Below, piece after piece: positions 1 to 64,000 of a DNA stretch of 64,000 nt. The DNA is from a virus. The position numbers and the translations under genes are program-made. The notes beneath the pieces are model-generated. The model worked only from the letters and a program-made list of their open reading frames with translations. It was not told the DNA's origin and searched no databases. The stretch lies in the IMG/VR virus record IMGVR_UViG_3300033145_001156, positions 1 to 64,000 of that record, one strand, 5' to 3'. Each line of letters starts with the position of its first letter. Within the stretch, counting starts at the first letter, position 1.

Positions 1-78
1 GGACAGGGGCCGATAGAGGACGTGTACGCAGCATTGGAGGCGCTGGAAGTAGCGTGCCAGGACATCATGCCAGAATGA
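1..78 (+). CDS. 3' end of an unknown gene (partial)
   Basis: The first 78 bases read without a stop and end at TGA (76-78), giving 25 residues rich in Ala, Glu and Val. They include EDVYAALEALEVA, which looks helical. The next gene follows after nine bases with its own GAGGAGG ribosome-binding site. The start lies outside the window and no function can be assigned. Confidence 0.6.
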   Translation, partial: GQGPIEDVYAALEALEVACQDIMPE

Positions 79-87
79 GGAGGATGC

Positions 88-453
88 ATGCCACCATCGA
101 AATATGCGAAAGACATCGAGAAGATCAAGACAGCCCTGGCCGGGATAGTGCCGCAGGTGAAGTGCATCCCGGCGATCAAGGAGGCCATGTCGGACATGCG
201 CGTCGAGATGGCCGCGGTGGTGACGAAGATAGACCTGCTCCACGACAGCTGCCCGTACACCGGGGACATCGCGCTGGCAAGGGTGAACCACAAGAAGCTG
301 GGTGACGTGGAGGCAGACATCAAGGAGCTGAGGGAGAAGCGCAGCGAAGACCGCATCGACAGCGTGAAGGTGCTCGCGAAGGTGGCACTGATCGCCGCGT
401 TCGGAGGAGGGACTGCCGTCGGGTTGGACAAGCTGCTTGAATTCTTTCACTAG
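88..453 (+). CDS. Coiled-coil protein with C-terminal membrane segment
   Basis: A 121-residue protein preceded by GAGGAGG. Residues 5-50 and 70-95 are charged helices likely to form a coiled coil. Residues about 96-114 (VLAKVALIAAFGGGTAVGL) form one hydrophobic segment near the C-terminus. This layout resembles small phage proteins that accompany lysis genes (XhlA-like), and a secreted glycoside hydrolase lies nearby, but I see no diagnostic motif. A tail or membrane-tether role is equally possible. Confidence 0.75.
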   Translation: MPPSKYAKDIEKIKTALAGIVPQVKCIPAIKEAMSDMRVEMAAVVTKIDLLHDSCPYTGDIALARVNHKKLGDVEADIKELREKRSEDRIDSVKVLAKVALIAAFGGGTAVGLDKLLEFFH

Positions 454-461
454 GAGGTGCT

Positions 462-1307
462 GTGAGCAGGAAACTCGTAGTAGGACTGGCCGACACGCAT
501 TGCGGTCATAAGTTGGGGCTGCTGAGCCCCGACACCAGGCTCAAGAACGAGACGGGCATCGGGTACTACAAGCCGCAGATGACCAGCCCGCAGGAGTACC
601 TCTGGGGCATATTCCTGGAGGACGTGGAGAGCATCAGGAGGCTGGCCGGGAGAAGCCCGGTCGTCCTGGTGTTGCTGGGCGACTGGATGCAGGGTGAAAG
701 GCACCCGGAGCAGCTGATGACCCAGCGCCTGTCTGACCAGGTCAAGATAGCTGCGGAAGTAATCGACCCGCTGCTGCGCCGCATCAGGAAGGTCGAGAAG
801 GTGCGGGCGGTGATGAGCACCCCGGCGCACGACCCGCTGGGCGCGCTCACCCTGATGGCCTGCGAGCAGATCCGGAAGGAGCACGGGCTGGACATCGAGA
901 CCGCCATCAGGACGGTCGCCAGGATAGGCAAGTTCGCGCTGGACTTCTCGCACAAGGGCCCGCACCCTGGGGGCAGGGCATGGCTGGACGGCAACACAGT
1001 CAGGTACAGGCTGACGGACATGATGCTGCGGGACATACTGCACGGGAAGGAGCCGCCCAGGGTGTACTGGAGGGCGCACCGGCACGAGTACCGCCACGAG
1101 CGCCGGGAGCTGTACGGCATCCCAGACAGGGTGTCCGACTTGTTCATCTTGCCCTCGTACTGCGGGATGGGATACTGGGCGGCGCAGAACATAGACCAAG
1201 CATACCTGACCAACGGGATGGTGGTGCTGGAGGTCATCGACGGCGAGTTCGCGGGATACGAGACGTTCAAGCGGACGAGGGACGTGAGGCTGGAGGAAGC
1301 ATGGTGA
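462..1307 (+). CDS. Calcineurin-like metallophosphoesterase
   Basis: A 281-residue protein starting at GTG after GAGGTG. Metal-binding motifs of the metallophosphatase fold are visible: ADTHCGH near residue 10 (D and H of motif I), LLGDW near residue 73 (motif II) and RAHRHEY near residue 205 (a variant of GHxH). The family hydrolyses phosphomono- or diesters using two metal ions and includes SbcD/Mre11-type nucleases. The sequence does not reveal the substrate. Motif III (GNH) is not obvious, so activity is probable but not certain. It overlaps the next gene by seven bases. Confidence 0.85.
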   Translation: MSRKLVVGLADTHCGHKLGLLSPDTRLKNETGIGYYKPQMTSPQEYLWGIFLEDVESIRRLAGRSPVVLVLLGDWMQGERHPEQLMTQRLSDQVKIAAEVIDPLLRRIRKVEKVRAVMSTPAHDPLGALTLMACEQIRKEHGLDIETAIRTVARIGKFALDFSHKGPHPGGRAWLDGNTVRYRLTDMMLRDILHGKEPPRVYWRAHRHEYRHERRELYGIPDRVSDLFILPSYCGMGYWAAQNIDQAYLTNGMVVLEVIDGEFAGYETFKRTRDVRLEEAW

Positions 1308-1540
1308 CGGAAAAGAAGAGAACCCTGGCCGAGGAGATAGCCCACATCCTGGAGCCCCCGCGGCAGGAGGATGACGAAATCACGGTCAGGGAGTATGCCG
1401 AGTTCAACGAGTGCACAATTCGCATCGCCTATACGCGGCTCATGAACGCCGCCAAGGACGGGAAGATGACCAAGCGGGAGATTTTGGCTGACCGCAACTG
1501 GTCTTGGGTATTCAGGATGGTGAGAGATGAAGAAGATTAG
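1301..1540 (+). CDS. Small protein, possible DNA-binding
   Basis: A 79-residue protein whose ATG lies inside the end of the phosphoesterase gene. The central part (TVREYAEFNECTIRIAYTRL, then a basic stretch) resembles a short helix-turn-helix of the kind that reads a target and recruits a partner. I would not name a family. It overlaps the following glycoside hydrolase start by 14 bases, so the three genes are probably translated as a coupled set. Confidence 0.6.
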   Translation: MVTEKKRTLAEEIAHILEPPRQEDDEITVREYAEFNECTIRIAYTRLMNAAKDGKMTKREILADRNWSWVFRMVRDEED

Positions 1541-2744
1541 CGTCGTCATCTTGACGTTGTTCTTGCTGGGCACGAGGGCGCTGGCCGACAAGAAGGGCGT
1601 CGCCGGGCCTGGCGGCTGCCCGGACGTGCCGCCGCTGCCAGCATTCTACCACGAGCTGGGGGTGAGCTGGGCCTACTCGTGGGCGTGCTGCGACTGGCAC
1701 ACGGGGGTCGAATACGTGCCCATGGTGCGCAGCATCCACGGTTACAGCGCGGACGACCTGATCCGGATGGTGCTGCGGCATGGCAGCGGGTCATACTGGC
1801 TGATAGGCAACGAGCCGGACAACGGGGGGCAGGACGACCTGACCCCGTCCCAGGCCGCCGAGGCGTACGGCGAGATCGCCCAGAACATCCTGCTGGTGGA
1901 CCCGAACGCCAGGCTCATCATGCTGGGACTCCAGAGCGGGAGCTGGGACGGGCGGGAGTACCTGCGGAACTTCCGGGCGGAGTGGATGGAGCGCTGGGGC
2001 TTCGGCGTGGACGACGTCGTGGCTGGCTGGCACGTGCACGCCTACGCCCACCCCTGGGGGGGCCAGACCCAGGACGAGGCCATCGCGCGCGTCAAGACGT
2101 ACGTCCAGGCGTTCCGCATAGAGATCGACAGGGAGAGCTCCGGCGCCGAGCTGTGGGTGACCGAGTACGGCACGCTGTACGGGCCCTACGCGAACACGCT
2201 GCATGTCATGGAGGTCATGACGGAGTGGCTGGAGGGTTACCCGGGGGTGCAGCGGTACGCGTGGTTCTACTTCGGCCACCCCAGCTGCGAGTGGGACGGG
2301 ACGGCGCTGTACACCTGCGCATCCGAGATGTCCTCGCTGGGGAGGTTGTACGCGTCCCTCGCTCCCGGTGCCACTCCGGCAGTCACCCTGTCTCCCAGCA
2401 CGACCCCCGTGCCGAGCCGAACGCCGCCCCCGACATGCACCCCATCCGCGACGATGATTCCCACCCAGACTCCTACCCAGACTCCTACCCTGATCCCCAC
2501 CTCCACACCTGTTCCCAGCTCGACCCCGACTCCCACCCAGACCCCCGCTCTCACGCGAGTCCCCGTCTTCATAGAGCCCCGGCTGGACATGACCGTGTCC
2601 CCTGACCCCGTCGAGCGCGACATGCAGAAGACCCAGGTCTTCATCACGCTGGTGAACCACGTCCGGACCCTGGTCATCGGCGTCCTCCTGGTCGCCGGGC
2701 TGGTGAACGGGATCGACCTCGCCGTCAGGTGGAAGAAGTCCTAG
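1527..2744 (+). CDS. Secreted, membrane-anchored glycoside hydrolase (GH128/Asl1-like)
   Basis: A 405-residue exported enzyme. Residues 1-20 form a signal peptide (KKISVVILTLFLLGTRALA). Residues about 35-285 look like a TIM-barrel glycosidase. WLIGNEPD (about 91-98) supplies a likely acid/base Glu, WHVHAY follows near 168, and VTEYGT (about 211-216) supplies a likely nucleophile Glu. These features match the Asl1/GH128 endo-glucanase type, though family assignment by eye is tentative. Residues about 290-345 are a Thr/Pro/Ser-rich linker, and one transmembrane helix near residues 378-395 ends in basic residues. That fits a surface-tethered enzyme, either virion-borne or displayed on the infected cell. 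The stop codon is followed directly by a 20-bp palindrome. Confidence 0.85.
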   Translation: MKKISVVILTLFLLGTRALADKKGVAGPGGCPDVPPLPAFYHELGVSWAYSWACCDWHTGVEYVPMVRSIHGYSADDLIRMVLRHGSGSYWLIGNEPDNGGQDDLTPSQAAEAYGEIAQNILLVDPNARLIMLGLQSGSWDGREYLRNFRAEWMERWGFGVDDVVAGWHVHAYAHPWGGQTQDEAIARVKTYVQAFRIEIDRESSGAELWVTEYGTLYGPYANTLHVMEVMTEWLEGYPGVQRYAWFYFGHPSCEWDGTALYTCASEMSSLGRLYASLAPGATPAVTLSPSTTPVPSRTPPPTCTPSATMIPTQTPTQTPTLIPTSTPVPSSTPTPTQTPALTRVPVFIEPRLDMTVSPDPVERDMQKTQVFITLVNHVRTLVIGVLLVAGLVNGIDLAVRWKKS

Positions 2745-2761
2745 ACTTTGCGCAAAGTCTA
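2742..2761. repeat. Junction palindrome, copy 1 (longest)
   Basis: TAGACTTTGCGCAAAGTCTA is a perfect 20-bp palindrome. Its first bases are the stop codon of the glycoside hydrolase. It holds the 14-bp core (2745-2758) shared by all copies. Confidence 0.9.
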
Positions 2762-2805
2762 ATCTTAAAATTCTCCGATTTGTTCAAAACTGGTGCTGCA
2801 AACCC

Positions 2806-2834
2806 TTGACAAATGCAGAGAAATGTTGTATAAT
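2806..2834 (+). promoter_or_regulatory. Sigma70-type promoter
   Basis: TTGACA (2806-2811), a 17-base spacer and TATAAT (2829-2834) match the consensus exactly. Transcription would begin near 2841 and lead into the gene at 2876. Confidence 0.9.
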
Positions 2835-2875
2835 ATAGACAGATGAGGGACACGCAGACACAGAGGAGAAAGCAG

Positions 2876-3148
2876 ATGACAAAGCAGGAACAGGAAGCAA
2901 CCAAGCCAAAAGCATATTATACACTAAGTGAGGAGTTCGGGCAGGGAGTGGCAGAGACATACCTGAGTAAATGCAAACGAACAGTCATAGAATTCACGGG
3001 TGATGTGATGTATTTTGGCACGCGCGAGTCACATGATTATAGACTCCTAGTAGCTACCGGCAAAACCAGAGAAGAGCGCGATGCAGTCCGCAAGATCGAC
3101 TGGGCAGCGATCAATGACGAGATGGTGAGGCACACAGCGGGGCATTGA
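2876..3148 (+). CDS. Unknown protein behind a strong promoter
   Basis: A 90-residue protein. The ATG at 2876 is preferred over the in-frame ATG at 2843 because GAGGAG lies eight bases upstream and 2843 falls at the predicted transcription start. The N-terminus is charged (KQEQEATKPKAYY), followed by a mixed alpha/beta sequence. No family recognised. Its own consensus promoter suggests early, strong expression. Confidence 0.75.
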   Translation: MTKQEQEATKPKAYYTLSEEFGQGVAETYLSKCKRTVIEFTGDVMYFGTRESHDYRLLVATGKTREERDAVRKIDWAAINDEMVRHTAGH

Positions 3149-3355
3149 GTCCCGCTGAGGGGCTAGCTGAACGGGACAGACTTACAGTCTGTTGCCTGCT
3201 ATCCCACTGGGTCAACAAATGTGGAGATGCTGGAGCAATCCCAGTAAGTTCCAGGGCAGGCAAGAGGCCATAAAAGATTAGGCCCTACTGATAGCTATAG
3301 ATCCGTAAGGGGTTTAGGCGGACAGAGCGGCTCAATAATGAGTATAGCAACAGGA
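3149..3355 (+). ncRNA. Structured intergenic RNA (candidate)
   Basis: There is no gene in these 207 bases, but several strong hairpins are present: GTCCCG/CGGGAC (3149-3177), ACAGACT/AGTCTGT with a three-base loop (3174-3190), and TTGCCTGC (3192-3199) paired with GCAGGCAA (3256-3263). The last pair encloses ACTGGG/CCCAGT. The nested arms suggest a folded RNA between two genes rather than a terminator, since no T-tract follows. I cannot assign a known class. Confidence 0.45.
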
Positions 3356-3359
3356 GAGG

Positions 3360-3506
3360 ATGAGCATGGCAGACCACATGACCACAGACGATAGAGCGGA
3401 ACAGGTAAGCTGGCTCAGGGAGTTGGCAGTCAACATCTCCGAGAACCTCGGAGAGGGGACGGCTGAGGAGCTGGTCGAATACGCTGAGCGCCACATAACC
3501 AAATAG
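3360..3506 (+). CDS. Small acidic protein
   Basis: A 48-residue protein after AGGAGAGG. Two acidic helices can be predicted (AEQVSWLRELAVNISENL and TAEELVEYAERHI). No family recognised. It is followed by a short gap and another small acidic gene. Confidence 0.55.
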   Translation: MSMADHMTTDDRAEQVSWLRELAVNISENLGEGTAEELVEYAERHITK

Positions 3507-3551
3507 ACAGGAGCTTGCGCCTCTGCCGATTGCCTCACAGGAGGGGATACG

Positions 3552-3758
3552 ATGGACTGGACAAAACGAGTTGGAGAGTTGCACAAAATGGCGCACGACT
3601 ACCATGAGACGCAACCGGCAATGGTAGAGGACTACGAGTCGCCGGAGCAATACGTAGAGGCGATGGTGCGGTGCGTTTGCGCAGGTGAGCATATCACGGA
3701 TCTTGACGAGCGACGGGTGGTTCGCAACGAGTTGGAGCGCATAGTCGGAATCGACTAG
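3552..3758 (+). CDS. Small acidic helical protein
   Basis: A 68-residue protein with AGGAGGGG in front of the ATG. It is largely helical and acidic (HETQPAMVEDYESPEQYVEA), with two Cys (VRCVCAGEH) but no complete metal site. It is one of a run of small accessory genes. Function unknown. Confidence 0.7.
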   Translation: MDWTKRVGELHKMAHDYHETQPAMVEDYESPEQYVEAMVRCVCAGEHITDLDERRVVRNELERIVGID

Positions 3759-3817
3759 CAAGGAGCTTGCCTCGCGGGGCAGGCGAGAGCGGCGCAACGA
3801 TAGCGAGAAGGAATGAG

Positions 3818-4027
3818 ATGATGAAGCCACGATATACATACAAGAATTTCAATACAGTGAAAATCCATTATACCTCTGGGCGATTCATTGGGTGGAGCAA
3901 GGAAACTGGCCCGCTCAATGTCCGATATGCGGGATTTGACCGCGGAGTTACCATGCTCTGGATACCTTTCTACTTGCTGACCAGGGCCACAAAGGACGCG
4001 ATAGCTATATTAGAGGAGGCATCATGA
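3818..4027 (+). CDS. Unknown 69-residue protein
   Basis: Starts at ATG 3818 after GAGAAGG. The sequence is basic and aromatic at the N-terminus (KPRYTYKNFNTVKIHY) and more hydrophobic in the middle (TMLWIPFYLLTRA). It overlaps the start of the ribbon-helix-helix gene by four bases (ATGA), so the two are probably translationally coupled. Confidence 0.7.
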   Translation: MMKPRYTYKNFNTVKIHYTSGRFIGWSKETGPLNVRYAGFDRGVTMLWIPFYLLTRATKDAIAILEEAS

Positions 4028-4197
4028 AGAAACTTGCGACACTGAGCGTTAAAGTTCCCGAACAGGTACACGTGAAGATCAAGGCGGTTGCAACAAGGTA
4101 CGGCGTGTCAATAGCAACCGTTGTCCGCTGGGCGATCGCGACCTACTTTGAGGCCGAGGGGTTACCAAGGGCATTGGAGGCGGGCGATGGGGAATAA
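4024..4197 (+). CDS. Ribbon-helix-helix (CopG/Arc-like) DNA-binding protein
   Basis: A 57-residue protein. A short beta strand (ATLSVKVPEQ) is followed by two helices (VHVKIKAVATRYGVS and IATVVRWAIATYFEAEG), the order and length expected for a ribbon-helix-helix repressor that binds DNA as a dimer through the strand. The gene is short and easily missed, but it sits in an unbroken ATGA-coupled series. It could regulate this small-gene cluster or act as an antitoxin. No toxin is apparent beside it. Confidence 0.75.
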   Translation: MKKLATLSVKVPEQVHVKIKAVATRYGVSIATVVRWAIATYFEAEGLPRALEAGDGE

Positions 4198-4606
4198 GTG
4201 GGAAATCAACCCTGACGATCCGTATGAGATCGTAGATGAGAATGGGGATGTGATAGCCCGGGCATGTAACGAGCCTGACGCTCTGATGGCAATGTCTTGC
4301 GCCAACGCCCGTCTCATAGCCACCGCGCCGGAACTGTTGGCGGCTTGCGAGTCAGCACTTAAGGCCCTGAACGAACTGCCCAGCAGATTGTGGCCGATGG
4401 GCATGGATGGGCGCCGATTCTGCCCGTATTACTTCGTGATCTCTGATCTGCTCACCGTGATCGCCAAGGCAACGCTCAAAATCAGCGAGGAGGAGATGCA
4501 TGGGCAGGCGAGACAGCAGCATAGTGGCACGGATATTGTGGCTGGCGATAGCGGCGGCAGCGATCGTGTGGCTGATGTCCCCAGGAATAACGAGGTGACG
4601 GGATGA
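4187..4606 (+). CDS. Unknown protein with variable tail
   Basis: A 139-residue protein starting inside the end of the ribbon-helix-helix gene. Residues 1-100 look like a real domain with a pattern common in phage proteins (ANARLIATAPELLAACESALKAL). From about residue 105 the sequence is polar and low-complexity (GQARQQHSGTDIVAGDSGGS). This part lies over another small gene in a different frame, so the true selective constraint there may be on the other frame. Confidence 0.75.
   Translation: MGNKWEINPDDPYEIVDENGDVIARACNEPDALMAMSCANARLIATAPELLAACESALKALNELPSRLWPMGMDGRRFCPYYFVISDLLTVIAKATLKISEEEMHGQARQQHSGTDIVAGDSGGSDRVADVPRNNEVTG
4500..4598 (+). CDS. 32-residue membrane protein nested inside another gene
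   Basis: In the +1 frame of the preceding gene, an ATG at 4500 follows AGGAGG by five bases. It encodes a short basic N-terminus (GRRDSS) and one transmembrane helix (ARILWLAIAAAAIVWLM). The stop lies just before the next gene. The good ribosome-binding site and a clean hydrophobic segment argue for a real gene. Small phage membrane proteins of this kind can be holins, holin inhibitors or membrane anchors. Nothing here decides between them. Confidence 0.55.
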   Translation: MGRRDSSIVARILWLAIAAAAIVWLMSPGITR

Positions 4607-4800
4607 ACTTCGAGGAATGGCTATACCAGCGTTGTGCTAGTCCGGGGCGGGGCTGGCGTTATCGACTCTACCGCATCGTAGCTGACGCCAATCAGTGGTG
4701 GTTCTACACGTCCAGCTTCGAGCGCTGGACGGTATGGGTAGCGGCAATATTGATAGCGCTTCTGGCTGGCCTGGTGCTGGCCCGAATCATAGGAGGATGA
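4603..4800 (+). CDS. Small membrane protein
   Basis: A 65-residue protein. The aromatic, basic N-terminal half (EEWLYQRC, GWRYRLYRIV) is followed by a C-terminal transmembrane helix (VWVAAILIALLAGLVLARII). It starts in an ATGA overlap with the previous gene. It could be a holin-type or membrane-modifying protein. No family recognised. Confidence 0.75.
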   Translation: MNFEEWLYQRCASPGRGWRYRLYRIVADANQWWFYTSSFERWTVWVAAILIALLAGLVLARIIGG

Positions 4801-4801
4801 G

Positions 4802-5146
4802 GTGGGAATGGGTGGAGCATATCAAGATGCATTAGAAAAGGAACAGAAGCGCAAGGCTCAGGTCAAGGCCGAAGCCCTGGCTGCTGAGGATGCGGCGGTC
4901 TACAATCTGAGGGAGATACGTAAGCTGGAGCAACGCACTGAGAGGCTAGGGCGCATGTTTGCAGATTCCGAGCGCGCGGGCGTTCTGCTCACGCGGCTGG
5001 TCGAACGGATGGGACACGATCTAGCAGTAATTGCGGGAGAAGGCTGGGGCAACAAAGTCTACACCCTCATTGGCCAAGCTGAGTACGACGCGGCCATGCA
5101 CGACGCAGAGGGGCCGGACGTGAAGAGGGAGGATTGTGTGCCGTGA
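4802..5146 (+). CDS. Coiled-coil protein
   Basis: A 114-residue protein from GTG 4802, five bases after AGGAGG. An ATG at 4808 is the alternative. Residues 8-60 are strongly charged heptad-like helices (EKEQKRKAQVKAEALAAED, REIRKLEQRTERL). The rest is alpha/beta. Function unknown. Confidence 0.75.
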   Translation: MGMGGAYQDALEKEQKRKAQVKAEALAAEDAAVYNLREIRKLEQRTERLGRMFADSERAGVLLTRLVERMGHDLAVIAGEGWGNKVYTLIGQAEYDAAMHDAEGPDVKREDCVP

Positions 5147-5538
5147 GTGAGCCGAAACGATGGGAGAAGACCTACACAAAACCGGAACGCTCAGAGATGG
5201 CTCTACATGCCACCTTAGCATTGGGGGGCAATGAGGACAAGGTGGCAGTCGTATGCCTTCGCTACGAATACACGCTCCGGGCCAAGGACGTGCAATTTGC
5301 AGAATTGGTAGAGCTGTACAACGACCTCTATGACCTATCGCAGACCACAGTCCGGAAATACAAGATGCTTGAGGCCACGCTCAAGTCTAAGGACGTGCAG
5401 ATAGCGGCGCTGGTGATGGCGTGTCTTAAATTCTCGAAAGCACATGGCTATGATCACACTACAGACATTACAGATGCAATGGTAGACCCACAGGACTGGG
5501 CAGAGTTTGATGCTGCAATCAAGGAGGCGACGCAATGA
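5143..5538 (+). CDS. Helical protein, paralogue of the next gene
   Basis: A 131-residue protein. GTG 5143 is chosen over TTG 5134 because GGGAGGA then lies ten bases upstream. It shares TLRAKDVQ and the C-terminal IKEAT with the following protein (TLRAKDEQIAALV ... IKEAT), which points to duplication. The internal TLRAKDVQFAEL and TLKSKDVQIAALV segments look like an internal repeat. No function known. Confidence 0.75.
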   Translation: MSEPKRWEKTYTKPERSEMALHATLALGGNEDKVAVVCLRYEYTLRAKDVQFAELVELYNDLYDLSQTTVRKYKMLEATLKSKDVQIAALVMACLKFSKAHGYDHTTDITDAMVDPQDWAEFDAAIKEATQ

Positions 5539-5855
5539 GTGAGGCAATGAGTTTCGAGGAACGATTGTCGAGGGTGATCATACAATTGGGCCAACAGCGG
5601 GATGAGTATTTATATAACCGAACTCTGACAATGCTGGCAAACAATCAGCTACAGCTACGCTATGAGAAAACGTTGCGGGCCAAGGACGAGCAGATAGCGG
5701 CGCTAGTAGCTATACTAGAGAGCTTCATGTTAGAGCCTGGCCCGGAATGGGAACAGTCAGAACTTGTAGCAACGGACGGATTGATTGCTATCTACATTGA
5801 TGTTGACAAGTTCGCTAGGGCCAGAGCTGCAATCAAGGAGGCGACGAATGGATGA
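5535..5855 (+). CDS. Helical protein, paralogue of the previous gene
   Basis: A 106-residue protein in ATGA overlap with its paralogue. It contains one TLRAKDEQIAALV repeat and the same IKEAT end. The two probably form coiled-coil homo- or hetero-oligomers. Function unknown. Confidence 0.75.
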   Translation: MSEAMSFEERLSRVIIQLGQQRDEYLYNRTLTMLANNQLQLRYEKTLRAKDEQIAALVAILESFMLEPGPEWEQSELVATDGLIAIYIDVDKFARARAAIKEATNG

Positions 5856-6006
5856 GGCATCACGCACATGCAGCGAATGTGGCAAGGAGCGCCCAGTATC
5901 AGAGATGCACCAAATCGAGATATGGGTAAATCGTAGGTGGCGTTGGCTCTGGTTCTGCAAAGACACGACTTGCGCGGGCGACTTTCAAATGGGTTGCGAG
6001 GGTTAG
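5848..6006 (+). CDS. Zinc-ribbon microprotein
   Basis: A 52-residue protein. CSECGKERP and WFCKDTTCAGDF provide CxxC and CxxxxC pairs that can hold one zinc ion. The ATG is inside the end of the previous gene. It is one of many short Cys-pair proteins in this genome. Such proteins usually bind nucleic acid or a host protein, but no target is indicated. Confidence 0.7.
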   Translation: MDEASRTCSECGKERPVSEMHQIEIWVNRRWRWLWFCKDTTCAGDFQMGCEG

Positions 6007-6017
6007 GAGGCAACATC

Positions 6018-6185
6018 ATGAAGTGGAAAGTCACACGCAACGGCGAAGACCTGTACCCTGGTGATACCGGTCTGCCGAAGAGGGGCGCGATGCGACAGGC
6101 TCAGATGTTCAACCGCTGGGCCAAGGCGAACGGTGGGAAGGCGACGTATGGGATCAAGCCGCTGAAGGAGGGGAAGGGGAAATGA
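6018..6185 (+). CDS. Small basic protein
   Basis: A 55-residue, strongly basic protein after AGGAGG. It starts WKVTRNGEDLYPGDTGLPKR. It overlaps the next gene by four bases. No family recognised. The charge suggests nucleic-acid contact. Confidence 0.7.
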   Translation: MKWKVTRNGEDLYPGDTGLPKRGAMRQAQMFNRWAKANGGKATYGIKPLKEGKGK

Positions 6186-6544
6186 GAGTAAGTTGTTGGG
6201 AGTGTGGTAGGATATTACCCAGCATCCCACCCTACCACGAGGAGAGCAAAGACTGGGGCAAATACGAACTTTGTGGCAAATGCGAGGCGATCGCCGGAAA
6301 GAGGCGCGGGCGGGCGATAAAACGGGGGATATGCCCTTACTGTGACGGCCCACTAGAAGACGCCCCGGTTGATAATTATTGTTCACCCTGCCGGTGGTAC
6401 TTTGATAACTCAGATGAGGATCCCGGCCCGACACTTCCAATGGAAGACATAGATGCGGACCTTCTACCGGGCGATGGGATCATGACCCCATATGGCCCGA
6501 TGACGTCGGGATTCAATAGAGATAAGCCGCCGTGGCAGCGATAG
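6182..6544 (+). CDS. Double zinc-ribbon protein
   Basis: A 120-residue protein with CWECG and CGKCE in the first 35 residues and CPYCDG and CSPC near residues 50-72, that is, two four-Cys zinc sites. The acidic C-terminal part (NSDEDPGPTLPMEDIDADLL) looks disordered. It is the last gene before a strong promoter and structured leader. Confidence 0.75.
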   Translation: MRVSCWECGRILPSIPPYHEESKDWGKYELCGKCEAIAGKRRGRAIKRGICPYCDGPLEDAPVDNYCSPCRWYFDNSDEDPGPTLPMEDIDADLLPGDGIMTPYGPMTSGFNRDKPPWQR

Positions 6545-6546
6545 GC

Positions 6547-6575
6547 TTGACAAGATTCTAGATCCGTGGTATGAT
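6547..6575 (+). promoter_or_regulatory. Sigma70-type promoter of the Sak4-like gene
   Basis: TTGACA (6547-6552), 17 bases, TATGAT (6570-6575), preceded by TGG (extended -10). About 26 bases are nearly identical to the promoter at 8888, so the two are related by duplication. The start is predicted near 6582. Confidence 0.85.
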
Positions 6576-6580
6576 AGACT

Positions 6581-6666
6581 TGCTAGGGAGAGAGAAATGA
6601 GTATAATATCATCAAGCTCCTGGACGGCTCTCTCCCTAGCAGAAGAGATAAACCGGACGGGAGCTT
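6581..6666 (+). ncRNA. Pseudoknot-type leader R1
   Basis: TGCTAGGGAGAGAG (6581-6594) is fully complementary to 6628-6641 (14 bp). Inside its loop, AAGCTCCTG (6614-6622) pairs with CGGGAGCTT (6658-6666) lying outside it: nine pairs, one of them G-U. The order S1-A-S1'-A' gives an H-type pseudoknot, or two competing hairpins. TTTT-G-TT follows the last arm. The RNA starts at the predicted transcription start and ends about 12 bases before the ribosome-binding site of the Sak4-like gene, so it is a candidate cis-regulator. Confidence 0.65.
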
Positions 6667-6691
6667 TTGTTGTCTTACAGGAGGATGAGTG

Positions 6692-8029
6692 ATGGCCAAG
6701 GCAAGAGTAAAGTACAAAACCAACCCGTTTCAGAAAGCGACGAAGGAACGCTCCAAGCTACGCATGGCAATAGACGGCCCAAGTGGTTCCGGCAAGACGT
6801 TTACCGCGCTGATATTCGCAACGGCACTGGCGAACGGCGGGCGCGTGGCCGTCGTTGATACGGAGCGAGGTAGTGCCAGCAAGTACGCCGATATGTTCGA
6901 GTTCGATGTACTGGAGTTGTCAGAGTACGCGCCTGAGCGATACATAGCGGGGATCACGGCAGCCGAGAAGGCGGGCTATGATGTGATCGTGATCGACAGC
7001 CTGAGCCACGCATGGGAAGGCAAGGGTGGCATATTAGAGATGCACGATGATGCCACAAGACGAAGTCGAAGTAAAAACTCCTACATAGCGTGGCGCGACG
7101 TGACACCCAAGCACCGGTCATTGATAGATGCGATGCTACAGAGTCCATGTCACATCATCGCAACCATGCGAACCAAGACGGCCTATGTCCAGTCGAAGGA
7201 TAGCAGTGGCAAGACCGTTATTGATAAGGTGGGAATGGCCCCGATTCAGCGGGCGGGCATGGAGTATGAGTTTGATATCGTAGCTGATATGGACTTAGGA
7301 CATACAATGGTTATCGGTAAGAGCAGATGCTTCTCTGTGACAGATGACGTTGTGTCAAAACCTACCGCTGAATGGTTCGAGAAGGTACGGGCATGGCTTA
7401 CCACGGGCGCAGAGCCACAAGAGAAGCGAGAGCCGGAAATGGAGACGACCGAAGCGGAAGCGCCGAAGAAGGCCAATGGAGATCCCCCTCGCCCCTGGAA
7501 GCCGGACGTGCTCAAAAGGAAGATGCTAAAAGCAGCAGAGACGAAGGCCTTGTCGGATAGATACGGCGGCGAGCCATCCCAAGAGCAGATCGGTCTCCTG
7601 GCTGGCAAGCTTGAAGAGGCCTGGGCTGGTGACAAGGGCGCAAAGCAGAACCGCTACGAAGTTCTGGGCTGGCTGACGGGTAGACGTAGCACAAGGGACT
7701 TGAACCTTCCGTGGGTAGCAACACTTCTCAAGTGGCTGCTCAAGGGCAAGGATGAGGCAGGCAATTACGAGTTCAACGAGCATGCACGTGAAGAGGCACG
7801 GTTGGTCTACAAGCAGGCCATGCTAGACCAGGGTCAGCAGGAGCTGCCGACGGGCGCAACGCCGCACGAAGACATGAACGGTCATGTCTATGGAGAAGCT
7901 GAGCGCGGGATTAGAGCGCACGAAGCCCACAAGACGCCCGACCAAGGCCAGGAGAAGGCGCAATTCGACGCAGCGCCACAGGAGCAACTAGATGGCCTGG
8001 GCTTCGGAAAGGGAGAGCATGACGCATGA
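6692..8029 (+). CDS. Sak4-like RecA-fold ATPase (recombinase candidate)
   Basis: A 445-residue protein from ATG 6692, seven bases after AGGAGG. Residues 29-36 (GPSGSGKT) are a Walker A motif and residues 98-105 (VIVIDSLS) a Walker B motif. The following QR-rich strand (CHIIATMRTK) matches the RecA-core layout of phage Sak4/AAA_24 proteins, which promote single-strand annealing during recombination. Residues after about 235 are charged and low-complexity (EKREPEMETTEAEAPKK) and then helical, possibly for partner binding. The adjacent DEDDy exonuclease (four-base overlap) fits a two-part recombination system. Expression is likely controlled by leader R1. Confidence 0.85.
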   Translation: MAKARVKYKTNPFQKATKERSKLRMAIDGPSGSGKTFTALIFATALANGGRVAVVDTERGSASKYADMFEFDVLELSEYAPERYIAGITAAEKAGYDVIVIDSLSHAWEGKGGILEMHDDATRRSRSKNSYIAWRDVTPKHRSLIDAMLQSPCHIIATMRTKTAYVQSKDSSGKTVIDKVGMAPIQRAGMEYEFDIVADMDLGHTMVIGKSRCFSVTDDVVSKPTAEWFEKVRAWLTTGAEPQEKREPEMETTEAEAPKKANGDPPRPWKPDVLKRKMLKAAETKALSDRYGGEPSQEQIGLLAGKLEEAWAGDKGAKQNRYEVLGWLTGRRSTRDLNLPWVATLLKWLLKGKDEAGNYEFNEHAREEARLVYKQAMLDQGQQELPTGATPHEDMNGHVYGEAERGIRAHEAHKTPDQGQEKAQFDAAPQEQLDGLGFGKGEHDA

Positions 8030-8799
8030 AACTACTAGCGTTCGACTTAGAGATAAGCCGGCCCTTTGTGAACGATGAATGGCGCGGAAAAGACCTGGGC
8101 ATTTCGTGTATCGGTCTAGCGTCTTTCGACGGTGATAAGCACGGCTGTTGGACTATCACGGATGACGCCGCAAGGCACGGAGACCGTGCCATGAAACCGG
8201 AAGGGCTAGGCCTGTTCGTACAGACCCTGGCTCGCTATCAAACAGAGGGCTACGAGATTCTCTCCTGGAACGGCCTTGGCTTCGGCTTCCCGATGCTCTA
8301 CGAATACGTCGAACAGAGGGATCTCTGTAAGAAGGTAGCTCTCGCTCATTATGATCTGGCCTTCCAAATGTTCACGGCCAAGGGCTTCATGATCGGCCTG
8401 GACACGGCGGCAAAGGGGATGGGGCTGTCCGGCAAGCTCGTAGGAATGAGCGGGAAACTAGCGCCGATGATGTGGTCGGGAACGGATGACGCAGAACTGG
8501 CAGAGAGCCTTGAGGCACAGACTGACCTTGTGCCAGGTAGCGTCAAGGCCCAGGAAACCGTTCTCAAATACGTGCAGCAGGACGCGGTGACGACGCTGGA
8601 GGTGATTGAGAAGGCGAACCAGCAGAAGCGGGTATCCTGGATATCTCGGAGCGGGCGGCGGAATACATGGCTTTTGCCCGTAAGCGATCCAGCATGCGGC
8701 CTGCGCAACGTCGCCTGGTGCCTGCAGGAGCCGGAACCCGACACATCCTGGATGAGCGAGCCACGTAGTCGCAGTGATTATGCGGGATGGTTGGAATAG
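8026..8799 (+). CDS. DEDDy-type 3'-5' exonuclease
   Basis: A 257-residue RNase H-fold nuclease. AFDLEIS (D7, E9) is the first metal-binding motif, ILSWNGLGFGFPML near residue 85 is the second, and KYVQQDAVTTLEV near residue 185 carries the Tyr-x3-Asp of the DEDDy group. The C-terminal half (RVSWISRSGRRNTW, EPDTSWM, GWL) is a conserved extension of phage members. It probably resects DNA for the Sak4-like protein encoded just upstream, with which it overlaps as ATGA. Confidence 0.85.
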   Translation: MKLLAFDLEISRPFVNDEWRGKDLGISCIGLASFDGDKHGCWTITDDAARHGDRAMKPEGLGLFVQTLARYQTEGYEILSWNGLGFGFPMLYEYVEQRDLCKKVALAHYDLAFQMFTAKGFMIGLDTAAKGMGLSGKLVGMSGKLAPMMWSGTDDAELAESLEAQTDLVPGSVKAQETVLKYVQQDAVTTLEVIEKANQQKRVSWISRSGRRNTWLLPVSDPACGLRNVAWCLQEPEPDTSWMSEPRSRSDYAGWLE

Positions 8800-8804
8800 C
8801 ACCA

Positions 8805-8883
8805 CAGTGCGCAGCCTATCGTGACAAGGGCTATCGTTGCCCGGGCCGGACGAAAGAACTCCCTAGACGACGGCTGCGCACTG
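8805..8883 (+). other. Long stem-loop after the exonuclease gene
   Basis: CAGTGCGCAGCC (8805-8816) and GGCTGCGCACTG (8872-8883) form a perfect 12-bp stem enclosing 55 bases, which themselves contain GGGC/GCCC. No T-run follows, so it is not a standard intrinsic terminator. It ends five bases before the next promoter. Confidence 0.5.
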
Positions 8884-8887
8884 ACGC

Positions 8888-8916
8888 TTGACAAGATTCT
8901 AGATCTGTGGTAGAAT
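8888..8916 (+). promoter_or_regulatory. Sigma70-type promoter of the HNH gene
   Basis: TTGACA (8888-8893), 17 bases, TAGAAT (8911-8916) with TGG before it. It is a near copy of the promoter at 6547. The start is predicted near 8923. Confidence 0.85.
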
Positions 8917-8923
8917 AAGGCAA

Positions 8924-9026
8924 CTGTGAGAGTGCCTATAGATCGAGTGAGGAGCTTTTTCATGAAGATAGCCCGCAAGTTGAACGGTCTGGCAACTCTC
9001 ACAGGTGGCCTCCTCCGACTTGCGGG
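8924..9026 (+). ncRNA. Pseudoknot-type leader R2
   Basis: CTGTGAGAGTGCC (8924-8936) pairs with 8991-9004 (13 pairs, one bulged A). CCCGCAAGTTG (8972-8982), in the loop, pairs with CGACTTGCGGG (9016-9026) downstream (11 pairs, one G-U). TTTTCTTATT follows, so the second helix alone would resemble a terminator. Same arm order as R1, R3 and R4. It ends about 20 bases before the HNH start codon. Confidence 0.65.
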
Positions 9027-9047
9027 TTTTCTTATTGAGGGGCAAGC

Positions 9048-9524
9048 GTGAAAGAGATACCGTTGACACAAGGCAAGGTTGCGCTAGTAGACGATGAAGA
9101 CTTTGAGTGGCTAAGAAAATATCAGTGGGTTGCAAAGGCTGATGGCAGAACGCATTATGCCCATTGTACAATTCGGCAAGATGGTGATGTGAAAATGCTT
9201 CTTATGCATCGTTTAGTCATGAAGGCCCTGGCGAGATTGTATGTGCATCATATCAATACTAATGGGTTAGATAATCGGCATAGCAATCTCAAAGTATGCA
9301 CAAGTAGCCAAAATGCTATGAACCGACGAAAGAGGACTAAATGTAGCTCTAAGTACAAAGGCGTACATTGGAATAAATCTCACAAAAAGTGGTATGCAAT
9401 GATAAGATTACGTGGAAGGGTAGAATGGCTTGGCTCATTTAACTGTGAAGTAGAAGCAGCCAAGGCATATAATCAGGCCGCCAAGAGGCTATTTGGCGAC
9501 TTTGCCAGATTGAATCCTCTATAG
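9048..9524 (+). CDS. HNH homing endonuclease with AP2-type DNA-binding domain
   Basis: A 158-residue protein from GTG 9048. The N-terminal half has the HNH pattern seen in phage homing enzymes (MHRLVM near 55, [19 protein letters not shown] near 65-84, then SSQNAMNRR). The C-terminal part ([18 protein letters not shown] ... [19 protein letters not shown]) is an AP2/ERF-like fold that recognises DNA. Such proteins nick or cut DNA to spread themselves or nearby sequence. Codon use is more AT-rich than the neighbours, as expected for a transferred gene. It has its own promoter and leader. Confidence 0.9.
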
Positions 9525-9605
9525 GTAGACAACCGTGAGAAGCCACCGTATGAGGTTACGGTACAGGGTGTAGCAAGCCTGCACGTGGGGGTAGAGGCAG
9601 GCATA

Positions 9606-9752
9606 GGGCGCGGGCAGCGTGGAAGGACATGCACCCCTCGGCTGGGGTCCACACCCGTAGGAGTCAGCCGAAAGCCACGAGCCTTAACGGATGCGCATCC
9701 CGAGAGGCCAGCGATCAAGTTGGGAGCCGGTATCGAATCCGGCCCCGCGCCC
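9606..9752 (+). ncRNA. Cloverleaf-like structured RNA with a tRNA-like T-arm
   Basis: GGGCGCGGG (9606-9614) pairs with CCCGCGCCC (9744-9752). Within it lie CGTGG/CCACG enclosing CGGCTG/CAGCCG and GGGT/ACCC, then GCCT/AGGC with GGAT/ATCC, then GCCGG (9726-9730) and CCGGC (9739-9743) around TATCGAAT. The last stem abuts the closing stem exactly as a T-arm abuts an acceptor stem. At 147 bases it is too long for a tRNA and no CCA end is present. It could be a tRNA-like, Y-RNA-like or intron-like element. The HNH gene is just upstream. Confidence 0.5.
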
Positions 9753-9767
9753 GAACTTAGGAGAATG

Positions 9768-10001
9768 ATGCGTTACGGTTGTAGAAAATGCGATTTGGTT
9801 GGTCAGAATCCTATATGTCCAGAATGTGGCAAGCCTGCTGCACCGGTAGTTCAAGATTATGTGATATGCCGCAGCTGCCACGGGGGAGGGCGCATTTTAC
9901 ACCCTTTCATGCCCTCTTGGGAATGTCCGGTATGTGGAGGCACAGGCGCTGGCTTGGGTTGGATGAAACTCGATCTTCAGACCAGCTCCGCACCCGTTTA
10001 A
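9768..10001 (+). CDS. Multi-CxxC zinc protein
   Basis: A 77-residue protein from ATG 9768 after AGGAG. It contains CRKC, CPEC, CRSC and CPVC pairs, the last two within a DnaJ-type CxxCxGxG-like repeat (CRSCHGGG, CPVCGGTGAG). It can bind two zinc ions. Such small proteins often bind nucleic acid or act as chaperone adaptors. The role here is unknown. Confidence 0.7.
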   Translation: MRYGCRKCDLVGQNPICPECGKPAAPVVQDYVICRSCHGGGRILHPFMPSWECPVCGGTGAGLGWMKLDLQTSSAPV

Positions 10002-10038
10002 CGCTAGGCTATGACAGATTTCACAAGGAGGCCCACAC

Positions 10039-10251
10039 ATGGAACTTGACGGCAGGATCATATCATTTATGAAGCGACTAGATAACTTGAGAGAATATCA
10101 ATATAGATGCGTGATGCGACGTACAAAGCGACGCTTTGGCATAGCGGTCAATACCGATCCAGATGCACTGGAATGGCAGAAGCTAGATCGGGATATTCAC
10201 AATCTCTATAATGAGGCGATTGCCGTCGATAACAACAGGAGGATCCCATGA
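10039..10251 (+). CDS. Small basic helical protein
   Basis: A 70-residue protein after AAGGAGG. Basic helices (KRLDNLREYQYRCVMRRTKRR) are followed by a more acidic helix. It overlaps the next gene by four bases. No family recognised. Confidence 0.7.
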   Translation: MELDGRIISFMKRLDNLREYQYRCVMRRTKRRFGIAVNTDPDALEWQKLDRDIHNLYNEAIAVDNNRRIP

Positions 10252-10451
10252 CAGCGACAACCGAGAAGATACACCAATACCGAACGCTTGAACTCTGGCG
10301 TCACGCTCAAAACGTGATAGCCCGCAATCGTCGTCAGCGCAAGGCGGCTCGGGCCACGCGCCAGAATAGAGGCCAGCGGGCGCGGCACACACGGACAGGG
10401 GCCTGGGCGCGGACGAAACGGGCGTTCTGCAGCCGGAGCTGGAGGAAGTAA
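10248..10451 (+). CDS. Very basic small protein
   Basis: A 67-residue protein with more than 25% Arg and Lys (RNRRQRKAARATRQNRGQRA). It is likely to bind nucleic acid or be disordered. TAATG overlap with the next gene supports translation of this frame up to its end. Confidence 0.6.
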   Translation: MTATTEKIHQYRTLELWRHAQNVIARNRRQRKAARATRQNRGQRARHTRTGAWARTKRAFCSRSWRK

Positions 10452-10540
10452 TGAGCGATGCCGCGCTAGGCATTGGCTTCTGGCTGTTCGCCCTCGGCCT
10501 TTTAGTCCTGAGCATATGGGAACGAATCACGAGGAGGTAA
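10451..10540 (+). CDS. 29-residue membrane protein
   Basis: Starts at ATG 10451 after GGAGGAAG, overlapping the previous stop. One transmembrane helix (ALGIGFWLFALGLLVLSIW) is followed by a basic tail (ERITRR). Short membrane peptides like this recur across the window. Confidence 0.6.
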   Translation: MSDAALGIGFWLFALGLLVLSIWERITRR

Positions 10541-10544
10541 TGAA

Positions 10545-10760
10545 ATGTGGTACACAGACTCGCACGGAATACCGCACTACGCATTGATAAGCGAGATATC
10601 GGAGTCCGAGGCGATGATTCAGCACGCCGTCACGGACGCCACCGGGGGCGCGTATACTGCGCCGGATGATCCTCACCGGCGAGGGTGCCTGGGTCGCGTC
10701 TTCGCAGGCGCGATGATGCTTATTGCCCTTTTTTGGCTGGCGATGACCGCAGAATTGTAA
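10545..10760 (+). CDS. Small protein with C-terminal membrane helix
   Basis: A 71-residue protein after GAGGAGG. The N-terminal 45 residues are polar. Residues about 50-68 (VFAGAMMLIALFWLAMTA) form a transmembrane helix. Function unknown. Confidence 0.7.
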   Translation: MWYTDSHGIPHYALISEISESEAMIQHAVTDATGGAYTAPDDPHRRGCLGRVFAGAMMLIALFWLAMTAEL

Positions 10761-10784
10761 ATTTGATGAAAGGAGGTGATACTT

Positions 10785-10862
10785 ATGACACCAAAACCGT
10801 CACCGGCCACAGAGAACCGCAAGCCACAGAAGCCGCATAAGCCGGCAGGGAGCCAGGGATGA
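10785..10862 (+). CDS. Proline/lysine-rich peptide gene (25 residues)
   Basis: An ATG at 10785 follows the near-ideal ribosome-binding sequence AAAGGAGGTGAT. The product is PKPSPATENRKPQKPHKPAG-like, disordered and basic. The strong ribosome-binding site is the main support. A second tiny frame (10859-10906) overlaps its end and may couple it to the gene at 10903. Confidence 0.45.
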   Translation: MTPKPSPATENRKPQKPHKPAGSQG

Positions 10863-10902
10863 GACGCGTGGTGAGGACCGCGCCGACCGAGAGGATGATG
10901 GG

Positions 10903-11202
10903 ATGATGCACAAGGGAATAGACTTGCACGACCTGGTATGTGAGCGCACCCAGCGCGTAGCTGAGATTGCAGCACTGCCACCGGAAAAACGCACAGAAGC
11001 GCTACTGGCATTGCGCGCCGAAGTCGAAGCCGCGCGTGGCAAGGGCATGGTACTGGGTGACAGGCAGATAGCGCGGGAGCTGATACGGGCACGAAGGGAA
11101 TTAAGGGAACATGCTAAAGGCGACGATCTACCTTTCGGCATGGGCAGCAAGATTCCGATGGAGAGACCCGTCACGCTGAGGATCGAGGATGATAGGGCAT
11201 GA
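10903..11202 (+). CDS. Unknown helical protein
   Basis: A 99-residue protein. The first half is helical and charged (PPEKRTEALLALRAEVEAARG), and the second ends in ELIRARRELREHAKGDDL. It overlaps the following gene by four bases. No family recognised. Confidence 0.7.
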   Translation: MMHKGIDLHDLVCERTQRVAEIAALPPEKRTEALLALRAEVEAARGKGMVLGDRQIARELIRARRELREHAKGDDLPFGMGSKIPMERPVTLRIEDDRA

Positions 11203-11417
11203 AACGATCGCGACACGACTGGGACAATCACCTAGCAGAGTACATCACGGAAGAGGTGAGAGATAGAGCTGAAAAACTGGTGAGGGGCATAGCGGATCAG
11301 GATAAGCCGAAGAAGAGGCCAGTGAGAGAAGCATCAAGCGGTTGCTTGACAATGTTAATGCTGCTAATCGTGGCAGCGATAGTGTGCGCACATAGCGCAG
11401 AAAGGAAGTTGACGTGA
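11199..11417 (+). CDS. Small protein with membrane helix
   Basis: A 72-residue protein with a charged N-terminal helix (LAEYITEEVRDRAEKLV) and a transmembrane helix near residues 48-64 (CLTMLMLLIVAAIVCAHS). The 18-bp direct repeat at 11385 overlaps its 3' end. Confidence 0.7.
   Translation: MKRSRHDWDNHLAEYITEEVRDRAEKLVRGIADQDKPKKRPVREASSGCLTMLMLLIVAAIVCAHSAERKLT
11385..11402 (+). repeat. 18-bp direct repeat, copy 1
   Basis: TGCGCACATAGCGCAGAA occurs here and at 11667-11684, each time just before the ribosome-binding site of the next gene. It contains the dyad GCGC-n5-GCGC and may be a diverged form of the junction palindrome. Confidence 0.7.
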
Positions 11418-11635
11418 AGACATTAGGGATTTTGATCGTTCTGGCAGGTATGATGGTAGTAGCCTGGGGATTCGCTGGCGTGACCCAACAGTATGACTTG
11501 TCTCGTGCCAGTGCAATGCAACTGACACAGGTTTATACAGAATCCCTCCGGGTGATGGCGCTGGGCATTGCATCAATGCTGCTTGGCGTGATGGTTATGA
11601 TCCTGCCGCCAGATACAACGCCAAAAGAGAAGTAG
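11414..11635 (+). CDS. Two-helix membrane protein
   Basis: A 73-residue protein from GTG 11414 after AAAGGAAG. Two hydrophobic segments (TLGILIVLAGMMVVAWGFAG and VMALGIASMLLGVMVMIL) are separated by a polar loop. The size and topology match small class II-type holins, but many phage membrane proteins look alike. The lysis context is weak. Confidence 0.75.
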   Translation: MKTLGILIVLAGMMVVAWGFAGVTQQYDLSRASAMQLTQVYTESLRVMALGIASMLLGVMVMILPPDTTPKEK

Positions 11636-11639
11636 CGAC

Positions 11640-11668
11640 TTGACAAACTCTGGCAGGTAGTGTATTTG
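11640..11668 (+). promoter_or_regulatory. Possible weak promoter
   Basis: TTGACA (11640-11645) is a perfect -35, but the sequence 17 bases on (TATTTG, 11663-11668) is a poor -10. It overlaps the second copy of the 18-bp repeat. Confidence 0.35.
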
Positions 11669-11684
11669 CGCACATAGCGCAGAA
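11667..11684 (+). repeat. 18-bp direct repeat, copy 2
   Basis: Identical to 11385-11402. It is followed by the ribosome-binding sequence GGAGAG and GTG at 11696. Confidence 0.7.
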
Positions 11685-11695
11685 GGAGAGGTATC

Positions 11696-12319
11696 GTGGA
11701 GACACTTAAGAAATGGGGCAAGAGAGTGCTGTTTGTGGTGGGCGCAATGGCGCTCATCCTGGTCGGCATGATGATGGCCCCGGCGGGAGAGACTGAGCAG
11801 GTCCCGGCGGCGACGCACACGCCGTATCCGACGCCGGAACCACTACCGACGCACACGCCGTATCCGACGCCGGAACCGACATATGCGCCAGTTCCAACAT
11901 CAAGGCCGGAACCGACGGTAGCGCTGGAGATCTATAACGAGCAGGAGTTCCTCGTGATGTTCACCTTGCACGTCTGCAACTCGGCGTTCTGCGAAACCAT
12001 CAAGGAGTACAGGGCGGCATTCCTGAGCGGGGATGCTTCCCTACAGTACGAGGCATTCCTCGCAGTGTGGGCTGTGGACTCAGTCACGATCGAGGCGCTG
12101 GCGATGACGAGCCTTGCCGGGGTGGGCGGCAAAGTCCGGGACCTCTACCGCGACACGCTGGAGACCGCTGAGTCTGTGGTGGGGATGTGTGACGTCGGGA
12201 TGGAACTCACTTCGACCGGCGTTGCTGCTCCACGGGACACCATGGTGGATTGGCTCGACGCCGCAGGAGAGTTGTGCGACCTTCTGGCGACCAGCGCGAT
12301 CTGGGAACCGTTCCGGTAG
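11696..12319 (+). CDS. Membrane-anchored protein with Pro/Thr-rich linker
   Basis: A 207-residue protein from GTG 11696. Residues 10-25 form a transmembrane helix or signal anchor (RVLFVVGAMALILVGMMM). Residues about 33-75 hold two copies of the repeat THTPYPTPEP and similar linker sequence. A helical outer domain follows, with three or four Cys (CNSAFC, CDVG, LCDLL) that could form disulfides. It resembles the linker style of the secreted glycoside hydrolase at 1527. Probably exposed outside the cell membrane. Function unknown. Confidence 0.75.
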   Translation: METLKKWGKRVLFVVGAMALILVGMMMAPAGETEQVPAATHTPYPTPEPLPTHTPYPTPEPTYAPVPTSRPEPTVALEIYNEQEFLVMFTLHVCNSAFCETIKEYRAAFLSGDASLQYEAFLAVWAVDSVTIEALAMTSLAGVGGKVRDLYRDTLETAESVVGMCDVGMELTSTGVAAPRDTMVDWLDAAGELCDLLATSAIWEPFR

Positions 12320-12326
12320 AGAGGAG

Positions 12327-12355
12327 TTGGCGTTTGGCTGACTATGTGGTATACT
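12327..12355 (+). promoter_or_regulatory. Extended -10 promoter
   Basis: TTGGCG (12327-12332), 17 bases, TATACT (12350-12355) preceded by TGTGG. It leads directly into the gene at 12373. Confidence 0.65.
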
Positions 12356-12372
12356 AGCCAAGGAGGTGGAAG

Positions 12373-12687
12373 ATGTGTGAGATCTTGTTTACGATGGTGG
12401 AGAAGTTGGAGATAGTAGTTGCCGTGTCGTTCGTGATCGGCCTCTTGGTCGAGCTGTTCCCTGGGTTCTCTGAGTTGGAGGAGTACAAGAGGGCGTTGAT
12501 CGCGGCAGGCATCTCCGTCGTCCTGCCCGTGGGGGCGTTCCTGATCGGCGCGGTGCAGTCCTGCTGGGCAATGAACTGGGACTCGGCACTGCCGTTCGTG
12601 GTCGCGGGACTGGCAGCCGCGGTGGCTGCGCTAGGTGGTGAGAAGGCTGTTGGGGGCAAGCGGAGCTTCAGCGCGAGGAACAAGTAG
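12373..12687 (+). CDS. Three-helix membrane protein, holin-like
   Basis: A 104-residue protein after AAGGAGG. Three hydrophobic segments can be read (EIVVAVSFVIGLLVELF, ALIAAGISVVLPVGAFLIG, ALPFVVAGLAAAVAALGG), with a basic C-terminus (GKRSFSARNK). The length, three-helix topology and charged tail fit a class I holin. It has its own promoter and a junction palindrome after its stop. A holin role is inferred from topology alone. Confidence 0.75.
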   Translation: MCEILFTMVEKLEIVVAVSFVIGLLVELFPGFSELEEYKRALIAAGISVVLPVGAFLIGAVQSCWAMNWDSALPFVVAGLAAAVAALGGEKAVGGKRSFSARNK

Positions 12688-12688
12688 G

Positions 12689-12702
12689 ACTTTGCGCAAA
12701 GT
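12689..12702. repeat. Junction palindrome, copy 2
   Basis: ACTTTGCGCAAAGT, exact core, one base after the TAG stop of the holin-like gene. Confidence 0.9.
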
Positions 12703-12976
12703 TTAGCCCAGGCCCGGAGGCCGTCTTGGGGATTGAGGGAGGTGGGTGCCATCGTCGGGATTGCGGGTATGGCTTAACCAAGAAGGTGATGACGCTGGGT
12801 AGTACTCACATGAACACGGGACTGAATGTGAGGAATGGGTGCAAGAGTACCCAGCCAAAAGAGCATGGGCGGTACGGGGAACGTACTTGCGGTTATTAAG
12901 AGTCAAAACGTAACTTATCTTCATTGTTCTAGGGGGGTGGGTTAGCCACCCACCCCCCCAAAAAAGGAGAAGCAAC
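12703..12976 (+). other. Non-coding stretch with hairpins
   Basis: No convincing gene. CTGGGTA-(GT)-ACTC near 12796 pairs with GAGTACCCAG near 12847 and encloses CACAT/ATGTG. Next comes GTAC/GTAC. Then GGGGGGTGGGT (12932-12942) pairs perfectly with 12948-12958 across a five-base loop. Adenines, not thymines, follow the last hairpin, so it is not a + strand terminator. Confidence 0.5.
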
Positions 12977-13096
12977 ATGTGGAGAGACAAGCGGATATGT
13001 AGACTGTTATGCGTGCTGGGAATCCATGTTCTGCTAGTTGGATTGCCGAATGGGCTATATCATTGTGGGCATTGTTCGACAGTAGTGGTGGCATAG
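12977..13096 (+). CDS. 39-residue Cys/His-containing hydrophobic protein
   Basis: ATG 12977 follows AAAGGAGAAG. A basic start (WRDKRICRLL) leads into a hydrophobic stretch (CVLGIHVLLVGLPNGL) and then HCGHC. It could be a small membrane peptide with a metal-binding end. No family. Confidence 0.5.
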   Translation: MWRDKRICRLLCVLGIHVLLVGLPNGLYHCGHCSTVVVA

Positions 13097-13120
13097 TAAT
13101 TTGAGAAATGGGTGGGCATC

Positions 13121-13312
13121 ATGCAGGCAGTTTATAACGATGGCACGGAAGGCGAACAGCTCACGGCCCGAGGGGCGCAGGAAACTTATCTGACCCTCGC
13201 AGCCCTATTGGCCGACGCGAAAGTAGAAAGCGTGAGAGTTACGCGCCAGCCAAGGCCGGAGACATGGCGTAGGGCTGGCAAGAAGGGGCGCAAGCAGGAA
13301 CGGTACTTCTGA
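13121..13312 (+). CDS. Unknown small basic protein
   Basis: A 63-residue protein. The N-terminal half is mixed (YNDGTEGEQLTARGAQETYL), and the C-terminal half is basic and ends RRAGKKGRKQERYF. The ribosome-binding site is weak (GGTGGG), which lowers confidence. Confidence 0.5.
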   Translation: MQAVYNDGTEGEQLTARGAQETYLTLAALLADAKVESVRVTRQPRPETWRRAGKKGRKQERYF

Positions 13313-13362
13313 GATACGGGAATGGCCATGACTGGGCGGGTGGGGTTGGCCAGGAAGATGAC

Positions 13363-13391
13363 TTTACAGATTTGGCGAAACGTGGTATAAT
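13363..13391 (+). promoter_or_regulatory. Sigma70-type promoter, first of a tandem pair
   Basis: TTTACA (13363-13368), 17 bases, TATAAT (13386-13391) with TGG in front. It would transcribe through the second promoter and the R4 leader. Confidence 0.7.
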
Positions 13392-13468
13392 TATAGTGCG
13401 TCTGGGATGAGTCATTGAGTGTCTCGTAGCGGGATTATCAATCCTAGCCCTAGTCGCAGAACGTAATT

Positions 13469-13496
13469 TTGACAATTCACTGAAATGTAGTATAAT
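13469..13496 (+). promoter_or_regulatory. Sigma70-type promoter of leader R4
   Basis: TTGACA (13469-13474), 16 bases, TATAAT (13491-13496). Transcription would begin near 13503, at a hairpin formed by TTGGTGGG and CCCATCAA. Confidence 0.85.
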
Positions 13497-13538
13497 ATGG
13501 TTGGTGGGACGGGGCAACCCATCAATAATCACAAGGAA

Positions 13539-13698
13539 GACACACACAATGATAAGTTACATAACGACTAATGAAAACGGTTCTCACAGGCCAGTCCTTT
13601 CGCAGAAGGGGCTGCCCAGCCCTAAACATTGTGTGTGTCGGGGGCTGGCCGGTGAGAATCGTTTTTGCATTTGTGGGGACAGGTATGCGCCTGTCCCC
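13539..13698 (+). ncRNA. Pseudoknot-type leader R4 with terminal hairpin
   Basis: GACACACACAATG (13539-13551) pairs perfectly with 13627-13639. In its loop, 13574-13594 pairs with 13645-13665 downstream: 21 positions with one mismatch and one G-U. A nine-pair hairpin, GGGGACAGG/CCTGTCCCC (13675-13698), follows. The crossing arms give the same topology as R1-R3, with larger stems. The gene at 13743 begins 45 bases later, after a junction palindrome. The leader is long enough to be an independent RNA. Confidence 0.65.
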
Positions 13699-13713
13699 TT
13701 CGTGCGTTCTAGG

Positions 13714-13727
13714 ACTTTGCGCAAAGT
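13714..13727. repeat. Junction palindrome, copy 3
   Basis: Exact core within TAGGACTTTGCGCAAAGTTT, followed directly by AGGAGGG, the ribosome-binding site of the gene at 13743. Confidence 0.9.
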
Positions 13728-13742
13728 TTAGGAGGGACCATT

Positions 13743-14291
13743 ATGGGCATCAGACCTAAATTGCTTCTGTGTATTGGCATCGATGACTTTGCGCCCGGTG
13801 ATCGATTTGACGAGACCACATACCTACGTGTCATGGAAGATGATGTGTTTGATATTCCGTTAGGATTCATGGAGCAAGAGCACCCAGAACTTCAGGAGAA
13901 ACGGTTCTTGCACGACTACATCGTTCATGATACTGAATATGGGGACCCGCAGATTTTCGCCATTAGGGCACCTGGTAGTCAAACTATCGGCCCGGAGATA
14001 CCACTATATGCCCTCGCTCAGTATTTGGGTTGCAACACGAACTGGCATTATGTGTTTCAACCTGTGCAGTGGGGGAAAGATGGTTATTGGCCTCATGAAG
14101 TAGCAGAGTGGCAAGCAGAGCATCAAGGCAGATTTGGAAACGGTGCTGGAATTGACCGGCATTATGATCTACTTGAGTATCCTTATCTGTGCGAGTCAGT
14201 CATGCAGTGGGCCACGAAGGTGCTGAACTATGTGGGATTTCATGTTAGCATTGAAGATTTGAAAGTCATGCTGTACTTGTACTGGTGTTAA
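13743..14291 (+). CDS. Unknown 182-residue protein
   Basis: Starts at ATG 13743 after AGGAGGG. The sequence is rich in aromatic and acidic residues (EEHPELQEKRFLHDY, NWHYVFQPVQWGKDGYWP) and looks like a folded globular domain. No motif recognised. Its position behind the elaborate R4 leader and in front of a methyltransferase/nuclease pair makes it worth testing as part of that system. Confidence 0.75.
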   Translation: MGIRPKLLLCIGIDDFAPGDRFDETTYLRVMEDDVFDIPLGFMEQEHPELQEKRFLHDYIVHDTEYGDPQIFAIRAPGSQTIGPEIPLYALAQYLGCNTNWHYVFQPVQWGKDGYWPHEVAEWQAEHQGRFGNGAGIDRHYDLLEYPYLCESVMQWATKVLNYVGFHVSIEDLKVMLYLYWC

Positions 14292-14313
14292 GACAACTGA
14301 AAGAACTGAATAG

Positions 14314-14327
14314 ACTTTGTGCAAAGC
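14314..14327. repeat. Junction palindrome, copy 4 (variant)
   Basis: ACTTTGTGCAAAGC, two changes from the core, 18 bases upstream of the methyltransferase start and followed by GAAAGGGAG. Confidence 0.8.
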
Positions 14328-14344
14328 GCAAGAAAGGGAGAGAT

Positions 14345-15907
14345 ATGACAGAACCAACATGGCAAATTTCTTTGCCCTCACCAAGAGGCAATAAACGTCT
14401 CATAGAACTACCAGCAACTGGTATGGTTATCAGCCCTCTGAACCCCCGGAGGACGCGCCCAGAAGATGAGATAGATTTACTGGCATCCAGAATCAGGCAG
14501 CATGGTTATGAGATCACCCGCGCTATTTGGGTACACGAGGTGAACGAGCATTACGAAGTTTTCGCCGGAGGCACACGACTTGAGGCGGCCAAGCGCGCAG
14601 GAATGTCGCTGATTCCTTCGATTCTGCATGAAGGATTCAGCGAAGATGAAGTTTGCAAGCTGGCCGAACTTGACAATGAGAACGACGAGTACCACCAGCC
14701 CGTGCCTATCGTGGACGTGTGGCTGTCCTACAAGGCTCTGGCTAACGCGGGTTGGACGCAGCCCCGGATAGCGCGGGCTAAGGGATGCTCACAGTCATTT
14801 GTAAGTCTGCGCTTGGCATTAGCAAAACTACCTGAACCTATCCTAAGACAATTTATTAACAATGAAGAGTTGAAAGAGCGACATGCTCTTGAAATCATCA
14901 AATTATTAACAGTTAATAATCTCACTCCCTGGCTGACCCGCGAACAGGCCATGCTGGAGGTCATCAAGAAGGTGGGGATCGGGACGGCGGCGCAGTTCGC
15001 CAAGAAGGTGAAGACGTACAATACCATCATCGGAGAGGTGCAGACGTTTGCTGACGGCCTGGAGTATCAGCGCCGGCAAGAGTTCCTGGAGGTCCTTGCC
15101 GAAAAGAAGGTGCGGACGGTAGCGGCAGCTAAGAACATAGCGGCCAGGATCACGTATGCCATTGCTGAGGCGGCGCGCAGGGCCGAAGAGGATGCCCTCA
15201 TTGCTGTGCAAGAGGCCGAGCGCGAACGCATCGAGGCGGAACGCAAGGAACGTGAGGCCCAAGAACGGCAACGATGGTTCGATAATAACGTAACCCTGAT
15301 TCACGGCGACTTATTGTCGGTACAGATCGAGGACGAATCGGTGGATATGATATTCACGGATCCCCCGTACAGTGAAGATTCTATTTCACTATACGGCGAT
15401 CTGGCGAAGTTGGGGGCGCGTGTATTGAAACCTGGTGGCAGCCTGATCTGCTATGCGGGCCACTATGCCCTTCCCGAGATATTCTCCTTGATGACGCCAC
15501 ACCTGCGGTTCTGGTGGACGCTGGCCTGTGAGCATGGCGGCAACTCTGCACGACTACCTGGCAAGTGGGTATTCGTGGGGTGGAAACCAATGCTGTGGTT
15601 CGTCAAGGAAGGCCGTCGAGACAAGGAGTACGTGGCCGATATCTTCAAATCTACGCAGCCGGACAAGTCCCTGCATGAATGGCAACAGGATACCTCGGAG
15701 GCGGCCTACTACATTGAGCACCTGACCGGTCAGGGCGATATCGTGTTGGACCCGTTCTGTGGATCGGGCACTACGTTAGTAGCAGCGATCAATCTGGGAA
15801 GATTGATTATCGGCGTTGACCAGGATAGAGAATCGATTGAGACAACCAGGGAGCGACTAGATGAATACTACACCCGACAATCCGGAGCATATCCAACTAG
15901 AGAATGA
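14345..15907 (+). CDS. ParB-like domain fused to an amino-group DNA methyltransferase
   Basis: A 520-residue protein from ATG 14345. Residues about 25-105 form a ParB/sulfiredoxin fold (EVFAGGTRLEAAKRAGM). Residues about 120-200 resemble ParB helix-turn-helix regions (GWTQPRIARAKGCSQSFVSLRLAL). A charged coiled coil (AEEDALIAVQEAERERIEAER) leads to a methyltransferase with TDPPY (about residue 338) and LDPFCGSGTT (about 468). The order of the motifs fits the beta or gamma class, which transfers methyl to N6-adenine or N4-cytosine. The ParB part could bind DNA or hydrolyse CTP. A nuclease gene overlaps its 3' end by 47 bases, which suggests a modification-restriction pair. Confidence 0.9.
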   Translation: MTEPTWQISLPSPRGNKRLIELPATGMVISPLNPRRTRPEDEIDLLASRIRQHGYEITRAIWVHEVNEHYEVFAGGTRLEAAKRAGMSLIPSILHEGFSEDEVCKLAELDNENDEYHQPVPIVDVWLSYKALANAGWTQPRIARAKGCSQSFVSLRLALAKLPEPILRQFINNEELKERHALEIIKLLTVNNLTPWLTREQAMLEVIKKVGIGTAAQFAKKVKTYNTIIGEVQTFADGLEYQRRQEFLEVLAEKKVRTVAAAKNIAARITYAIAEAARRAEEDALIAVQEAERERIEAERKEREAQERQRWFDNNVTLIHGDLLSVQIEDESVDMIFTDPPYSEDSISLYGDLAKLGARVLKPGGSLICYAGHYALPEIFSLMTPHLRFWWTLACEHGGNSARLPGKWVFVGWKPMLWFVKEGRRDKEYVADIFKSTQPDKSLHEWQQDTSEAAYYIEHLTGQGDIVLDPFCGSGTTLVAAINLGRLIIGVDQDRESIETTRERLDEYYTRQSGAYPTRE

Positions 15908-16466
15908 CGTTAGAAAATACCTGTCTGGATTGGGGTTTTTGACAGATGAGGCCACGTATCATAGCGTTATGAACCCGAAAGTCAAGGATCGGTTATCTCA
16001 CATTTACACGCCAACTTCGTTATATATCAGGGGAAGAGCTGACAGGATCGCCGTCCATACTCAATATGATATCGTTTTTGAGTGGGAGGCCAAGACGCAT
16101 ACGTCAAAGAAGTACCATGATATGACATTAGAAGCTCTGCCACTGTGTCATCATCTGGCGAAAATTCAATTAGACGTTGAATGTCTTTATGTCTATCGTG
16201 ACTCAATTGTTGGCTATGATTGTGGGTTCTGGGTGAAAGACATTCCGCCGATACGCGTCATAATGATCCCTGAGCGATGGGGCAGAGCCAAGTCGGATTG
16301 GTTCAAGGATCAATTCACCAGATTTTGGCCCGAAACAAAGATACGAACTACTCCGGCCTACGGCGGTAGCGGAGATCCGTTTGTGATCATAGATCAGTCA
16401 ATCGTGGCAAAATTATCACATTGGCAAGATTGTATCCGAGCGAAATTGAGCGAAGGCGAATTCTAA
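15861..16466 (+). CDS. PD-(D/E)XK-like nuclease, candidate partner of the methyltransferase
   Basis: A 201-residue protein. Asp near residue 61 (RGRADRIAV) and FEWEAK near residues 72-77 give the D-...-ExK arrangement of restriction-type nucleases, with supporting helix KKYHDMTLEALPL. The motif assignment is by eye. Overlap with the methyltransferase gene in another frame implies coupled translation. If it is active, methylation by the partner could protect phage DNA while host or rival DNA is cut. A long non-coding stretch follows. Confidence 0.7.
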   Translation: MNTTPDNPEHIQLENDVRKYLSGLGFLTDEATYHSVMNPKVKDRLSHIYTPTSLYIRGRADRIAVHTQYDIVFEWEAKTHTSKKYHDMTLEALPLCHHLAKIQLDVECLYVYRDSIVGYDCGFWVKDIPPIRVIMIPERWGRAKSDWFKDQFTRFWPETKIRTTPAYGGSGDPFVIIDQSIVAKLSHWQDCIRAKLSEGEF

Positions 16467-16964
16467 CAACTGAATAGGCACGTCCAGCGAACGCAGATAA
16501 CGCTGACCAAATAATACTGTCCCGACGTCGAAAGACAGCGCTCAGCGAACCAGAAAAAACCGGCAGGGCATGTCGGATGCTGAAAACAAATCCCGCGCTA
16601 CGGTGAGAATTGGGGCACTCACGAAGGCATCAATCGAAGCAACATCAGGGTTCACCGCGTAGCCAGCGACCCTCAGAGATTGACGTCGACCCTCCTGTCT
16701 GAGCCAAAAAGTCGTTGCCTGGGGCGGGTTATGCCTAAGAATAAAATATAAAGTAAAGTGCGTAAGCACTCCTGCGTAGCAGGAAAAACAGAAATAAACT
16801 AACTCAAGTTTATGGATTTGGCGGGGATATTGTCTACGACGTTCTTGGTGGGAGTTTTACGCGCTACGCGCGTGCTGCTACGCAGCATTTTCCACAACAG
16901 GGAAAAACACGTATATGATGTAGATAATTGGCATTTTAGTGGTAGATAGTCCTGGGGGGATGAG
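16467..16964 (+). other. 500-bp non-coding region with small hairpins
   Basis: I see no gene here. Compact hairpins are GTGC-gtaa-GCAC and CCTGC-gta-GCAGG (about 16758-16783), then GCGC/GCGC and TGCTG-ctacg-CAGCA followed by TTTTCC (about 16860-16893). The last can act as an intrinsic terminator for the upstream cluster. AT content rises towards the end. A replication origin or an undescribed RNA is possible, but there are no iterons that I can see. Confidence 0.5.
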
Positions 16965-17144
16965 ATGGTGATGCTGAGGGTGAGTTCCGAGCTGGGTGAC
17001 GGGGTGATGGTGCGCCTGCTGACCGAGAGGTCTATGGAGGTGTGCGACAGGTTCTCGGACGTCATGGAGGACGTGGTGACTTGCAGGTTGCGGGACGAGT
17101 GCGAGGTCAAGTGCGAGCTGATCGAGGCGTTCAAGGAGGGGTGA
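16965..17144 (+). CDS. Small helical protein, relative of the gene at 17732
   Basis: A 59-residue protein after GGGGGGATGAG. A helical body (ERSMEVCDRFSDVMEDVVTC) with four Cys recalls LSRKAEELADSLAGAVEDVI in the protein at 17732, so the two may be paralogues. It overlaps the next gene as TGATG. Function unknown. Confidence 0.6.
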   Translation: MVMLRVSSELGDGVMVRLLTERSMEVCDRFSDVMEDVVTCRLRDECEVKCELIEAFKEG

Positions 17145-17704
17145 TGTTCAAGAAGATTGATGGGGTGGAGATGGAGTTCACCGATGAGGCGGACAAGTGG
17201 GGGTATTATCCGGCGGGGATTCCGGTGGATTTGGCGTTTTGCCAGGGTAAGTGGTGTTGGGGGGCTAGTGTTGGGGACAACACGGAGCAGTTGTATCGGG
17301 CGGCACAGAACGCGAGGCATAGGCACGACTTTCTTCCCTGCTATGTATTAGTATCGCTTGACTTGGAGAATTGGGCCAACTCTGTGAGTCATGGGATTGA
17401 AAAAGGGGGCGATGATTATCGCTGGGGGGGCAGGTATTTACAGGTTGAGGTCGCCGGGTATTTGCCCGAGAACACTTGGTTTTTGACGGGGCCTGATGAT
17501 TTTGAGGGGAAGTCGCGACAAGTTGAGGAAGACCTGAGTGCATACAGGTATCGAAAAGAAAACCCTCGCCCTCGTTTGTCATGGCTTGCGCTTTTGTTGC
17601 CAAATGGCGATTTGGGTATGCACCCACTTGGTGTAATATTTACGTTCTTGGGCATGGTGTTGGTTGTAACCCTGATTTGGGGCATGATCGGTAGTTGGTG
17701 GTAG
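17144..17704 (+). CDS. Unknown protein with C-terminal membrane helix
   Basis: A 186-residue protein. A soluble, aromatic-rich domain (residues 1-150) ends in a transmembrane helix (VIFTFLGMVLVVTLIWGMIG). The TAG stop is directly followed by a junction palindrome. No family recognised. Confidence 0.75.
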   Translation: MFKKIDGVEMEFTDEADKWGYYPAGIPVDLAFCQGKWCWGASVGDNTEQLYRAAQNARHRHDFLPCYVLVSLDLENWANSVSHGIEKGGDDYRWGGRYLQVEVAGYLPENTWFLTGPDDFEGKSRQVEEDLSAYRYRKENPRPRLSWLALLLPNGDLGMHPLGVIFTFLGMVLVVTLIWGMIGSWW

Positions 17705-17718
17705 ACTTTGCGCAAAAT
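17705..17718. repeat. Junction palindrome, copy 5 (variant)
   Basis: ACTTTGCGCAAAAT, one change, immediately after TAG and before AGGAGG. Confidence 0.85.
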
Positions 17719-17731
17719 TTAGGAGGTAGTG

Positions 17732-17932
17732 ATGGTGGTGTTGATGTTCAGCGTGGGCGCGGGGTTCTCCGATGAGAAGTTGGCGAGGCTGTTGTCTAGG
17801 AAGGCGGAGGAGTTGGCTGATAGTTTGGCCGGTGCGGTTGAGGACGTCATATGCGAGGAGCATGGTTGGGACATGACTGAGGTTCACTGCGAGATGTTGA
17901 AGCAGGTGTGTCAGACTTTGCGCAAAGTTTGA
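17732..17932 (+). CDS. Small helical protein
   Basis: A 66-residue protein after AGGAGG. It is helical and acidic (SDEKLARLLSRKAEELADSL), with two Cys pairs spread over the second half. Its 3' end overlaps the converging RusA-like gene and a palindrome, whose bases encode the C-terminal residues TLRKV. Probably a paralogue of the gene at 16965. Confidence 0.65.
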   Translation: MVVLMFSVGAGFSDEKLARLLSRKAEELADSLAGAVEDVICEEHGWDMTEVHCEMLKQVCQTLRKV

Positions 17933-18284
17933 CGTCGAACACGATACGTGGGTTATCGCTTCTTACTGCGGGGTGACTGGTGATTCTAAAATGACAGTCG
18001 TCCAGGCCGATGACAGAGGCTAGAATATCAACAGGCAACTTCACCATGTTCGAACTGTCAGGGAGTCGTCCTCGCCTTCGTGGGCAGAACACCCGGACGT
18101 CCACGAACACCTTCTCCGGGACTCCCCGGTAGTCCAGCAGCATGAGCTGGTTCTGGATGAGTAGCCTGAAGTCCCACAGCCAGTCGGTCACGACCTTCTT
18201 CTTCCCGTACCGGGGACTTCCTCGTCGGTAACAAGAGTTGACCGAGAGAGCTGCCAGGTAGGGACACACTACTGTGAATTCCAT
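17847..18284 (-). CDS. RusA-type Holliday junction resolvase
   Basis: A 145-residue protein and the only convincing minus-strand gene. The start is ATG 18284: the -10 of a minus-strand promoter lies seven bases before it, so the mRNA is probably leaderless. Motifs of RusA nucleases are present: LPDSSNMVKLPVDILASVIG (Asp/Asn and Lys of the active site) and LDDCHF (paired Asp). RusA dimers cut four-way junctions, which here would resolve recombination and replication intermediates. The C-terminal 85 bases run antisense to the gene at 17732 and read through a palindrome as KLCAKS. The tail after this may be non-functional. Confidence 0.85.
   Translation of the reverse strand: MEFTVVCPYLAALSVNSCYRRGSPRYGKKKVVTDWLWDFRLLIQNQLMLLDYRGVPEKVFVDVRVFCPRRRGRLPDSSNMVKLPVDILASVIGLDDCHFRITSHPAVRSDNPRIVFDVKLCAKSDTPASTSRSEPQSCPNHAPRI
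17915..17928. repeat. Junction palindrome, copy 6
   Basis: Exact core, lying inside the overlap of two converging genes rather than before a ribosome-binding site. Confidence 0.85.
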
Positions 18285-18290
18285 GCCCAG

Positions 18291-18319
18291 AGTATACCAC
18301 GAACGTCGTTTTGGCGCAA
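18291..18319 (-). promoter_or_regulatory. Minus-strand promoter of the RusA-like gene
   Basis: On the minus strand TTGCGC (18319-18314), 17 bases, TATACT (18296-18291) preceded by TGG. The predicted start coincides with the ATG at 18284, giving a leaderless transcript. Confidence 0.6.
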
Positions 18320-18421
18320 GTTTGTCTGCCAATATGTCGCAACTTTACAATATTATCCGTAAATATATCCCCATAAACGCAAAGTAAAGTAAACTCATCG
18401 TGAAACTCGTGCTAAAAACCC

Positions 18422-18450
18422 TTGACAATTGTAATATTATGTGGTATAAT
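18422..18450 (+). promoter_or_regulatory. Sigma70-type promoter of a long leader
   Basis: TTGACA (18422-18427), 17 bases, TATAAT (18445-18450) with TGTGG in front. It starts the + strand transcription unit after the RusA gene. Confidence 0.9.
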
Positions 18451-18816
18451 TCAACTAGAAAAGAGAGAGAAAACCTTAACAAGAAAATACACTCAGCGAC
18501 ACCGGACAAGATCCAGAACCACCACCAAGTAGGCGATGACCTAGAGAATCCCAAGAGGGCTAGGCCAACCGAAGTGGCAAGAGGGGGGAGGGGCTAACAA
18601 GGTGGGGAAGGCGGCAGGAGGTTGAGTCCTGCCAGATGCTCGGGTCATCAGACCGCTGCTAGGAACCGCCAACGTGGTGAGCCGATGTGGCGACGGCTGA
18701 GGGAACGTGAAACTCAGAAGGACGTCGAAGGTGAGTGGGAGCGCCGAAACGGAACTGGCGATGACCTGGGTATCTGGTAGGACTCAAACGAACTTATAAC
18801 CCTAAAGGAGAGAGTA
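18451..18816 (+). ncRNA. Long structured 5' leader (about 360 bases)
   Basis: There is no gene between the promoter and 18817. Visible arms: CCTAG/CTAGG around 18541-18563, GGCAGGA/TCCTGCC (18612-18632), GGT/ACC around CATCAG.G. GGCGATGACCT occurs twice (about 18532 and 18757), and each copy could pair with GGTCATC (about 18643). Two identical partners for one segment are what a switching RNA would need. It includes copy 1 of the GGCAGG hairpin repeat. Confidence 0.45.
18606..18635 (+). repeat. GGCAGG hairpin repeat, copy 1
   Basis: GGAAGGCGGCAGG, a short loop, then TCCTGCCAG. The stem is GGCAGGA/TCCTGCC. GGTCATCAG follows 12 bases later, as it does after copy 2. Confidence 0.6.
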
Positions 18817-19173
18817 ATGAACATTCAGAGGAAATTGAGCAATGGGAACTGGACAGATACGGGAGAGTTCACTGATAGCTACATTAGTGATGCTCTCAAC
18901 AGGGAACCGATGCAGGCCGAATGGTTCAAGCGGGAACCACTAATGAGCAAGGCCGAGGTTCTGGATCACCTGGCCAGCGGCCAGACTCTCAAATATGATG
19001 ATGAGTGGTATGAGGAATTGAGAGACGCGGATGCAGCGAAGTGGCAGCCGAAACCACGTCGGGTCGTAGAGATGGTGCGATGTGATTGTGGGCATGATGT
19101 TCCAGTAGGAACGGCAATGTCATCGTCACGTGGGACATGCTGTCCAGACTGCTATGACAGGATGAGTGATTAG
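18817..19173 (+). CDS. Zinc-ribbon protein behind a long leader
   Basis: A 118-residue protein after AAAGGAGAGAG. The N-terminal 85 residues are mixed alpha/beta with conserved-looking KAEVLDHLASGQTLKYDDEWYE. CDCGHDVP and CCPDC in the last 30 residues make a zinc ribbon. Function unknown. Expression is probably controlled by the structured leader. Confidence 0.75.
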   Translation: MNIQRKLSNGNWTDTGEFTDSYISDALNREPMQAEWFKREPLMSKAEVLDHLASGQTLKYDDEWYEELRDADAAKWQPKPRRVVEMVRCDCGHDVPVGTAMSSSRGTCCPDCYDRMSD

Positions 19174-19179
19174 CGGTGA

Positions 19180-19210
19180 GGAAGGCGGCAGGGATTATGT
19201 CCTGCCAGAA
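19180..19210 (+). repeat. GGCAGG hairpin repeat, copy 2
   Basis: GGAAGGCGGCAGGGATTATG followed by TCCTGCCAGAA. Starts seven bases after a stop codon and is followed by GGTCATCAG. Confidence 0.6.
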
Positions 19211-19676
19211 GGTCATCAGCAGATTGATTGAGTTCAGCTATTAGTTTCGGCGGTTGGGGGACTGCCGAGGCACTGCTGGTGGTTTTCTGGTAGAATATAA
19301 ATAAAAGACAATCCTAACAGAGCAAGAAGATCGGGGGGACTTTGTCCTCCATATATGCCGGTGCGGGCACAGAGACCCACCAGCCAACGAGACGTGATTA
19401 CCCAAAGTACCCGTGCTCGCGGGGAAACAGAGAAAGCGGGCTGGCACTTGGTGCGAAACCAGGGCGCGGCAGCAGCATATTTCACCAGTCATACGATTGG
19501 TTTGTAGAGAGGGTGGTCCGGGGGGTCGTGCCCCTGGGAGCTAAGGCCAGCAGGAGACGGGACTGCAATTCGCCGGGGGATGACACCCTGGATGGAACGC
19601 GGCGACGGGGAAGCTGGTGCTGGAAGGTGCGGGTAAAGAGGCTCGGTGGGACGCCACCCTAATCTAGGAGGAGAAT
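19211..19676 (+). ncRNA. Long structured non-coding stretch before the DUF2958 gene
   Basis: About 460 bases without a gene. A possible extended -10 promoter (TGG-TAGAAT, 19291-19296; no good -35) could start an RNA of about 380 bases. Hairpins include GGAC-ttt-GTCC (about 19337), GCAC-ttg-GTGC inside CTGG/CCAG (about 19441-19462) and GGTG-ggacg-CCACC just before the ribosome-binding site AGGAGG. Like the stretch at 18451, it looks like a regulatory leader. Confidence 0.4.
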
Positions 19677-20036
19677 ATGAAACTGCTGACGAAGAAGTTG
19701 AAGAAGGCGTTGCCGGAGTTGTACAGCCAGGAGGAAGTGGAAGACCCGACGATCGTGGTCAAGTTCTTCCACCCGATGAGCAGCTGGAAGTGGTTTGCAT
19801 ACGAGGCCAGCGCTCAGTGGCTCGTGGACGGAGAGGTGGTCTACAGGGCGCTGAGTGACCCGGACGAATCGGGGGAGTACCTGGACACCACGTTCTTCGG
19901 GCTGGTGAAGGGGTTCGAGGAAGAGCTGGGATACTTCTCGCTGAAGGAATTGTCGGAGGTGCGAGACAGTTGGGGTTTGGGCGTGGAGCGCGACATGTAC
20001 TTCAATTCGGTTCCATTGTCTGAGGTAAGGAGTTAG
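19677..20036 (+). CDS. DUF2958 family protein
   Basis: A 119-residue protein. The whole length matches the DUF2958 pattern as I know it: [14 protein letters not shown] at the start, [44 protein letters not shown], then [10 protein letters not shown] and a final SEV. The family is common on plasmids, integrative elements and phages, and its function is not established. The stop is followed within a base by copy 3 of the hairpin repeat. Confidence 0.9.
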
Positions 20037-20067
20037 GAAGGCGGCAGGGATTGTGTCCTGCTGGAAG
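20037..20067 (+). repeat. GGCAGG hairpin repeat, copy 3
   Basis: GGAAGGCGGCAGGGATTGTG followed by TCCTGCTGGAAG. Directly after the DUF2958 stop. The 3' arm is slightly diverged. Confidence 0.55.
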
Positions 20068-20132
20068 TCTGGCAGTGGGGATATTACTGGGATTGGTGAT
20101 GGGATTGTTATCAGTTATCGGGAGGGATGAAC

Positions 20133-20411
20133 ATGAATAAGATGACGTGGGCACACGCGATAGAGCTTGGGATACTGAGCGATGAAGCCAGCGCATACTT
20201 TGAGGCGCTAGAGGCCGAGGCGCGGGCGAAAGAATCCTTAACCTATGAGTACAGGCGCAGCTTTCCCAGCCCATATCCACCATACGCTGTTCAGTTACAG
20301 GATGGCGTAGCCATCGGTGCGACGGCCAATCTCTATGATGGCGCTGAGAATGAAGACCCCCGAACGTGGCGCTACTATCCCGCCGAGGCCGGGGTATGTG
20401 CTATCGAGTAG
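20133..20411 (+). CDS. Unknown 92-residue protein
   Basis: ATG 20133 gives a seven-base spacing to GGGAGGG. ATG 20127 is too close. The N-terminal helix (THAIELGILSDEASAYFEAL-like) is followed by an aromatic, Pro-rich part (RSFPSPYPPYAVQLQDG). No family recognised. Confidence 0.7.
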   Translation: MNKMTWAHAIELGILSDEASAYFEALEAEARAKESLTYEYRRSFPSPYPPYAVQLQDGVAIGATANLYDGAENEDPRTWRYYPAEAGVCAIE

Positions 20412-20478
20412 CTCGAAACGCCCCACGGGGCGTCCACCGGTGAGGCCGGTGCTGATGAGAGCAGACGGGAGGAGGAGG

Positions 20479-20748
20479 ATGGTAACGAGGGAGCAGAACA
20501 GGCTGAACATCCTTGTGGATTTATACTTGGATGATCGGAGTATCCTGTCAGACAGGCAGAAGAACGCTGCCTGGGAGGAGATCAAGCGGCGCGATGCGCT
20601 GGGTGAGTTTTGGTCGGTCATGTTGCAGCGATGGGTGGGAGGAGATGATGCAACTACTACGGTGGAGGATACGCAGCGCGGATCCCGGCTGGCCAGAAGT
20701 GGAAGTGAGCGCGCCATCTGCTCAGGAAGCAGCAGAACAGGGCTTTGA
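20479..20748 (+). CDS. Small helical protein
   Basis: An 89-residue protein after GGAGGAGG. The first 55 residues (REQNRLNILVDLYLDDRSIL, then KNAAWEEIKRRDALGEF) look real. The Gly/Ser/Arg-rich tail lies over the start of the next gene in another frame and may be incidental. Confidence 0.65.
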   Translation: MVTREQNRLNILVDLYLDDRSILSDRQKNAAWEEIKRRDALGEFWSVMLQRWVGGDDATTTVEDTQRGSRLARSGSERAICSGSSRTGL

Positions 20749-20947
20749 TTGGTATGAGCGCGTGGTTGTGCGCGAAGTCATGATGGATTCGCTCGGGCGC
20801 AAGAGAGGATTGGGAAAAGAAACGGAATGGCATAAGGAGGATAATCATGGCGTGGTCAGTGACGAGGCGGGCGACGGACGAGGATTACGAATTACTGGAG
20901 AAGCGGGCAGCGGCCTTCATCGGGCGACACCAGATCACGTGGCATGA
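20645..20947 (+). CDS. Unknown protein overlapping both neighbours
   Basis: A 100-residue frame from ATG 20645 (or 20648) after GGGAGGAG. Residues 1-65 (WPEVEVSAPSAQEAAEQGFD, WYERVVVREVMMDS) look like a folded domain. The last 30 residues overlap the gene at 20847 by 101 bases and resemble out-of-frame sequence. The overlaps on both sides are large for this genome, so the 3' boundary is uncertain. Confidence 0.5.
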   Translation: MMQLLRWRIRSADPGWPEVEVSAPSAQEAAEQGFDWYERVVVREVMMDSLGRKRGLGKETEWHKEDNHGVVSDEAGDGRGLRITGEAGSGLHRATPDHVA

Positions 20948-21125
20948 AGGGGATTCGGCAGTCGGGGCAGTAGAGCTCGAGATTGAGTGGCTTCGGTTAC
21001 CCGATAGCAATGAATTCCAGCAGATGGAGGGCAAACGCCTGGAGCGTCTCTGGAAACGAATCTGCAACAGGGCGATAGGAGACGACGGGATCTGTTTCGG
21101 GAGTGTCGGGCATAGCGTGGATTAA
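20847..21125 (+). CDS. Unknown 92-residue protein
   Basis: Starts at ATG 20847 after AAGGAGG. Charged helices (TDEDYELLEKRAAAFIG and FQQMEGKRLERLWKRICNRA) flank a beta-like centre. No family recognised. A long non-coding structured region follows. Confidence 0.7.
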   Translation: MAWSVTRRATDEDYELLEKRAAAFIGRHQITWHEGDSAVGAVELEIEWLRLPDSNEFQQMEGKRLERLWKRICNRAIGDDGICFGSVGHSVD

Positions 21126-21186
21126 CATGTACAGCGCACGAGAGGAGCGCTATATAAGAGTTGCCCTAACGCCATGAAAAAACCAG

Positions 21187-21417
21187 CGGGGTGCGTAGAA
21201 AGCTGGGACGACTGGGCTTCGAGAATTCAGCGGTATCAGCGTATTTCATATGGCTGTGTCTACACGCACCGGAAAGTTGATCCTTCCCGCCAGCAGGGAT
21301 GCGGAAGTTGTCTTCAGTGACGGCCTAAATGTGGGTAGTGGGTAATGTAGAGTCCCGCGACTTCCTTCACTTGAACTAGACAAGTGCAGCATCATCCCTG
21401 CTGGCGAGAGTGATCAA
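21187..21417 (+). ncRNA. Large structured RNA or cruciform
   Basis: GTGCGTAGA near 21191 pairs with TCTACACGCAC near 21259. A second, long inverted repeat has arms 21277-21301 and 21393-21417: 25 bases with 22 pairs. Inside lie GGAAGT/ACTTCC and CACTTG-aactaga-CAAGTG (21369-21387). The distal arm ends just before the ribosome-binding site of the gene at 21437, so folding could control its translation. The region has no gene. A mobile-element remnant is the alternative. Confidence 0.55.
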
Positions 21418-21436
21418 TAAATCAGAGGAGGAAAAA

Positions 21437-21958
21437 GTGATCAAGTATCATAGCCATAATGGGTTTTACAATGACGGGAATTCGTGTTACGTAACTGAGG
21501 ATCGGACACTCGATATTGAAGCTGGGACCCTGACTATTAAGTCGGTCGAGAGCTTGGGTGGGCAGCTTGCAGGTAACCACCAGTTTGCTCACAAGGAGAA
21601 TGTCACTGAGGAAATCCGGGAGGCTGTTCCGTTTTCGGTTGAGCAAGAAGATGCTGTTTGGAAGGCGCTGGAGCCGCTGGTGGAGACGGCGAGGAAGTAT
21701 CCGCATTTGGAGACGTTCCGGTTCTTCTCCGACAAGCACCGGTGGTTCGTGAAGGGTCGAATCGACAAGGCGGTCAGGCTGGCGGGGGATAGCGACTACC
21801 ACGGGGTGTATTGCTTGAAGGACGTGTTCGCGCTCCCGAAGCATGGCGTGGTATTGACGGCTTATTATGAGGACACCTATAAGCATTCGTATTGGAAGTT
21901 CAGGGTGGAATCGCTAGGAGGAGAAGGTGAAGACGCCATACATCGGGTTCAGCAATGA
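21437..21958 (+). CDS. Unknown 173-residue protein
   Basis: GTG 21437 is chosen because GAGGAGG lies six bases upstream. The ATC-rich sequence before it belongs to the structured RNA. Beta-rich N-terminal half, helical centre (EQEDAVWKALEPLVETARKY). No motif recognised. It overlaps the next gene by 32 bases. Confidence 0.7.
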   Translation: MIKYHSHNGFYNDGNSCYVTEDRTLDIEAGTLTIKSVESLGGQLAGNHQFAHKENVTEEIREAVPFSVEQEDAVWKALEPLVETARKYPHLETFRFFSDKHRWFVKGRIDKAVRLAGDSDYHGVYCLKDVFALPKHGVVLTAYYEDTYKHSYWKFRVESLGGEGEDAIHRVQQ

Positions 21959-22130
21959 GACATTGGACAAGATGCCCACGGTCAAGGCGGGGACATTATC
22001 GAATGTCAGAAGTGCGGCGGTGAACATAGCGCGAAGGGCGTTGTACAAGAAGGCTGACTGGGAAAAGAAGGGTGGTTACAAGGCGTTTCATCGCAGTTTC
22101 GCAAATGCAAGCACTTTCACAACAGAATGA
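21927..22130 (+). CDS. Small basic protein
   Basis: A 67-residue protein from GTG 21927 after AGGAGGAGAA. Basic helices (NVRSAAVNIARRALYKKADW) and a C-terminal KKGGYKAFHRSF suggest nucleic-acid or membrane contact. No family recognised. Confidence 0.65.
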   Translation: MKTPYIGFSNETLDKMPTVKAGTLSNVRSAAVNIARRALYKKADWEKKGGYKAFHRSFANASTFTTE

Positions 22131-22649
22131 CGTTTTCGACAGGATGCAGTTACACATCCTGAGCCTGGGGTACTACGTGGACCAAAAGGTACTGATCCTA
22201 GTACTCTTGTAGCGTAGAAACGCTACGCTTAGTGTATCCTGGGCTGAACCGCGCGCTTTGCGCGCACTACTTGGGTCGGTTGCAGTCTTCGAGAAGTGAA
22301 GTAGGAAACTGTAACACGAGGTGACATATGAGCAAGAAGAAATTGCGAGAGGTGGTTGCAGTCTTCGAGAAGTGAAGTAGGAATCTGCTGAACCCATCGC
22401 GACGCCAGGAAAACAAGCGGCCATGGTCGGCGAATACGTGCATGGCTACGGCGACGATTCGGCAGCAGCGGGGGCTAGTCTCCCGCTGTCCGCCGAACAT
22501 GTTCGGTGTGGTAGCGCTCACGGATCCCAGGGGTGCCTACTACCAGTTGATAGCGTGGTGGTTCTAGACAGCTGCATAGCGACTTGGGCATCGGATGGGG
22601 GATCTGACATCATGTTCGGCGGGCAGAGTGGGATTAGCAATAGAAACCC
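22131..22649 (+). other. 520-bp non-coding region with hairpins and a repeat pair
   Basis: No convincing gene. Hairpins: AGGATG/CATCCT (about 22139-22158), GTAGCGT/ACGCTAC (about 22209) and GCGCGC-ttt-GCGCGC (about 22252). Then a direct repeat pair (22278 and 22354) and CAGCGGG/CCCGCTG near 22466. CCGCCGAACATG (22490-22501) is perfectly inverted at 22611-22622. The second half is therefore a 130-base stem-loop ending just before the next promoter. Confidence 0.5.
22278..22387 (+). repeat. Two-copy 34-nt direct repeat with 42-nt spacer (CRISPR-like)
   Basis: 22278-22311 and 22354-22387 agree at 33 of 34 positions, starting GGTTGCAGTCTTCGAGAAGT, at a period of 76. The repeat length, spacer length and a slightly degenerate last copy fit a minimal CRISPR array (a 36-37 nt repeat class), and no cas gene is present. 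Against this, the second repeat also forms the end of a 15-codon frame with a ribosome-binding site (22328-22375), so the pair could be a duplicated gene end. Confidence 0.45.
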
Positions 22650-22678
22650 TTGACAATTCTGTTCTTTTGTGATATAAT
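22650..22678 (+). promoter_or_regulatory. Sigma70-type promoter
   Basis: TTGACA (22650-22655), 17 bases, TATAAT (22673-22678). It leads directly to the gene at 22699. Confidence 0.9.
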
Positions 22679-22698
22679 TAAGTAGAAAGGATGGGGTG

Positions 22699-22926
22699 AT
22701 GAGGAGCAAGATTCTGGATGAAGTTGTGGCTCACGGGGTCAACTCAGATACAGTGTGCGAGGTCGCGGGGTTGCTGGCGGTGGAGGGTACGGTGGGTGTC
22801 TTTGAGGTTGCGACGGAGATAGGAACTCGGACGGATCAGATGTACCAGCCACATCTGGGGGTAAAGAAGAGACCGACGCAGGAACTGGTCGATTGGGTGG
22901 CCGAGGTTTTGGAAAAGGAGTGGTGA
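22699..22926 (+). CDS. Unknown 75-residue protein
   Basis: ATG 22699 is preferred to GTG 22696 for spacing to AAAGGATGG. The arrangement of short helices (SDTVCEVAGLLAVEGTVGVF, EVATEIGTRTDQMY) vaguely resembles a helix-turn-helix. The sequence ends in a charged helix. First gene of a promoter-driven set. Confidence 0.7.
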   Translation: MRSKILDEVVAHGVNSDTVCEVAGLLAVEGTVGVFEVATEIGTRTDQMYQPHLGVKKRPTQELVDWVAEVLEKEW

Positions 22927-22927
22927 T

Positions 22928-23362
22928 ATGAAGGGACAGGAGCTGTGTGACGCACACATCGCGGCAATCAGGCATGCGAGCGGTGACAGGTGTGCCGACA
23001 AAAGTGAGGTGTATCATGACAAGGGCTGGTACTATGTCAAGGTGGCACAGAAGGCCCATGACGGCAGTTGGGGCACGTGGGGAGTAGCTAGTCCTCGTCG
23101 CGCCCAAGACATCATCGCCAGGATAAGGATGTTGCGGGGGAGGGTTAGCTATGAGACGAGAAGGAGCCGCCTAGCCCATGCCCGTGAAGTTGAACTCGCG
23201 CATCACATATCCGTCGAGCGCGTCTGGCGGGAGGTGTCGGACAGCTACGAGGTCAGGATGTCCGTCCCGTCGTCGCTCATCAAGGGGATCCAGGACATGC
23301 GGGACTTCGGGGACACGGTTGATGAGGCTATCAGGGTGGCGGAGGGGATGGAGGGGGAGTGA
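22928..23362 (+). CDS. Unknown 144-residue protein
   Basis: The N-terminal 75 residues (KGWYYVKVAQKAHDGSWGTW, SPRRAQDIIARIRML) form an alpha/beta unit. The C-terminal part is helical with SSLIKGIQDMRDFGDTVDEA. No motif recognised. It overlaps the next gene by one base (TGATG). Confidence 0.7.
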   Translation: MKGQELCDAHIAAIRHASGDRCADKSEVYHDKGWYYVKVAQKAHDGSWGTWGVASPRRAQDIIARIRMLRGRVSYETRRSRLAHAREVELAHHISVERVWREVSDSYEVRMSVPSSLIKGIQDMRDFGDTVDEAIRVAEGMEGE

Positions 23363-23772
23363 TGCTGAGGGAACGAGCACTAGAAGCGTGGATCGAAGAG
23401 GAGAGGGGCCGGAAGGATGCTCAGGAGCGCACGGACGTCGGGCTGTTCAGGAGGGCCAGGGAGCATTTCTCCAAGGCGTTCGGGGTGGAACCTGAGGTTG
23501 TCAAGCGCACCAGCCACTGGGTCGAGGTGGGGGCCGGGGGCATGGTGTTCTTCTTCAACCCGATGACGAAGACTTACTGGTTGTGGGGCGAGTGCCCGGA
23601 CTGCGGATGGCATTGCTGGTCGTCGCGCGGGTTCCAGACGCTGGGCGAGATGGGGAGGGTGATTGCCGAGTTCAAGCCTGAGGGGCACAAGTGCGGGACC
23701 CCAGAGGATGTGGAGGAGACTGCCGCTGAGACTTTGCGCAAAGCGTGGCGAGCCTTTATGATGGAGGAGTGA
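23362..23772 (+). CDS. Zinc-ribbon protein
   Basis: A 136-residue protein. Residues about 60-100 form a beta-rich zinc domain (WLWGECPDCGWHCWSSRGF), with further Cys at HKCG. The C-terminal TAAETLRKAWRAF is encoded partly by a junction palindrome. It may bind single-stranded nucleic acid, but that is speculation. Its TGA overlaps the ATG of a small gene that the TnpB element interrupts. Confidence 0.75.
   Translation: MLRERALEAWIEEERGRKDAQERTDVGLFRRAREHFSKAFGVEPEVVKRTSHWVEVGAGGMVFFFNPMTKTYWLWGECPDCGWHCWSSRGFQTLGEMGRVIAEFKPEGHKCGTPEDVEETAAETLRKAWRAFMMEE
23731..23744. repeat. Junction palindrome, copy 7 (variant)
   Basis: ACTTTGCGCAAAGC, inside the 3' end of a coding region (encodes TLRKA), 28 bases before its stop. 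Confidence 0.75.
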
Positions 23773-23798
23773 TGAAGGAGCGAATAAGGAAATGGAAT

Positions 23799-23827
23799 TT
23801 GACAATTTCGTAGAGATGTAGTATACT
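23799..23827 (+). promoter_or_regulatory. Sigma70-type promoter of tnpB
   Basis: TTGACA (23799-23804), 17 bases, TATACT (23822-23827). It begins 14 bases inside the left boundary of the element. Start predicted near 23834. Confidence 0.85.
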
Positions 23828-23835
23828 ATTGACAC

Positions 23836-23935
23836 TGCGAAGAACCGATAGCGTTTCCGAGGACTTTCTTTTGGGGCTAATCCCCGAGATTAAGCGCTGG
23901 TTCTTCGCAGGAAGCAGCCTTGGGTCTCGGGGATT
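23836..23935 (+). ncRNA. Pseudoknot-type leader R3
   Basis: TGCGAAGAACC (23836-23846) pairs perfectly with 23899-23909. AATCCCCGAGA (23879-23889) in its loop pairs perfectly with TCTCGGGGATT (23925-23935) outside it. GGGG-cta-ATCCCC is a competing local hairpin. Same S1-A-S1'-A' order as R1 and R2, again starting at the predicted transcription start and ending about 22 bases before the start codon. Confidence 0.65.
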
Positions 23936-23957
23936 GTCTATTTCTGGAGATGATTGA

Positions 23958-25073
23958 ATGATCAGAGCAAGAGCATATAAGACGAAGCTGAAATTGAATA
24001 ATTGTGAGAAGACGTGGTGCAGGCGGTGTGCTGGTGCATCACGTTTTTGTTATAATTGGGGCCTGGCCCAAATGAAAGAAGCTTATGAGCAAGGAAGAGA
24101 GACGAGCGTGGGGGCTGAGAAGAAGCGCCTCAATGCCACCAAGGATGAAATCGCTCCGTGGTTGCGGGATGTACCTTATGCTGTGTTGCAGTCTGCATTT
24201 GATAACCTGTTCAAGGCATACTTGAATTTCTTTCGGAGGGTGAAGAAGAGGAAAGGCCCGGCAGGATTCCCGAAGTTCAAGTCGAGGCGTAATTCGCGGC
24301 AATCATTTACTCTACGAGGCAGTATTCAGCTCACGGAGACTGGTATCAAGTTGCCCCGTATCGGTTGGTTGCGGTTGGCAGAACATGGTTACATGCCTAC
24401 AACAAAGCGGGCGCGAATCTTGTCGGTGAACGTCTCAACCCGAGACCACGGGCTAACCTGGTATGCCAGTATCCAGGTAGAGGAAAGTGTACCTGAACCT
24501 ACCCCGGCGACTGGTGAACCACTGGGGATTGACCTGGGGATACATGCATTGGCGGTGCTGAGTGACGGTACGGTGTATGAGAACATCAAGCCATTGAGGA
24601 CGGCGCAACGAAAGGTGAAGCGGCTGTCGAAGGAATTAGCGCGTCGCACGAAGGGCGGCAAGAACTGGCTGAAAACCAAGGCCAAGTTGAACAAGGCTCA
24701 TTTGCATGCGCGGAATGTTCGGTTATCTTACCTGCACCAGATCAGCGCCGAGACAATTGCAAAGTATCCCAGAGTGATCGTGATGGAAGACCTCAATGTA
24801 GCAGGGATGGTAAAGAATCACTGTCTGGCGAGAGCGATAGCAGATTTAGGGATGTATGAGGTTAGGAGACAGATGAGCTATAAGGCTGCGTGGAATGGTT
24901 CTGAGTTCAAGTTGGCTTCCAGATGGTATCCTTCCTCGAAGGCATGTTCTGGGTGTGGGTGCATCAAGGACGGGTTGACGCTGGCCGACCGGACGTTCAC
25001 TTGCTCGGACTGTGGACTAGCGATCGATCGAGACCTAAACGCGGCCTTGAACCTGGCGGCGTTGGCACGTTAA
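23958..25073 (+). CDS. tnpB: TnpB RNA-guided nuclease (IS605 OrfB family)
   Basis: A 371-residue protein with an intact RuvC-like active site: GIDLGIHALA (Asp about 192), IVMEDLNVAGM (Glu about 277) and DRDLNAALNL (Asp about 357-359). A zinc ribbon, CSGCG ... CSDCG (Cys 330, 333, 349, 352), lies between the last two. The N-terminal half (residues 1-180) matches the helical and beta-barrel region of TnpB that binds the target-adjacent motif and the omegaRNA. TnpB proteins cut DNA guided by an RNA made from the transposon end. The enzyme should be active. It lies in the middle of a defined insertion and is followed by its likely guide RNA region. Confidence 0.95.
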   Translation: MIRARAYKTKLKLNNCEKTWCRRCAGASRFCYNWGLAQMKEAYEQGRETSVGAEKKRLNATKDEIAPWLRDVPYAVLQSAFDNLFKAYLNFFRRVKKRKGPAGFPKFKSRRNSRQSFTLRGSIQLTETGIKLPRIGWLRLAEHGYMPTTKRARILSVNVSTRDHGLTWYASIQVEESVPEPTPATGEPLGIDLGIHALAVLSDGTVYENIKPLRTAQRKVKRLSKELARRTKGGKNWLKTKAKLNKAHLHARNVRLSYLHQISAETIAKYPRVIVMEDLNVAGMVKNHCLARAIADLGMYEVRRQMSYKAAWNGSEFKLASRWYPSSKACSGCGCIKDGLTLADRTFTCSDCGLAIDRDLNAALNLAALAR

Positions 25074-25218
25074 CAACCGTTGGAGGCCCCCAGAACCGGG
25101 GGTGACTGCCTGGGGAGTTGGAGTGCTGTAATGCTCTACTATGAACCAGGAAAGGCGCAGAGGAAGTCGCTCATAAGTCGCCTGGGGAATCCATGCAAGT
25201 TTATGCAGTTTGCATAGG
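25074..25218 (+). ncRNA. Candidate omegaRNA scaffold downstream of tnpB
   Basis: A GC-rich, hairpin-containing stretch without a gene: GGAGGCCCCC, then CCCCCAG/CTGGG-type pairings, GCGACTT/AAGTCGC-like arms (AGTCGCTCATAAGTCGC), and TATGCA-gtt-TGCATA just before the first repeat. In IS605-type elements the guide RNA scaffold overlaps the end of tnpB and extends to the right end, which is exactly this interval. Boundaries are inferred. Confidence 0.5.
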
Positions 25219-25309
25219 GTTTCCCCCACGCACGTGTGGGGAGTTTGAACACCATCTGCTACTACGCGGTGAAGCGGAACGTTTCCCCCACGCACGTGTG
25301 GGGAGTTTG
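25219..25309 (+). CRISPR. Two-repeat, one-spacer CRISPR-like array at the TnpB element's right end
   Basis: A 29-nt sequence starting GTTTCCCCCACGCACG and ending GTGTGGGGAGTTTG occurs at 25219-25247 and, identically, at 25281-25309. The spacer between is 33 nt (25248-25280). CCCCAC-gcacgt-GTGGGG forms the hairpin. The dimensions fit a type I-E-like mini-array, but the hairpin followed by GGGGAGTTT is also the form of an IS605 right end and omegaRNA 3' end. No cas genes are nearby. I saw no match to the spacer elsewhere in the window. Confidence 0.75.
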
Positions 25310-25444
25310 GAGCGAACGAAGTTCCGTCTGTATCGGTGGTGGGCGAAGCTAACAGGCGAACCGGTGATCATCTGTTGTCAGAAGAGACGTGCGCCCAGGT
25401 GGTGGATTGTGTTTCCGCACAGGGGGAGATGATGAGGAAGGGAA

Positions 25445-25531
25445 GTGAGATTGGGGCTGGATGAGGATGTTTGGTTTCGGTATCCCGCTGTTGTGCCTTG
25501 GGACGTAGAGGTTATAGAGGAGGACTTGTGA
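25445..25531 (+). CDS. 28-residue acidic peptide gene
   Basis: GTG 25445 follows GAGGAAGGG. The product reads RLGLDEDVWFRYPAVVPWDV and ends EVIEEDL. Its TGA overlaps the ATG of the next gene, the usual junction type here, which supports translation. No function known. Confidence 0.5.
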   Translation: MRLGLDEDVWFRYPAVVPWDVEVIEEDL

Positions 25532-25818
25532 TGGAGTACTGGCGCGGAGTTATGTGGTGGACAGTTTCGCCTGAGTGGGCCTGCATCATATGCGGGCACA
25601 GAGGGATGACGTGGGGGTTCGTCCGCGCGGAGTGCAGGTGCGACCTGTGCCATGCGAGGTACTTCATGCGGGACAGGGACGGGAAGATCATCAATGTCCC
25701 CATCACGCTGTTGAAGGAGGATTTCCAGGAACCGGCCAGGGAGCTGTGGGGGAAGTACCGGATACCTATTGATCAATTAACGGATGAACAGTGGGAAGAG
25801 GTGGGTATCGAGTTATAA
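25531..25818 (+). CDS. Zinc-binding protein
   Basis: A 95-residue protein after GAGGAGG. CIICGH near residue 18 and CRCDLCHA near 33-40 form a zinc site. The C-terminal half is acidic (DQLTDEQWEEVGIEL). Function unknown. Confidence 0.75.
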   Translation: MEYWRGVMWWTVSPEWACIICGHRGMTWGFVRAECRCDLCHARYFMRDRDGKIINVPITLLKEDFQEPARELWGKYRIPIDQLTDEQWEEVGIEL

Positions 25819-25828
25819 GGGGGATGAC

Positions 25829-25975
25829 GTGAAGAAGAAGGAGTATCAGAAGCTAGTGAAGACGTGTCAGGAGAGCAAGGGTCAGGGGACCTGTGATGGC
25901 TGTCCTGACTTCTGGGCGAAGGAGTGTGTGAAGGGGAAACATGCCATCTTGCGCTGGATAGGGGGATGGATATGA
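25829..25975 (+). CDS. Small Cys-rich basic protein
   Basis: A 48-residue protein from GTG 25829 after AAGGGGG. CQESKGQGTCDGCPDFWAKEC holds four Cys for one metal. Basic N-terminus (KKKEYQKLVK). It overlaps the next gene by four bases. Confidence 0.65.
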   Translation: MKKKEYQKLVKTCQESKGQGTCDGCPDFWAKECVKGKHAILRWIGGWI

Positions 25976-26316
25976 ACAGGGATGAATTTCTAGCACGGGA
26001 AGTCATGCAATGGCACTGGGAGATACATGAGGCCATTCTTGGGTGGGTTGAGTATTGGGAGGGCTGGGTTGCCAGTGATGGGAAATGGAAGGCATCTAAG
26101 TGGAATCCTGGCGAGAGCTGGCCTCAGACTGGGATGGTCTTGAAGGAGATGGAGAAGGATGGTTGGGAATGCAGCATAACTACTCGTTTCGGGTTGCCCA
26201 AGTGCGTCATATTTCTCCGGCCTGCTAAGGACTGGATTTACAAGATGGCTGAACATGATGACTTGCGGGAGGCCATTGCGAACGCGGCGGCTAGGGCAAA
26301 AGGGTGGGAAGGATGA
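25972..26316 (+). CDS. Phage ABA-sandwich-type protein, copy 1
   Basis: A 114-residue protein; start 25972 for spacing to ATAGGGGG. The order LAREVMQWHWE ... SKWNPGESWPQTGMVLKEME ... GWECSI fits the small alpha/beta family called phage ABA sandwich, seen often in phage and prophage genes with no known role. Two relatives lie at 38824 and 39185. Confidence 0.75.
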   Translation: MNRDEFLAREVMQWHWEIHEAILGWVEYWEGWVASDGKWKASKWNPGESWPQTGMVLKEMEKDGWECSITTRFGLPKCVIFLRPAKDWIYKMAEHDDLREAIANAAARAKGWEG

Positions 26317-26669
26317 ATAACCTGTACTTAGTTGTGAGTGAGGAGTTGAGTTACGTTGCAGTCATTGACCCGGAGATCGGCGGGCCGACGGAGTGGTACC
26401 GGATAGCCGAGCTGGTGGTGGCTGGGGGCCATTCCCAGGCACGGTATCTGGCATGGCAGGCAGACAAGGATGGGTATGCGTGGACTTATGATTTCAACGA
26501 GATGCCGAAGTTTGCTGTCCGGCTGAAGGAGAAGGACGTCGAGGGGCCAGCACGGATCGCCACGGATGAGCATAGGTTCCCCGGGGACTTTGGCGAGGAC
26601 TACGAGCGGGAGTATCATGCGTTGTGGGACGTCGGGAAGGCCCCGCATATCGGTTATGGAGGGGAATGA
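26313..26669 (+). CDS. Unknown 118-residue protein
   Basis: Starts in ATGA overlap after GGGAAGG. It reads as a folded alpha/beta protein (LYLVVSEELSYVAVIDPEIG, SQARYLAWQADKDGYAWTYD). It resembles hypothetical proteins frequent in phage accessory operons. Function unknown. Confidence 0.75.
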   Translation: MNNLYLVVSEELSYVAVIDPEIGGPTEWYRIAELVVAGGHSQARYLAWQADKDGYAWTYDFNEMPKFAVRLKEKDVEGPARIATDEHRFPGDFGEDYEREYHALWDVGKAPHIGYGGE

Positions 26670-27022
26670 TGGTAAAGTGGTTGACGACGGTGCAGGGTGA
26701 ATGTCAGCGATTGACTGGGGTATCTGGGGAGCTGCGGTCGTTGGCGGATGCCTGCAAGGTGGTGGGATTGGGAGAGTTGAACGAGCAGTTGTTGGTATGT
26801 GCTTATGACATAGAGGGTGCGCAGTCCGAGATTCTCGGGGCTGTCGGGACCATGATATCTGATGAGCTAAGAGATAGCCAGGCAGCCATCCACGACACGT
26901 TCTTGGCCATGTTGGGGGGGCAGGATGATGCGAACGATCTGGAAATATGCATTACCGTGGGCAGTGAACAAAACAGAGATGCCTTGCGGCGCAGAAATCT
27001 TACAGATACAGGCGCAAGGTAA
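26666..27022 (+). CDS. Helical protein
   Basis: A 118-residue protein after GGAGGGG. Helical throughout (LTTVQGECQRLTGVSGELRS, SDELRDSQAAIHDTFLAML). The last 30 residues overlap the next gene in another frame and may not be conserved. No family recognised. Confidence 0.65.
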   Translation: MMVKWLTTVQGECQRLTGVSGELRSLADACKVVGLGELNEQLLVCAYDIEGAQSEILGAVGTMISDELRDSQAAIHDTFLAMLGGQDDANDLEICITVGSEQNRDALRRRNLTDTGAR

Positions 27023-27194
27023 TGATATTGTCTTCTGGGCCATAGTGGACCCGAATGCTCCCATGGAAGAGAGAACATTCCATGTGATCAACACAGGACG
27101 GGCACTACCAAGAGTGGATTATGAGGATGGGATTGTGTATATGGGGACGGTGCAGATCAACGAGGTCGTGTGGCACGTGTTCGAGGAGGTGTGA
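26928..27194 (+). CDS. DUF7352-like phage protein
   Basis: An 88-residue protein. The pattern RTIWKYALPWA ... EMPCGAEILQIQAQG ... FWAIVDPNAP ... RTFHVINTG ... YMGTVQINEVVWHVFEEV matches a widespread small phage family (DUF7352) of unknown function. ATG 26925 is an alternative start three bases upstream. Confidence 0.85.
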   Translation: MRTIWKYALPWAVNKTEMPCGAEILQIQAQGNDIVFWAIVDPNAPMEERTFHVINTGRALPRVDYEDGIVYMGTVQINEVVWHVFEEV

Positions 27195-27583
27195 TGAGCA
27201 CGAAGAGATGGGGGAAGTTGAGGAGGGAGCTCCTGTTGCAGTTGCATTCCCGTCGTTCGCATACTGTTACTGAGCTAGCTAAGCGGACGGGGCGGCACAG
27301 ATCATCGGTTAGCAGGACGTTGGCAGTGATGAAAAACGATGGTCTAGTTGCGAGGCATCTTGGCTATCTGGTGCTCACCGTTGACGGGGATTTTGCTGCT
27401 TTTGAGGTAGATGAGCAGATCCGGCGAGAGATCAATGAGGCGAAGCGGTATATCGGCGACCTTGAGGCTGTGCTGATGAGGCGCGATGGGTGTCGGAGGG
27501 GAAGGTGGGAGGATGATCTTCCTTCTATCGGCGTATTTGATGCGATGGCGAAGGAGGTTATGGGGCATGATAAAGCTGAGTGA
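27194..27583 (+). CDS. Winged-helix (MarR-like) DNA-binding protein
   Basis: A 129-residue protein in TGATG overlap. Residues 10-70 are a winged helix: LLLQLHSRRSHTVTELAKRT, then RHRSSVSRTLAVMKNDGLVA (recognition helix) and a wing (RHLGYLVLT). The C-terminal helices probably form the dimer interface. A transcription regulator, its target unknown. Confidence 0.8.
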   Translation: MSTKRWGKLRRELLLQLHSRRSHTVTELAKRTGRHRSSVSRTLAVMKNDGLVARHLGYLVLTVDGDFAAFEVDEQIRREINEAKRYIGDLEAVLMRRDGCRRGRWEDDLPSIGVFDAMAKEVMGHDKAE

Positions 27584-27794
27584 GTTGAGGGAGTCCGACA
27601 GGGGCAGGATGGTCATCTACAGATCGCAGGGTGGGGACAAGGTGGAACGGGGTAGGATATCCAGTTGGAACGAGTGCTGGATGTTCGTGGAATATGACGG
27701 CCCCTACCGTGGTGCAGCGATGTACACGGCCCCGACGAGACCGGAAGATCTGGAGTGGCTAGAGGACTTTGTGCAAAGTGAGGAGGGGGAATGA
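27567..27794 (+). CDS. Conserved small phage protein
   Basis: A 75-residue protein after AAGGAGG. KLSELRESDRGRMVIYRSQG ... GRISSWNECWMFVEYDG ... TRPEDLEWL is a layout I recognise from many phage hypothetical proteins. It is SH3-like in pattern, with no known role. A junction palindrome variant forms part of its 3' coding sequence. Confidence 0.8.
   Translation: MIKLSELRESDRGRMVIYRSQGGDKVERGRISSWNECWMFVEYDGPYRGAAMYTAPTRPEDLEWLEDFVQSEEGE
27766..27779. repeat. Junction palindrome, copy 8 (variant)
   Basis: ACTTTGTGCAAAGT, one change, inside the last codons of a gene and followed by GAGGAGGGGG. Confidence 0.8.
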
Positions 27795-28090
27795 CGTGGC
27801 CGAATCCCGAGTTTGAAATGAGTAGTGAAGATTGGCCCGAAGTGTGGTTTGGGCCAGTGAAGAAGGAGGAAGGGGCAATGGAGTTTGAAATCAGGTGCGC
27901 GAGCGGGAAGCTGCCGCCCGAGTCTCCGTGGACGATGAAGAAGAGCAGCAACGGTTACATAATCACTCTTTCGACCTTTGCTGATTTGGCCGAATATGTC
28001 AAGCGGTACGGTGTGGTTATCGTCAGCGAGTGTTGGTGGAATCCAGATGTGGCCATGTTGATCACGCTTTATGATTCGGCGATAGAATGA
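27791..28090 (+). CDS. Unknown 99-residue protein
   Basis: Starts in ATGA overlap at 27791. An in-frame ATG at 27878 has its own AAGGAGGAAGGGG and could begin a shorter form. The C-terminal two thirds (GYIITLSTFADLAEYVKRYG, VVIVSECWW) look folded. No family recognised. Confidence 0.7.
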   Translation: MTWPNPEFEMSSEDWPEVWFGPVKKEEGAMEFEIRCASGKLPPESPWTMKKSSNGYIITLSTFADLAEYVKRYGVVIVSECWWNPDVAMLITLYDSAIE

Positions 28091-28635
28091 CTGTCTACGT
28101 CACTGGGGATTGCCACTTAGGGCATACTGCAATCATCAAGTATACTGGAAGACCTTTCCTCACCATCAAGGAGCACGACGAGGCACTGATAGGGGAAAGG
28201 AACCGGATCGTGGGGCCGGAGGATACAGTGTACGACCTGGGGGATGTCACTCTCGGGGATGAGCAGGTGGCGCGGCGCTACTTCGCCAGGATGAATGGGA
28301 AGCTGTTCGTGCTGGGGAATACGTTCCATCATGACAGGCGATGGCTGTCTGGCGGACTGTACTGGACGAAGCACTATGAGGTCGTCATCTTGCCGCCCAT
28401 CCACACGATGAAGATTGATGACCTGTTCATCGTGCTCTGCCACTTCCCGTTCGCGGTGTGGGACAGGAAGCACTATAACAGCCTGCATCTCCATGCCCAT
28501 TGCCACAATAAGTATAAGCCTGAGCAGGGATTGATTTTGGATGTGGGGGTAGATAGCATTTTTAAGTTGCTGGGACAGTATAGACCGATTTCGTTGGATG
28601 AGATTGTGGAATACATGAAATCCAGGGAGGAATGA
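28087..28635 (+). CDS. Calcineurin-like phosphoesterase
   Basis: A 182-residue protein with the full motif set of the family: TGDCHLGH (residues 6-13), YDLGDVTLGD (about 56), VLGNTFHHD (about 80-88), CHFPF (about 118) and HLHAHCH (about 138-144). A two-metal phosphohydrolase. Phage members may act on nucleotides or nucleic acids. It is unlike the longer enzyme at 462. ATGA-coupled to the previous gene. Confidence 0.9.
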   Translation: MTVYVTGDCHLGHTAIIKYTGRPFLTIKEHDEALIGERNRIVGPEDTVYDLGDVTLGDEQVARRYFARMNGKLFVLGNTFHHDRRWLSGGLYWTKHYEVVILPPIHTMKIDDLFIVLCHFPFAVWDRKHYNSLHLHAHCHNKYKPEQGLILDVGVDSIFKLLGQYRPISLDEIVEYMKSREE

Positions 28636-28887
28636 ATGATGGATAATCAAATGATGGGGACTCTTGCGGCAGCTTATACGTTGTTGCTTTCTACCAAAAT
28701 TGTCGACCATATTCCCCCTCGCGGGCAGGAGATTTTGGATCGCCTACGAGACTGCATTGCTGAGGCCTGTGTAGCAGATGCGGAGGAAGTGCGAGTTCGA
28801 TATGAGACCTTGGCTGGTACGATACGATATGCGGCCCCAGAAGTCATCGATGAGATTTTGGGAAGTCTGCTGAGAGGAGATCGGTGA
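28636..28887 (+). CDS. Helical protein
   Basis: An 83-residue helical protein (LRDCIAEACVADAEEVRVRY). ATG 28639 is an alternative. Function unknown. Confidence 0.65.
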   Translation: MMDNQMMGTLAAAYTLLLSTKIVDHIPPRGQEILDRLRDCIAEACVADAEEVRVRYETLAGTIRYAAPEVIDEILGSLLRGDR

Positions 28888-28890
28888 GGG

Positions 28891-29073
28891 ATGGATGAGA
28901 GGTACTGTGGCGAATGCGCGCTTTTCCGACTGAGCGCTTGGCAACTCCTGCCCGTTCAGGCGCAGAAGCTGCTCCAGGGGTGGGGCAAGTGCGAGTCCAC
29001 TGGTAGGGTGACTCACGAGAGCATGTTGTGCATTGACTGCGGGGACTACTCGGAAGACGAGGAGGGGGAATGA
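28891..29073 (+). CDS. Small Cys-containing protein
   Basis: A 60-residue protein. YCGECALFRL near the start, C-E-S-T-G and CIDCGDYS near the end provide two CxxC pairs for zinc. It resembles the first 45 residues of the protein at 57725 (LRCGDCALFERG). ATGA-coupled to the methylase gene. Confidence 0.7.
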   Translation: MDERYCGECALFRLSAWQLLPVQAQKLLQGWGKCESTGRVTHESMLCIDCGDYSEDEEGE

Positions 29074-29516
29074 GCGGCTACTTCGAGGTAGGCATCTTCC
29101 ATGGTAAGTGCAGGCATAATATTGGCACGCTGTGGAGAAGTGCCTACACGTTCGGCGCAGCAGGGATATTCACCATTGGGCGCAGGTACAAGAGGCAGTG
29201 CAGCGATACCTTGAAGACGTGGCGACAGGTTCCGCTGCGGCACTATCTCACATACGAAGATTTCTCGAAAAACCTTCCCTATGGAGCGCAGTTGGTCTGC
29301 GTGGAGTTGGCAGATGGGGCAGATGAGCTGTCGGAGTTTACTCATCCGAAGATGGCCGTCTATCTGCTGGGAGCTGAAGACCACGGGTTGCCAGACGAGA
29401 TTCTTGGGAGGTGTTGGAAAGTGGTGATCCCAACGCCTCGCCCGTTCTGTCTCAACGTCGCCACTGCGGGGTCGATCGTGCTGTATGACAGGTATGTGAA
29501 AGGATTGGGGAGATGA
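29070..29516 (+). CDS. SpoU/TrmH-family RNA methyltransferase
   Basis: A 148-residue SPOUT methyltransferase. Motif 1 is HNIGTLWRSAYTFGA (residues 15-29), motif 2 is AVYLLGAEDHGLPDE (about 90-104) and motif 3 is PFCLNVATAGSIVLYDR (about 124-140). The knot formed by motifs 2 and 3 binds S-adenosylmethionine. The family methylates ribose 2'-OH in tRNA or rRNA. This short form resembles single-domain TrmL/TrmH-like enzymes and could protect or retune tRNA during infection. Confidence 0.9.
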   Translation: MSGYFEVGIFHGKCRHNIGTLWRSAYTFGAAGIFTIGRRYKRQCSDTLKTWRQVPLRHYLTYEDFSKNLPYGAQLVCVELADGADELSEFTHPKMAVYLLGAEDHGLPDEILGRCWKVVIPTPRPFCLNVATAGSIVLYDRYVKGLGR

Positions 29517-30127
29517 CGATTGAAATAGTGTTTCCAGCGGGGGCGTTCGGGCCATCTGAGTACGACACCGAGCTGGACGCGGCGCTCAGGGAGATAGCGG
29601 TGGCGTTCAGGTATGAGGGTGAGTGGGCCGAGAAGTACGGGACGAACTATGAGGGCAAGAAGTTCAGCATGTTCCGGTACTGGTGGGGAGCGTGCGAGTG
29701 CGGGTTCGCGGATGAGGATAACGAGTGGTGGCGGACACACAGTCATGACGAGAGCTGTTTCTATTGGAAGGCGCATGAGTTTGATGAAGAATGGGGCAAT
29801 GCTCGATGGATTGATGATCCGAGGCACGGGAAGTATGAGGTCGCAAGGGACGAGCTCCTGACTGAACACGGTGTGGAGTTGCTCGGTTGGGTGGCACACT
29901 GCTCCTGCGGATTGAGGGATGAATACCATGAGTGGCGCAAGGCGCACAACTGCCATCCCGACTGCCCGGCGGTGAGGCCCAACTTCCATTGGCACGGGGA
30001 TGATGAGGTTGCGGAGTTGCGAGTTGACTGGTATAAATTTTTAGGCCGGGGTGTTGAGGTGAGTCGGGAGGTGACATCTGAAGAGTTGCGGCACATATTA
30101 TCGGAATGTTTGAAGGAGGCGCGATGA
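29513..30127 (+). CDS. His/Cys-rich protein
   Basis: A 204-residue protein with two related Cys/His blocks: ACECGFADEDNEWWRTHSHD near residue 60 and HCSCGLRDEYHEWRKAHNCH near residue 130. These read as an internal duplication of a metal-binding unit. The C-terminal part is helical. Function unknown. Confidence 0.75.
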   Translation: MTIEIVFPAGAFGPSEYDTELDAALREIAVAFRYEGEWAEKYGTNYEGKKFSMFRYWWGACECGFADEDNEWWRTHSHDESCFYWKAHEFDEEWGNARWIDDPRHGKYEVARDELLTEHGVELLGWVAHCSCGLRDEYHEWRKAHNCHPDCPAVRPNFHWHGDDEVAELRVDWYKFLGRGVEVSREVTSEELRHILSECLKEAR

Positions 30128-30342
30128 GTTTGAGGATTGCTGTCTGCGTGGGGTTGAGGGTCGTTGCTCAGGTGATGATGTTCGCCGGGATCGGCGAGGA
30201 GAAGTCGTCGTTCGTGAGGGGACTGAAGATGTGGTGGGTGACGATGTGGGTGGTATTGACGGTGGTATATTTCGTGTTGTATGCCTTGGGCCTGGGCGGG
30301 GATGATGTGGCCTGGTGGTTGTCTATGGGATACCTGGGATAG
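30124..30342 (+). CDS. Small membrane protein
   Basis: A 72-residue protein with two hydrophobic segments (LRIAVCVGLRVVAQVMMFAG, WWVTMWVVLTVVYFVLYALG). Its TAG stop is followed at once by a junction palindrome. Function unknown. Confidence 0.7.
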   Translation: MSLRIAVCVGLRVVAQVMMFAGIGEEKSSFVRGLKMWWVTMWVVLTVVYFVLYALGLGGDDVAWWLSMGYLG

Positions 30343-30343
30343 G

Positions 30344-30357
30344 ACTTTGCGCAAAGC
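30344..30357. repeat. Junction palindrome, copy 9 (variant)
   Basis: ACTTTGCGCAAAGC, after TAGG and before AGGGAGGGG. Confidence 0.85.
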
Positions 30358-30369
30358 GCAGGGAGGGGA

Positions 30370-31143
30370 ATGATGGGCAGGGAGATACGTAGGGTTCCGC
30401 TGGATTTTGATTGGCCGTTGAAGAAGGTATGGAGCGGGTTCGTGAACCCGTGGTATGAGTTCTGCAAGAGATGCGAGGCATGTGATGGCACAGGACTCAA
30501 CCTAGAGTCAGCGCGCATCGAGCGGGCGTGGTACGACTTTGAGGGGTTGGGTGTCAAGTGGTGTTACGGGATTACCCAAGACGAGGTCAGGGCGCTGGTC
30601 AAGGCGGGGCGAATATCAGACTTGACGCATAGGTATCAGGTGGATCGGAGTGGGCGCGGCTGGGTTCCGACATGGGTTCCGCAATGGGTTCCGGTGAAGA
30701 TCGGGAGGCGACTGCCAGTTTTGCAATATCCTACCCCTGTCGGCGTGAATGCGTGGGCTAAGTCTGGTTGTTTGGGTCACGACACTATTAACCAAGGCAT
30801 TTGTGTGAAGACCCGTTGTAAGCGATTAGGTGTTTGGGGCTATTGTGAGGTCTGTGGCGGGGATGGGGATGTATGGAAACCATCTCGGGCAGAGGGAGAA
30901 GCTGAGGATTGGAAGGAGACGCCGCCGCCAGAGGGCGAGGGGTGGCAGTTGTGGGAGACGGTATCTGAGGGAAGTCCTGTCAGTCCAGTGTTTGCTACAA
31001 AGGAAGAGTTCGCTGAGTATTTGGTCGGCGAGGGGTACAGCGAGAAGGCGGTTGAGGGGTTCATCGGGGATGGGTGGTGTTTCAGCGGGATGGTCGTGGA
31101 CGGTAAAATATACGATGGCATTGAGAGTTGTGGATTGCGCTAG
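30370..31143 (+). CDS. Conserved phage zinc-motif protein
   Basis: A 257-residue protein whose start (GREIRRVPLDFDWPLKKVWSG) is characteristic of a large phage family of unknown role. CKRCEACDGTGLNLES and CEVCGGDGDVW are DnaJ-type CxxCxGxG units separated by about 110 residues. The C-terminal part (VFATKEEFAEYLVGEG) is also typical of the family. Possibly an adaptor that binds RNA or protein. Confidence 0.85.
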   Translation: MMGREIRRVPLDFDWPLKKVWSGFVNPWYEFCKRCEACDGTGLNLESARIERAWYDFEGLGVKWCYGITQDEVRALVKAGRISDLTHRYQVDRSGRGWVPTWVPQWVPVKIGRRLPVLQYPTPVGVNAWAKSGCLGHDTINQGICVKTRCKRLGVWGYCEVCGGDGDVWKPSRAEGEAEDWKETPPPEGEGWQLWETVSEGSPVSPVFATKEEFAEYLVGEGYSEKAVEGFIGDGWCFSGMVVDGKIYDGIESCGLR

Positions 31144-31159
31144 GGCGCAGGAGGAGATG

Positions 31160-31411
31160 ATGGCTAGGAAGAAGAAGTTTACCAGGATTAAGAAGCAGGT
31201 ACGTGAGGGGGCAGAATTGGGTCGAACGCCCGTGGTGACTCCCCCATACGTGTTGGTTGAGATGTATTTCAAGCCTGATGGGAGAGGTAAGCCATATGTG
31301 GGTCGGGGGTTCGCCAAGTGTTGCCCCAAGGATGTTTGGGATGAGGCGCGGGGGGTTGCCATTGCTAAGGGGCGGGCTGAGGTAGACATCGCGCGGCAAC
31401 TCTGCGCGTAA
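31160..31411 (+). CDS. Small basic protein
   Basis: An 83-residue protein from ATG 31160 after AGGAGG. Basic N-terminus (RKKKFTRIKKQVREGAELGR), then a beta-rich part with CCPKDVWDEARGVAIAKGRA. The last gene before a strong promoter. Confidence 0.65.
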   Translation: MARKKKFTRIKKQVREGAELGRTPVVTPPYVLVEMYFKPDGRGKPYVGRGFAKCCPKDVWDEARGVAIAKGRAEVDIARQLCA

Positions 31412-31416
31412 AACCC

Positions 31417-31445
31417 TTGACAATTCCCTGGAATTGTGGTATAAT
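31417..31445 (+). promoter_or_regulatory. Sigma70-type promoter of the 31.5 kb operon
   Basis: TTGACA (31417-31422), 17 bases, TATAAT (31440-31445) with TGTGG in front. It leads into 31467. Confidence 0.9.
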
Positions 31446-31466
31446 TAGAGAAGGAAGGAGGACGTG

Positions 31467-31943
31467 ATGAAGCAGGAGTTTCCGGAGAAGCTCATAGTGA
31501 AGCAGGAGTTCTCGGTTGATTCGCCAGCAAAGCTGTTGGTGAAGTTCTCGGTGGACGGGGATCGGCGGTACGTGGCGGGGGAGTTGGAGCGGGACTGTTC
31601 CGGCCTGGACGAGGCGCTGGGGCTGTTCGACGAGATCAGGGAGAGGTACAAGGGCAAGGTCGGCCCGAGCCCGCTGGAGGTGTTCGTCAGCTTGCTGAGG
31701 TTAGAGCAGGTGGTAGACCTGTTCACGGAGGAGACGGCAGCAGCCATGCCGTTCCCGCTGGAGAAGGTCAAGGATAAGAGCTACGTCGGCAAGACGGTCG
31801 GGGACGTGTTCATGGCCGAGGAGGGACTGGTGAACTGGGTTCAGAAGAAGATCAAGTTCGATGAGGAGAGCGACATCACGAAGAGGTTGGGGATCGCAGC
31901 GTGCGTGTGGTATTTCAGTGATAATGAGGAAGGGAGTTACTGA
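31467..31943 (+). CDS. Unknown early protein A
   Basis: A 158-residue protein from ATG 31467 after GGAAGGAGG. The N-terminus repeats KLIVKQEFSVDSPAKLLVKF, a beta pattern, and the rest is helical. Its one-base overlap with the 385-residue gene and shared strong promoter suggest they work together, perhaps in DNA replication or recombination, since primase and helicase genes follow. Confidence 0.75.
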   Translation: MKQEFPEKLIVKQEFSVDSPAKLLVKFSVDGDRRYVAGELERDCSGLDEALGLFDEIRERYKGKVGPSPLEVFVSLLRLEQVVDLFTEETAAAMPFPLEKVKDKSYVGKTVGDVFMAEEGLVNWVQKKIKFDEESDITKRLGIAACVWYFSDNEEGSY

Positions 31944-33100
31944 TGGTACAAGAACGGGAAGTTGATGGATCTGTCATTTTCGACAAGGGGCAGTACGCGG
32001 TCAGGTTTGACAAGTTCTCGAAGAAGGATTCGACGGACGGGCTGCCGATCGCCGAGTTGGTGAACTGGGGCGGCGAGGAGCTCATGATAGTCCGATACAA
32101 CACGGTTATTCCAGAAGGGAGAGGGCCTTCTGGGAGCGTGAGGGTTGGGGAGTTGTTGTTGTTAATGCGGGCGTTCGGGTGCGATGTGTCCAAGATGCCC
32201 AAGCGGATCAACGAGGACACGCTGGCCGATGCCCTGATGGAGGCCGCTCTTCAATTAGAGGGGTGCCAGAACGAGGTCGTCGTTCACGTGACCAAGGAAG
32301 GAAGTTGGTTGTCCTGGATCGAAGGGATGGGGTTGCCGCAGGACGAGACGTTTCAGTTCAGGTTGTCCCAGTTCACGACCCTGAACGAAGAAGGTATCCC
32401 GTGTCCCAGGGTGCATCCTGCGAGTGAGGATTACGGGAGGGTCTTCTTCGTAAAACTCGAAGTCGTTGGGGGAGAGTTTGATGGCATAGAAGTGCGCTGC
32501 ATGGTTCCCTACGCTTACGCGGTTAATGAGAGGGGCGAGCCGACGTTGCCGACATACACAGACCGAAAGACTGGCGAGAAGGTGAAAGCAGTAGGGTATG
32601 TGAGGACTGTGAAGTTTGAGAGCCTTTTTCTTGATGATGAGTATGACTGCGAGGATGGCCCGAGCGACAACGTCGTTGCGATAATGGCGAAGCACATTTC
32701 CAATAAGACTGCTCTCGGGCGGGTGAACAAGTACGGGGCGGACCTGGACTCCATGATGAAGCCGCCAGAAGGGTCGGTGCCAAAAACCCAGCCCCCTCTA
32801 TCAGAAGGGGAAGAAGAGGCCCTGTCGAAGATCGAGCATGATACCATCGGGGATGACCAGCTGCGGGACCTGATGGCAAAGCATGCCACCATGCCGGTGT
32901 TCAAGGAAGGCACCTGGGTGTTCACCAAGGATGGGCTGGCATGGGCGAAGGACATCCTTGCTGGGTGGTCGGACAAACACAACCTGCCCAGGAAGTGTAG
33001 CCAATGGAACAAGGCGCAGCGGTCCCTGGTAGTGAAACTGCTGGATGGTGAACTGGCTGGCAGGGAATGGTTCGGAGAGGAAGAAGAAAGTGCCTTCTGA
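31943..33100 (+). CDS. Unknown early protein B, possible DNA-binding
   Basis: A 385-residue protein. The first 220 residues are rich in beta strands (VIFDKGQYAVRFDKFSKKDS, FFVKLEVVGGEFDGIEVRCM). A linker and a helical C-terminus (TWVFTKDGLAWAKDILAGWS) follow. The beta-rich core and the position at the head of a replication gene set would fit a single-strand binding protein, but no motif proves it. Confidence 0.75.
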   Translation: MVQEREVDGSVIFDKGQYAVRFDKFSKKDSTDGLPIAELVNWGGEELMIVRYNTVIPEGRGPSGSVRVGELLLLMRAFGCDVSKMPKRINEDTLADALMEAALQLEGCQNEVVVHVTKEGSWLSWIEGMGLPQDETFQFRLSQFTTLNEEGIPCPRVHPASEDYGRVFFVKLEVVGGEFDGIEVRCMVPYAYAVNERGEPTLPTYTDRKTGEKVKAVGYVRTVKFESLFLDDEYDCEDGPSDNVVAIMAKHISNKTALGRVNKYGADLDSMMKPPEGSVPKTQPPLSEGEEEALSKIEHDTIGDDQLRDLMAKHATMPVFKEGTWVFTKDGLAWAKDILAGWSDKHNLPRKCSQWNKAQRSLVVKLLDGELAGREWFGEEEESAF

Positions 33101-33386
33101 CTTGGGGTTCAGCGAATCGATTTTCAGGGGCAGGAAGAAGGTGAAGACGCGGATGGTCGAGCCTGTGCTTGACACCCCGTACAGGCTGGCGCGGTACTGG
33201 CATGACAGCATGTGCGAGGTCGGGGTCGAGCCTCCGTGCGGGCCGGGCGCGATGTGCGCTATGGCGAAGAAGGTTCTCGCGCTGTGGGGGCCGAGGTTGG
33301 CGAAGGCGAAGGTGGATGAGCTGGTCGAGGGGGCGCGCAAGAGAGGTACTTGGGCGTCCCTGAAGCCGTTGCTGAGGGGGAAGTGA
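33090..33386 (+). CDS. Unknown 98-residue protein
   Basis: GTG 33090 keeps the overlap with the previous gene to 11 bases. ATG 33045 is an alternative with a longer overlap. The C-terminal half is basic and helical (WGPRLAKAKVDELVEGARKR). It overlaps the next gene by one base. Confidence 0.65.
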   Translation: MPSDLGFSESIFRGRKKVKTRMVEPVLDTPYRLARYWHDSMCEVGVEPPCGPGAMCAMAKKVLALWGPRLAKAKVDELVEGARKRGTWASLKPLLRGK

Positions 33387-33547
33387 TGAAGATATTGCGT
33401 CTAGTAGTGATTAGTGGTCTTGTCGGGTTCGTGGTGATGTATTGCAGCATGGCAGTCTTCCCTCGTCCTTGGGGGTTCATTACCGGGACGTTGGGATGCG
33501 TGGCTGGTGGGTATCTCGTTAGTATATGGAGTGATCGCAAGGAGTGA
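33386..33547 (+). CDS. Small two-helix membrane protein
   Basis: A 53-residue protein: ILRLVVISGLVGFVVMYCSM and GFITGTLGCVAGGYLVSIW are hydrophobic helices with a short Pro-containing loop. TGATG overlap with the gene before. Function unknown. Confidence 0.7.
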   Translation: MKILRLVVISGLVGFVVMYCSMAVFPRPWGFITGTLGCVAGGYLVSIWSDRKE

Positions 33548-33552
33548 CGAGG

Positions 33553-33566
33553 ACTTTGCGCAAAGT
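33553..33566. repeat. Junction palindrome, copy 10, upstream of the LexA-like gene
   Basis: Exact core, 13 bases before the ATG of a LexA-like DNA-binding protein. A natural candidate operator for autoregulation. Confidence 0.9.
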
Positions 33567-33578
33567 TTGGGGGAAGTG

Positions 33579-33869
33579 ATGCTGAGGGCATGGGTATCTG
33601 AGAAGGACAGAGCGGAGATAGGCGACGTCCGGCTGCATCTGCTGGCGTACATCCAGGGGTATGTCGAGGGCCACGGCTATCCCCCGACTGTCAGGGAGAT
33701 CCGTGACGTGTCGGGGTTCGCCTCGACGAACACTGTCCAGTACCACCTGGACAGGTTGGTTGAGATGGGGCTGCTCACGAAGGTTCGCGGGAAGTCGCGG
33801 ACGCTGAGGATCACTGATGAAGCGAGGAAGAGAATTGCGTTCACGTGGGAGGATGATGATGCGAAATGA
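33579..33869 (+). CDS. LexA-like winged-helix DNA-binding protein without peptidase domain
   Basis: A 96-residue protein from ATG 33579. Residues 17-85 match the LexA N-terminal domain: LLAYIQGYVEGHGYPPTVRE, IRDVSGFASTNTVQYHLDRL, VEMGLLTKVRGKSRTLRIT. The S24-type autoprotease domain of LexA is absent. A dimeric repressor of this fold would bind a palindrome, and the 14-bp element lies immediately upstream. The same element recurs at 18 other places in the window. Confidence 0.85.
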   Translation: MLRAWVSEKDRAEIGDVRLHLLAYIQGYVEGHGYPPTVREIRDVSGFASTNTVQYHLDRLVEMGLLTKVRGKSRTLRITDEARKRIAFTWEDDDAK

Positions 33870-34023
33870 AGGTTCTGAAGGAGCATGGCTTAGCGCAGCT
33901 GCCCTGTTGGTGGTGTTGTTGGGATTAGGGTTGGAGGCATTGCGACCAGGATTGGGCGTCAATACAGCATTCTTGTTAGGCGCAATAGTAGGTGGCATGT
34001 TTTGCATCGTGATATACGGATGA
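33859..34023 (+). CDS. Small membrane protein
   Basis: A 54-residue protein with WLSAAALLVVLLGLGLEALR and a second hydrophobic segment (TAFLLGAIVGGMFCIVIYG). ATGs at 33853 and 33856 are alternatives. It overlaps the primase gene by four bases. Confidence 0.65.
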   Translation: MRNEGSEGAWLSAAALLVVLLGLGLEALRPGLGVNTAFLLGAIVGGMFCIVIYG

Positions 34024-34970
34024 ACCCGTTTGAGGCGGCGAGGGAGAAGGACATCGTGGACGTGATCGGTCGGGATGTGAGGCTGAGGAAGTCCGGCCAC
34101 GTCCACAAGGGGCTGTGCCCGTTCCACGATGACTATGAGCCTTCCCTGGTGGTCTATCAAGACTCATTCTGGTGCTTCGGTTGCGGCGTTGGTGGGTCAG
34201 TTATAGACTACGTGATGTTGCGGGAGCGATGTGGTTCGCTGGAGGCTGCGAGGAAACTGGTTGGCGGGAGCTTTCTCCCCTATGTGCGGCGGCCCGCCAG
34301 ACAGAAAACGATTGCGCCTGCCGTGCCTCGATGGGTTCTTGGATACTGGCACGGAAAGTTGCTGGCGGGCTGCCGCACGTACTTCCATTCGCGAGGGTTC
34401 ACGGACGAGACGATTGACTTGTTACAGTGGGGCTGGGATGGCAGGCGGTTCACGATCCCGGTCTGGGACGGAGTTCCTGGAGAGAGCAGGGTTCACCAGG
34501 TCGCGAGGAGGCGATGCGATGAAGTAGAGATGAGGCAGTTGAGGGAAGAGATGCCTGAGGCCGATGAGCAGACTTTGCGGGAGGCGCTCCCGCAGAAGTA
34601 TTTGAATATCTGGGGATATGGTGGAAATCATCTTTACGGCAAGTGGAGCCTGAAGGGGCCTGTTCTGTACGTGTTCTTTGGGTTGCTGACGGCGGCGATG
34701 GCGATCCAGGACGGACTTCCTGCGTGCAGTCCGAGCAACGGCGTCGGGAGCTGGCAGGATGAGTGGAGTCAGTATTTCCAAGAGGCTGACACGGTATGGG
34801 TTCTCCAGGACAACACGCCGTCCGAGAGGGACGCAACGCACCTGGTCGCGGCCAGCATCGGGGGTCATGCAAGGGTCGTGGTGACTCCTGGAGAAGGAGA
34901 CTATGCAGACTACAAAGTGGGTGGGGGTACTGTCAAGGAGTTCTTGGAGTACATAGAAAAGGAGAATTGA
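34020..34970 (+). CDS. DnaG-type primase with degenerate TOPRIM
   Basis: A 316-residue protein. A CHC2 zinc finger (GLCPFHDDYEPSL ... FWCFGCGVGGSVIDY, residues about 35-70) is clear and typical of DnaG primases, which make RNA primers for the DnaB helicase. The following part should be the TOPRIM domain (VLYVFFGLLTAAMAIQDGLP, then WVLQDNTPSERDA near residue 265). The usual EG at its first motif is replaced by FG, and the DxD motif is not evident. Either the domain is unusual or primer synthesis is done with a partner. ATGA-coupled to the membrane protein upstream. Confidence 0.85.
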   Translation: MNPFEAAREKDIVDVIGRDVRLRKSGHVHKGLCPFHDDYEPSLVVYQDSFWCFGCGVGGSVIDYVMLRERCGSLEAARKLVGGSFLPYVRRPARQKTIAPAVPRWVLGYWHGKLLAGCRTYFHSRGFTDETIDLLQWGWDGRRFTIPVWDGVPGESRVHQVARRRCDEVEMRQLREEMPEADEQTLREALPQKYLNIWGYGGNHLYGKWSLKGPVLYVFFGLLTAAMAIQDGLPACSPSNGVGSWQDEWSQYFQEADTVWVLQDNTPSERDATHLVAASIGGHARVVVTPGEGDYADYKVGGGTVKEFLEYIEKEN

Positions 34971-34971
34971 C

Positions 34972-35577
34972 GTGGGGATAAGTCCAGCAGCATTGATGGC
35001 GTTGTTGAAAGGTGATTTTGAGAATGCGATAGTGGCCTCGACGCCAGGGGGCATTGAGGCTCAGGAGGCGGCAGGGCAGAAGAGCTTCGTGGCTGATACT
35101 ACTTTGCCCATCAAGTGTGATTATTGCACTCGGGAGCAGTTGGAGCAGATGGGGATAGTGTTTGGCGAACCCGTGGATGACTTGTTCGTAGAGGTGCAAT
35201 TACCCGAGGGGCGGAAGAAGGTTGCCACCTCGCATTCGATGCATTCTGATTTGTTGGATGACAGGGGGCGCAAGCGGGCGGGCATCTACTACAAAGCGGC
35301 CTTCTATGATCGCAGAGCAGGTATAAGTTTGGAGCATCGGTTTCATGTCTTTTCGGAACCCGTTGGTGGTTGGTCTGGGTATGACAGGCACACAACGCCA
35401 TTTATTGTGGTGATAAGAGACTGTGGTGAGATTGTGTGGGAGGCAGAGGTAGTTGGCCCCGTAGCTGAGGAGTATTCGGAAGGGGGCGTGTTTGAAAAGA
35501 AGTGGAAGATTGTGGCCAGACATTGGCTGGATGAGTACTATCCTGATTGGGAGAACCCATTAGCACATTGGGATTAG
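34972..35577 (+). CDS. Conserved phage protein of unknown function
   Basis: A 201-residue protein from GTG 34972. It starts with SPAALMALLKGDFENAIVAS and TPGGIEAQEAAGQ, continuing with EGRKKVATSHSMHSDLLDDR and KRAGIYYKAAFYDRRA. I recognise this combination from hypothetical proteins of many environmental phages. The fold is unknown. The stop is followed by a junction palindrome. Confidence 0.8.
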   Translation: MGISPAALMALLKGDFENAIVASTPGGIEAQEAAGQKSFVADTTLPIKCDYCTREQLEQMGIVFGEPVDDLFVEVQLPEGRKKVATSHSMHSDLLDDRGRKRAGIYYKAAFYDRRAGISLEHRFHVFSEPVGGWSGYDRHTTPFIVVIRDCGEIVWEAEVVGPVAEEYSEGGVFEKKWKIVARHWLDEYYPDWENPLAHWD

Positions 35578-35578
35578 G

Positions 35579-35592
35579 ACTTTGCGCAAAGC
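35579..35592. repeat. Junction palindrome, copy 11 (variant)
   Basis: ACTTTGCGCAAAGC after TAGG, followed by GCATGAAAGGGAG. Confidence 0.85.
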
Positions 35593-35611
35593 GCATGAAA
35601 GGGAGTTGATG

Positions 35612-35947
35612 ATGGAGTCCTTGGAGAAGAGGCAGTTGAGGATTTTGTTCTCAGCGGTTAGAAGGGCTTATGAGATGCTAACGACTGGCGGCGACATAGA
35701 TCGGATCGGGGCAGCAGCAAAGATTCTCCGCGAGGCGAACGAGGCCGTGATGCGGGAGGAAGAGTGGGTAACTCTAGGTGACCTTGAGAGTGGGTCTTTG
35801 TTTACAAAGGTTGACGGTGGATTATATCTCAAGAGAGCTGCCTTTAAAGACTATGCATATCCTTGTGTTGGGGTCGGTGATGGTGTTACGCATTACTTCG
35901 CACCCTCCATCGTAGTCCGTAAAATCCAGGCTCCGACAATAGATTGA
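35612..35947 (+). CDS. Unknown 111-residue protein
   Basis: ATG 35612 (35609 alternative) after GGGAG. Helical first half (RQLRILFSAVRRAYEMLTTG, GAAAKILREANEAVMREE) and a beta-rich second half with SLFTKVDGGLYLKRA. The second half resembles domains that display a threshold value, but no family is certain. Confidence 0.7.
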   Translation: MESLEKRQLRILFSAVRRAYEMLTTGGDIDRIGAAAKILREANEAVMREEEWVTLGDLESGSLFTKVDGGLYLKRAAFKDYAYPCVGVGDGVTHYFAPSIVVRKIQAPTID

Positions 35948-35958
35948 TTAGAGGAGGA

Positions 35959-36024
35959 ATGATGAACGCGTTCAAGACTGAGGGGATGGTGAATAGTGAA
36001 GATAAGTTCTATCGGCTGGTGTGA
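35959..36024 (+). CDS. Short leader peptide before the DUF5131 gene (tentative)
   Basis: A strong GAGGAGG precedes ATG 35959, which opens a 21-codon frame ending 29 bases inside the next gene. The DUF5131 start (GTG 35996) has no strong ribosome-binding site of its own, so translation of this peptide may deliver ribosomes to it. Confidence 0.35.
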   Translation: MMNAFKTEGMVNSEDKFYRLV

Positions 36025-36898
36025 CTACTCAGGAGGAAGCCTAAATATAGTGGTTCGCGGTTCTGCCAAGGGAGATTGTGAGTGTGGTCCTGGCTGTACG
36101 AATTGTTATGTCAAGGCTTTTGACAACAGGTTTCATTTCCTGCCCGAGAGGACGATGTGGTATCCTGATAAGCTGAAGAAGCTGGCGACGATGAGGTTCC
36201 CCGAGTTCAGCCCGAAGCGGGGTGCGCCTCACAGGCCGATGTGCTTCGTGGCCGATACTGGAGACCTGTTTCATGAAGATGTACCAGACTTGTTTCTGAT
36301 GCACGTATTTGATGTGCTCCGTGGTAGGCCAAATGTCATTTGGCAGATACTCACGAAGCGCCCGCGCCGCATGGGGGACATCATAACAAGGTATTGTAGA
36401 GACCGTGCTAACATAGCAAGATTGCGAGACAGCATTTGGTTGGGCGTCTCTATCTCCAACCAGCGCACTGCCGACGAGCGAATCCCGATCTTGCTAGACA
36501 TACCGCCAGCGGCGAGGTGGGTTAGTATAGAGCCAATGTTGTCAGCGATGGACATCTTGCACTATCTGGACGGATGCCCTGAGCCTTGCGGCGGCGGTCA
36601 TCTGGGTTACGTCTCACATGACATGGCTATTGATGCAGAGTGCCCAGAATGGGAAGGCGCGAGCCTTGGCTACCAAGAGCCAGAATGGGTACAGACAGCC
36701 CCATGCCTGGACTGGGTGGTATTAGGCGCAGAGAGCGGTTCGAATCGGCGGCCTTTCAAAGTGGAGTGGGCTGCTGATATTAAGCAACAATGCGATGCAG
36801 CTGGTGTGGCCTTTTTCGGAAAACAGGACAGTGGATTGCATCCAGGCAAGCCGCTGTTGGTGGACGGGAGAGAATGGAAAGAATGGCCAAAGATATAG
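35996..36898 (+). CDS. DUF5131 (phage Gp37/Gp68) family protein
   Basis: A 300-residue protein. SSIGWCDYSGGSLNIV, CECGPGCTNCYVKAF and MCFVADTGDLFHEDVPDLF, followed by WQILTKRPRRM and ARWVSIEPMLS, give the signature of this family. It looks like a TIM-barrel with a three-Cys cluster and is related in pattern to radical-SAM enzymes. Members are frequent in phages near DNA-modification genes. The reaction is not established. Cys spacing is intact (CxCxxxCxxC), so it is probably active. Confidence 0.9.
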   Translation: MKISSIGWCDYSGGSLNIVVRGSAKGDCECGPGCTNCYVKAFDNRFHFLPERTMWYPDKLKKLATMRFPEFSPKRGAPHRPMCFVADTGDLFHEDVPDLFLMHVFDVLRGRPNVIWQILTKRPRRMGDIITRYCRDRANIARLRDSIWLGVSISNQRTADERIPILLDIPPAARWVSIEPMLSAMDILHYLDGCPEPCGGGHLGYVSHDMAIDAECPEWEGASLGYQEPEWVQTAPCLDWVVLGAESGSNRRPFKVEWAADIKQQCDAAGVAFFGKQDSGLHPGKPLLVDGREWKEWPKI

Positions 36899-37278
36899 AT
36901 ACATCTAGCTCATTCAAATTAGATATATATGTCTCTCCATTTCTTCCGATATATTTTCCAGCCAAGAATGAGGGAGAACTAGATTCAGTATTGCATCAAG
37001 TACAATTACCAAATAACCGTGTAGTTGTTAGCGAAGAGCTAATGGAAGAGATAAAAAGAACAGTGATGGGTGAAAAGATAGACTATGACATGGCATGTAC
37101 TTACATAGAATCACTAACAGACGCTAGGCCCAATTCACTTGACGAGGCAGAGTTAGAAGTCTTTGCCCTAGCGGTTGATGAGTATGAACAGATTCATTAC
37201 CCTATTGATTTGCCTAATCCTATTGAGGCAATTAAGTTTCGTAAAGAACAGGAGCAAATAGATGAGTGCCAACCGTGA
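36874..37278 (+). CDS. HigA-like antitoxin-domain protein
   Basis: A 134-residue protein. Residues about 75-125 (YDMACTYIESLTDARPNSLD ... VDEYEQIHYPIDLPNPIEAI) match the N-terminal region that precedes the helix-turn-helix in HigA/HTH antitoxins. The helix-turn-helix itself is missing. Codon use is AT-rich compared with most of the window, and the same is true of the next two genes, pointing to a transferred block (36.9-38.2 kb). Confidence 0.75.
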   Translation: MERMAKDIDTSSSFKLDIYVSPFLPIYFPAKNEGELDSVLHQVQLPNNRVVVSEELMEEIKRTVMGEKIDYDMACTYIESLTDARPNSLDEAELEVFALAVDEYEQIHYPIDLPNPIEAIKFRKEQEQIDECQP

Positions 37279-37426
37279 TATAGACGGCAAACTCAAGCAG
37301 AAGTTTGGTGACACTGAGCCACACGTTGGTGATTGGAAGCCTAAGAAGCCTAGGTTAGTCATTGGATGTCTATTGCCAGTGCTGATATTGGCTAGTATAA
37401 TCCTTAGTATATTGTGGATGCTATAA
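37262..37426 (+). CDS. Small membrane protein
   Basis: A 54-residue protein overlapping the previous gene. A polar N-terminus (SANRDIDGKLKQKFGDTEPH) is followed by a transmembrane helix (LVIGCLLPVLILASIILSIL). Its stop overlaps the next ATG (TAATG). Confidence 0.7.
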   Translation: MSANRDIDGKLKQKFGDTEPHVGDWKPKKPRLVIGCLLPVLILASIILSILWML

Positions 37427-38235
37427 TGGCTGAGATATCTATCTTGATGAATGGGGTTGGCGTAAGGGCAACATTGAATAAGCGCAAGACTCAGACTCGT
37501 AGACTTATCTTACCTCAACCTACTGGTAAAAACCTAGAGATATTAGAGCGTAGTTATGGTGGTGATTGTGATATTGATAACTATTATCAAGCATTAACCG
37601 CAGATGATATGGGTTACGAATCCACTACGTTACGTTGTCCGTTTGGGGGTTATGGAGACTTTCTCTACGTTCGGGAGACTTGGTGCAAGGTGCTGACAGA
37701 AGTCCATTACACGGGAGAAGGTCATGGGGGTGATAGTGATCTTTGCTGTGGGTATAGAGCTACGATGACTTACACGTGTGGGAAGCCCATGCCTGAGAAC
37801 CCGTTTCGCAAGTGGAAGCCTTCTATTCACATGCCGAAGAAACGTGTTAGGCTGTGGTTAGTTAATGAAGGAACTGGGGTTGAGCAAGTTCAGGATATTA
37901 GTAAGGCTGATGCAATTGCAGAGGGAATACAGTGGAGCAAAGCATTTCCAGAAGGTTATACAATAGACGCCTCAGAAGACTTGGATGGCTCTATGGTTGG
38001 TGGTAATTATGAGATTTGCTCTTATGATGCTATACAGTGTTTTAGTAAGCTATGGGATTCAATCTATGCTAATCCTCGTCCGGTGCGCATCAAGGGTGTG
38101 ATTGACCATTATGTAAGTTATCCCTGGGATGATATTCGGGAGGTCAGTGAGCATCGGGGTAAGCTATGGTTCATAATAGGTAACGCATGGTTGTGGAAAC
38201 TAAGATATAGAATTAGAGAGAATAGTAATAAGTAG
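37426..38235 (+). CDS. ASCH-like phage protein (morphogenesis-type), copy 1
   Basis: A 269-residue protein. It begins ISILMNGVGVRATLNKRKTQ, continues DFLYVRETW and KPSIHMPKKRVRLWLVNEGT, and has GVEQVQDISKADAIAEGI. These are the hallmarks of the phage ASCH-like family, which probably binds RNA or modified nucleic acid. A relative lies at 46354 and a fragment at 45449. AT-rich codon use sets it apart from the surrounding genes. Confidence 0.85.
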   Translation: MAEISILMNGVGVRATLNKRKTQTRRLILPQPTGKNLEILERSYGGDCDIDNYYQALTADDMGYESTTLRCPFGGYGDFLYVRETWCKVLTEVHYTGEGHGGDSDLCCGYRATMTYTCGKPMPENPFRKWKPSIHMPKKRVRLWLVNEGTGVEQVQDISKADAIAEGIQWSKAFPEGYTIDASEDLDGSMVGGNYEICSYDAIQCFSKLWDSIYANPRPVRIKGVIDHYVSYPWDDIREVSEHRGKLWFIIGNAWLWKLRYRIRENSNK

Positions 38236-38247
38236 GGAGAAATAAAT

Positions 38248-38484
38248 ATGAGTAGACAGTACAAGCGCGTATGTGACAATTGCCTAGACGAAATGATAGA
38301 GATGTGGGGTTGGTGGCGGGTTGAGAGAGTGAGGCGATATCCCTCTCCAGAGGTAAGTCATGCTTATTTGACTGAACCCAGAATAGAATGGGATTTCTGT
38401 AGTCAAGAGTGCATGGTAGAAAAAGTACGAGAATGGACAGAGGAACAGGCAAAGCTAGCGCGGCTGAGAGCAAGTGGTGATTAA
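38248..38484 (+). CDS. Zinc protein
   Basis: A 78-residue protein with VCDNCLDEM near the start and DFCSQECMVEKVREW near residue 55, a two-part zinc site followed by a charged helix. Probably binds nucleic acid or protein. Target unknown. Confidence 0.7.
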   Translation: MSRQYKRVCDNCLDEMIEMWGWWRVERVRRYPSPEVSHAYLTEPRIEWDFCSQECMVEKVREWTEEQAKLARLRASGD

Positions 38485-38641
38485 GACAGAGACTGACTAT
38501 CTCAACGCCCTGTCAATGGCTGAGGCATGGATGGATGCCGAGCCTGGGTCAAAAGAGGAAGACATGCTGAGACTATTAGTGGAAGACATTATCGCATATG
38601 AGGAGGTTCACTATCCGATGGGGGAAGATGATGAAGCTTGA
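38477..38641 (+). CDS. HigA-like antitoxin-domain microprotein
   Basis: A 54-residue protein from GTG 38477. IKTETDYLNALSMAEAWMDA, EPGSKEEDMLRLLVEDIIAY, EEVHYPMG is the HigA N-terminal signature almost alone, without helix-turn-helix. It could be a stand-alone dimerisation module or an anti-antitoxin. A second such domain lies in the gene at 36874. Confidence 0.7.
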   Translation: MIKTETDYLNALSMAEAWMDAEPGSKEEDMLRLLVEDIIAYEEVHYPMGEDDEA

Positions 38642-38834
38642 GCATAAACCGCCAGAAACAGAAGAAGAGATAGACACTTATCTTCGACTACATGGCTATG
38701 ATCCGAGGGAAGTCGCTAGGTGGGGTAAAGAGATAGCGACGTTAGCGATGTTAAACGTGCAGGTAGCAAGAGTAAGGAAGCTCCTAGAGTGGCTGTTGGG
38801 AGAAAAGCGAGTGGAGGAAGATGATGGAGATTGA
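38631..38834 (+). CDS. Small helical protein
   Basis: A 67-residue protein: PPETEEEIDTYLRLHGYDPR followed by long helices ending in RKLLEWLLGEKRVEEDDGD. It overlaps neighbours on both sides. A common type of phage accessory protein. Role unknown. Confidence 0.7.
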   Translation: MKLEHKPPETEEEIDTYLRLHGYDPREVARWGKEIATLAMLNVQVARVRKLLEWLLGEKRVEEDDGD

Positions 38835-39195
38835 GCGGATGCGACGGATATTGGCAGAACGGTGCATGGGCTGGCACAAAATGGAGATGGAACTTGAACT
38901 TGGTGCACGAGCGATATATTGGGTGGACGCAAGTGGCGAGGCTAGGGCTAGCGTGTCACGCTGGAAGCCTGATCAAAAGTGGCAAGACTGCTTACTTACC
39001 ATTGAGGAAATGCGGAAGGCAGGATGGAAGGATGACCTAGCATGGCTTCCTGACGGTACATTTCGGGTACGTTTCAATCGTGGCGATGCATGGGGCGAGT
39101 CATGCAATGTGGTAGATGGTGAATTGTCAGAGCCACACGCTCGTATGCTTGCCGCCGCCCGCGCCCTGGAATCGGAGAATACTGATGGACACTAA
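38824..39195 (+). CDS. Phage ABA-sandwich-type protein, copy 2
   Basis: A 123-residue protein. RRILAERCMGWHKMEM at the start, WKPDQKWQDCLLTIEEMRKA in the middle and EPHARMLAAARALES at the end match the family seen at 25972 and 39185. The C-terminal ARMLAAARAL is the most conserved part. Function unknown. Confidence 0.75.
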   Translation: MEIERMRRILAERCMGWHKMEMELELGARAIYWVDASGEARASVSRWKPDQKWQDCLLTIEEMRKAGWKDDLAWLPDGTFRVRFNRGDAWGESCNVVDGELSEPHARMLAAARALESENTDGH

Positions 39196-39541
39196 GCAGA
39201 TGCGGGAGACGCTTGCGACTAGGGCGATGGGTTGGGTATGGAATGAGTTCGAGGGGTTGGAGATGTGGGGAATCCTGAGCCACGGGGGGATAAAATTGGA
39301 GTGCTGGCTTGATGATTGGGAGCCAGATAAGAACGGTAAGCAGATGATGGATGTTATCGAGAAGATGCGGGAGAAGGGGTGGCGCTGCGTCGTGAACGAT
39401 GCTCTCTACCCGACTATCACGGCGGTCTGGTGGCGCAAGGACAATATATTCTGCCAGTTCGACGCCAAGGGTGAATCGGAATGCGAAGCTCGTATGTTGG
39501 CCGCAGCTCGTGCCCTGGGGATGGAGGATAGTAATGGCTGA
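39185..39541 (+). CDS. Phage ABA-sandwich-type protein, copy 3
   Basis: A 118-residue tandem paralogue of the previous gene (TLATRAMGWVWNEFEG, DDWEPDKNGKQMMDVIEKMR, CEARMLAAARALG). The two share clear similarity at both ends, consistent with recent duplication. Confidence 0.75.
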   Translation: MDTKQMRETLATRAMGWVWNEFEGLEMWGILSHGGIKLECWLDDWEPDKNGKQMMDVIEKMREKGWRCVVNDALYPTITAVWWRKDNIFCQFDAKGESECEARMLAAARALGMEDSNG

Positions 39542-39698
39542 ACAAATAAACTGTCCGCGGTGCTTATCTATTCAAGTACAATCGTGGTGGGGATGTTGGC
39601 GCTGCATGGATTGCGGGCACAAGTGGTGGCGATTCGCGGGATTCAAGAAGATACACATGGGAATCTCAACGGTGGGCAGATGGGAGTCGGGGGAATAA
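39534..39698 (+). CDS. Zinc-ribbon microprotein
   Basis: A 54-residue protein. NCPRCLS and CWRCMDCGHKWW form a four-Cys zinc ribbon like those of transcription or transposase zinc ribbons. It overlaps both neighbours by short stretches. Confidence 0.7.
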   Translation: MAEQINCPRCLSIQVQSWWGCWRCMDCGHKWWRFAGFKKIHMGISTVGRWESGE

Positions 39699-39904
39699 TG
39701 GATGAGCATGTTCAGCAGGGTGGGTTGCGCGGTGAAAAGGTTCAGTACCCAGATGGCGTTGGTTGCTGTGTTTGGTATCCCTGGGAAGATGACACAGACA
39801 CAGGATTGTGTTTTGACTTCCCTGAAGAAGACATAGATGATTTGATAGTACTACTTCAGAAGCTCAAGGTAGTAGAAGCCAGGACATATAAGGAGGAAGA
39901 ATGA
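39698..39904 (+). CDS. Small acidic protein, paralogue of the next
   Basis: A 68-residue protein. GGLRGEKVQYPDGVGCCVWY, PWEDD, then DIDDLIVLLQKLK is repeated in the next gene as GRLRGERVHGGYRVWRPFEDD ... DLDDLITLCQVFK. A tandem duplication. Function unknown. Confidence 0.7.
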   Translation: MDEHVQQGGLRGEKVQYPDGVGCCVWYPWEDDTDTGLCFDFPEEDIDDLIVLLQKLKVVEARTYKEEE

Positions 39905-40128
39905 TGAGCATTGATCTGCCGAATGGTTCTGTGATAGGTAGTAATTATTATGTGCAGGGCCGGTTGCGCGGAGAGAGGGTTCATGGCGGGTATCGTGTTT
40001 GGCGTCCATTTGAGGATGATCCGTGGGTGTTTGTACATTGTGATTTTTCAATGAAGGACTTGGATGATTTGATAACCCTTTGTCAAGTATTTAAGAATAT
40101 GGAAAAGGAGGAGCGGGAGTGTCAGTAA
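39901..40128 (+). CDS. Small acidic protein, paralogue of the previous
   Basis: A 75-residue protein in ATGA overlap with its paralogue. ATG 39904 is an alternative start. It shares the RLRGE...W.PFEDD...DLDDLI pattern. Confidence 0.7.
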   Translation: MMSIDLPNGSVIGSNYYVQGRLRGERVHGGYRVWRPFEDDPWVFVHCDFSMKDLDDLITLCQVFKNMEKEERECQ

Positions 40129-40346
40129 AATTGCAGGAAGTACGATATGGTACGAATGATATTGGTGTTGCCATAGAAATCAGGGAGGCCCAAAATGGGG
40201 GACTTGTACCCAGAATGATCATTAGAACTTACGGAACCCTGGAGGATGACAATACAGGAGTATTGAAGTTAAGCCTAGATTCTTGGGATGTTGTGAAGGC
40301 TGTTGGCAATGAGGTGTTTGCCGCATGGCAGATGCTTGACAAGTGA
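40119..40346 (+). CDS. Unknown 75-residue protein
   Basis: Starts at GTG 40119 after GGAGGAGCGGG. Beta-rich (VAIEIREAQNGGLVPRMIIR). No family recognised. Confidence 0.65.
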   Translation: MSVKLQEVRYGTNDIGVAIEIREAQNGGLVPRMIIRTYGTLEDDNTGVLKLSLDSWDVVKAVGNEVFAAWQMLDK

Positions 40347-40376
40347 TTTACGGGGAGACGGGAAGGAGGAAGAGTG

Positions 40377-40793
40377 ATGAGCGCTGATCTGCACATTCAC
40401 GTGTACGAGGGGTTGACGAAGGATGACCTGAGAAGGTTTTTCAGTCACACGATGGGGTCGAAGTGGTTCACACTAAGTAATTTGTGGACTCCGGAGGAGC
40501 ACCAGGAGAGTTCCAACAAGATGATGGATAGTCCTGACGTCTGGGTGGGCAGCGTTTCATGGCTCAAGGCGGCACTTCTTGAGGACGGGGACAAGTACAT
40601 CCCGTCACCCGTCATGAAAGTGAGTGAGATCGTCGGGGAGGATCTGCCCGTGGTAGATGATGTATTGATCGGGCGGATCAAGGAAGCGCTGGCGCTGGAG
40701 AACACGACGGGTTACAATGTGGCGTCGCCGGAGACGGTTGTTGCGTTTCTGGAGGAGCATCGCGGGAAGCGGGTCTTCACGATCAGTTGGTAG
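40377..40793 (+). CDS. Conserved phage protein of unknown function
   Basis: A 138-residue protein. SADLHIHVYEGLTKDDLRRF and GSKWF, SNLWTPEE, then the C-terminal VVAFLEEHRGKRVFTISW, resemble hypothetical proteins of many phages. Probably a small folded enzyme-like domain, but no catalytic motif is convincing. Confidence 0.75.
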   Translation: MSADLHIHVYEGLTKDDLRRFFSHTMGSKWFTLSNLWTPEEHQESSNKMMDSPDVWVGSVSWLKAALLEDGDKYIPSPVMKVSEIVGEDLPVVDDVLIGRIKEALALENTTGYNVASPETVVAFLEEHRGKRVFTISW

Positions 40794-40803
40794 GGAGGTG
40801 TCT

Positions 40804-41064
40804 GTGAGAGTGCGGGATTTGCGAGGTCTTGATGGATTGGGTGTGCTAGTTAAGAGAAGCTCTAAGCTCAAGAATGTCGAGCGGGATTTCCAAGAGCAGT
40901 TGGCAGAGGCGGTCGAGAAGTTCAGGGAGAAGATGGGAGAAGAACCTAACACCATCCTGCTGGGGGTCCAGTTCGCTAGCTACGAGACGGGGATGGAGAC
41001 GCTGGTGAGTAAAGATGCCCCATTTTCAGGGTTCATTCTCTATAATATCCCTGACGTCCCATGA
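40804..41064 (+). CDS. Unknown 86-residue protein
   Basis: GTG 40804 after GGGAGGTG. A basic N-terminus and charged helix (NVERDFQEQLAEAVEKFREK) are followed by a hydrophobic C-terminal half. ATGA overlap with the helicase gene suggests a helper role. Confidence 0.65.
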   Translation: MRVRDLRGLDGLGVLVKRSSKLKNVERDFQEQLAEAVEKFREKMGEEPNTILLGVQFASYETGMETLVSKDAPFSGFILYNIPDVP

Positions 41065-42425
41065 AAATCTCTGAACTGGAGGAGGCGGTCATCGCGGCCT
41101 GCATGGCCGACCCGGAGGCGATGGCGGAGGCGGCGTCGAGCCTTCCGGAGGACAGGTTCGGGACTCACCAGGAGGTCTATTCGGCCATGCTGGAGATGTT
41201 CTTCGCCGGTGGCGGGATCGACCTGATAGGGCTGGCGAAGCAGATCGGGCCTGACCTGGACTCGGTCGGCGGGGTCCCGAAGCTGCGCTACCTCAAGCGG
41301 TCGATGGAGAGGCTGGACGTGAGGCCGGGCGGCTGGCGGAGCTGGATCAAGCTCGTGGGCGGGGCTGGCCAGTTGAGGCAGATGGCCCTGTTCGTGGATG
41401 GGTACCACGAGAAGCTGTCCGACCTCGACAGGGCGCTGATGGAGATACGGGACGTTGAGCAGTTCATGTCCGCGTTCTCGACCAAGTTCCAGGCGTCCCT
41501 GGGGGGTGACAGTGGCGGGCTTCGTCCGATAGGCGAGTTCGTCGAGGAGTGGAAGGGCATCATCGGCGACAAGCTGGCTGGGAAGGTCGTGGACAGGATC
41601 CCGACTGGCTGGCCGACGTTCGACTCGGTATTCGGGGGGTTCCCGATGCCGGGCCTGGTCATATTCGCGGGGCTGCCGGGGACCGGCAAGACTCAGTTCG
41701 CCATACAGGTCGCCGTGGACATCGCCCGGAGGATAAGGGACACGGGGCAGAAGGGCTGCGTGGGGATATTCTCGATAGAGATGAAGGGCAGCTCCTTGGT
41801 CAACAGGATCATCTGCGCGGACATGGGGCTGGACACGAGGAAGATCAATTCATGCCTGGAGGACTGGCGGGCATCCAGGCTGTACGAGGCGGGCGACGGG
41901 CTGGCCGCGCTGCCTTTGTACGTCGACCCTTCAGACATGGTGACTTCCGAGATGATCTCCTACCGGGCCGCCGCACTCCACATGAGGCACGGACCCTTGA
42001 GATTCCTGGTCATCGACTTCGCAGAGCTCATCGGAGACAAGCGCATGGAGTCTGAGGAGCTGAGGGTGTCTGGGATATACCGGAATGCGACCTCGCTGTC
42101 GAAGACACTCGACATGACCGTCATGCTGCTGGCGCAGTACAACCGGGGGGTCGCTGCGAGGGACACTAAGCTGGGGGGGAACTCCGACATACGGTACTCG
42201 TCCTTCGCGGAGATAACGGCGTCGATGATACTCCACGGCTACAACCCGGTGCAACTGCGAAAGATGGGGGTCAGCCTGAGGACGCCGAAGGACTATCCCG
42301 GCATAGAAGGTAGGGCATATGTGTTCTGCGGCAAGCATCGCGAGGGGCCGACAGGCATCATAGAGCTGGACTGGAACCCGAGTTCGACGTTCTGGTCGGA
42401 CCCGCAATCGGAGGGGGCATTTTGA
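41061..42425 (+). CDS. DnaB-type replicative helicase
   Basis: A 454-residue protein. The N-terminal domain (residues 1-110: SELEEAVIAACMADPEAMAE, LPEDRF, GGVPKLRYL) matches the DnaB N-domain. The RecA-like motor has GLPGTGKT near 204 (Walker A), RFLVIDFAE near 315 (Walker B) and MLLAQYNRGV near 354. It unwinds DNA at the phage replication fork as a hexamer and would cooperate with the DnaG-type primase at 34020. High GC and its own style of codon use, but continuous with the operon. Confidence 0.9.
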   Translation: MKISELEEAVIAACMADPEAMAEAASSLPEDRFGTHQEVYSAMLEMFFAGGGIDLIGLAKQIGPDLDSVGGVPKLRYLKRSMERLDVRPGGWRSWIKLVGGAGQLRQMALFVDGYHEKLSDLDRALMEIRDVEQFMSAFSTKFQASLGGDSGGLRPIGEFVEEWKGIIGDKLAGKVVDRIPTGWPTFDSVFGGFPMPGLVIFAGLPGTGKTQFAIQVAVDIARRIRDTGQKGCVGIFSIEMKGSSLVNRIICADMGLDTRKINSCLEDWRASRLYEAGDGLAALPLYVDPSDMVTSEMISYRAAALHMRHGPLRFLVIDFAELIGDKRMESEELRVSGIYRNATSLSKTLDMTVMLLAQYNRGVAARDTKLGGNSDIRYSSFAEITASMILHGYNPVQLRKMGVSLRTPKDYPGIEGRAYVFCGKHREGPTGIIELDWNPSSTFWSDPQSEGAF

Positions 42426-42925
42426 TGATCAAGGGAGAGTTCCATAACGTAGACATCAACTTGGGATACGAAAGGCTCGCGAAGGCTATCGTCGTGGGTG
42501 GGCTGCGAGGGTGGAATTACAAGTTCCTCGCCTCCGACTGGTGCTTGGACTTGTGCCTGATGGTGGACTGGGACAGGGACGAGCTGGTGCGGAAGCTGAG
42601 GAAGGTTGAGAAGCGGGAAGGGCCGTGCTGGTGGAAGCTGCGGCGGACATGCGATGACTGTGAGAAGCCGATAGCCGACTGGAACAAGTCTGGATACTGC
42701 AAACTTTGCGCAAAGTCTCACAGGAAGCGTAATGACCATAACTATGGCAGGGCCAGGATGTGTCTGAAGTGTGGTGGGCGAATAACCAATAACGCGAGAT
42801 TATGCAGGACGTGCGAGAACAAGAGGAGGAGAAGTGCTGGACTTGACGGTGGCGGACAGGCAGTTGGCGTTCACGAAAACTGTGTTGGGGAGGATGGAGG
42901 AGTTCGAACACAAGGACATAATTGA
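42425..42925 (+). CDS. Zinc-motif protein overlapping the next gene
   Basis: A 166-residue frame. CDDCEKPIADWNKSGYCKLC near residues 77-96 and CLKCGG ... CRTCENKRRRS near 115-135 are two zinc sites. The last 31 residues overlap the gene at 42834 out of frame and may not matter. A junction palindrome encodes part of YCKLCAKS. Confidence 0.7.
   Translation: MIKGEFHNVDINLGYERLAKAIVVGGLRGWNYKFLASDWCLDLCLMVDWDRDELVRKLRKVEKREGPCWWKLRRTCDDCEKPIADWNKSGYCKLCAKSHRKRNDHNYGRARMCLKCGGRITNNARLCRTCENKRRRSAGLDGGGQAVGVHENCVGEDGGVRTQGHN
42713..42726. repeat. Junction palindrome, copy 12 (inside a gene)
   Basis: Exact core within coding sequence, 121 bases upstream of the next start. Its presence here shows the element is not confined to junctions. 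Confidence 0.85.
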
Positions 42926-43532
42926 GGCGACCAGGGTGCAATGCGGACTCCTGTCCGATTGGAAGACTGTCGAGCGGAAGGCCGCGTTGAACATGATGAT
43001 CGGCGTCTACACGCTGGATTTGTTGTGGCGGGAGCTGGGGAGCGATGACGTGTACTCGTTCTATGAGCAGGCTCCATGGTGTCCGATAGAAGAGTTCAAC
43101 TACTCGTTCGAGCAGTTCATGGACAGGGCCTTCGAGCTGGACTGGGCCACGGTGAGGAACTGGTGCAGGGTGGCGGACACGTGGCTCATCAATCCCCCCA
43201 TGATTGAGTTCAAGCCGGAGGAGGTAGAGCCTTCCAAGCTCTTGCTGTTCACAGCAAAGGAGCGCAAGGGGGAGATGACGGAGGAGGACTACGAGGTGCT
43301 GGGGAGCGGGTGCTCGTGGAGGAAGATGCGGCAGCACCTCTTGGTGAGCAGGCACGGGGAGAGCCCGATGAACGACAGGGTCATCATCCTGGACGGGGGG
43401 ATACTGTGGGCAAAGGACGGCAGGGGACCGAGGGTCGCGATAGGGAGTTTAGAAGTCGATGAAGAGGATGATCTTATAAGATGGGGGGTAGAGCGGATCG
43501 TTAAGGCGGCGGGTGTGAAGATAAGGGGATGA
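42834..43532 (+). CDS. Unknown 232-residue protein
   Basis: Starts at GTG 42834 after GAGGAGGAGAA. Helical first part (LAFTKTVLGRMEEFEHKDII, AALNMMIGVYTLDLLWRE), then a region rich in Trp and charged residues. No family recognised. Last large gene of the operon. Confidence 0.75.
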   Translation: MLDLTVADRQLAFTKTVLGRMEEFEHKDIIEATRVQCGLLSDWKTVERKAALNMMIGVYTLDLLWRELGSDDVYSFYEQAPWCPIEEFNYSFEQFMDRAFELDWATVRNWCRVADTWLINPPMIEFKPEEVEPSKLLLFTAKERKGEMTEEDYEVLGSGCSWRKMRQHLLVSRHGESPMNDRVIILDGGILWAKDGRGPRVAIGSLEVDEEDDLIRWGVERIVKAAGVKIRG

Positions 43533-43699
43533 GACTGGGGCCATATCTTTTGGGATAGAGCGGACGAGGCTGGTTTTCATGGCTGTCTAAGGCCGCTAGG
43601 AACTATTCTCTTTGGAAAGTAGAGAGCTTGGAGAAGTTAGTTAGGTAATAAGTGTTAGTTTACGAGAGCAGCGGGACGTAGAAGGAAGGAGATGAAATA
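43533..43699 (+). other. Intergenic stretch
   Basis: No gene. Weak hairpins (CTCT-TTGG-AAAG-TAGAG near 43605) and a GGAAGGAG ribosome-binding site at the end. Nothing else seen. Confidence 0.4.
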
Positions 43700-43819
43700 A
43701 TGTTGGAAGTGTTGGAAGTAGAGAGGTTTTTCCAGGTGGTTGGAATGTGCGTTGTGTTTGGTGGGCTGATTTGGGTTTTCGGGTCAGTCGTAGTTGATAT
43801 ATGGAGAGGCAAAGCATGA
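43700..43819 (+). CDS. 39-residue membrane protein
   Basis: ATG 43700 after GGAAGGAG. Acidic N-terminus (LEVLEVERFF) and one transmembrane helix (VVGMCVVFGGLIWVFGSVVV). Its stop overlaps the ATG of the next gene. Confidence 0.6.
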   Translation: MLEVLEVERFFQVVGMCVVFGGLIWVFGSVVVDIWRGKA

Positions 43820-44109
43820 CTCAGAAAGAAAGGACGGCGGACATGGGAGAAGAGGGTGTGAATCGGAAGTCGTTGAGGTTGTATGGTTATGAGGTGGCGA
43901 GAGACTATGGCATGCGGGTTAGATCATCATCTGATGCTGTGTATTTACACTTATGTGACATAGCCAACGACGACAAGCTATACGTGACGCGCATAACGTT
44001 GTTTAGGTTACAAGAGATCATTGCTGACGCGATGCAGCTATTCAAGCAGGCAGACGAGGTAGAAAAAGCACAAATAGCTGAACGAGAAGAGGTGAGTGTG
44101 CTAGAATAG
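43816..44109 (+). CDS. Unknown 97-residue protein
   Basis: ATGA overlap with the previous gene selects ATG 43816. It contains SLRLYGYEVARDYGMRV, LHLCDIANDDKLYVTRITLF and an acidic C-terminal helix. No family recognised. Confidence 0.65.
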   Translation: MTQKERTADMGEEGVNRKSLRLYGYEVARDYGMRVRSSSDAVYLHLCDIANDDKLYVTRITLFRLQEIIADAMQLFKQADEVEKAQIAEREEVSVLE

Positions 44110-44161
44110 GTTGGTTAGGCGAACTGGTTAATTGGTTGACATTGACGATAAGCATGAATGG

Positions 44162-44175
44162 ACTTTGCGCAAAGC
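44162..44175. repeat. Junction palindrome, copy 13 (variant)
   Basis: ACTTTGCGCAAAGC, 18 bases before the next start and followed by GCAAGAAGGG. Confidence 0.85.
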
Positions 44176-44193
44176 GCAAGAAGGGATTAAACC

Positions 44194-44526
44194 GTGAGGA
44201 TTGAGACTAGATTTATAAACCAGCTTTTGAATCAAATACAAAAGAGTAGATTCTATGATGGAAGCTATACTTACGTAGACCCTCTCTTATTGGTTCGTCA
44301 CAAGTTGGAATGCCTACGGGATGGCCGAGAGTGTAATCCTCTTAATGATTATGATGCCAGACTGTTGTTGAGGGCCATTAGGACAAATAGGGATCACGTT
44401 ATAGAACATGATCGGTCCGAAGCGATAGAAAAGCTGCTTGACAAGATGTACCAAATTTGTGTTCATGGTGAGTGGGCGCATCCTGGGGGAATCGTTGGCG
44501 ATCCCCGGGCGGAGGGCGCGGGTTGA
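44194..44526 (+). CDS. Helical protein
   Basis: A 110-residue protein from GTG 44194. TRFINQLLNQIQKSRFYDGS and LLLVRHKLECLRDGRECNPL, then a helical end. The C-terminal 18 residues (HPGGIVGDPRAEGAG) look unstructured. No family recognised. Confidence 0.65.
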   Translation: MRIETRFINQLLNQIQKSRFYDGSYTYVDPLLLVRHKLECLRDGRECNPLNDYDARLLLRAIRTNRDHVIEHDRSEAIEKLLDKMYQICVHGEWAHPGGIVGDPRAEGAG

Positions 44527-44610
44527 GCCAGCATAAGTAGTGCATATGGTTCTAATCCGTTTTCTGCGAAGAGACTGGATGGAATACAGAAGAAGTTATT
44601 TGAGTAACCC

Positions 44611-44639
44611 TTGACAATTCGGGGTATTTGTATTATAAT
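44611..44639 (+). promoter_or_regulatory. Sigma70-type promoter
   Basis: TTGACA (44611-44616), 17 bases, TATAAT (44634-44639). It leads into 44660. Confidence 0.9.
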
Positions 44640-44659
44640 TCAGGCAAGGAGGTGGAGAT

Positions 44660-44863
44660 ATGACTCACAAGGTGATATACAAGATGAACCTGAGGGGGGA
44701 CGGGCGATTGGTGGAGTTCCTTCAGCCCTTCCTGGCCAGTTACGTCGAGGAGAAGCTGACCCTGGGCAGGGCGAGGAAGTTCAAGTCTGCGCTGGAGATC
44801 ATCTTCGGAGACGCCGTGACCGTCCAGACGGCCAGCCTGCCGATCAGCATCAAGATTCTGTAA
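44660..44863 (+). CDS. Small protein behind a strong promoter
   Basis: A 67-residue protein after AAGGAGGTGG. Beta strands and a helix (RLVEFLQPFLASYVEEKL), then a hydrophobic end (PISIKIL). Similar in position and size to other first-in-unit small genes. Function unknown. Confidence 0.7.
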   Translation: MTHKVIYKMNLRGDGRLVEFLQPFLASYVEEKLTLGRARKFKSALEIIFGDAVTVQTASLPISIKIL

Positions 44864-44873
44864 TGCTCTTCAC

Positions 44874-45179
44874 GTGAAAAAGTGGCAGAAGAGGATCTGG
44901 CAGGAGGTCATCGACCGGGATGAGGGGTTGTGCTTATACTGCGGAAGGCAGGGATGTCAGGTCCATCATGTCACGCCACGGTTGCGCTATGGTAAAGAGG
45001 GCAAGAGGAAGGGCGGCCCATTGTGGCAGTTGAAGAACATGTGCTGTGTGTGTTTCAGGTGCAACGTGGAGGCGCACACGAGGGGGATGAGGATCAGGGC
45101 CATGGAGATTCTGCACCAGCGATTCGAATATGACTACTCTGACGGGCCATGGGCGGAATATGGGGTGGGCGATGGATGA
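44874..45179 (+). CDS. HNH endonuclease
   Basis: A 101-residue HNH nuclease. The zinc and catalytic motif reads CLYCGRQGCQVHHVTPRLRY ... QLKNMCCVCFRCNVEAH: two CxxC pairs around the HH and N...H of the beta-beta-alpha metal fold. Stand-alone phage HNH proteins can be homing nucleases or packaging nickases. There is no terminase next to it, so homing or defence is likelier. Confidence 0.85.
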   Translation: MKKWQKRIWQEVIDRDEGLCLYCGRQGCQVHHVTPRLRYGKEGKRKGGPLWQLKNMCCVCFRCNVEAHTRGMRIRAMEILHQRFEYDYSDGPWAEYGVGDG

Positions 45180-45363
45180 CAAGGACTTCCGGGAGATTGA
45201 TGCTTATCTCATTTTCCAAAGGAAGTTAGCGGAGGAGACGGAGAATGCTGGCAAGATGGTGGCGGGGTTTTTCAACACCCTCGTTCAGCATGGCGTACCA
45301 GAACAATGGGCAGCATACATGACCTCATTCTACTTTTGGGCACTGACGCAGAAGGGGAAATGA
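45172..45363 (+). CDS. Unknown 63-residue protein
   Basis: ATG 45172, inside the end of the HNH gene. Helical (RKLAEETENAGKMVAGFFNT, VPEQWAAYMTSFYFWAL). ATGA overlap with the next gene. Confidence 0.65.
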   Translation: MDDKDFREIDAYLIFQRKLAEETENAGKMVAGFFNTLVQHGVPEQWAAYMTSFYFWALTQKGK

Positions 45364-45452
45364 GCGGAGACCGGTTCGACTTGGTTGGGGGCTTCCTGAT
45401 CTTGATGCTCGCAGTCGTGGTGGTGTTGGCGATATGGGGAGGTTGCAGATGA
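45360..45452 (+). CDS. 30-residue membrane protein
   Basis: One transmembrane helix (LVGGFLILMLAVVVVLAIWG) after a short polar start. It overlaps both neighbours as ATGA, which supports translation. Confidence 0.6.
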   Translation: MSGDRFDLVGGFLILMLAVVVVLAIWGGCR

Positions 45453-45514
45453 GAGAACTGCCGATCTTGCTTAATGGCGAAATGGTACGGGCGACGATGG
45501 AGGGGCGCACTTGA
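45449..45514 (+). pseudogene. 5' fragment of an ASCH-like gene, cut by homing endonuclease insertion
   Basis: ATG 45449 opens RELPILLNGEMVRATMEGRT and then stops. This is the conserved N-terminus of the ASCH-like family (compare RELPVLMNSSMTIATMARTK at 46354). The stop codon overlaps the TTGACA of the LAGLIDADG gene's promoter, so the inserted unit truncated the gene here, while an alternative N-terminus is encoded on the far side. Confidence 0.65.
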
Positions 45515-45539
45515 CAACTAGAGTAGTCTGTACTATACT
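45511..45539 (+). promoter_or_regulatory. Sigma70-type promoter of the LAGLIDADG gene
   Basis: TTGACA (45511-45516), 17 bases, TATACT (45534-45539). Confidence 0.85.
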
Positions 45540-45577
45540 ATACCTGAGAATGTTTAGTCCATGAGGAGGTATAGGGC

Positions 45578-46369
45578 ATGATTAACTGGCAGGATAAGGA
45601 CTGGTCATATTTACTAGGCGTTATACATGGCGATGGATGTATCGCCCCGCGCAGCATAAATATTGCTGTAGGATATGGTGATCGGGACTACGCAGATGTG
45701 TTAATGTCTTTATGGGAATCGTTGGGATATTTTCCCAAGTTGTACCGCCCACGCTCTGCACTTAGGGTAAGCGTTCACAGCAAAGTGTTGCGTGATGAGA
45801 TAGCGCCATTCAAGCAGAAAGGTATTTGGTCATGGCCGGAAGGGTTGCAGGAGTCGGAATATCTTTCTGGGGTATTCGACTCTGATGGATGGGCATCTTT
45901 GGCGGGCGGTAGTAAGAAGATTGGTATTACACTCAAACGGAGCGGAAATCTTAAGAGACTAGCTGCCTACCTGGGTCATTTGGGAATTCCTAGAGTAACC
46001 GTTCAAAATAGAGTAACAAGCTATAAGGGTCGCCCCTACGAAATAGAGAGAATACTCATTTGTGATTCAGCAAGGATTGTTCAGCTCGGAGCCTTGTTGA
46101 ATTTTCGTAATGCTAGAAAGGCAGGCATGTTTGATGCGGTTTATCAACATGCTAAGAACTATTTGAATCGGGTCCCACTGTGGCGCGAGGTAGGATTATG
46201 GCTAATGGAAGAGTCTAGAGATTGGCGCGAAATTGCCAAGAAGTTTAATTTGTCGAAGGCTCAAGTTGATAGTGTCCTGCAGAACTTACGCCAGAACGCA
46301 GACGTTCAGACAACGCCCCAGGTAGTAATCTTGACGAAATACGAGGTGAGGGAGTGGCGAGACAAATAA
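45578..46369 (+). CDS. LAGLIDADG homing endonuclease
   Basis: A 263-residue protein with two LAGLIDADG motifs: YLLGVIHGDGCI (residues about 11-22) and YLSGVFDSDGWASL (about 94-107). Single-chain enzymes of this type bind long targets and cut DNA to spread. The C-terminal 60 residues (WREIAKKFNLSKAQVDSVLQ) look like a helix-turn-helix. It lies between two pieces of an ASCH-like gene, has its own promoter and is AT-richer than its surroundings. Confidence 0.9.
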   Translation: MINWQDKDWSYLLGVIHGDGCIAPRSINIAVGYGDRDYADVLMSLWESLGYFPKLYRPRSALRVSVHSKVLRDEIAPFKQKGIWSWPEGLQESEYLSGVFDSDGWASLAGGSKKIGITLKRSGNLKRLAAYLGHLGIPRVTVQNRVTSYKGRPYEIERILICDSARIVQLGALLNFRNARKAGMFDAVYQHAKNYLNRVPLWREVGLWLMEESRDWREIAKKFNLSKAQVDSVLQNLRQNADVQTTPQVVILTKYEVREWRDK

Positions 46370-46986
46370 GAGAACTTCCCGTGTTAATGAATAGCTCTAT
46401 GACTATAGCGACAATGGCCAGGACGAAGACGATGACTCGCAGGCCGATGAGGCCGCAGCCTGAACATGATGCGCGATACACTCACCAGCCCCAGCGGTTG
46501 GTTTGGAGGGCGCGTAGTGGATGGGAAGGCATCATGTGGGAGCCGTGGAAGCTAGGACATCCCCGGCCAGGATATGAGCACGTTGCCAAGCAGGGGCCAT
46601 ACGGAGTCCCCGGCGACTTCCTCTATGTGCGGGAGACGTGCCGGGCTGAGGAGCTTGAAAGCGGCCTCGACGGTATACGTTACTTGGCCGACAATGCCTT
46701 CATCGAAATCGAGGATAGTCTAGAAGCGGGCAAGCGCTGGAGCCAGATGTACCATTATCGAGGGGGCGAGGGGCTGACTATTCCCAGTATCCACATACCC
46801 AAGTGGGCCACACGGACGTGGCTGGTGAATACGGGCGTGGGAGTGGAGCGCGGGCCAGAGATCACGGAAGCCGATGCGAGGGCCGAGGGGTTCGAGAGCG
46901 CCGACGCGTTCATGATCTGGTGGGAGAATCAATACCCTGGAATGGACTGGCGGTTCGTGACTAGCTACGAGGTGATAGAGCGATGA
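46354..46986 (+). CDS. ASCH-like phage protein, copy 2
   Basis: A 210-residue protein from GTG 46354. The order RELPVLMNSSMTIATMARTK, GDFLYVRETC, TIPSIHIPKWATRTWLVNTG, GVERGPEITEADARAEGF matches the relative at 37426. Its first residues are encoded inside the end of the homing endonuclease gene, so the insertion rebuilt this gene's start. Confidence 0.85.
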   Translation: MARQIRELPVLMNSSMTIATMARTKTMTRRPMRPQPEHDARYTHQPQRLVWRARSGWEGIMWEPWKLGHPRPGYEHVAKQGPYGVPGDFLYVRETCRAEELESGLDGIRYLADNAFIEIEDSLEAGKRWSQMYHYRGGEGLTIPSIHIPKWATRTWLVNTGVGVERGPEITEADARAEGFESADAFMIWWENQYPGMDWRFVTSYEVIER

Positions 46987-47240
46987 GAGATGATCTTGGA
47001 CGTACGACATGGCCCGACAAGGTGCGAGCAGAGCGCGACAAATACGGGGAGTTCATCGAGCGGCTGGCGCGGACGGGACTAAAATGGCGACTTGACAATC
47101 CATCTTACTGGTACTGTCCGCACTGTGACGGCGGGGTAGTCCGTTCTGGCATAGGGCTCACCCACGAAGGCAACTGCCCCGTCGTCGAAGCTCGCCGTCT
47201 CTTGGGCTGGCCCGTGGATGAGCGGGGGAATCTGGAGTGA
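46983..47240 (+). CDS. Small zinc protein
   Basis: An 85-residue protein. WYCPHCDGGVVRSGIGLTHE and a following Cys form the metal site. The rest is charged and helical. Common type in phage accessory regions. Confidence 0.7.
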   Translation: MRDDLGRTTWPDKVRAERDKYGEFIERLARTGLKWRLDNPSYWYCPHCDGGVVRSGIGLTHEGNCPVVEARRLLGWPVDERGNLE

Positions 47241-47422
47241 TGATGACAATAAATGAATTCGTATGCAACGGGATCGACAGGCTCATGGCAGACGCGGCAG
47301 CGCAAGCATCTGAGTTCACGGATGCTAGCAGTGCGTTGGCAATAGCGTTCCTCGACGCGCCGGACACGTTGCGGAGGGCCTGGCATGACTGGCTAGTGAG
47401 CGAGGAGGAGAACGATGAGTGA
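47240..47422 (+). CDS. Small helical protein
   Basis: A 60-residue acidic helical protein (GIDRLMADAAAQASEFTDAS). ATG 47240 in TGATG overlap. Function unknown. Confidence 0.65.
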   Translation: MMTINEFVCNGIDRLMADAAAQASEFTDASSALAIAFLDAPDTLRRAWHDWLVSEEENDE

Positions 47423-47768
47423 GCGAACAGCATCTGAGATTCGGACGTATTGTGAGGCGGCAAGCGAGGGGCCGTGGCACAAAAACGGATTCCTGCCGCA
47501 ACGGGCATATAACGGGGCTAGTCAATGTGTTCTCGTTGCTCCTGCACGAATCTTTGTTCGTAGCGAAGTAGCCATCGCCGAAGCAAACCTCGCATTTTGC
47601 GTCAACGCCCGCGTCGACCTGCCCCGCGTGTTGGAGGTAGCGGTGAAGCTGCGAGAGATGGCAGAGTTTGCTTGTGAGCTTGCCGACGACGATGTGGACT
47701 GGGATGCAGTGAACGTGTTGCTAGACGAAACTAGGTGGCTAGCGGAGGATACCGATGGAGATGAGTGA
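47415..47768 (+). CDS. Conserved small phage protein, paralogue set member 1
   Basis: A 117-residue protein. SERTASEIRTYCEAASEGPW, AFCVNARVDLPRVLEVAVKL and WLAEDTDG. The next two genes share SERTAAQIRAYL, VDMPRLLEAAVKL and TAWLA, so three tandem relatives exist. The family is frequent in phages from metagenomes. Role unknown. Confidence 0.75.
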   Translation: MSERTASEIRTYCEAASEGPWHKNGFLPQRAYNGASQCVLVAPARIFVRSEVAIAEANLAFCVNARVDLPRVLEVAVKLREMAEFACELADDDVDWDAVNVLLDETRWLAEDTDGDE

Positions 47769-48033
47769 GCGGACGGCGGCACAAATCCGCGCGTACCTGG
47801 CAGAGGATATGAAGCTGCACAACTTCCTGGCATTGGTGGAAGTGGACATGCCGCGATTGCTGGAGGCGGCAGTGAAGTTGCGGGAGGCGCGATTGAGTGA
47901 TCGGCGTTGTATTATTGGCACTGCTTTCTATTCCCCGCTTTCTGAAGAGAAAATTGAGCGTCTGGCACAGCAAGATACCCTTTTGATCGAAACCGCATGG
48001 CTAGCAGAGGGGGATACTGATGGAGGCACCTGA
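47761..48033 (+). CDS. Paralogue set member 2
   Basis: A 90-residue protein. ATG 47761 is chosen by analogy with the previous gene (both begin SERTA). VEVDMPRLLEAAVKLREARL and ETAWLAEGDTDGG are shared elements. Confidence 0.7.
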   Translation: MSERTAAQIRAYLAEDMKLHNFLALVEVDMPRLLEAAVKLREARLSDRRCIIGTAFYSPLSEEKIERLAQQDTLLIETAWLAEGDTDGGT

Positions 48034-48382
48034 GCGGATCTACTTGCAAGCGAGCATGACGGAAGAGGATGACGACTGGGATGACGAGGTTGGAGTGACT
48101 TGGTGCGTTGACAGGATCAATGATACCGATGTTGAATATGTGCGGCGGGACGTGGCGGCGAAGCTGAGGGCGGCGCTTGCGCACTATCGTCTCACGGTTT
48201 CGGCGTATCATGGCAAATGCGCGGATCTCTTTGCCGAAACCGCATGGCTGGCAGATTCACCGGAAGCGGCAGTTTCACTAAACGCTGAAAACGGAGAGGA
48301 GAGTGAAGGCCACGTGCTGGCAGATGGTAAGCTGCATGATGGCATATCGACGACGGGACAATGGGGGGAGGGTGAAGCGTGA
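48020..48382 (+). CDS. Paralogue set member 3
   Basis: A 120-residue protein. APERIYLQASMTEED ... WCVDRINDTDVEYVRRDVAA is a pattern I know from phage small proteins. ETAWLADSPE links it to the two genes before. The tail (NAENGEESEGHVLADG) is polar. Confidence 0.7.
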   Translation: MEAPERIYLQASMTEEDDDWDDEVGVTWCVDRINDTDVEYVRRDVAAKLRAALAHYRLTVSAYHGKCADLFAETAWLADSPEAAVSLNAENGEESEGHVLADGKLHDGISTTGQWGEGEA

Positions 48383-48624
48383 CAGACTTGGAATCGGCAA
48401 TTTGGGGATTGGTGACAGAGAAGGAACTAAAAACGATCGGTGACCAGAAGCAGTTAGTGCGAGATATCGTAGCGCTATTCCCGCCGCAAAATCTGACACA
48501 TTACGCTCTTCGGGGTATCGTGGAGCAACTGCGGCTTTGCGGGTACGAATGTGAAGCTGGGCCGCTGATACTCAATACGGCATTTATAGCACTAGAGGAA
48601 TTGTCTCGCCAGGGAGGAGAGTGA
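48379..48624 (+). CDS. Unknown 81-residue protein
   Basis: GTG 48379 in GTGA overlap with the preceding stop. Helical with SAIWGLVTEKELKTIGDQKQ and two Cys. No family recognised. Confidence 0.65.
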   Translation: MTDLESAIWGLVTEKELKTIGDQKQLVRDIVALFPPQNLTHYALRGIVEQLRLCGYECEAGPLILNTAFIALEELSRQGGE

Positions 48625-48627
48625 AAC

Positions 48628-48861
48628 GTGCACAAGTGGCTGACGGCAGAAGAGATTGAGTGTATGGAAGAGACCTTGGTAGGTTTGGAAGAGCGACTTA
48701 TCGCTGCTCCCCTTTTTGCGCCTGATATGCGACGTCTCATAGCCGACCGTCGAGAGACGCGGAAACTGCTTAGGCGCGTTGTGTTCGGAGATATATTCAT
48801 GGATTTGAGGCTAGCGCTAAGTGACATAAGCGATATGTTGGAGGCAACCGCCGATGACTAA
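48628..48861 (+). CDS. Small helical protein
   Basis: A 77-residue protein from GTG 48628 after GGGAGGAG. Helix-rich (AEEIECMEETLVGLEERLIA, RRLIADRRETRKLLRRVV). Probably forms a helical bundle or coiled coil. Function unknown. Confidence 0.65.
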   Translation: MHKWLTAEEIECMEETLVGLEERLIAAPLFAPDMRRLIADRRETRKLLRRVVFGDIFMDLRLALSDISDMLEATADD

Positions 48862-49018
48862 CTGGCAAAAGTGTCCTGATTGCGGTAAGGTTTGCGCGAA
48901 GCTAAGAATATGGGGTAACATCTTAGTTGGGTATTGTCTGGGCTGTGACCTCAAGTGGTGGGGTATGTTGGGTACGGAGCACCTGATAGGCAGGAAAGGC
49001 GGGAAGAAAGATGACTGA
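48854..49018 (+). CDS. Zinc-ribbon microprotein
   Basis: A 54-residue protein. KCPDCGKVC and YCLGCDLKWWG form the zinc site, and the end is basic (IGRKGGKKDD). Part of its coding sequence (GTTTGCGCGAAGC) looks like a diverged junction palindrome. Confidence 0.65.
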   Translation: MTNWQKCPDCGKVCAKLRIWGNILVGYCLGCDLKWWGMLGTEHLIGRKGGKKDD

Positions 49019-49115
49019 CGCTGAAAAGATGCTTCTGAAGAAGCTACGCGTGCTCCTGGTGGAAATGATTCACTTGATTGACGCGCGGCTATCGATGGCA
49101 AGCGCCGGGGGGTAG
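49011..49115 (+). CDS. 34-residue peptide gene
   Basis: ATG 49011 in overlap with the previous stop. AEKMLLKKLRVLLVEMIHLI is an amphipathic helix with basic and hydrophobic faces. It could associate with a membrane. It lies directly before the transglycosylase gene, so an accessory lysis role is possible. Confidence 0.45.
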   Translation: MTDAEKMLLKKLRVLLVEMIHLIDARLSMASAGG

Positions 49116-49120
49116 CACAA

Positions 49121-49579
49121 ATGACTGATGCACAGATGCTCCAGACAATCACAACAATGCTGACAGGCCCACCTTCCAGCCTGGTGATAATCATGGCGAT
49201 TGGGGCGGCGGCGCGGTTGCATGGCCTAGACGGCTTGATGTACTACCGCCAGATATGGGCCGAATCCAGGTTCAATCCTGAAGCGGTCAACCCAAAGTCC
49301 GGCTGCCTTGGGCTGGGCCAGATGAATCCGAAGTTCTGGCCGGAGGCGACGACCGACGTGAAGGGCAATCTGAAATTGTCGGCAGGGTACATGGAGAACT
49401 TGTTGGAGCAATATGGGGGCAACTACGAAAAGGCACTGGCGGCATATAACTGGGGCCCTGCGAGAGTAGATTTTATGATTGACAAGTTCGCTGCTTATGG
49501 CGGCAGCTGGTATGCCGTCTTGCCCCAGGAGACGCAGAAGTACATCCGCTGGATCATGGAGGGGGATGGAGATGAGTGA
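49121..49579 (+). CDS. Lytic transglycosylase (SLT-like)
   Basis: A 152-residue protein. A hydrophobic N-terminal segment (LVIIMAIGAAARLHG) may anchor or export it. AESRFNPEAVNPKSGCLGLG carries the catalytic Glu of soluble lytic transglycosylases (E about 47), with GLGQMNPKFW, ALAAYNWGPARV and ETQKYI completing the family pattern. It cleaves peptidoglycan glycan strands and may act in lysis or in DNA entry. Confidence 0.9.
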   Translation: MTDAQMLQTITTMLTGPPSSLVIIMAIGAAARLHGLDGLMYYRQIWAESRFNPEAVNPKSGCLGLGQMNPKFWPEATTDVKGNLKLSAGYMENLLEQYGGNYEKALAAYNWGPARVDFMIDKFAAYGGSWYAVLPQETQKYIRWIMEGDGDE

Positions 49580-49919
49580 ACTGATTGATATAGTCAGGTG
49601 TCACAGGTGCAACAACAGGGCTATCGTGGCGGGACTCTGCGCTGGGTGCGCCAGCAAGGAGATCAAGCGGCTGCGCGAATCACTACGAGGGGCGCAAGAT
49701 AACGTGACGCGCCAGATCGAGGCAGTCAAGGATGCGGAGAGGGAGATCAAGCGCTTGCGGAAGATTGAGGCGGCACTGTTATTGCCTTGGCAAGTGGATG
49801 TTGACCCCAGGAAGGCCGCGATCACCTGGTATCGGAAAATGGCTCTTTATTCTGCCGGCGGCGACGCTCTGAGGGCGCAACGGTTCGCCATGGCCGATGC
49901 GCTGGAGGGGAAACCATGA
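49572..49919 (+). CDS. Zinc and coiled-coil protein
   Basis: A 115-residue protein; ATG 49572 fits the spacing to GGAGGGGG. CHRCNNRAIVAGLCAGCAS is a zinc site near the start. Heptad-like helices follow (KEIKRLRESLRGAQDNVTRQ, DAEREIKRLRKIEAALL). Function unknown. Confidence 0.7.
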   Translation: MSELIDIVRCHRCNNRAIVAGLCAGCASKEIKRLRESLRGAQDNVTRQIEAVKDAEREIKRLRKIEAALLLPWQVDVDPRKAAITWYRKMALYSAGGDALRAQRFAMADALEGKP

Positions 49920-50149
49920 CAGATGCACTTCAATTAGAGCTACTCAATGCGCGCATCAAAACACTGGAAGCCGAAAATGCGTTGCTAGGTGCTCAGCATG
50001 ATGCCTATGAAGATTTCATATGGGCCGTATTAGGTATGTTCAGCGGAAAGAATATGGAGGCTTTCAAGGTATGGGTTGCTAATGTTCTCAAGTCTATTGA
50101 TGCGTTGCCGAATAGCGATAAGATTAGAGAGGCATTGGAGGCGAGATGA
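49916..50149 (+). CDS. Small coiled-coil protein
   Basis: A 77-residue protein in ATGA overlap. LLNARIKTLEAENALLGAQH is a leucine-zipper-like helix. Function unknown. Confidence 0.65.
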   Translation: MTDALQLELLNARIKTLEAENALLGAQHDAYEDFIWAVLGMFSGKNMEAFKVWVANVLKSIDALPNSDKIREALEAR

Positions 50150-50238
50150 GCAAGGGCGGGTGGTTCGTGGCGGCATGCGCACTGGGGGTCTTGGGGTACG
50201 CACTCGTGTCGTGCGGGCTGTGGACGCTGGTGCGTTGA
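50146..50238 (+). CDS. 30-residue membrane protein
   Basis: One transmembrane helix (WFVAACALGVLGYALVSCG) flanked by basic ends. ATGA overlap upstream. Its stop codon lies within the -35 of the next promoter. Confidence 0.6.
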   Translation: MSKGGWFVAACALGVLGYALVSCGLWTLVR

Positions 50239-50263
50239 CTAGAGCGCCGTTTTGTGGTAGAAT
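50235..50263 (+). promoter_or_regulatory. Sigma70-type promoter
   Basis: TTGACT (50235-50240), 17 bases, TAGAAT (50258-50263) with TGTGG in front. It leads into 50278. Confidence 0.75.
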
Positions 50264-50277
50264 TATGGGAGGGAAGG

Positions 50278-50511
50278 ATGAAGCATTTCGTTGATGGGGA
50301 TCAGGTGGCGATCACGCTGGACGACTTTGTGGACTTGCAGCAATCGCCCGCCGTGTTCATTCCCGTGGACAGCGACGACGGGAGGGCCGTGATCGCTGGC
50401 GGGGTGGCGCAGTTGTCTGTGGGGCGGTTGAGCGAGATATTCAACGAATTGAGGACTTTGCGCGAAGCGCAGGAAGGGGATGGAAATGGGCGGGCAGGTC
50501 TTGAAGGTTAG
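50278..50511 (+). CDS. Small acidic protein
   Basis: A 77-residue protein after GGGAAGG. Beta-rich (DQVAITLDDFVDLQQSPAVF, RAVIAGGVAQLSVGRL), then a polar tail encoded partly by a diverged junction palindrome (LRTLREAQEG). Function unknown. Confidence 0.65.
   Translation: MKHFVDGDQVAITLDDFVDLQQSPAVFIPVDSDDGRAVIAGGVAQLSVGRLSEIFNELRTLREAQEGDGNGRAGLEG
50455..50468. repeat. Junction palindrome, copy 14 (variant)
   Basis: ACTTTGCGCGAAGC, two changes from the core, 18 bases before the start of the next gene and followed by GCAGGAAGGGG. Confidence 0.75.
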
Positions 50512-50965
50512 GCGGTACAAGGCGGGGTACGAGGTTCGGACGATACATCATCCAGAAGAAGATTGCGGCGTTCCCGGCGGGATGGAGATGAAGTCCGCCT
50601 TCACGCCGGAAGGGTACTACATCGGCAATTCCAAGGATGCATACCGATTGATAGTCAAGCGGGGCATCAAGCCGGAACCCATGAAGCCGGATCGTCCGGA
50701 GGCTAACGGGGGTTGGGGGCGGACGTGTTCCATCGGGTTCTGTGAGCGCGACCAGAAGTGGTTCGGCTGGTCACACAGGGCTATCTACGGGTTCGGAATT
50801 GGCGCTAAGGTAAAAGAGGGGGACTGTGCTGCGAGTTCGGGATGGACTGACGAGTGGTTGGCAGAGTATCCTGAAGATGACCTTAGCTTACCAGTCGGAT
50901 TTGTCGCTGAGTCATTAGCTGATTGTAAACGAATGGCGATAGCGTTTGCGGAAAGTGTATCCTAG
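50486..50965 (+). CDS. Conserved phage protein of unknown function
   Basis: A 159-residue protein. YKAGYEVRTIHHPEEDCGVP, GGWGRTCSIGFCERDQKWFG, WSHRAIYGFGIG, then EDLSLPVGFVAESLADCKRM: a set of phrases I recognise from phage hypothetical proteins. Probably a single globular domain. ATG 50480 is an alternative start. A palindrome follows its stop. Confidence 0.8.
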   Translation: MGGQVLKVRRYKAGYEVRTIHHPEEDCGVPGGMEMKSAFTPEGYYIGNSKDAYRLIVKRGIKPEPMKPDRPEANGGWGRTCSIGFCERDQKWFGWSHRAIYGFGIGAKVKEGDCAASSGWTDEWLAEYPEDDLSLPVGFVAESLADCKRMAIAFAESVS

Positions 50966-50966
50966 G

Positions 50967-50980
50967 ACTTTGCGCAAAGT
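50967..50980. repeat. Junction palindrome, copy 15
   Basis: Exact core after TAGG, extended on the right to CT. Confidence 0.9.
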
Positions 50981-51021
50981 CTGGGGGAGCGACGGTCGGG
51001 GTTCGCAGGCATGGGTTCGAC

Positions 51022-51273
51022 ATGGAGTGGGCGCACCACAGGCACGGGGTCCGGGTGGGTGATGAGAGGGTGTCGGAGTACGTCGAGGATGTGCTCAGGC
51101 AGGTGAAGAGGAGCGGCAACGGATTCGTGGGGACGGGCGACTTGGCGGTGTACGGGTATCTGGCTGACGAGGCTGATCTGTATGTGCTCGTCATCCTTCA
51201 CGGGGCGGAGAGCTACTGCCTGGAGATGACGGCAGAGGCGGTTCATGCGAGACTCGTGGATTCAATGCCCTGA
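51022..51273 (+). CDS. Unknown 83-residue protein
   Basis: ATG 51022 lacks a good ribosome-binding site, which lowers confidence in the start. The sequence is alpha/beta (RVSEYVEDVLRQVKRSGNGF, DEADLYVLVILHGAESYCLE). No family recognised. Confidence 0.6.
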   Translation: MEWAHHRHGVRVGDERVSEYVEDVLRQVKRSGNGFVGTGDLAVYGYLADEADLYVLVILHGAESYCLEMTAEAVHARLVDSMP

Positions 51274-51355
51274 TTGCAAGGGCCTTGGCAAGATTGACGG
51301 GAAGAAGTGTCCGCGCTGCGGGGGGAAGTTCTGCGTGAAGAAAGAGGAGGATTGA
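51245..51355 (+). CDS. DnaJ-type zinc microprotein
   Basis: A 36-residue protein. CPDCKGLGKIDGKKCPRCGG carries two CxxCxGxG-like units, which chelate one zinc. It overlaps the previous gene and ends one base before the next ATG. Confidence 0.65.
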   Translation: MRDSWIQCPDCKGLGKIDGKKCPRCGGKFCVKKEED

Positions 51356-51673
51356 ATGGAGACGTTCAAGTGCTACGTGTGCAAGGTGGAGGTCGAGGGA
51401 GGATACCACGTGTTCATGGAGGCCCGGAGCGCCAGGGAGAAGGACAGGTTCAGGGACGTGTGCGAGAAGTGCGTGCCGGGGGCGACCGAGTTCGACAGGT
51501 GTCTCAGTCCTGAAACGATAAAACAGATGCATGGGGAGTATGCGTCTGGGATGGGTCCGAGGGAGATCGAGCTGAGGGAGATGTTCCGGGAGGCGATGAA
51601 GATACTCCCTGACAGGGTGAGGCACGGGATCTACGAGGCGTATTGGGAGAAGTGCGAGAGGGTGCTGGGATGA
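51356..51673 (+). CDS. Small zinc protein
   Basis: A 105-residue protein after AGAGGAGG. FKCYVCKVEVEGGYHVFMEA and CEKCVPG form the zinc site, and the C-terminal half is helical (REIELREMFREAMKILPDRV). Function unknown. Confidence 0.7.
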   Translation: METFKCYVCKVEVEGGYHVFMEARSAREKDRFRDVCEKCVPGATEFDRCLSPETIKQMHGEYASGMGPREIELREMFREAMKILPDRVRHGIYEAYWEKCERVLG

Positions 51674-51696
51674 CCTTGCAGCAAAGGGAGTGAAGC

Positions 51697-52185
51697 ATGG
51701 CAACGTTGGGTGACCTCAGGCAGGACCCTAAAAATGCAAGAAAACATTCAGCGCGCGGTTTTGGGATGCTAGTCGATACTATCCAGGAAGTCGGCGCAGC
51801 ACGTTCCGGTGTGTGCGATGAGGACGGTGTGATCCTTGCGGGAAACTTGACCTGGGAAGCTATGGCTGAGGCTGGGATCAATAAGGTGAAGATCGTGGAC
51901 GCTGAGGGTGATGAATGGGTGGTCGTTCGGCGTAAAGGGCTGAGTAATAAACAGAAGGTCAAGCTGGCTGTGGGTGATAACCGGATCGGCGAATTGTCTG
52001 AGTGGGATGTGGATGTATTAGAGGGGCTGGACATTGACTTGGGCGATATGTGGTTCGACTCAGAGCTTGCAGAGATAGGACTAGTCGATCCGGCTGACGT
52101 GGTATTTCCAGAATATGATGAATCTATAGCTGGCGAGGTAGAATACATTGAATGCCCCGAATGCGGACACAAATGGCCCAAGTAG
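51697..52185 (+). CDS. ParB-like (sulfiredoxin-fold) protein next to a C5 methyltransferase
   Basis: A 162-residue protein. DPKNARKHSARGFGMLVDTI, QEVGAARSGVCDEDGVILAG and NLTWEAMAEAGI make a ParB-type domain, followed by NRIGELSEWDVDVLEGLDID. CPECGHKWPK at the end is a zinc knuckle. Phage proteins of this type often accompany DNA methyltransferases. It overlaps the C5 methyltransferase gene by 34 bases and may target or regulate it. Confidence 0.85.
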   Translation: MATLGDLRQDPKNARKHSARGFGMLVDTIQEVGAARSGVCDEDGVILAGNLTWEAMAEAGINKVKIVDAEGDEWVVVRRKGLSNKQKVKLAVGDNRIGELSEWDVDVLEGLDIDLGDMWFDSELAEIGLVDPADVVFPEYDESIAGEVEYIECPECGHKWPK

Positions 52186-53195
52186 ATTACATGGCTATTC
52201 TGGAGGGGGCGTGGCAGCAGCATCTTGAAGAACGTAAGCTGGATGCCCCGACGCTGATAAGCACTTTCGCAGGTTGCGGCGGTTCCTCCCTCGGCTACAG
52301 CATGGCAGGGTTTCGGGAACTCCTGGCAGTCGAATGGGATGACAATGCAGTCGCAACGTTCAAGTTGAACTTTCCAGACGTGCCGGTCTATCATGGTGAC
52401 ATTCACAAGCTGACAGTTGAAAAGTGCTTGGAAATGATCGGCCTGCAACCTGGGGAGATTGACCTTCTGGATGGTTCACCGCCTTGTCAGGGATTCAGTA
52501 CGGCAGGCAAGCGCAAGATGGAGGACAAGCGCAATCAACTTTATATGGAGTTTATCCGATTGCTCAGGGGGTTAAGGCCGAAGGTGTTCGTGATGGAGAA
52601 TGTGAGCGGCCTGGTCAAGGGCAAGATGAAGCTGGTGTTTGCTGACATCATGCAGGAGATGAAGGCAAGCGGTTATAGGGTCAGGTGCAAGTTGCTCAAT
52701 GCGATGTACTTTCAGGTTCCGCAGAGTAGACAACGACTGATATGGATCGGGGTTAGGGATGATTTGGGAATTGAAGTGAGCTTTCCGAAGGCAGAGCATA
52801 GACCGATAACAGCGGGGCAAGCTATTGTCGGGGCTGATTCTATGCCTCTTGGGAGACCGACATTAGCAGTTCGTAATGTTAGCCGACAAATACGACCAGG
52901 TGAAGGGGCGGGCAAGTATACTAAACATGGTACGGCTTTTAGCGTGATCCGTCTCGATGAACGAAGACCAGCACCAACGTTGACAAAGTCATTAGCTGGG
53001 ATGAGTGGAATTATGCAGCCGACAGGGGATAGCTATCTATCAGCAGCACAGATCAAAAGACTAGCAAGCTACCCAGGTTCATTTCGATTGATGGGTGCTG
53101 CTACTAGAAAGTGGGCATGTATTGGTAATTCCGTTCCGCCCCTCTTCATGCGGGCAATTGCAAAACATATCAGAACAGAGATATTGAAAGCATAA
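52152..53195 (+). CDS. DNA cytosine-5 methyltransferase
   Basis: A 347-residue enzyme with ordered C5-MTase motifs: FAGCGGSSLG (I, S-adenosylmethionine), DGSPPCQGFS near residue 109 (IV, catalytic Cys), MENVSGL near 148 (VI), QSRQRLIWIG (VIII), then SVIRLDERRPAPTL (the target-recognition part) and KRLASYPGSFRL with GNSVPP (X). It methylates cytosine in an unknown target. No matching restriction enzyme is adjacent, so it probably protects phage DNA from host restriction. In-frame ATGs at 52176 and 52191 are alternative starts. Confidence 0.9.
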   Translation: MPRMRTQMAQVDYMAILEGAWQQHLEERKLDAPTLISTFAGCGGSSLGYSMAGFRELLAVEWDDNAVATFKLNFPDVPVYHGDIHKLTVEKCLEMIGLQPGEIDLLDGSPPCQGFSTAGKRKMEDKRNQLYMEFIRLLRGLRPKVFVMENVSGLVKGKMKLVFADIMQEMKASGYRVRCKLLNAMYFQVPQSRQRLIWIGVRDDLGIEVSFPKAEHRPITAGQAIVGADSMPLGRPTLAVRNVSRQIRPGEGAGKYTKHGTAFSVIRLDERRPAPTLTKSLAGMSGIMQPTGDSYLSAAQIKRLASYPGSFRLMGAATRKWACIGNSVPPLFMRAIAKHIRTEILKA

Positions 53196-53242
53196 CAGAA
53201 ATAGGGTTAGGACCCAAGTTATTGGAATCATGAGGCGCAACG

Positions 53243-53365
53243 ATGGGAGCGGTTAAGTTTATGTCAACAAATGAAACACAGGCGTGCGAGTGGTTTGCTG
53301 TACATGTCTCAGAAAGTGAGTATGATTTGTTTGCCTTGGTAACTGTTTGCATAGTTGGTGCATAA
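53243..53365 (+). CDS. 40-residue protein
   Basis: ATG 53243 with no strong ribosome-binding site. The C-terminal half is hydrophobic (EYDLFALVTVCIVGA). TAATG overlap with the terminase small subunit gene gives moderate support. Confidence 0.4.
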   Translation: MGAVKFMSTNETQACEWFAVHVSESEYDLFALVTVCIVGA

Positions 53366-53922
53366 TGGGCAGACGCAGAGAACTGGCAGAACTAAGGCGG
53401 GACAGGCGAAGGATAGCTACTCTATATCTCAGAGGTAAACTTCAAACGGAAATCGCTGAAGAGCTAGGGATCAATCAGTCAACTGTAAGCCGTGATTTGA
53501 AAGCGCTTCAGAAGGAATGGCTGGAAGACACCAAGATTGACTTCGACAAGGCTAAAGCCAGAGAGATTGCCAAGATTGATAACCTCGAACGCATTTACCA
53601 TGTTGCTTGGATACGCAGTTGTGAGGATGCTGAGACTATTCGTAAGAAGAAGGCAGAAGTTGCTGGGGTAGAGCGTAAAGAGATCGTCACTACTGCTAAG
53701 GGGCAGGTAGGTGATCCTCGTTTTTTGACGGGGGTACAGTGGTGTATTGAGCGGCGCTGTAAAGTGTTGGGCATTGATGCGCCAACGAAGATAGCACCGA
53801 CAGATCCGACAGGGGAGAAGGAATATACAGGGCTTACGGACGAAGAGCGAAATAGACGGATATGTGCGCTCCTTGGGATCAAGCCAGAGGGTGAAGCTAG
53901 ATCGGATACTTCTGACGAGTGA
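53365..53922 (+). CDS. terS: Terminase small subunit
   Basis: A 185-residue protein. Residues 10-60 (RRRIATLYLRGKLQTEIAEE, LGINQSTVSRDLKALQKEW) are a helix-turn-helix of the kind that recognises packaging sites. A helical centre for oligomerisation and a polar C-terminus follow, and the large subunit gene lies directly downstream, overlapping by 59 bases. It selects phage DNA for packaging. Confidence 0.8.
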   Translation: MGRRRELAELRRDRRRIATLYLRGKLQTEIAEELGINQSTVSRDLKALQKEWLEDTKIDFDKAKAREIAKIDNLERIYHVAWIRSCEDAETIRKKKAEVAGVERKEIVTTAKGQVGDPRFLTGVQWCIERRCKVLGIDAPTKIAPTDPTGEKEYTGLTDEERNRRICALLGIKPEGEARSDTSDE

Positions 53923-55417
53923 CGTTTTCAAGAAGGTATACCGTGATGACAGGGCGGCTTTCGTCTGGGACTGCATAGACTGGCAAGCTCCCATTCTGAA
54001 AGGCGAGACGATGGCGGCCTACCAGGAGGAGATACTGTCTGAGCTGGACGTCAGGGAGAGAGTGTCTGTTCGGGGGCCCCACGGTCTCGGGAAAACTGCG
54101 CTGGCAGCTTGGAATGTTTTGCATTTCGCGTTGACGAGGGATGGGGAGGATTGGAAGGTTCCCACGTTGGCGTCCGTCTGGCGGCAACTTGTTGAGTACC
54201 TTTGGCCTGAGGTACATAAATGGGCATCCATATTGAGATGGGACAAGATAGGGAGGAATCCTTTTGGTGATCAGTTGATGGTATTGCGGCTCCGGTTGTC
54301 TACGGGGGCCGCTTTTGCTGTTGCGGCAAAAGACCCTGGGTTGATCGAGGGAGCTCATGCAGAGCAAATGTTGTACGTTTTTGATGAGAGTAAGTCTATT
54401 GCCGACAGGATGTGGGATGCTGCTGAGGGTGCGTTCGCGTCTGGCGACGTCAAGTGGTTTGCCATTAGCACGCCTGGGGAGACGCAGGGCAGGTTCTGGC
54501 AGATACAGGCGCGCAAGAAGGGCTACCACGACTGGTGGGTGAGGCACGTCACACTGGAGGAGGCTCTTGCTGCTGGGCGGATGCGCCCCAAGTGGGTCGA
54601 GGAAAGGAAGCTACAATGGGGGGAGCAGTCTCCCATCTACCAGAACCGCGTGCTGGGGGAATTCGCGGACTCGCCCTCGGACGCCATCATACCGCTGACT
54701 TGGGTGGAGGCGGCCAACGAGCGCTGGCGGGAGTGGGACAAGGAGGGGGTGCTGACGGCGGTCGGGGTGGACGTCGGGGGCGGGCTGGCCACGGGGAACA
54801 AGAGCGTGATAGCTAAGGCGTACGACAGGTTCAAGATCGCCGAGCTGGTGAAGATACCCATGGCGAGCGACCCGAAAGTAGCGACGATGGAACTCACCGG
54901 GAGGATAGTCGCGATGCTGCGGGGCACAGATGCGACAGCGGTGGTGGACTCGATAGGGATAGGGGCCGGGGTGCTGCACAGGCTGTGCGAGCTGGAGTAC
55001 AAGGCCATCGACTTCGTGGCGGGCAGGAAGACGTCCCTGATGGACCAGGTGGATTCGTACGGGTTCAGGAACTGGAGGTCCGCCGCATGGTGGATAACCA
55101 GGGAGCTGCTGGAGCCGGACAGCGGGTACGACGTGTGCCTGCCGCCGGACGACGAGCTGACGGGCGACCTGACGACGCCGAAGTGGAAGCCGGTGAGCGC
55201 CGGGCTAATCCTCGTCGAGCCGAAGGACAAGGTGAAGGACAGGCTCCCGGAGGGGCGGTCGACGGACTGCGGGGATGCCGTGGTGCAGGTGCTGGTGGGG
55301 AAGACGCTGGAGAACGCCCGTCTGCTGGAGGAGGTCAGGAGGAAGAAGCCGAAGGTGAAGAGCGTGTGGGCACCGGGGTACAGGATAGGGAAGGGGTTGA
55401 CGAGGGGGAGAGGATGA
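53864..55417 (+). CDS. terL: Terminase large subunit
   Basis: A 517-residue packaging motor. Walker A is RGPHGLGKTALAA (about residue 70), Walker B is MLYVFDESKSI (about 168), and the coupling motif is KWFAISTPGETQG. The nuclease domain has VGVDVGGGLATGN (Asp about 303) and a later Asp in STDCGDAVVQ. It pumps DNA into the prohead and cuts it. The start is uncertain (GTG 53864 or GTG 53891). No portal gene follows, which is unusual: the next genes are small zinc proteins. Confidence 0.9.
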   Translation: MRSLGSSQRVKLDRILLTSDVFKKVYRDDRAAFVWDCIDWQAPILKGETMAAYQEEILSELDVRERVSVRGPHGLGKTALAAWNVLHFALTRDGEDWKVPTLASVWRQLVEYLWPEVHKWASILRWDKIGRNPFGDQLMVLRLRLSTGAAFAVAAKDPGLIEGAHAEQMLYVFDESKSIADRMWDAAEGAFASGDVKWFAISTPGETQGRFWQIQARKKGYHDWWVRHVTLEEALAAGRMRPKWVEERKLQWGEQSPIYQNRVLGEFADSPSDAIIPLTWVEAANERWREWDKEGVLTAVGVDVGGGLATGNKSVIAKAYDRFKIAELVKIPMASDPKVATMELTGRIVAMLRGTDATAVVDSIGIGAGVLHRLCELEYKAIDFVAGRKTSLMDQVDSYGFRNWRSAAWWITRELLEPDSGYDVCLPPDDELTGDLTTPKWKPVSAGLILVEPKDKVKDRLPEGRSTDCGDAVVQVLVGKTLENARLLEEVRRKKPKVKSVWAPGYRIGKGLTRGRG

Positions 55418-55725
55418 TGGAGCACAAGTGCGAGGCGAATGAGGGCGGTACTCACGTAGAGTTCTGGCCCAAAGATCAGAAATGGCATTTGAGTACTTGC
55501 GGAACTCTCTTATATTGTCCCTACTGCGGCATCAAGCTGGAGAAGCCAGATGAGAAGATCGAGGTGAGCCGGAACGCGTTGAGAGAGGTTGTCGATCAGT
55601 TGTGGATAGTCCATGAAGAAGATGCTTGGGGGGGGCATCGCACAGATGCTCCCGAGAGGGTCTTTGCTCAATGCCAACGGATCAACAAGATGCTGCGGGA
55701 TGCAGAGCGCGAGGAGGGGGGATGA
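55417..55725 (+). CDS. Zinc-ribbon protein, tandem paralogue 1
   Basis: A 102-residue protein after GGGGGAGAGG. HKCEANEGG and TLLYCPYCGIKLEKPDEKIE, then VSRNALREVVDQLWIVHEED. The next gene repeats the same plan (HCPYCGVKLEPPDVKIEVSR). A probable recent duplication. Function unknown. Confidence 0.75.
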   Translation: MEHKCEANEGGTHVEFWPKDQKWHLSTCGTLLYCPYCGIKLEKPDEKIEVSRNALREVVDQLWIVHEEDAWGGHRTDAPERVFAQCQRINKMLRDAEREEGG

Positions 55726-56027
55726 TGGAGCACGAGCACAGATGTACAAAGAGTGCGAGTGTCAGAATTCTATGGCGTACCGATCACTGGAGTATCGTAG
55801 ATTCTACAGGCTGGCCGCGTTTCGGTATCACTCACTGCCCCTACTGCGGCGTGAAGCTGGAGCCGCCGGACGTCAAGATTGAGGTGAGCCGGAAGGCACT
55901 ACTAAACTGGGCTAGTCGTTTAGACCTTGCTAATAGCGAATTACTAGGGGGCTGGCTGAGAACAGAAGTTAGTACTTTCATTGGGGCAATTGCAATTTGT
56001 ATCAGGACGGCAGCACTCAATGACTGA
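55725..56027 (+). CDS. Zinc-ribbon protein, tandem paralogue 2
   Basis: A 100-residue protein preceded by GAGGAGGGGGG. CPYCGVKLEPPDVKIEVSRK matches the previous gene, and the C-terminal helix differs. Both neighbours begin with a short EH-rich stretch. Confidence 0.75.
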   Translation: MEHEHRCTKSASVRILWRTDHWSIVDSTGWPRFGITHCPYCGVKLEPPDVKIEVSRKALLNWASRLDLANSELLGGWLRTEVSTFIGAIAICIRTAALND

Positions 56028-56045
56028 GCGCGAGGAGGGGGGATG

Positions 56046-56285
56046 ATGTGGACTGACGTGTACGACAAGTGGGGTACTGGGGAGCATGAGGACGTTCCGT
56101 GCAAGTTTGCGGGGCAGACGATAATGTTGAGCAGGGAGAAATGCGAAGCCGGGCTGGGTGACTTGGTGAAGGAGTACGTTCGCATCCTGCGCACCCCGTG
56201 GTGGCGGAGGACGTTCGGCTGGGGGTTCGCGGAGAAGTTTCTGCGGAAGCGCCTGAACGTCTCCATCCTTGAATGGCATAAGTAG
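56046..56285 (+). CDS. Unknown 79-residue protein
   Basis: ATG 56046 (56043 alternative) after GAGGAGGGGGG. Basic and aromatic C-terminus (PWWRRTFGWGFAEKFLRKRL). It may lie at a membrane surface. A diverged palindrome follows its stop. Confidence 0.65.
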   Translation: MWTDVYDKWGTGEHEDVPCKFAGQTIMLSREKCEAGLGDLVKEYVRILRTPWWRRTFGWGFAEKFLRKRLNVSILEWHK

Positions 56286-56286
56286 G

Positions 56287-56300
56287 ATTTTGCGTAAAGT
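56287..56300. repeat. Junction palindrome, copy 16 (diverged)
   Basis: ATTTTGCGTAAAGT, two changes, after TAGG and before CAGGAGG. Confidence 0.75.
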
Positions 56301-56313
56301 TCAGGAGGAAGCG

Positions 56314-56898
56314 ATGATGTTGCCTGGCAGTTTGGTGGCCGAGATGGTAGATGCGACAATAACAGGAAACATAGTACTATTCTTCCCCCACGAGATACCA
56401 GAACAGTTTCCTGGAGTAACTGGCAAGTTGCTGTGCCATGCACCACCATTGGAAGATGGTGGTCTTAGACATGCTTTCGTGTATCTAGGGCCGGAGCAAG
56501 CGGACGAGGCCGGGTTCTGCCATGTGTGCGGAGAGTTTCAGTTGCCTATTGTTGTTCTTGCGAACTCGTGGTCTGCGTGTGGATATTGTGGCAGTAAGCG
56601 CCTTGTGCGCGAAGTTCAGGGGGTAATGATGAGGGGGATAAAGTCGTATTGGTGGCAGTGCGACGTCTGCAAGAAGACCGCAGAGACGAGACAAGATAAG
56701 TTACCGCTAGGGTGGATGCCTGCCTACGGGATGCACGTGTGTTCTGAGGAATGCAAGCAGAAGATGATCAAGATTCAGTCTGAGGTCTACTGCATCGGTC
56801 CTGGGGAGACCTTGGATTTCGAGACGATGAGCATCATTGACTGGCAGGTAGGTGAGGGTAAGTTGTACCTGACTGTTGATGAGGGGAGAATGGGGTAG
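56314..56898 (+). CDS. Multi-zinc protein
   Basis: A 194-residue protein. The first 60 residues are a beta-rich domain (GNIVLFFPHEIPEQFPGVTG). FCHVCGEF, ACGYCGSK and QCDVCKKTAETR, then HVCSEECKQK, provide at least two zinc sites. An internal CCTTGTGCGCGAAGTTCAGG (about 56601) looks like a decayed palindrome-plus-ribosome-site unit, suggesting that two genes fused here. Confidence 0.7.
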   Translation: MMLPGSLVAEMVDATITGNIVLFFPHEIPEQFPGVTGKLLCHAPPLEDGGLRHAFVYLGPEQADEAGFCHVCGEFQLPIVVLANSWSACGYCGSKRLVREVQGVMMRGIKSYWWQCDVCKKTAETRQDKLPLGWMPAYGMHVCSEECKQKMIKIQSEVYCIGPGETLDFETMSIIDWQVGEGKLYLTVDEGRMG

Positions 56899-57141
56899 AT
56901 GGGTGAGAAGAGGATATGCTACCACCTGTTCCTCGTGCCGACGGCATGGGACCAAAAGAGGCCGGGGCCATGCGAGGTCAACTCTTGCAGGTGCGGGCAG
57001 AACTGGACGTGCCCCGTGTGCGGGTACGGGCAGGGTTCGTGGCCGCACGTGTGTGACATGCCGGACGGGGAGCACGAGAGATTGTTGAAGCGGAGCCTGG
57101 TGGAGAATGCAGACATATGGAGGGCGTTGGCAGATGCGTGA
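56899..57141 (+). CDS. Zinc microprotein
   Basis: An 80-residue protein. ICYHLFLVPTAWDQKRPGPC, CRCGQNWTCPVCGYGQG and HVCD provide several Cys/His ligands. No family recognised. Confidence 0.7.
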   Translation: MGEKRICYHLFLVPTAWDQKRPGPCEVNSCRCGQNWTCPVCGYGQGSWPHVCDMPDGEHERLLKRSLVENADIWRALADA

Positions 57142-57418
57142 CGAGACGTTGTTCCTGGAGTGCGAGTGCCACAGCGACGAGCACGTCCTGAGGTGGAGCC
57201 TGGTTGCCGATCCCAAGTGGCCCGCCTTGTACACCTCGGTGTTCTTGTGCCAGTACAGGAACGTGTTCAAGCGAGTATGGGTTGCCGTCAAGTACGTCCT
57301 TGGGTACAAGTGCAGGTATGGGCATTAGGACTGCTTCGAGTTGAACCCAAAGGACATAGGGCGGATGATAGCCCTGCTGGAGGTATACCGGGAGGCAGTG
57401 CATGGTGGAGAGTCTTGA
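57134..57418 (+). pseudogene. Conserved phage gene split by an in-frame TAG
   Basis: ATG 57134 encodes DETLFLECECHSDEHVLRWS ... VWVAVKYVLGYKCRYGH and stops at TAG (57326-57328). The same frame continues without interruption as DCFELNPKDIGRMIALLEVY REAVHGGES to TGA at 57418. The phage family I recognise here normally continues YGHWDC/DEF..., so a Trp codon (TGG) has probably changed to TAG. Either a nonsense mutation, a read-through product, or a sequencing error. Confidence 0.65.
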
Positions 57419-57668
57419 GGAGGCTGCCGAGTCGGTGGGGAAGGTCGACTGGGACCAGTTCGTGGCAACCATCTGCGAGAGTCGGGAGCGGGTGATCGAG
57501 GAGTTCTGCTGGTGGGCGGAACATTGCGGGGAAGCGCTCGCAGAAGCTTATGCCTTGTGGGAGGAGTCTTGTGGTAGACCTCCGATGACCAAGAACGAGA
57601 AGAAGCAGGCGTGGTTCAACTACGTGCGTGAAAGGGAGAGGGATGGGCAAGGCGTTCGAGATGAATGA
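57402..57668 (+). CDS. Unknown 88-residue protein
   Basis: ATG 57402 after GGGAGG, overlapping the extension of the interrupted gene by 17 bases. Helical and acidic (VESLEEAAESVGKVDWDQFV, ICESRERVIEEFCWWAEHCG), with a basic end. Function unknown. Confidence 0.65.
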   Translation: MVESLEEAAESVGKVDWDQFVATICESRERVIEEFCWWAEHCGEALAEAYALWEESCGRPPMTKNEKKQAWFNYVRERERDGQGVRDE

Positions 57669-57724
57669 CGATGGTTGGTCGTCCCACGGGACATAGCCAT
57701 CAGGCTGGGAAGAGGAGGGTGAGG

Positions 57725-58192
57725 ATGAGTGAGATGCTGCGGTGCGGGGACTGCGCGCTGTTCGAGCGGGGCGGCACGGCTGCCCTTTACAATTGGTGGG
57801 GTGACTGTGAGGTAAGCCCGGATCCCCTCTCGGTGCATGGCTCGGACGAGGCCTGCAAGAAATTCAAGCCGAAGGGGGAACCCGAGCTACTGGCGGAGAA
57901 GGTATACGAATGGGACATAGGTGACTTTAAGATGCACGAGACTGGGGATGTGCAGGAGCTGCCAGTGGAAGACGCGTGTATCAATATCTTTGATTCTGCG
58001 CCTGTGCGGTTAGGAGGATATAAGGCAGTATACATTTATCGATTCCCTTGGCTTGCGTTCAAGCCCAAAGGTTGGCGGCAGTGGGTTGTCTTCCTGTGGG
58101 GGACGGACGTCTGGTTCGGGCGGTGGCCGTTCTGCAAGTGCCTGTTCGCGGCCAACGTCCTGGTCTGGATGCTGGGGTGGGTGATGGGATGA
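57725..58192 (+). CDS. Cys-containing protein with C-terminal membrane helix
   Basis: A 155-residue protein from ATG 57725 after GAGGAGGGTGAG. LRCGDCALFERGG near the start recalls the protein at 28891. The middle looks beta-rich. The end is hydrophobic and aromatic (FCKCLFAANVLVWMLGWVMG). Function unknown. Confidence 0.7.
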   Translation: MSEMLRCGDCALFERGGTAALYNWWGDCEVSPDPLSVHGSDEACKKFKPKGEPELLAEKVYEWDIGDFKMHETGDVQELPVEDACINIFDSAPVRLGGYKAVYIYRFPWLAFKPKGWRQWVVFLWGTDVWFGRWPFCKCLFAANVLVWMLGWVMG

Positions 58193-58452
58193 GCAGGGTC
58201 CATCAGGTCAAGTGCGACGGTTGCAGGAAGATACAGGAGGACACGCGGGACAACGCCATGCCAGAGTGGAGGGACCCGGACAGGTGGGACGGCTGGTGGT
58301 CGCTGGACGTGGCAGGAGACGGTCGGGAGCACTACGACTTGTGCTGCCTCAAGTGCCTGAAGGAGTGGGTGGGGAATAGGGTTGAGTACTGGGAGCGATA
58401 CGAAAAGGAGGCTGTTGACTTGAAAGTGGATCAGGGGAGGGCGATGCAGTGA
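58189..58452 (+). CDS. Small zinc protein
   Basis: An 87-residue protein in ATGA overlap. VKCDGCRKIQE and YDLCCLKCLKEWVGN, with WSLDVAGDGREHYDLC between, form a zinc ribbon common in phage proteins. A charged helix follows. Confidence 0.75.
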   Translation: MSRVHQVKCDGCRKIQEDTRDNAMPEWRDPDRWDGWWSLDVAGDGREHYDLCCLKCLKEWVGNRVEYWERYEKEAVDLKVDQGRAMQ

Positions 58453-58492
58453 ATAACCAGGTGCAAAACTTGTCAGTTCTCAGGAGGGCGGC

Positions 58493-58795
58493 ATGAGGAG
58501 GGTAACTTGGGCTCGTTGGATTGAGCTGTGTACTGATGATTGCGATTTTGAGTGCTATGTAGAAGATAGTCGGCTCTTCGCGATACCAAGAACTGGCAAG
58601 GTGTTTGAGATTCTCATGCCAGGGCACTGGGAGAAGCTGCGCGGCGGCCCATTCATTCGTCACGGGGGCGACCTCAGCTTCCATTGCGCCTGTGGCAAGC
58701 CCGTAGTGTTAGCTGACGAGGCTATCATGGACTGTTCATGCGGACGGCGATATCGGTTGCCACCCGCAGAAGTGGAAGTATGGAGGGAACGATGA
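58493..58795 (+). CDS. Zinc-ribbon protein
   Basis: A 100-residue protein after AGGAGGGCGG. LSFHCACGKPVVLADEAIMD, CSCGRRYRL make a two-CxC zinc ribbon in the last 40 residues. The first 55 are unassigned. Confidence 0.7.
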   Translation: MRRVTWARWIELCTDDCDFECYVEDSRLFAIPRTGKVFEILMPGHWEKLRGGPFIRHGGDLSFHCACGKPVVLADEAIMDCSCGRRYRLPPAEVEVWRER

Positions 58796-58959
58796 AGAAG
58801 CTGGAGGAGAGATTGGAGAGGGAGGATGATGGGTGCGGGGAGTGGAGGCCCCGTTCCGTATTTGCAGCTACCCGATACAGAATAGAAAACGGGGAGGAGG
58901 TGATACTTGGGGACAAGGTACTTCCTGACTGTGAGCTGCCTTCAATGCGGGAGAACTAA
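58792..58959 (+). CDS. Small acidic protein
   Basis: A 55-residue protein in ATGA overlap. Charged throughout (KKLEERLEREDDGCGEWRPR). The last 50 bases overlap the next gene. Confidence 0.55.
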   Translation: MKKLEERLEREDDGCGEWRPRSVFAATRYRIENGEEVILGDKVLPDCELPSMREN

Positions 58960-59167
58960 TAATGATATTTACTACGCCCCGACGTGCGGCTTCCTGACCC
59001 ACAAGTGCGACCACTGCGGGGTGGAGTTCGACATCGAGGCCCAGCTCTGCGAGAGGGAGAGGACGGAACTCAGGCGGCAGCAGGAGGAGCACAGTGCGAT
59101 GATAGAGAGGATGGTGGAGGGTTTTGGACGGAGTGGTGCCGTCATTGACTTGGAGGACTTCACATAA
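58907..59167 (+). CDS. Zinc protein with coiled coil
   Basis: An 86-residue protein from TTG 58907 after GAGGAGG. CLQCGRTN, HKCDHCGVEFDIEAQLC and a helix (RERTELRRQQEEHSAMIERM). The rare start codon is supported by the good ribosome-binding site. Function unknown. Confidence 0.65.
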   Translation: MGTRYFLTVSCLQCGRTNNDIYYAPTCGFLTHKCDHCGVEFDIEAQLCERERTELRRQQEEHSAMIERMVEGFGRSGAVIDLEDFT

Positions 59168-59195
59168 AATGGCGAGGGCTATGAGTTGGCAGAAC

Positions 59196-59209
59196 ACCTT
59201 GCGCAAAGC
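59196..59209. repeat. Junction palindrome, copy 17 (diverged)
   Basis: ACCTTGCGCAAAGC, two changes, 18 bases before the next start, and followed by GCAGAGGGGGAG. Confidence 0.7.
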
Positions 59210-59227
59210 GCAGAGGGGGAGTGACAA

Positions 59228-59677
59228 GTGATAACGCGGAAATTCTCTTGCGGGAGCGGTTGTTCTTTTTATCATGCGATATACGTTGAAGGCCTGAACA
59301 GGGGCTACATCTGCCTCGCTCAACCCGGAGAAGAACCAGAAGGTTGTCCGATGGTGAGGCCCGTCATTGATGGAGACTATGTGCACATTCATTGCCCATC
59401 ATGCTATGCTTGCGTGCCCATCGTTGAAGGGGGATACGAGGTTTGCGACAAATATGATAAGCCGTTTGGGCGGATGGACCAACAAGTAGATTCCTGCGTG
59501 GGGTGTCCGTTTTATCACCCAAACAAGAAGGCGGGTGGATGGCTTGAGTCGCGGGAAGACTTAATAAAAGAGCTTCACAGGCTTCGTACAGAGTTGCTTC
59601 GTGCAGCGAGGAGGGCAGAGCGGGCAGAGAAAGAGATCAAAGACAAGGCGACGGAAGAGCATGAGGGTTTTATGTAG
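59228..59677 (+). CDS. Cys-rich protein with coiled-coil tail
   Basis: A 149-residue protein from GTG 59228. FSCGSGCSFYHAIYVEGLNR, GYICLAQPGEEPEGCPM, HCPSCYACVP and CVGCPFYHPN supply about ten Cys, probably two or three metal sites. The tail is charged and helical (KELHRLRTELLRAARRAERA). Function unknown. Confidence 0.7.
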   Translation: MITRKFSCGSGCSFYHAIYVEGLNRGYICLAQPGEEPEGCPMVRPVIDGDYVHIHCPSCYACVPIVEGGYEVCDKYDKPFGRMDQQVDSCVGCPFYHPNKKAGGWLESREDLIKELHRLRTELLRAARRAERAEKEIKDKATEEHEGFM

Positions 59678-59691
59678 CCATTAGAGATGGC

Positions 59692-59787
59692 GTGGAGTTC
59701 AAGTTGGTTAAGTGTGCGAGGTGTCGCAAGTGTGGAAACATCAACGACATGCGGTTAGTCTCGTGTTCTTGGATGCACAAGAAGTGA
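59692..59787 (+). CDS. 31-residue zinc microprotein
   Basis: GTG 59692 is a tentative start. EFKLVKCARCRKCGNINDMR and a later Cys form a possible zinc site. The TGA is followed at once by an exact palindrome, the usual junction arrangement, which supports the 3' end. Confidence 0.5.
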   Translation: MEFKLVKCARCRKCGNINDMRLVSCSWMHKK

Positions 59788-59788
59788 G

Positions 59789-59802
59789 ACTTTGCGCAAA
59801 GT
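59789..59802. repeat. Junction palindrome, copy 18
   Basis: Exact core, two bases after a TGA stop and directly before GAGGAGG. Confidence 0.9.
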
Positions 59803-59813
59803 GAGGAGGTCTA

Positions 59814-60287
59814 ATGTCTGAATGGAACTGGAGTGATGTTCGCGAGCCGATAGAGAAGCTACTGCGGGAGAAGTATGGTGTAGGGTTGGAATCGGTCACG
59901 GTGGTGAGGACTGCCCGCTCGAACTGGCATGCCCACGTTCCGGCAGGTCTTACGTTCGTGCCTACCCGATACCGAAACGTTGACAGGAAGGGTGTGAGGG
60001 CATGGCTGTGGCGCTTCTTCGGGAAGGTGCTTGGGAAGCCCCGCTGGGGGCAAGACAAGGTGATGCTGGAGCCCATGTGTCCTCACGAAGTGGAGGAGAT
60101 CCAGTTGTCGCAATACACCGCTAAAGATCCGTGTGGTGTTGAATACAGATGGTGGATGGGATACGGCCCGGAGTCGAAGGTCCTGGCTATCGGTGATTGG
60201 GAAGGTTCGACTGGCTTTGCGCAAAGCAGGAAGGGGGAAAGAGATGCTGACGATGGAGCATCGGCCCAAGATCGAGAAGGCGTATGA
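59814..60287 (+). CDS. Unknown 157-residue protein
   Basis: ATG 59814 after GAGGAGG. The first 130 residues are basic and aromatic (SVTVVRTARSNWHAHVPAGL, WLWRFFGKVLGKPRWGQDKV). The tail beyond the palindrome at 60214 (SRKGERDADDGASAQDREGV) looks incidental. Function unknown. Confidence 0.65.
   Translation: MSEWNWSDVREPIEKLLREKYGVGLESVTVVRTARSNWHAHVPAGLTFVPTRYRNVDRKGVRAWLWRFFGKVLGKPRWGQDKVMLEPMCPHEVEEIQLSQYTAKDPCGVEYRWWMGYGPESKVLAIGDWEGSTGFAQSRKGERDADDGASAQDREGV
60214..60227. repeat. Junction palindrome, copy 19 (symmetrical variant)
   Basis: GCTTTGCGCAAAGC: both end bases changed together, so the palindrome is kept. It precedes AGGAAGGGGG and ATG 60244. Confidence 0.85.
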
Positions 60288-60324
60288 GGATGCGATTGTT
60301 GAAGTCAAGGAAGGGAGAAAATGA
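60244..60324 (+). CDS. 26-residue peptide gene
   Basis: ATG 60244 after a palindrome and AGGAAGGGGG. TMEHRPKIEKAYEDAIVEVK is a single charged helix. ATGA overlap with the next gene. Confidence 0.5.
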   Translation: MLTMEHRPKIEKAYEDAIVEVKEGRK

Positions 60325-60611
60325 TGAAGTGGCCGGGGATGGGTGAATATGGTGATGTCAATGAGGGAGAGGGGTCGGTTCACCTTCCGTTCACTCAGGT
60401 GGATGTGGAGTTCTTTCCGAAACTCATGTACGGCTATAGGGGCTACACATGGCCCGACGACCTGTGTCCGCACGTGAAGGACAACAAGATTGAGCGGGTT
60501 TTGGTGCTGACCAGCCAAGACGGCTACACCGGCGCGGGGATATGCCTGGACTGCCTGATGGAGTGGGCGGAGCGGAACCGCAGCAGGATATGGAAGGGAG
60601 AAGGCGAGTGA
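60321..60611 (+). CDS. Small zinc protein
   Basis: A 96-residue protein. WPDDLCPHVKDNKIERVLVL and ICLDCLMEWAERN contain C, H and CxxC that can hold a metal. GTGA overlap with the glycosyltransferase gene. Function unknown. Confidence 0.7.
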   Translation: MMKWPGMGEYGDVNEGEGSVHLPFTQVDVEFFPKLMYGYRGYTWPDDLCPHVKDNKIERVLVLTSQDGYTGAGICLDCLMEWAERNRSRIWKGEGE

Positions 60612-61858
60612 AGAAGGTGGCGTTCCTGACGACGTTCTTCGAGGTCGAGAGCGGGTATTCCCTGGTGGCGGTGACGGAGACCCAGATCAGGATGCTGTTG
60701 GACCACGGGTACGAGCCGGTCGTCCTGGTGCAGGAGGACTTCAAGCCCCACGGGATGTGGGCCCCGGAGATGCTGGACGTGCGCCCCGTGATCCCCAGAT
60801 TGAAGCTGACGCAGGGGGTCGCCAAGGACTTCGAGGAACGAGTGAACAGGATACAGGAGGCGCTGGAGGAGAACCTGGAGGGGGTCGACGTCTGCATCAC
60901 GCAGGACATCATCCTCCAGGCATTCTACAAGGAGCACAACGTGGCCATGAGGCGATACGCCAGGCGGCACGAGCTCCTGTGGCTGCACTGGATACACTCG
61001 TGCCCGAGCGCGGGGGACCAGGGGAAGTACCCCGGCAACTGCCGGTTCACCCCTCCCCCGGGCTACATCGTGTACCCCAACTCGTCCGATAAGTCGCTGG
61101 TGGTGGGCGCTTACGGGCTAGGCGGTCAGGAGTGGCGGGTGAAAGTGAGCAGGGCTGGCCACTCGATAGACCCGATGCTGCTGTGGCCCTACGACGAGCT
61201 GACGCGGGACCTCGTCTCCAAGTTCGCTCTCCACCAGGGGGACGTGTCCGTCGTGTACCCCGCCAGGCTGGACAGGGGGAAGCAGCCCGAGAAGATCATA
61301 CGGCTGCTGGCGGGGGTCAAGAAGTTGGGCTACACCCCCAGGCTCCTGGTCATCGACTGGCAGTCGATGGGCAAGAGGTTCCAGAAATACATAGACGAGC
61401 TGCTGGAGCTGGCCAGGGAGTTGGGGCTGGAGGGGGAGGTCGCGTTCACGAGCAGGCTGGACGACAGGTGCTCCCAGGGCGTCCCGAGGAGGATCGTCGT
61501 CGAGCTGATGGACTTATCCAACGTGTACGTCCACCCCTCTAGGGTCGAGACTTACTCGTTCGTCGTGCATGAGGCCATGCTCAGGGGCTGCCTGTGCGTC
61601 CTGAACCACGACCTGCCCATGATGCGGGAGCTGTACGGGGACGCGGCGATATACATGGACTTCAGCAGCGACAGAATGAGTCGTAAATATCAGCCCGATG
61701 AGCAGTCGTTCTGGGACGACGAGGCCAAGAGGCTGATGGCTGAGTTGGGGCAGAACAGGGCGCTAGCGGCGAGGCAGAAGGCACGGAAGGAGTGGACGCC
61801 CCAGGCACTGTGGAAACAATTCGAGCCCCTGCTTTTCCTAATACCAGTAGGTGAATAA
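60608..61858 (+). CDS. Glycosyltransferase, GT4-like (GT-B fold)
   Basis: A 416-residue protein from GTG 60608. The N-terminal Rossmann half starts VAFLTTFFEVESGYSLVAVT. The C-terminal half has VVYPARLDRGKQPEKIIRLL and the donor-site region VYVHPSRVETYSFVVHEAML with Glu pairs, then CVLNHDLPMMRELYGDAAIY. These match retaining GT4 enzymes, which add sugars from nucleotide donors. Neighbours are a sulfotransferase-methyltransferase fusion and a GT2 enzyme, so a glycan is probably built and decorated. Confidence 0.85.
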   Translation: MKKVAFLTTFFEVESGYSLVAVTETQIRMLLDHGYEPVVLVQEDFKPHGMWAPEMLDVRPVIPRLKLTQGVAKDFEERVNRIQEALEENLEGVDVCITQDIILQAFYKEHNVAMRRYARRHELLWLHWIHSCPSAGDQGKYPGNCRFTPPPGYIVYPNSSDKSLVVGAYGLGGQEWRVKVSRAGHSIDPMLLWPYDELTRDLVSKFALHQGDVSVVYPARLDRGKQPEKIIRLLAGVKKLGYTPRLLVIDWQSMGKRFQKYIDELLELARELGLEGEVAFTSRLDDRCSQGVPRRIVVELMDLSNVYVHPSRVETYSFVVHEAMLRGCLCVLNHDLPMMRELYGDAAIYMDFSSDRMSRKYQPDEQSFWDDEAKRLMAELGQNRALAARQKARKEWTPQALWKQFEPLLFLIPVGE

Positions 61859-63219
61859 TGAATATCATTGTTACAGGCACTGGTCGGTGCGGTACAGGAT
61901 TTATGGCCAGGTGGTTATCTAGTGCTGGTATCAAATGTACTCACGAAGGAGTGTTTAACACTAAGGGTTGGGACTACGCGCTAGAGCAGATACGGTTGCG
62001 GTTGGCCAATCCCTATTGGGGCTGGCAAGCTGATTCATCATGGCTTGCCGCTCCATGGCTAGGGCAACCAGAGCTTAAAGATATGACTGTGATTCATGTT
62101 GTGCGTCATCCCAAGCCAACTATAGATTCGTTCTTGCGACTAATTTTGTATGCTAACAACCGACCATATTTTGACTGGGCGGCCCAGTTCCTTCCTAGAT
62201 TGAGGGAACTAAATCCAGTAGATAGTATGGTTTACTGGTATATAACTTTGAACGAGATGATAGAACCATATGCCCACTATCGACATATGGTAGAAGATAG
62301 TACCATGTCACTAGAACGGTTCTTAGGCATAGATATAGAACCTGAGAAGCTCTATAATAATACTCTATACAACACTAGGGCTGGTCTTGGCCCATCAAAT
62401 ATTAGACTAGAAGACATCAACTCAGAGTTAAGAGATAAGCTACTAGCCATGACAGACAAATATGGATACGAATGGGATGATGCTTTTGTACCCGAGACCA
62501 TAGAGGCTACGTGGTGGGCAGGACAATCTATATTACTAGATTCAAGATCAGGCTACCTTGGTGGTTCTTGGCAGTGGCGTGACACTAACGGAAAACCATT
62601 AGCCTATGATGGTGATCTCGTTAAGTTCTTCTATGAACAAACACTCTCAGTGGAACACCCATTCGTAGTAGACGTTGGGGCTAGCACGGGTAGCTTTACC
62701 CTGTTACCCTTGTTACATCCAACAATGAATGTCTTGGCATTTGAACCTAACCCTATGGCATTTAGTGTGTTAGAGAGCAATATTAAATTGCATAACCTTC
62801 AAGATAGAACATCGCTGTGTCAAATAGCACTATCAGATACTAATGGAACAGGAACACTAAAGGTTCCCGAAGGCAGCACCCATATGGCTATTGGATGTTT
62901 GGGATCGCCAAGGCCACGCGGACTTGAATGGTATGATGTGCCTGTGGAAATCAAAAGTCTAGATAGCTATAACCTCCCAGTATTAGATTTCCTTAAGATT
63001 GATACCGAGGGAAATGAACTGAATGTTTTGAAGGGTGGCGAGGTTACAATTAAAAGGTTCTTGCCATCAATATTGCTAGAATATCAAGCACTTAATACTA
63101 GACAGTTTGGGTACGAGCCTGAGAAGATAATTGAGTTGCTAGAAAGCTGGGGTTATGACCATTTTGAACACGTAGGGATAGAGGACATCTATGTTAGTTG
63201 CGATCATAACGACTCTTGA
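61858..63219 (+). CDS. Sulfotransferase-like domain fused to FkbM-type methyltransferase
   Basis: A 453-residue protein. Residues about 3-200: VTGTGRCGTGFMARWLSSAG is a P-loop-like PAPS-binding motif and VIHVVRHPKPTIDSFLRL the second PAPS motif, as in sulfotransferases. Residues about 255-440: FVVDVGASTGSFTLLPLL, AFEPNPMAFSVLESN, and FLKIDTEGNELNVLKGGE are the FkbM methyltransferase motifs, with S-adenosylmethionine as donor. The two halves would sulfate and O-methylate the same glycan. Codon use is AT-rich compared with both flanking genes, so the gene was probably acquired separately. Confidence 0.85.
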   Translation: MNIIVTGTGRCGTGFMARWLSSAGIKCTHEGVFNTKGWDYALEQIRLRLANPYWGWQADSSWLAAPWLGQPELKDMTVIHVVRHPKPTIDSFLRLILYANNRPYFDWAAQFLPRLRELNPVDSMVYWYITLNEMIEPYAHYRHMVEDSTMSLERFLGIDIEPEKLYNNTLYNTRAGLGPSNIRLEDINSELRDKLLAMTDKYGYEWDDAFVPETIEATWWAGQSILLDSRSGYLGGSWQWRDTNGKPLAYDGDLVKFFYEQTLSVEHPFVVDVGASTGSFTLLPLLHPTMNVLAFEPNPMAFSVLESNIKLHNLQDRTSLCQIALSDTNGTGTLKVPEGSTHMAIGCLGSPRPRGLEWYDVPVEIKSLDSYNLPVLDFLKIDTEGNELNVLKGGEVTIKRFLPSILLEYQALNTRQFGYEPEKIIELLESWGYDHFEHVGIEDIYVSCDHNDS

Positions 63220-64000
63220 CAACCTGCCCTTGCTGAAGGAGCAGATCCTCGTCCTGCGGAGCGACCCGTTCGTGGACGAGATCGTGGTAGTCAGCAATGG
63301 TTCTAATGATGGAACTAATGAATGGTTAAAGGAGCAAGATATTATTTCTGTTATTAGGGAGAACGACGGGGCCGGGCCTGGCAGGAACGCTGGTCTTGAT
63401 ATGGCAGGAGAGTTCGACTACGTGCTCATGCTCGACGGCGGGATCAGGCCGCTGGTGAACGGGACGGGGCACATGCTGGACTACCTGGAGAGGCACCCCG
63501 GGGTCGACGTCCTCGGGCTGGAGGTCCCGCACTTCGAGACCGACAGGGGGAGGGCGTGGCGTAGGTGGCCTAGGCCAATAACTGACGACCAGACGTACAG
63601 GCACAGCCATCTAAGCCTCACGGCGTATTGCCTCTCGCGGGCGCGCGCGTGGGACGGGCTGAGGTTCAGCGAGGAGGGGCCGTTCGGGGAGCCCGGGTGG
63701 GGCGTGGACGATGACGAGATGGCCTGCCAATGGGCCGAGGCGGGGATAGTCCTGTACTCAGTAACTAACATCCACCCCTACAGGCGGGGGTCGGGCAGCT
63801 TCAGGAGGCTGTTCCTGGAGACGGGCGTCTGGCCGAACCAGTACGGATCGGTATACGAGAAGAGGCTGGTCTGGATGCAGCAGAACTGGCCGCAGTACGG
63901 GCGGGGGGTGCAATGGGGAGAACCCTGGCTTACCATCGTCGTCAAGGTCGGGGAACTGGAGGGGACGGCCAGGATCATCAAGCGCGCGCACAACATGCTG
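63191..64000 (+). CDS. Glycosyltransferase, GT2-like (partial, runs off the window)
   Basis: Open from ATG 63191 to the end, 270 codons so far. LVAIITTLDNLPLLKEQILV and EIVVVSNGSNDGTNEWLKEQ form the nucleotide-binding strand. ENDGAGPGRNAGLDMAGEFD and YVLMLDGGIRPL give the DxD-like metal site (here DGG). WGVDDDEMACQWAEAG may be the acceptor base region. A GT-A fold transferase. The first 29 bases overlap the fusion gene. Confidence 0.8.
   Translation, partial: MLVAIITTLDNLPLLKEQILVLRSDPFVDEIVVVSNGSNDGTNEWLKEQDIISVIRENDGAGPGRNAGLDMAGEFDYVLMLDGGIRPLVNGTGHMLDYLERHPGVDVLGLEVPHFETDRGRAWRRWPRPITDDQTYRHSHLSLTAYCLSRARAWDGLRFSEEGPFGEPGWGVDDDEMACQWAEAGIVLYSVTNIHPYRRGSGSFRRLFLETGVWPNQYGSVYEKRLVWMQQNWPQYGRGVQWGEPWLTIVVKVGELEGTARIIKRAHNML

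Follow-up and report, generated by a model that had tools for sequence, protein, structure and literature searches.

Short CRISPR-like arrays behind phage TnpB genes and their possible origin from the omegaRNA end hairpin

Introduction

The joining of TnpB nucleases to CRISPR arrays is already known from about 50 inferred events, and phage type V-U systems and Cas12n have likewise been described. TranC, a TnpB-derived nuclease that can use both transposon-type and CRISPR guides, resembles the case presented here, and stand-alone TnpBs are common. CRISPR arrays grow at the leader end and their terminal repeat degenerates; in type I-E the norm is a palindromic repeat of ~29 nt with a ATGAACCG-like end, a 33-nt spacer and a period of ~61 nt. 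The loci of this study address the open question of how the single-guide TnpB of a transposon turned into a CRISPR effector whose memory of spacers grows.

The locus under study lies in a 64,000-nt stretch (the window) of an IMG/VR virus record, in which a TnpB gene followed by two CRISPR-like repeats had been noted from the letters alone (the original prediction). Its protein family, RuvC domain and zinc ribbon are those of IS200/IS605 TnpBs such as ISDra2; a putative scaffold likewise lies where tnpB ends, and in several relatives this region closes, as in that type, with a hairpin that contains GGGG and precedes the guide. Unlike ISDra2-type elements, the locus has a CRISPR-like array where a single guide would stand and a predicted pseudoknot in the 5' leader, and no TnpA was found in its record. 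Type V-N/V-U4 effectors (Cas12n) are also small and TnpB-like, with a tracrRNA that the review PMC11641405 places inside the effector mRNA; the window protein differs in being shorter (371 aa vs. 400-700 aa or more), in falling below the existing NCBIfam Cas12 cut-offs and in being phage-borne. The type V-U2 system of cyanophage CL131 likewise places a TnpB-like phage gene beside an array, with no other cas genes (PMC6293099); its repeats measure 36 nt and its spacers 26-45 nt, and no tracrRNA is reported to have been found there. Viral mini-arrays (SPV1/SPV2 and others) also carry one or a few spacers on a virus; their repeats are host-identical according to PMC11656645, whereas arrays of the window type lie behind a putative TnpB scaffold. 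What is new here is that TnpBs of more than one lineage carry arrays of one to four spacers at their putative omegaRNA end, and that the lengths in these arrays are typical of a class 1, type I-E-like integrase unrelated to TnpB.

Results and Discussion

The TnpB and array of the window

The tnpB gene of the window (23958..25073, + strand) encodes a protein of 371 aa in which the RuvC residues and the zinc ribbon are kept. The Pfam domains OrfB_IS605, Cas12f1-like_TNB and HTH_OrfB_IS605 all scored above their cut-offs, and the NCBIfam model guided_TnpB, whose cut-off is 100, reached 285.6 bits; among the six NCBIfam matches were two Cas12-type models (C2c8 and Cas12f2), both far below their own cut-offs. 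The residues D192 (GIDLG), E277 (MEDLN) and D359 (DRDLN), presumably catalytic, and C330, C333, C349 and C352, presumably zinc residues (both roles by ISDra2), are present and invariant across the window and two of the phage loci described below (L028 and L004). At the sequence level, these domains and residues bear out the description of the TnpB as catalytically complete, and by its family domains and the curated model the protein is an IS200/IS605-type TnpB. Among sequence matches to chains of solved structures, the best was 9yyg, an AI-designed nuclease (5e-67), and 8bf8, which we take to be ISDra2 TnpB, matched at 8e-57; the TranC protein LaTranC was far weaker (E = 4e-24), with its best stretch C-terminal.

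Downstream of this intact-looking gene, the repeat-spacer-repeat unit was found as predicted. Repeat 1 (25219..25247) and repeat 2 (25281..25309), both on the + strand and 29 nt long (GTTTCCCCCACGCACGTGTGGGGAGTTTG), are 100% identical with 62 nt from start to start, and enclose a single spacer of 33 nt (25248..25280, +), one frame of which is open (NTICYYAVKRN). No third copy of the repeat was found when the 105,622-base record was scanned at up to 3 mismatches. With a palindrome (CCCCAC-GTGGGG) in a 29-nt repeat and a period close to 61 nt, the unit has type I-E-like dimensions by the norms given above.

The second repeat, which ends at the putative junction, had been predicted to stop exactly where the element was inserted. 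Here, ATG AAG GAG CGA (23772-23783) and, continuing its frame from 25310, GAG CGA ACG AAG TTC ... stop can be read as one split 42-codon gene (start 23772), whose putative 3' part (25310..25432, +) would also be the native guide region behind repeat 2. This reading makes the junction plausible; the presence of the 8 nt GGAGCGAA on both sides (23777-23784 and 25309-25316) is unexpected, as a simple IS605 insertion should not leave such a duplication. No empty site was found, and the search gave no relative of the upstream gene.

Recurrence behind other phage TnpBs

The arrangement had been described in one element, with a suggestion to look for relatives with one, two or more repeats; it is not confined to that element, as it recurs in four further phage arrays of 2-4 spacers each, with ~29-nt repeats, 31-34-nt spacers and 60-63-nt periods. 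Counted outward from tnpB, mismatches to an array's own repeat 1 were 0, 0, 0, 2 and 6 in L028 (five repeats, four spacers), 0, 0 and 5 in L004 (three repeats, two spacers), 0, 0 and 3 in L053 (three repeats, two spacers) and 0, 0, 0, 0 and 8 in L055 (five repeats, four spacers). The distance from the tnpB stop to the start of repeat 1 is 145 nt in the window and 68, 104, 60 and 59 nt in L028, L004, L053 and L055, respectively. Repeats are 28-29 nt long and of four kinds (window, L028, L004 and L053/L055), and the 13 spacers across the five arrays, of 31-34 nt, are all different. Chance or tandem duplication was ruled out as their origin, since an array can hold as many as four spacers that differ in sequence and hardly in length. 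As in CRISPR arrays that grow at the leader end, the degenerate repeat is the tnpB-distal one in all four arrays with at least two spacers (the window has one spacer), and repeat 1 with spacer 1 is therefore probably the newest unit.

In total, 29-nt arrays were found in 5 of 78 distinct TnpB loci (79 downstream regions, with L010 and L059 being one locus listed twice), and none was accepted among 27 TnpB loci of bacterial genomes, where a period-61 pair (L144) was set aside as a parS pair, its unit TGTTTCACGTGGAACA being presumably a parS site. When viral contigs were scanned for a pattern derived from the repeats of the window and of L004, five stretches matched: the contig of L004 itself, as it must by construction, plus four more. 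One of these was L028, which was found via its repeat and not its protein and which carries a regular array directly 3' of TnpB; the claim that the repeats belong with TnpB is supported by this locus and by the arrays in 5 of the 79 downstream regions. Stretches L024, L025 and L026 from the same scan are not arrays and have no TnpB-like ORF in the stretch read: L024 is a pair resembling a terminator, L025 consists of repeats within a gene and L026 of tandem repeats of 23 nt. The arrays of L104 and L106, with repeats of ~36-37 nt, form a separate pair in the tree and were left out of the 29-nt kind. At L052, a scaffold-like core and three repeats with periods of 54 and 60 (two putative spacers) lie upstream of tnpB; this locus was taken as an array in one tree test and left out of the table of five arrays. 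Other repeats beside TnpBs were seen at L073 (period 76), L078 (period 56), L044 (period 46) and L111, along with short ones.

When 15 spacers (the 13 above and the two putative ones of L052) were searched in seven phage records, the only match beyond a spacer's own array was that of L004 spacer 2, at 29 of 32 positions, to its own contig ~205-235 nt upstream of tnpB. This resemblance to the left side of the same element, the end of repeat 2 at the putative junction and the likeness of some right-end hairpins to the repeats would suit an origin by nested or repeated IS605-type insertions, in which the repeats would be copies of the transposon right end and the 'spacers' target sites. Such an origin is highly improbable, as insertions would not produce five arrays whose 13 spacers all measure 31-34 nt; moreover, Y1 transposase is absent from 8 records and serine recombinase from the records of the window, L004, L028 and L053, with 0 matches to an adjacent TnpA of the Y1 or serine type in the window record (G000).

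Promoter, leader and scaffold

A sigma70-like promoter, TTGACA-17-TATACT (23799..23827, +), can be read directly in the sequence upstream of the window tnpB, and the tnpB genes of L028 and L053 likewise have TTGACA promoters ahead of them. The 5' leader is predicted to form stem 1 (23835..23910, +; arms 23835-23847 and 23898-23910, 13 bp including G-U) and stem 2 (23878..23936, +; arms 23878-23891 and 23923-23936, 14 bp including G-U), which crosses stem 1; the crossing-stem score of 63 was matched by 0 of 200 dinucleotide shuffles. A 5'-leader pseudoknot is predicted in three loci (window, L028 and L053/L055), with a similar layout and dissimilar sequences.

The stretch between tnpB and the array (25074..25218, +) was recognized by inspection as an omegaRNA-like scaffold and array leader. 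Its core, GCCTGGGGAG (25108-25117) ... TGAACCAGGAA (25142-25152), resembles by eye the 3'-end region of other TnpBs (L028, L018, L004, L060 and L047), and a scaffold motif is common to the window and L028. A rough pattern of the core motif matched 21 of 79 TnpB regions, and the scaffold gave no plausible match in Rfam. By eye, the terminal hairpin of some relatives without an array is like the window repeat, such as AATCCCCCATGATTTAGCCGTGGGGAGTGTCAA in L060; in the L004 relatives L019, L020 and L040, inspection by eye revealed no CCCC/GGGG end hairpin as a source of the L004 repeat.

In a predicted leader hairpin (25184..25225, +), GGGTTTCCC (25217-25225), where repeat 1 begins, is paired with GGGGAATCC (25184-25192) as an alternative to the repeat's own hairpin; this hairpin is not significant, with 42 of 200 shuffles as good for the fold and 138 of 500 for the duplex. 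An anti-repeat, which would bind crRNAs in trans, was significant in L028 (0 of 500 shuffles as good) and L053 (7 of 500) and not significant in the window (138 of 500), L055 (181 of 500), L004 (65 of 500) and L052 (64 of 500). With significance in two of six scaffolds, an anti-repeat or tracrRNA does not seem to be general to these loci.

Integrase and proposed origin of the arrays

No Cas1 was found in 13 phage records (8 + 5); of 14 control genomes, 9 gave a Cas1 match in this search. Integration outside arrays is reported for Cas1-Cas2 of E. coli when overexpressed (PMC11788318, citing Nivala 2018). The best explanation, which is held with moderate confidence, is that of a phage IS605-type TnpB between transposon and CRISPR, whose omegaRNA 3' hairpin would have become a repeat and been extended by Cas1-Cas2 in trans. 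The terminal CCCC-loop-GGGG hairpin of the omegaRNA, the usual guide start, would be recognized as a CRISPR repeat, and because the repeats are ~29 nt and the periods 60-63 nt, the integrase would most likely be that of a host type I-E system, a type argued from lengths and palindrome. Every integration at the scaffold-repeat junction would duplicate the repeat and place the new spacer nearest the scaffold; because of this position, the scaffold, repeat 1 and spacer 1 would together already form a single guide RNA, and TnpB may be re-programmed by whichever spacer was added last. Older, farther spacers would be used only if the scaffold also works in trans, like a tracrRNA. The phage would gain a re-programmable nuclease, perhaps directed against competing mobile elements.

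In the window, one integration would have happened: repeat 2 would be the end that the omegaRNA had at first, to which repeat 1 and spacer 1 were added. The original prediction had taken the first repeat and spacer for an older scaffold end with a retained guide; that time order is probably reversed, since the spacer closest to the scaffold would be the youngest and the degenerate repeat is tnpB-distal in the four multi-spacer arrays.

The 29-nt repeat, the 33-nt spacer and the CCCCAC-GTGGGG palindrome, being of the type I-E kind by its commonly given norm, would also suit a host-derived mini-array, in which the phage would have taken one repeat and spacer from the type I-E locus of a host whose Cascade serves them, with TnpB as a bystander. 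The absence of Cas1 from the 13 phage records and the viral mini-arrays with host-identical repeats (PMC11656645) point the same way. Against this reading, which is considered unlikely, repeat 1 begins 59-145 nt after the tnpB stop in five of five arrays, and the repeat differs between the window, L028, L004 and L053/L055. Additionally, the repeats end in GTTTG, ATTGG, ATTCG or CAGGGG and not in the usual ATGAACCG-like manner. A host type I-E array with the window repeat, which had been named beforehand as the finding that would detach the array from TnpB, was absent from 396 genomes of one phylum, which may not be that of the host, and plasmids and phages gave only weak matches (E 7-10).

The spacer search that had been suggested alongside did not lead to a target: a codon-degenerate scan of IMG/VR with the window spacer returned nothing, and its best match in phage records was 20 of 21 letters at E = 1. 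A codon-degenerate scan with one L053 spacer returned its own array only, L055 spacer 1 matched own arrays only in eight virus records, and 7 spacers searched in three records gave nothing beyond the match of L004 spacer 2.

Returning to extension of the omegaRNA end by a borrowed integrase, this route is testable because arrays at TnpB omegaRNA ends show type I-E-like integrase lengths. A more far-reaching version is put forward tentatively and is itself doubtful: host I-E Cas1-Cas2 would take the hairpin at the omegaRNA end for one of its repeats and write spacers into it, an adaptation machinery foreign to the transposon nuclease would thereby re-programme it, each spacer would at once become a single guide in cis without a separate tracrRNA or cas gene, and this would have happened more than once in phages, as a route to type V.

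Lineages and cassette exchange

In a tree of 41 chosen rows, array-bearing proteins are interspersed among array-less TnpBs, and the supported group that holds the window also includes L018, which has no array. A single clade of array-bearing TnpBs was rejected by AU tests (p = 0.00166 with L052 and 0.0016 without it), the groups having been named after a first tree was seen, and vertical inheritance as one such clade was rejected with it. L004 is firmly apart from the window and L028, and the separation of L053 is marginal (p = 0.0335); judging from the tree, the arrays follow TnpBs of one, probably two, lineages besides that of the window.

The placement among array-less TnpBs also bears on whether the locus is an ordinary type V-U system, in which the protein would already be a Cas12 near V-U4/Cas12n with a normal tracrRNA and array and no intermediate. 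The PADLOC Cas12u4 model and one Cas12f model gave ~260 bits each for the window protein (models without a cut-off here), L028 has a strong anti-repeat, and the tracrRNA of Cas12n lies inside the cas12n mRNA (PMC11641405). This reading is nevertheless improbable: guided_TnpB is above its cut-off for all four of window, L028, L053 and L004, whereas no NCBIfam Cas12 model reaches its cut-off in any of them, in matches that included no Cas12n model. Furthermore, the solved TnpB chains are far closer to the window protein than LaTranC is, and the repeats measure 28-29 nt vs. 36 nt in CL131.

If the proposed omegaRNA origin is true, phages would own a very small (~370-400 aa) re-programmable nuclease that is traded as a cassette. 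Comparison of near-identical copies suggests that the tnpB cassette has been exchanged between phages, with unlike spacers behind it. In two related phages (joined in G068), the tnpB module is 95.5% identical over 1,565 bp and the flanking windows are 43-83% identical; the same pair carries two vs. four spacers, with none of the six in common.

Arrays behind TnpB and their recurrence

TnpB followed by a 29-nt array is a real and recurrent structure. At the window locus, the arrangement originally noted, a TnpB followed by a 29-nt repeat, a 33-nt spacer and an identical second repeat, was confirmed in both structure and position: a gene for a 371-aa TnpB (23958-25073) precedes two identical 29-nt repeats (25219-25247 and 25281-25309) that flank the 33-nt spacer. 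The record containing the window (105,622 bases) is, judging from its sequence, a tailed phage, with PHROGs matches among the eight proteins tried to a large terminase, a portal, a head protein and a DnaB-like helicase. No further copy of the window repeat was found in this record at up to three mismatches. An exact-match search of IMG/VR, from which records very near that of the window were possibly left out, gave none. Separately, a Hammerhead type II ribozyme (RF02276) was detected at 20410-20470 (+) in the window, its 39.1 bits exceeding the gathering score (37).

Protein searches of IMG/VR returned TnpBs with 27-49% identity among the best segments listed. For the TnpB of locus L004 the value is 39%, and its gene is followed by 29-nt repeats spaced 61 nt apart. 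An IMG/VR scan with a pattern combining the repeat palindrome with the repeat spacing seen in the window and in L004 matched five stretches, one being the L004 contig itself, by construction. Among the remaining four, L028 holds a regular array that follows a TnpB; L024, L025 and L026 are repeats of other kinds and show no TnpB-like ORF within the sequence that was read. When the 700 nt behind 79 TnpB matches (78 loci, L010 and L059 being identical) were surveyed, 29-nt arrays were found at the window, L051 (the same locus as L028), L059 (the same as L004), L053 and L055, along with repeats of other spacing behind some TnpBs. L037 encodes (302-3895, +) a protein of 1,197 aa in which a very long repeat tract consists almost entirely of Ser/Thr.

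Among 27 TnpB loci in bacterial genomes, drawn from the best matches across 396 genomes of one phylum, no 29-nt array was accepted. One of them, L144, carries, about 177 nt downstream of the tnpB match, two copies 61 nt apart of a unit that contains TGTTTCACGTGGAACA, the parS consensus, and this period-61 pair was set aside as parS-like. The survey of the 79 TnpB matches also gave L104 and L106, whose TnpB-like proteins show 27-28% identity and are followed by arrays with repeats of about 36-37 nt at a 64-66-nt period; these phage loci are probably type V-U systems of the ordinary kind. The phage V-U2 system CL131 is described with 36-nt repeats (PMC6293099), in contrast to the 29 nt of the five arrays here.

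The five arrays have periods of 60-63 and comprise two repeats in the window (spacer 33 nt), five in L028 (32, 32, 33 and 33 nt), three in L004 (32 and 32 nt), three in L053 (34 and 32 nt) and five in L055 (33, 33, 32 and 31 nt), with the tnpB stop and the start of repeat 1 separated by 145, 68, 104, 60 and 59 nt, respectively. Repeats 1 and 2 are identical in all five, and mismatches increase solely at the tnpB-distal end in all four multi-spacer arrays, which is the polarity of CRISPR arrays growing beside a leader. At L052, the scaffold-like core and its three repeats (2230-2480) precede tnpB, a second scaffold-like stretch follows the gene, and the guide locus may have split from it.

The transition from TnpB to CRISPR is already known: the updated CRISPR classification gives about 50 inferred events joining TnpB to CRISPR arrays or adaptation modules, with more expected (PMC12669027), and two TnpBs near arrays are reported in landfill phages (PMC12607003). 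In the mainly open-access literature searched, no paper was found that describes a TnpB scaffold with 29-nt arrays fused to it; in the variant here the ruler is unusual and the proposed mechanism can be tested.

Phylogeny and turnover

In a TnpB tree of 41 chosen rows, bearers of 29-nt arrays occupy three positions. The window and L028 group (99/90) together with the array-less L018 and the upstream-array L052, L004 is placed near L019, L020 and L040 (81/59), and L053/L118 form the third position. Array presence requires four changes on this tree, at least three of them forced by well-supported branches. A single clade of array bearers was rejected (p = 0.00166 with L052, 0.0016 without), as was the grouping of L004 with the window and L028 (p = 0.0022); that of L053 with the same pair was rejected only marginally (p = 0.0335). 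Gain with loss, exchange of arrays and independent gains would all fit the tree and are indistinguishable on it.

Turnover and exchange are read from record G068 (143 kb; L053-L056), in which two related phages lie end to end, probably through a mis-join. The two are 71-91% identical over aligned pieces of more than 700 bp outside the cassette. A comparison by 150-column windows gives 90-100% identity over the tnpB cassette and 43-83% outside, with a fall at the array start. One copy has two spacers versus four in the other, with none in common. The join leaves the assignment of array to phage uncertain, but each array recurs elsewhere: G069 and G070 carry one of them, L137 the other.

Scaffold and guide use

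Between tnpB and repeat 1, the window and L028 share the core GA(C/T)TGCCTGGGGAGTTG..GTG.TGTAATG...TACT.TGAACCAGGAA, which in L028 overlaps the tnpB end, and ..GCATAGG or ..GCATATAGG directly precedes repeat 1. For Cas12n, a tracrRNA within the cas12n mRNA is described (PMC11641405). By eye, array-less relatives have the same kind of core, and L060, L047 and L096, also array-less, end in a hairpin that contains CCCC and GGGGAG..GTCAA; the generality of the core rests on inspection, because a rough pattern matched just 21 of the 79 downstream regions.

Folding of the window RNA predicted a hairpin between the scaffold end and the first bases of repeat 1. Neither the fold as a whole (42 of 200 shuffles equally good; z -0.84) nor this pairing (138 of 500) is remarkable. 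The pairing of TGTGGGATTCAAC with GTTGAACCCACA in L028 is significant (0 of 500 shuffles), that in L053 was reached by 7 of 500, and none was significant in L055, L004 or L052 (500 shuffles). Since pairing is significant in some scaffolds and not in the window, a cis single-guide model is the preferred reading for spacer 1; later spacers may be used in trans.

Spacer 2 of L004 has a match (29 of 32 positions) within the contig that carries it (L004 2751-2782 and 4341-4372); the matched stretch lies upstream of tnpB and resembles a terminator plus ribosome-binding site. Matches of the remaining spacers in seven phage records were no better than those of shuffled spacers, and any role in phage-phage competition would be conjecture.

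Spacer insertion and mobility genes

No Cas1 was found in 13 phage records, which may be fragments (the control detected it in 9 of 14 known genomes), and spacer insertion, if the arrays grow, would have to be performed by something acting in trans. The 29-nt palindrome and 61-62-nt period point, by their lengths, to an integrase of the type I-E kind. Overexpressed E. coli Cas1-Cas2 is reported to integrate outside arrays (PMC11788318). Across eight records, no Y1 transposase was found and a serine recombinase was present in G005 alone.

Leader pseudoknot

Behind a TTGACA promoter, the 5' leaders of tnpB in the window (23835-23936, +), L028 and L053/L055 hold two crossing near-perfect stems of 13-19 and 14-17 bp, with the same layout in unlike sequences. 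None of 200 shuffles reached any of their scores, for stretches picked once the stems were already known. Ten further regions upstream of TnpB genes, including array loci L004 and L052, did not stand out, with 11 to 100 of 100 shuffles equally good. When 91 distinct TnpB upstream regions were scored in uniform 200-nt windows, the top six were L051, L053, L055, L056, L001 (the window locus) and L105, the last having a 20-bp stem that scores as high as the window pseudoknot and a weak first stem. The pseudoknot may control TnpB translation. In the G068 copies, the 3' arm of stem 2 differs and pairing is kept through G-U.
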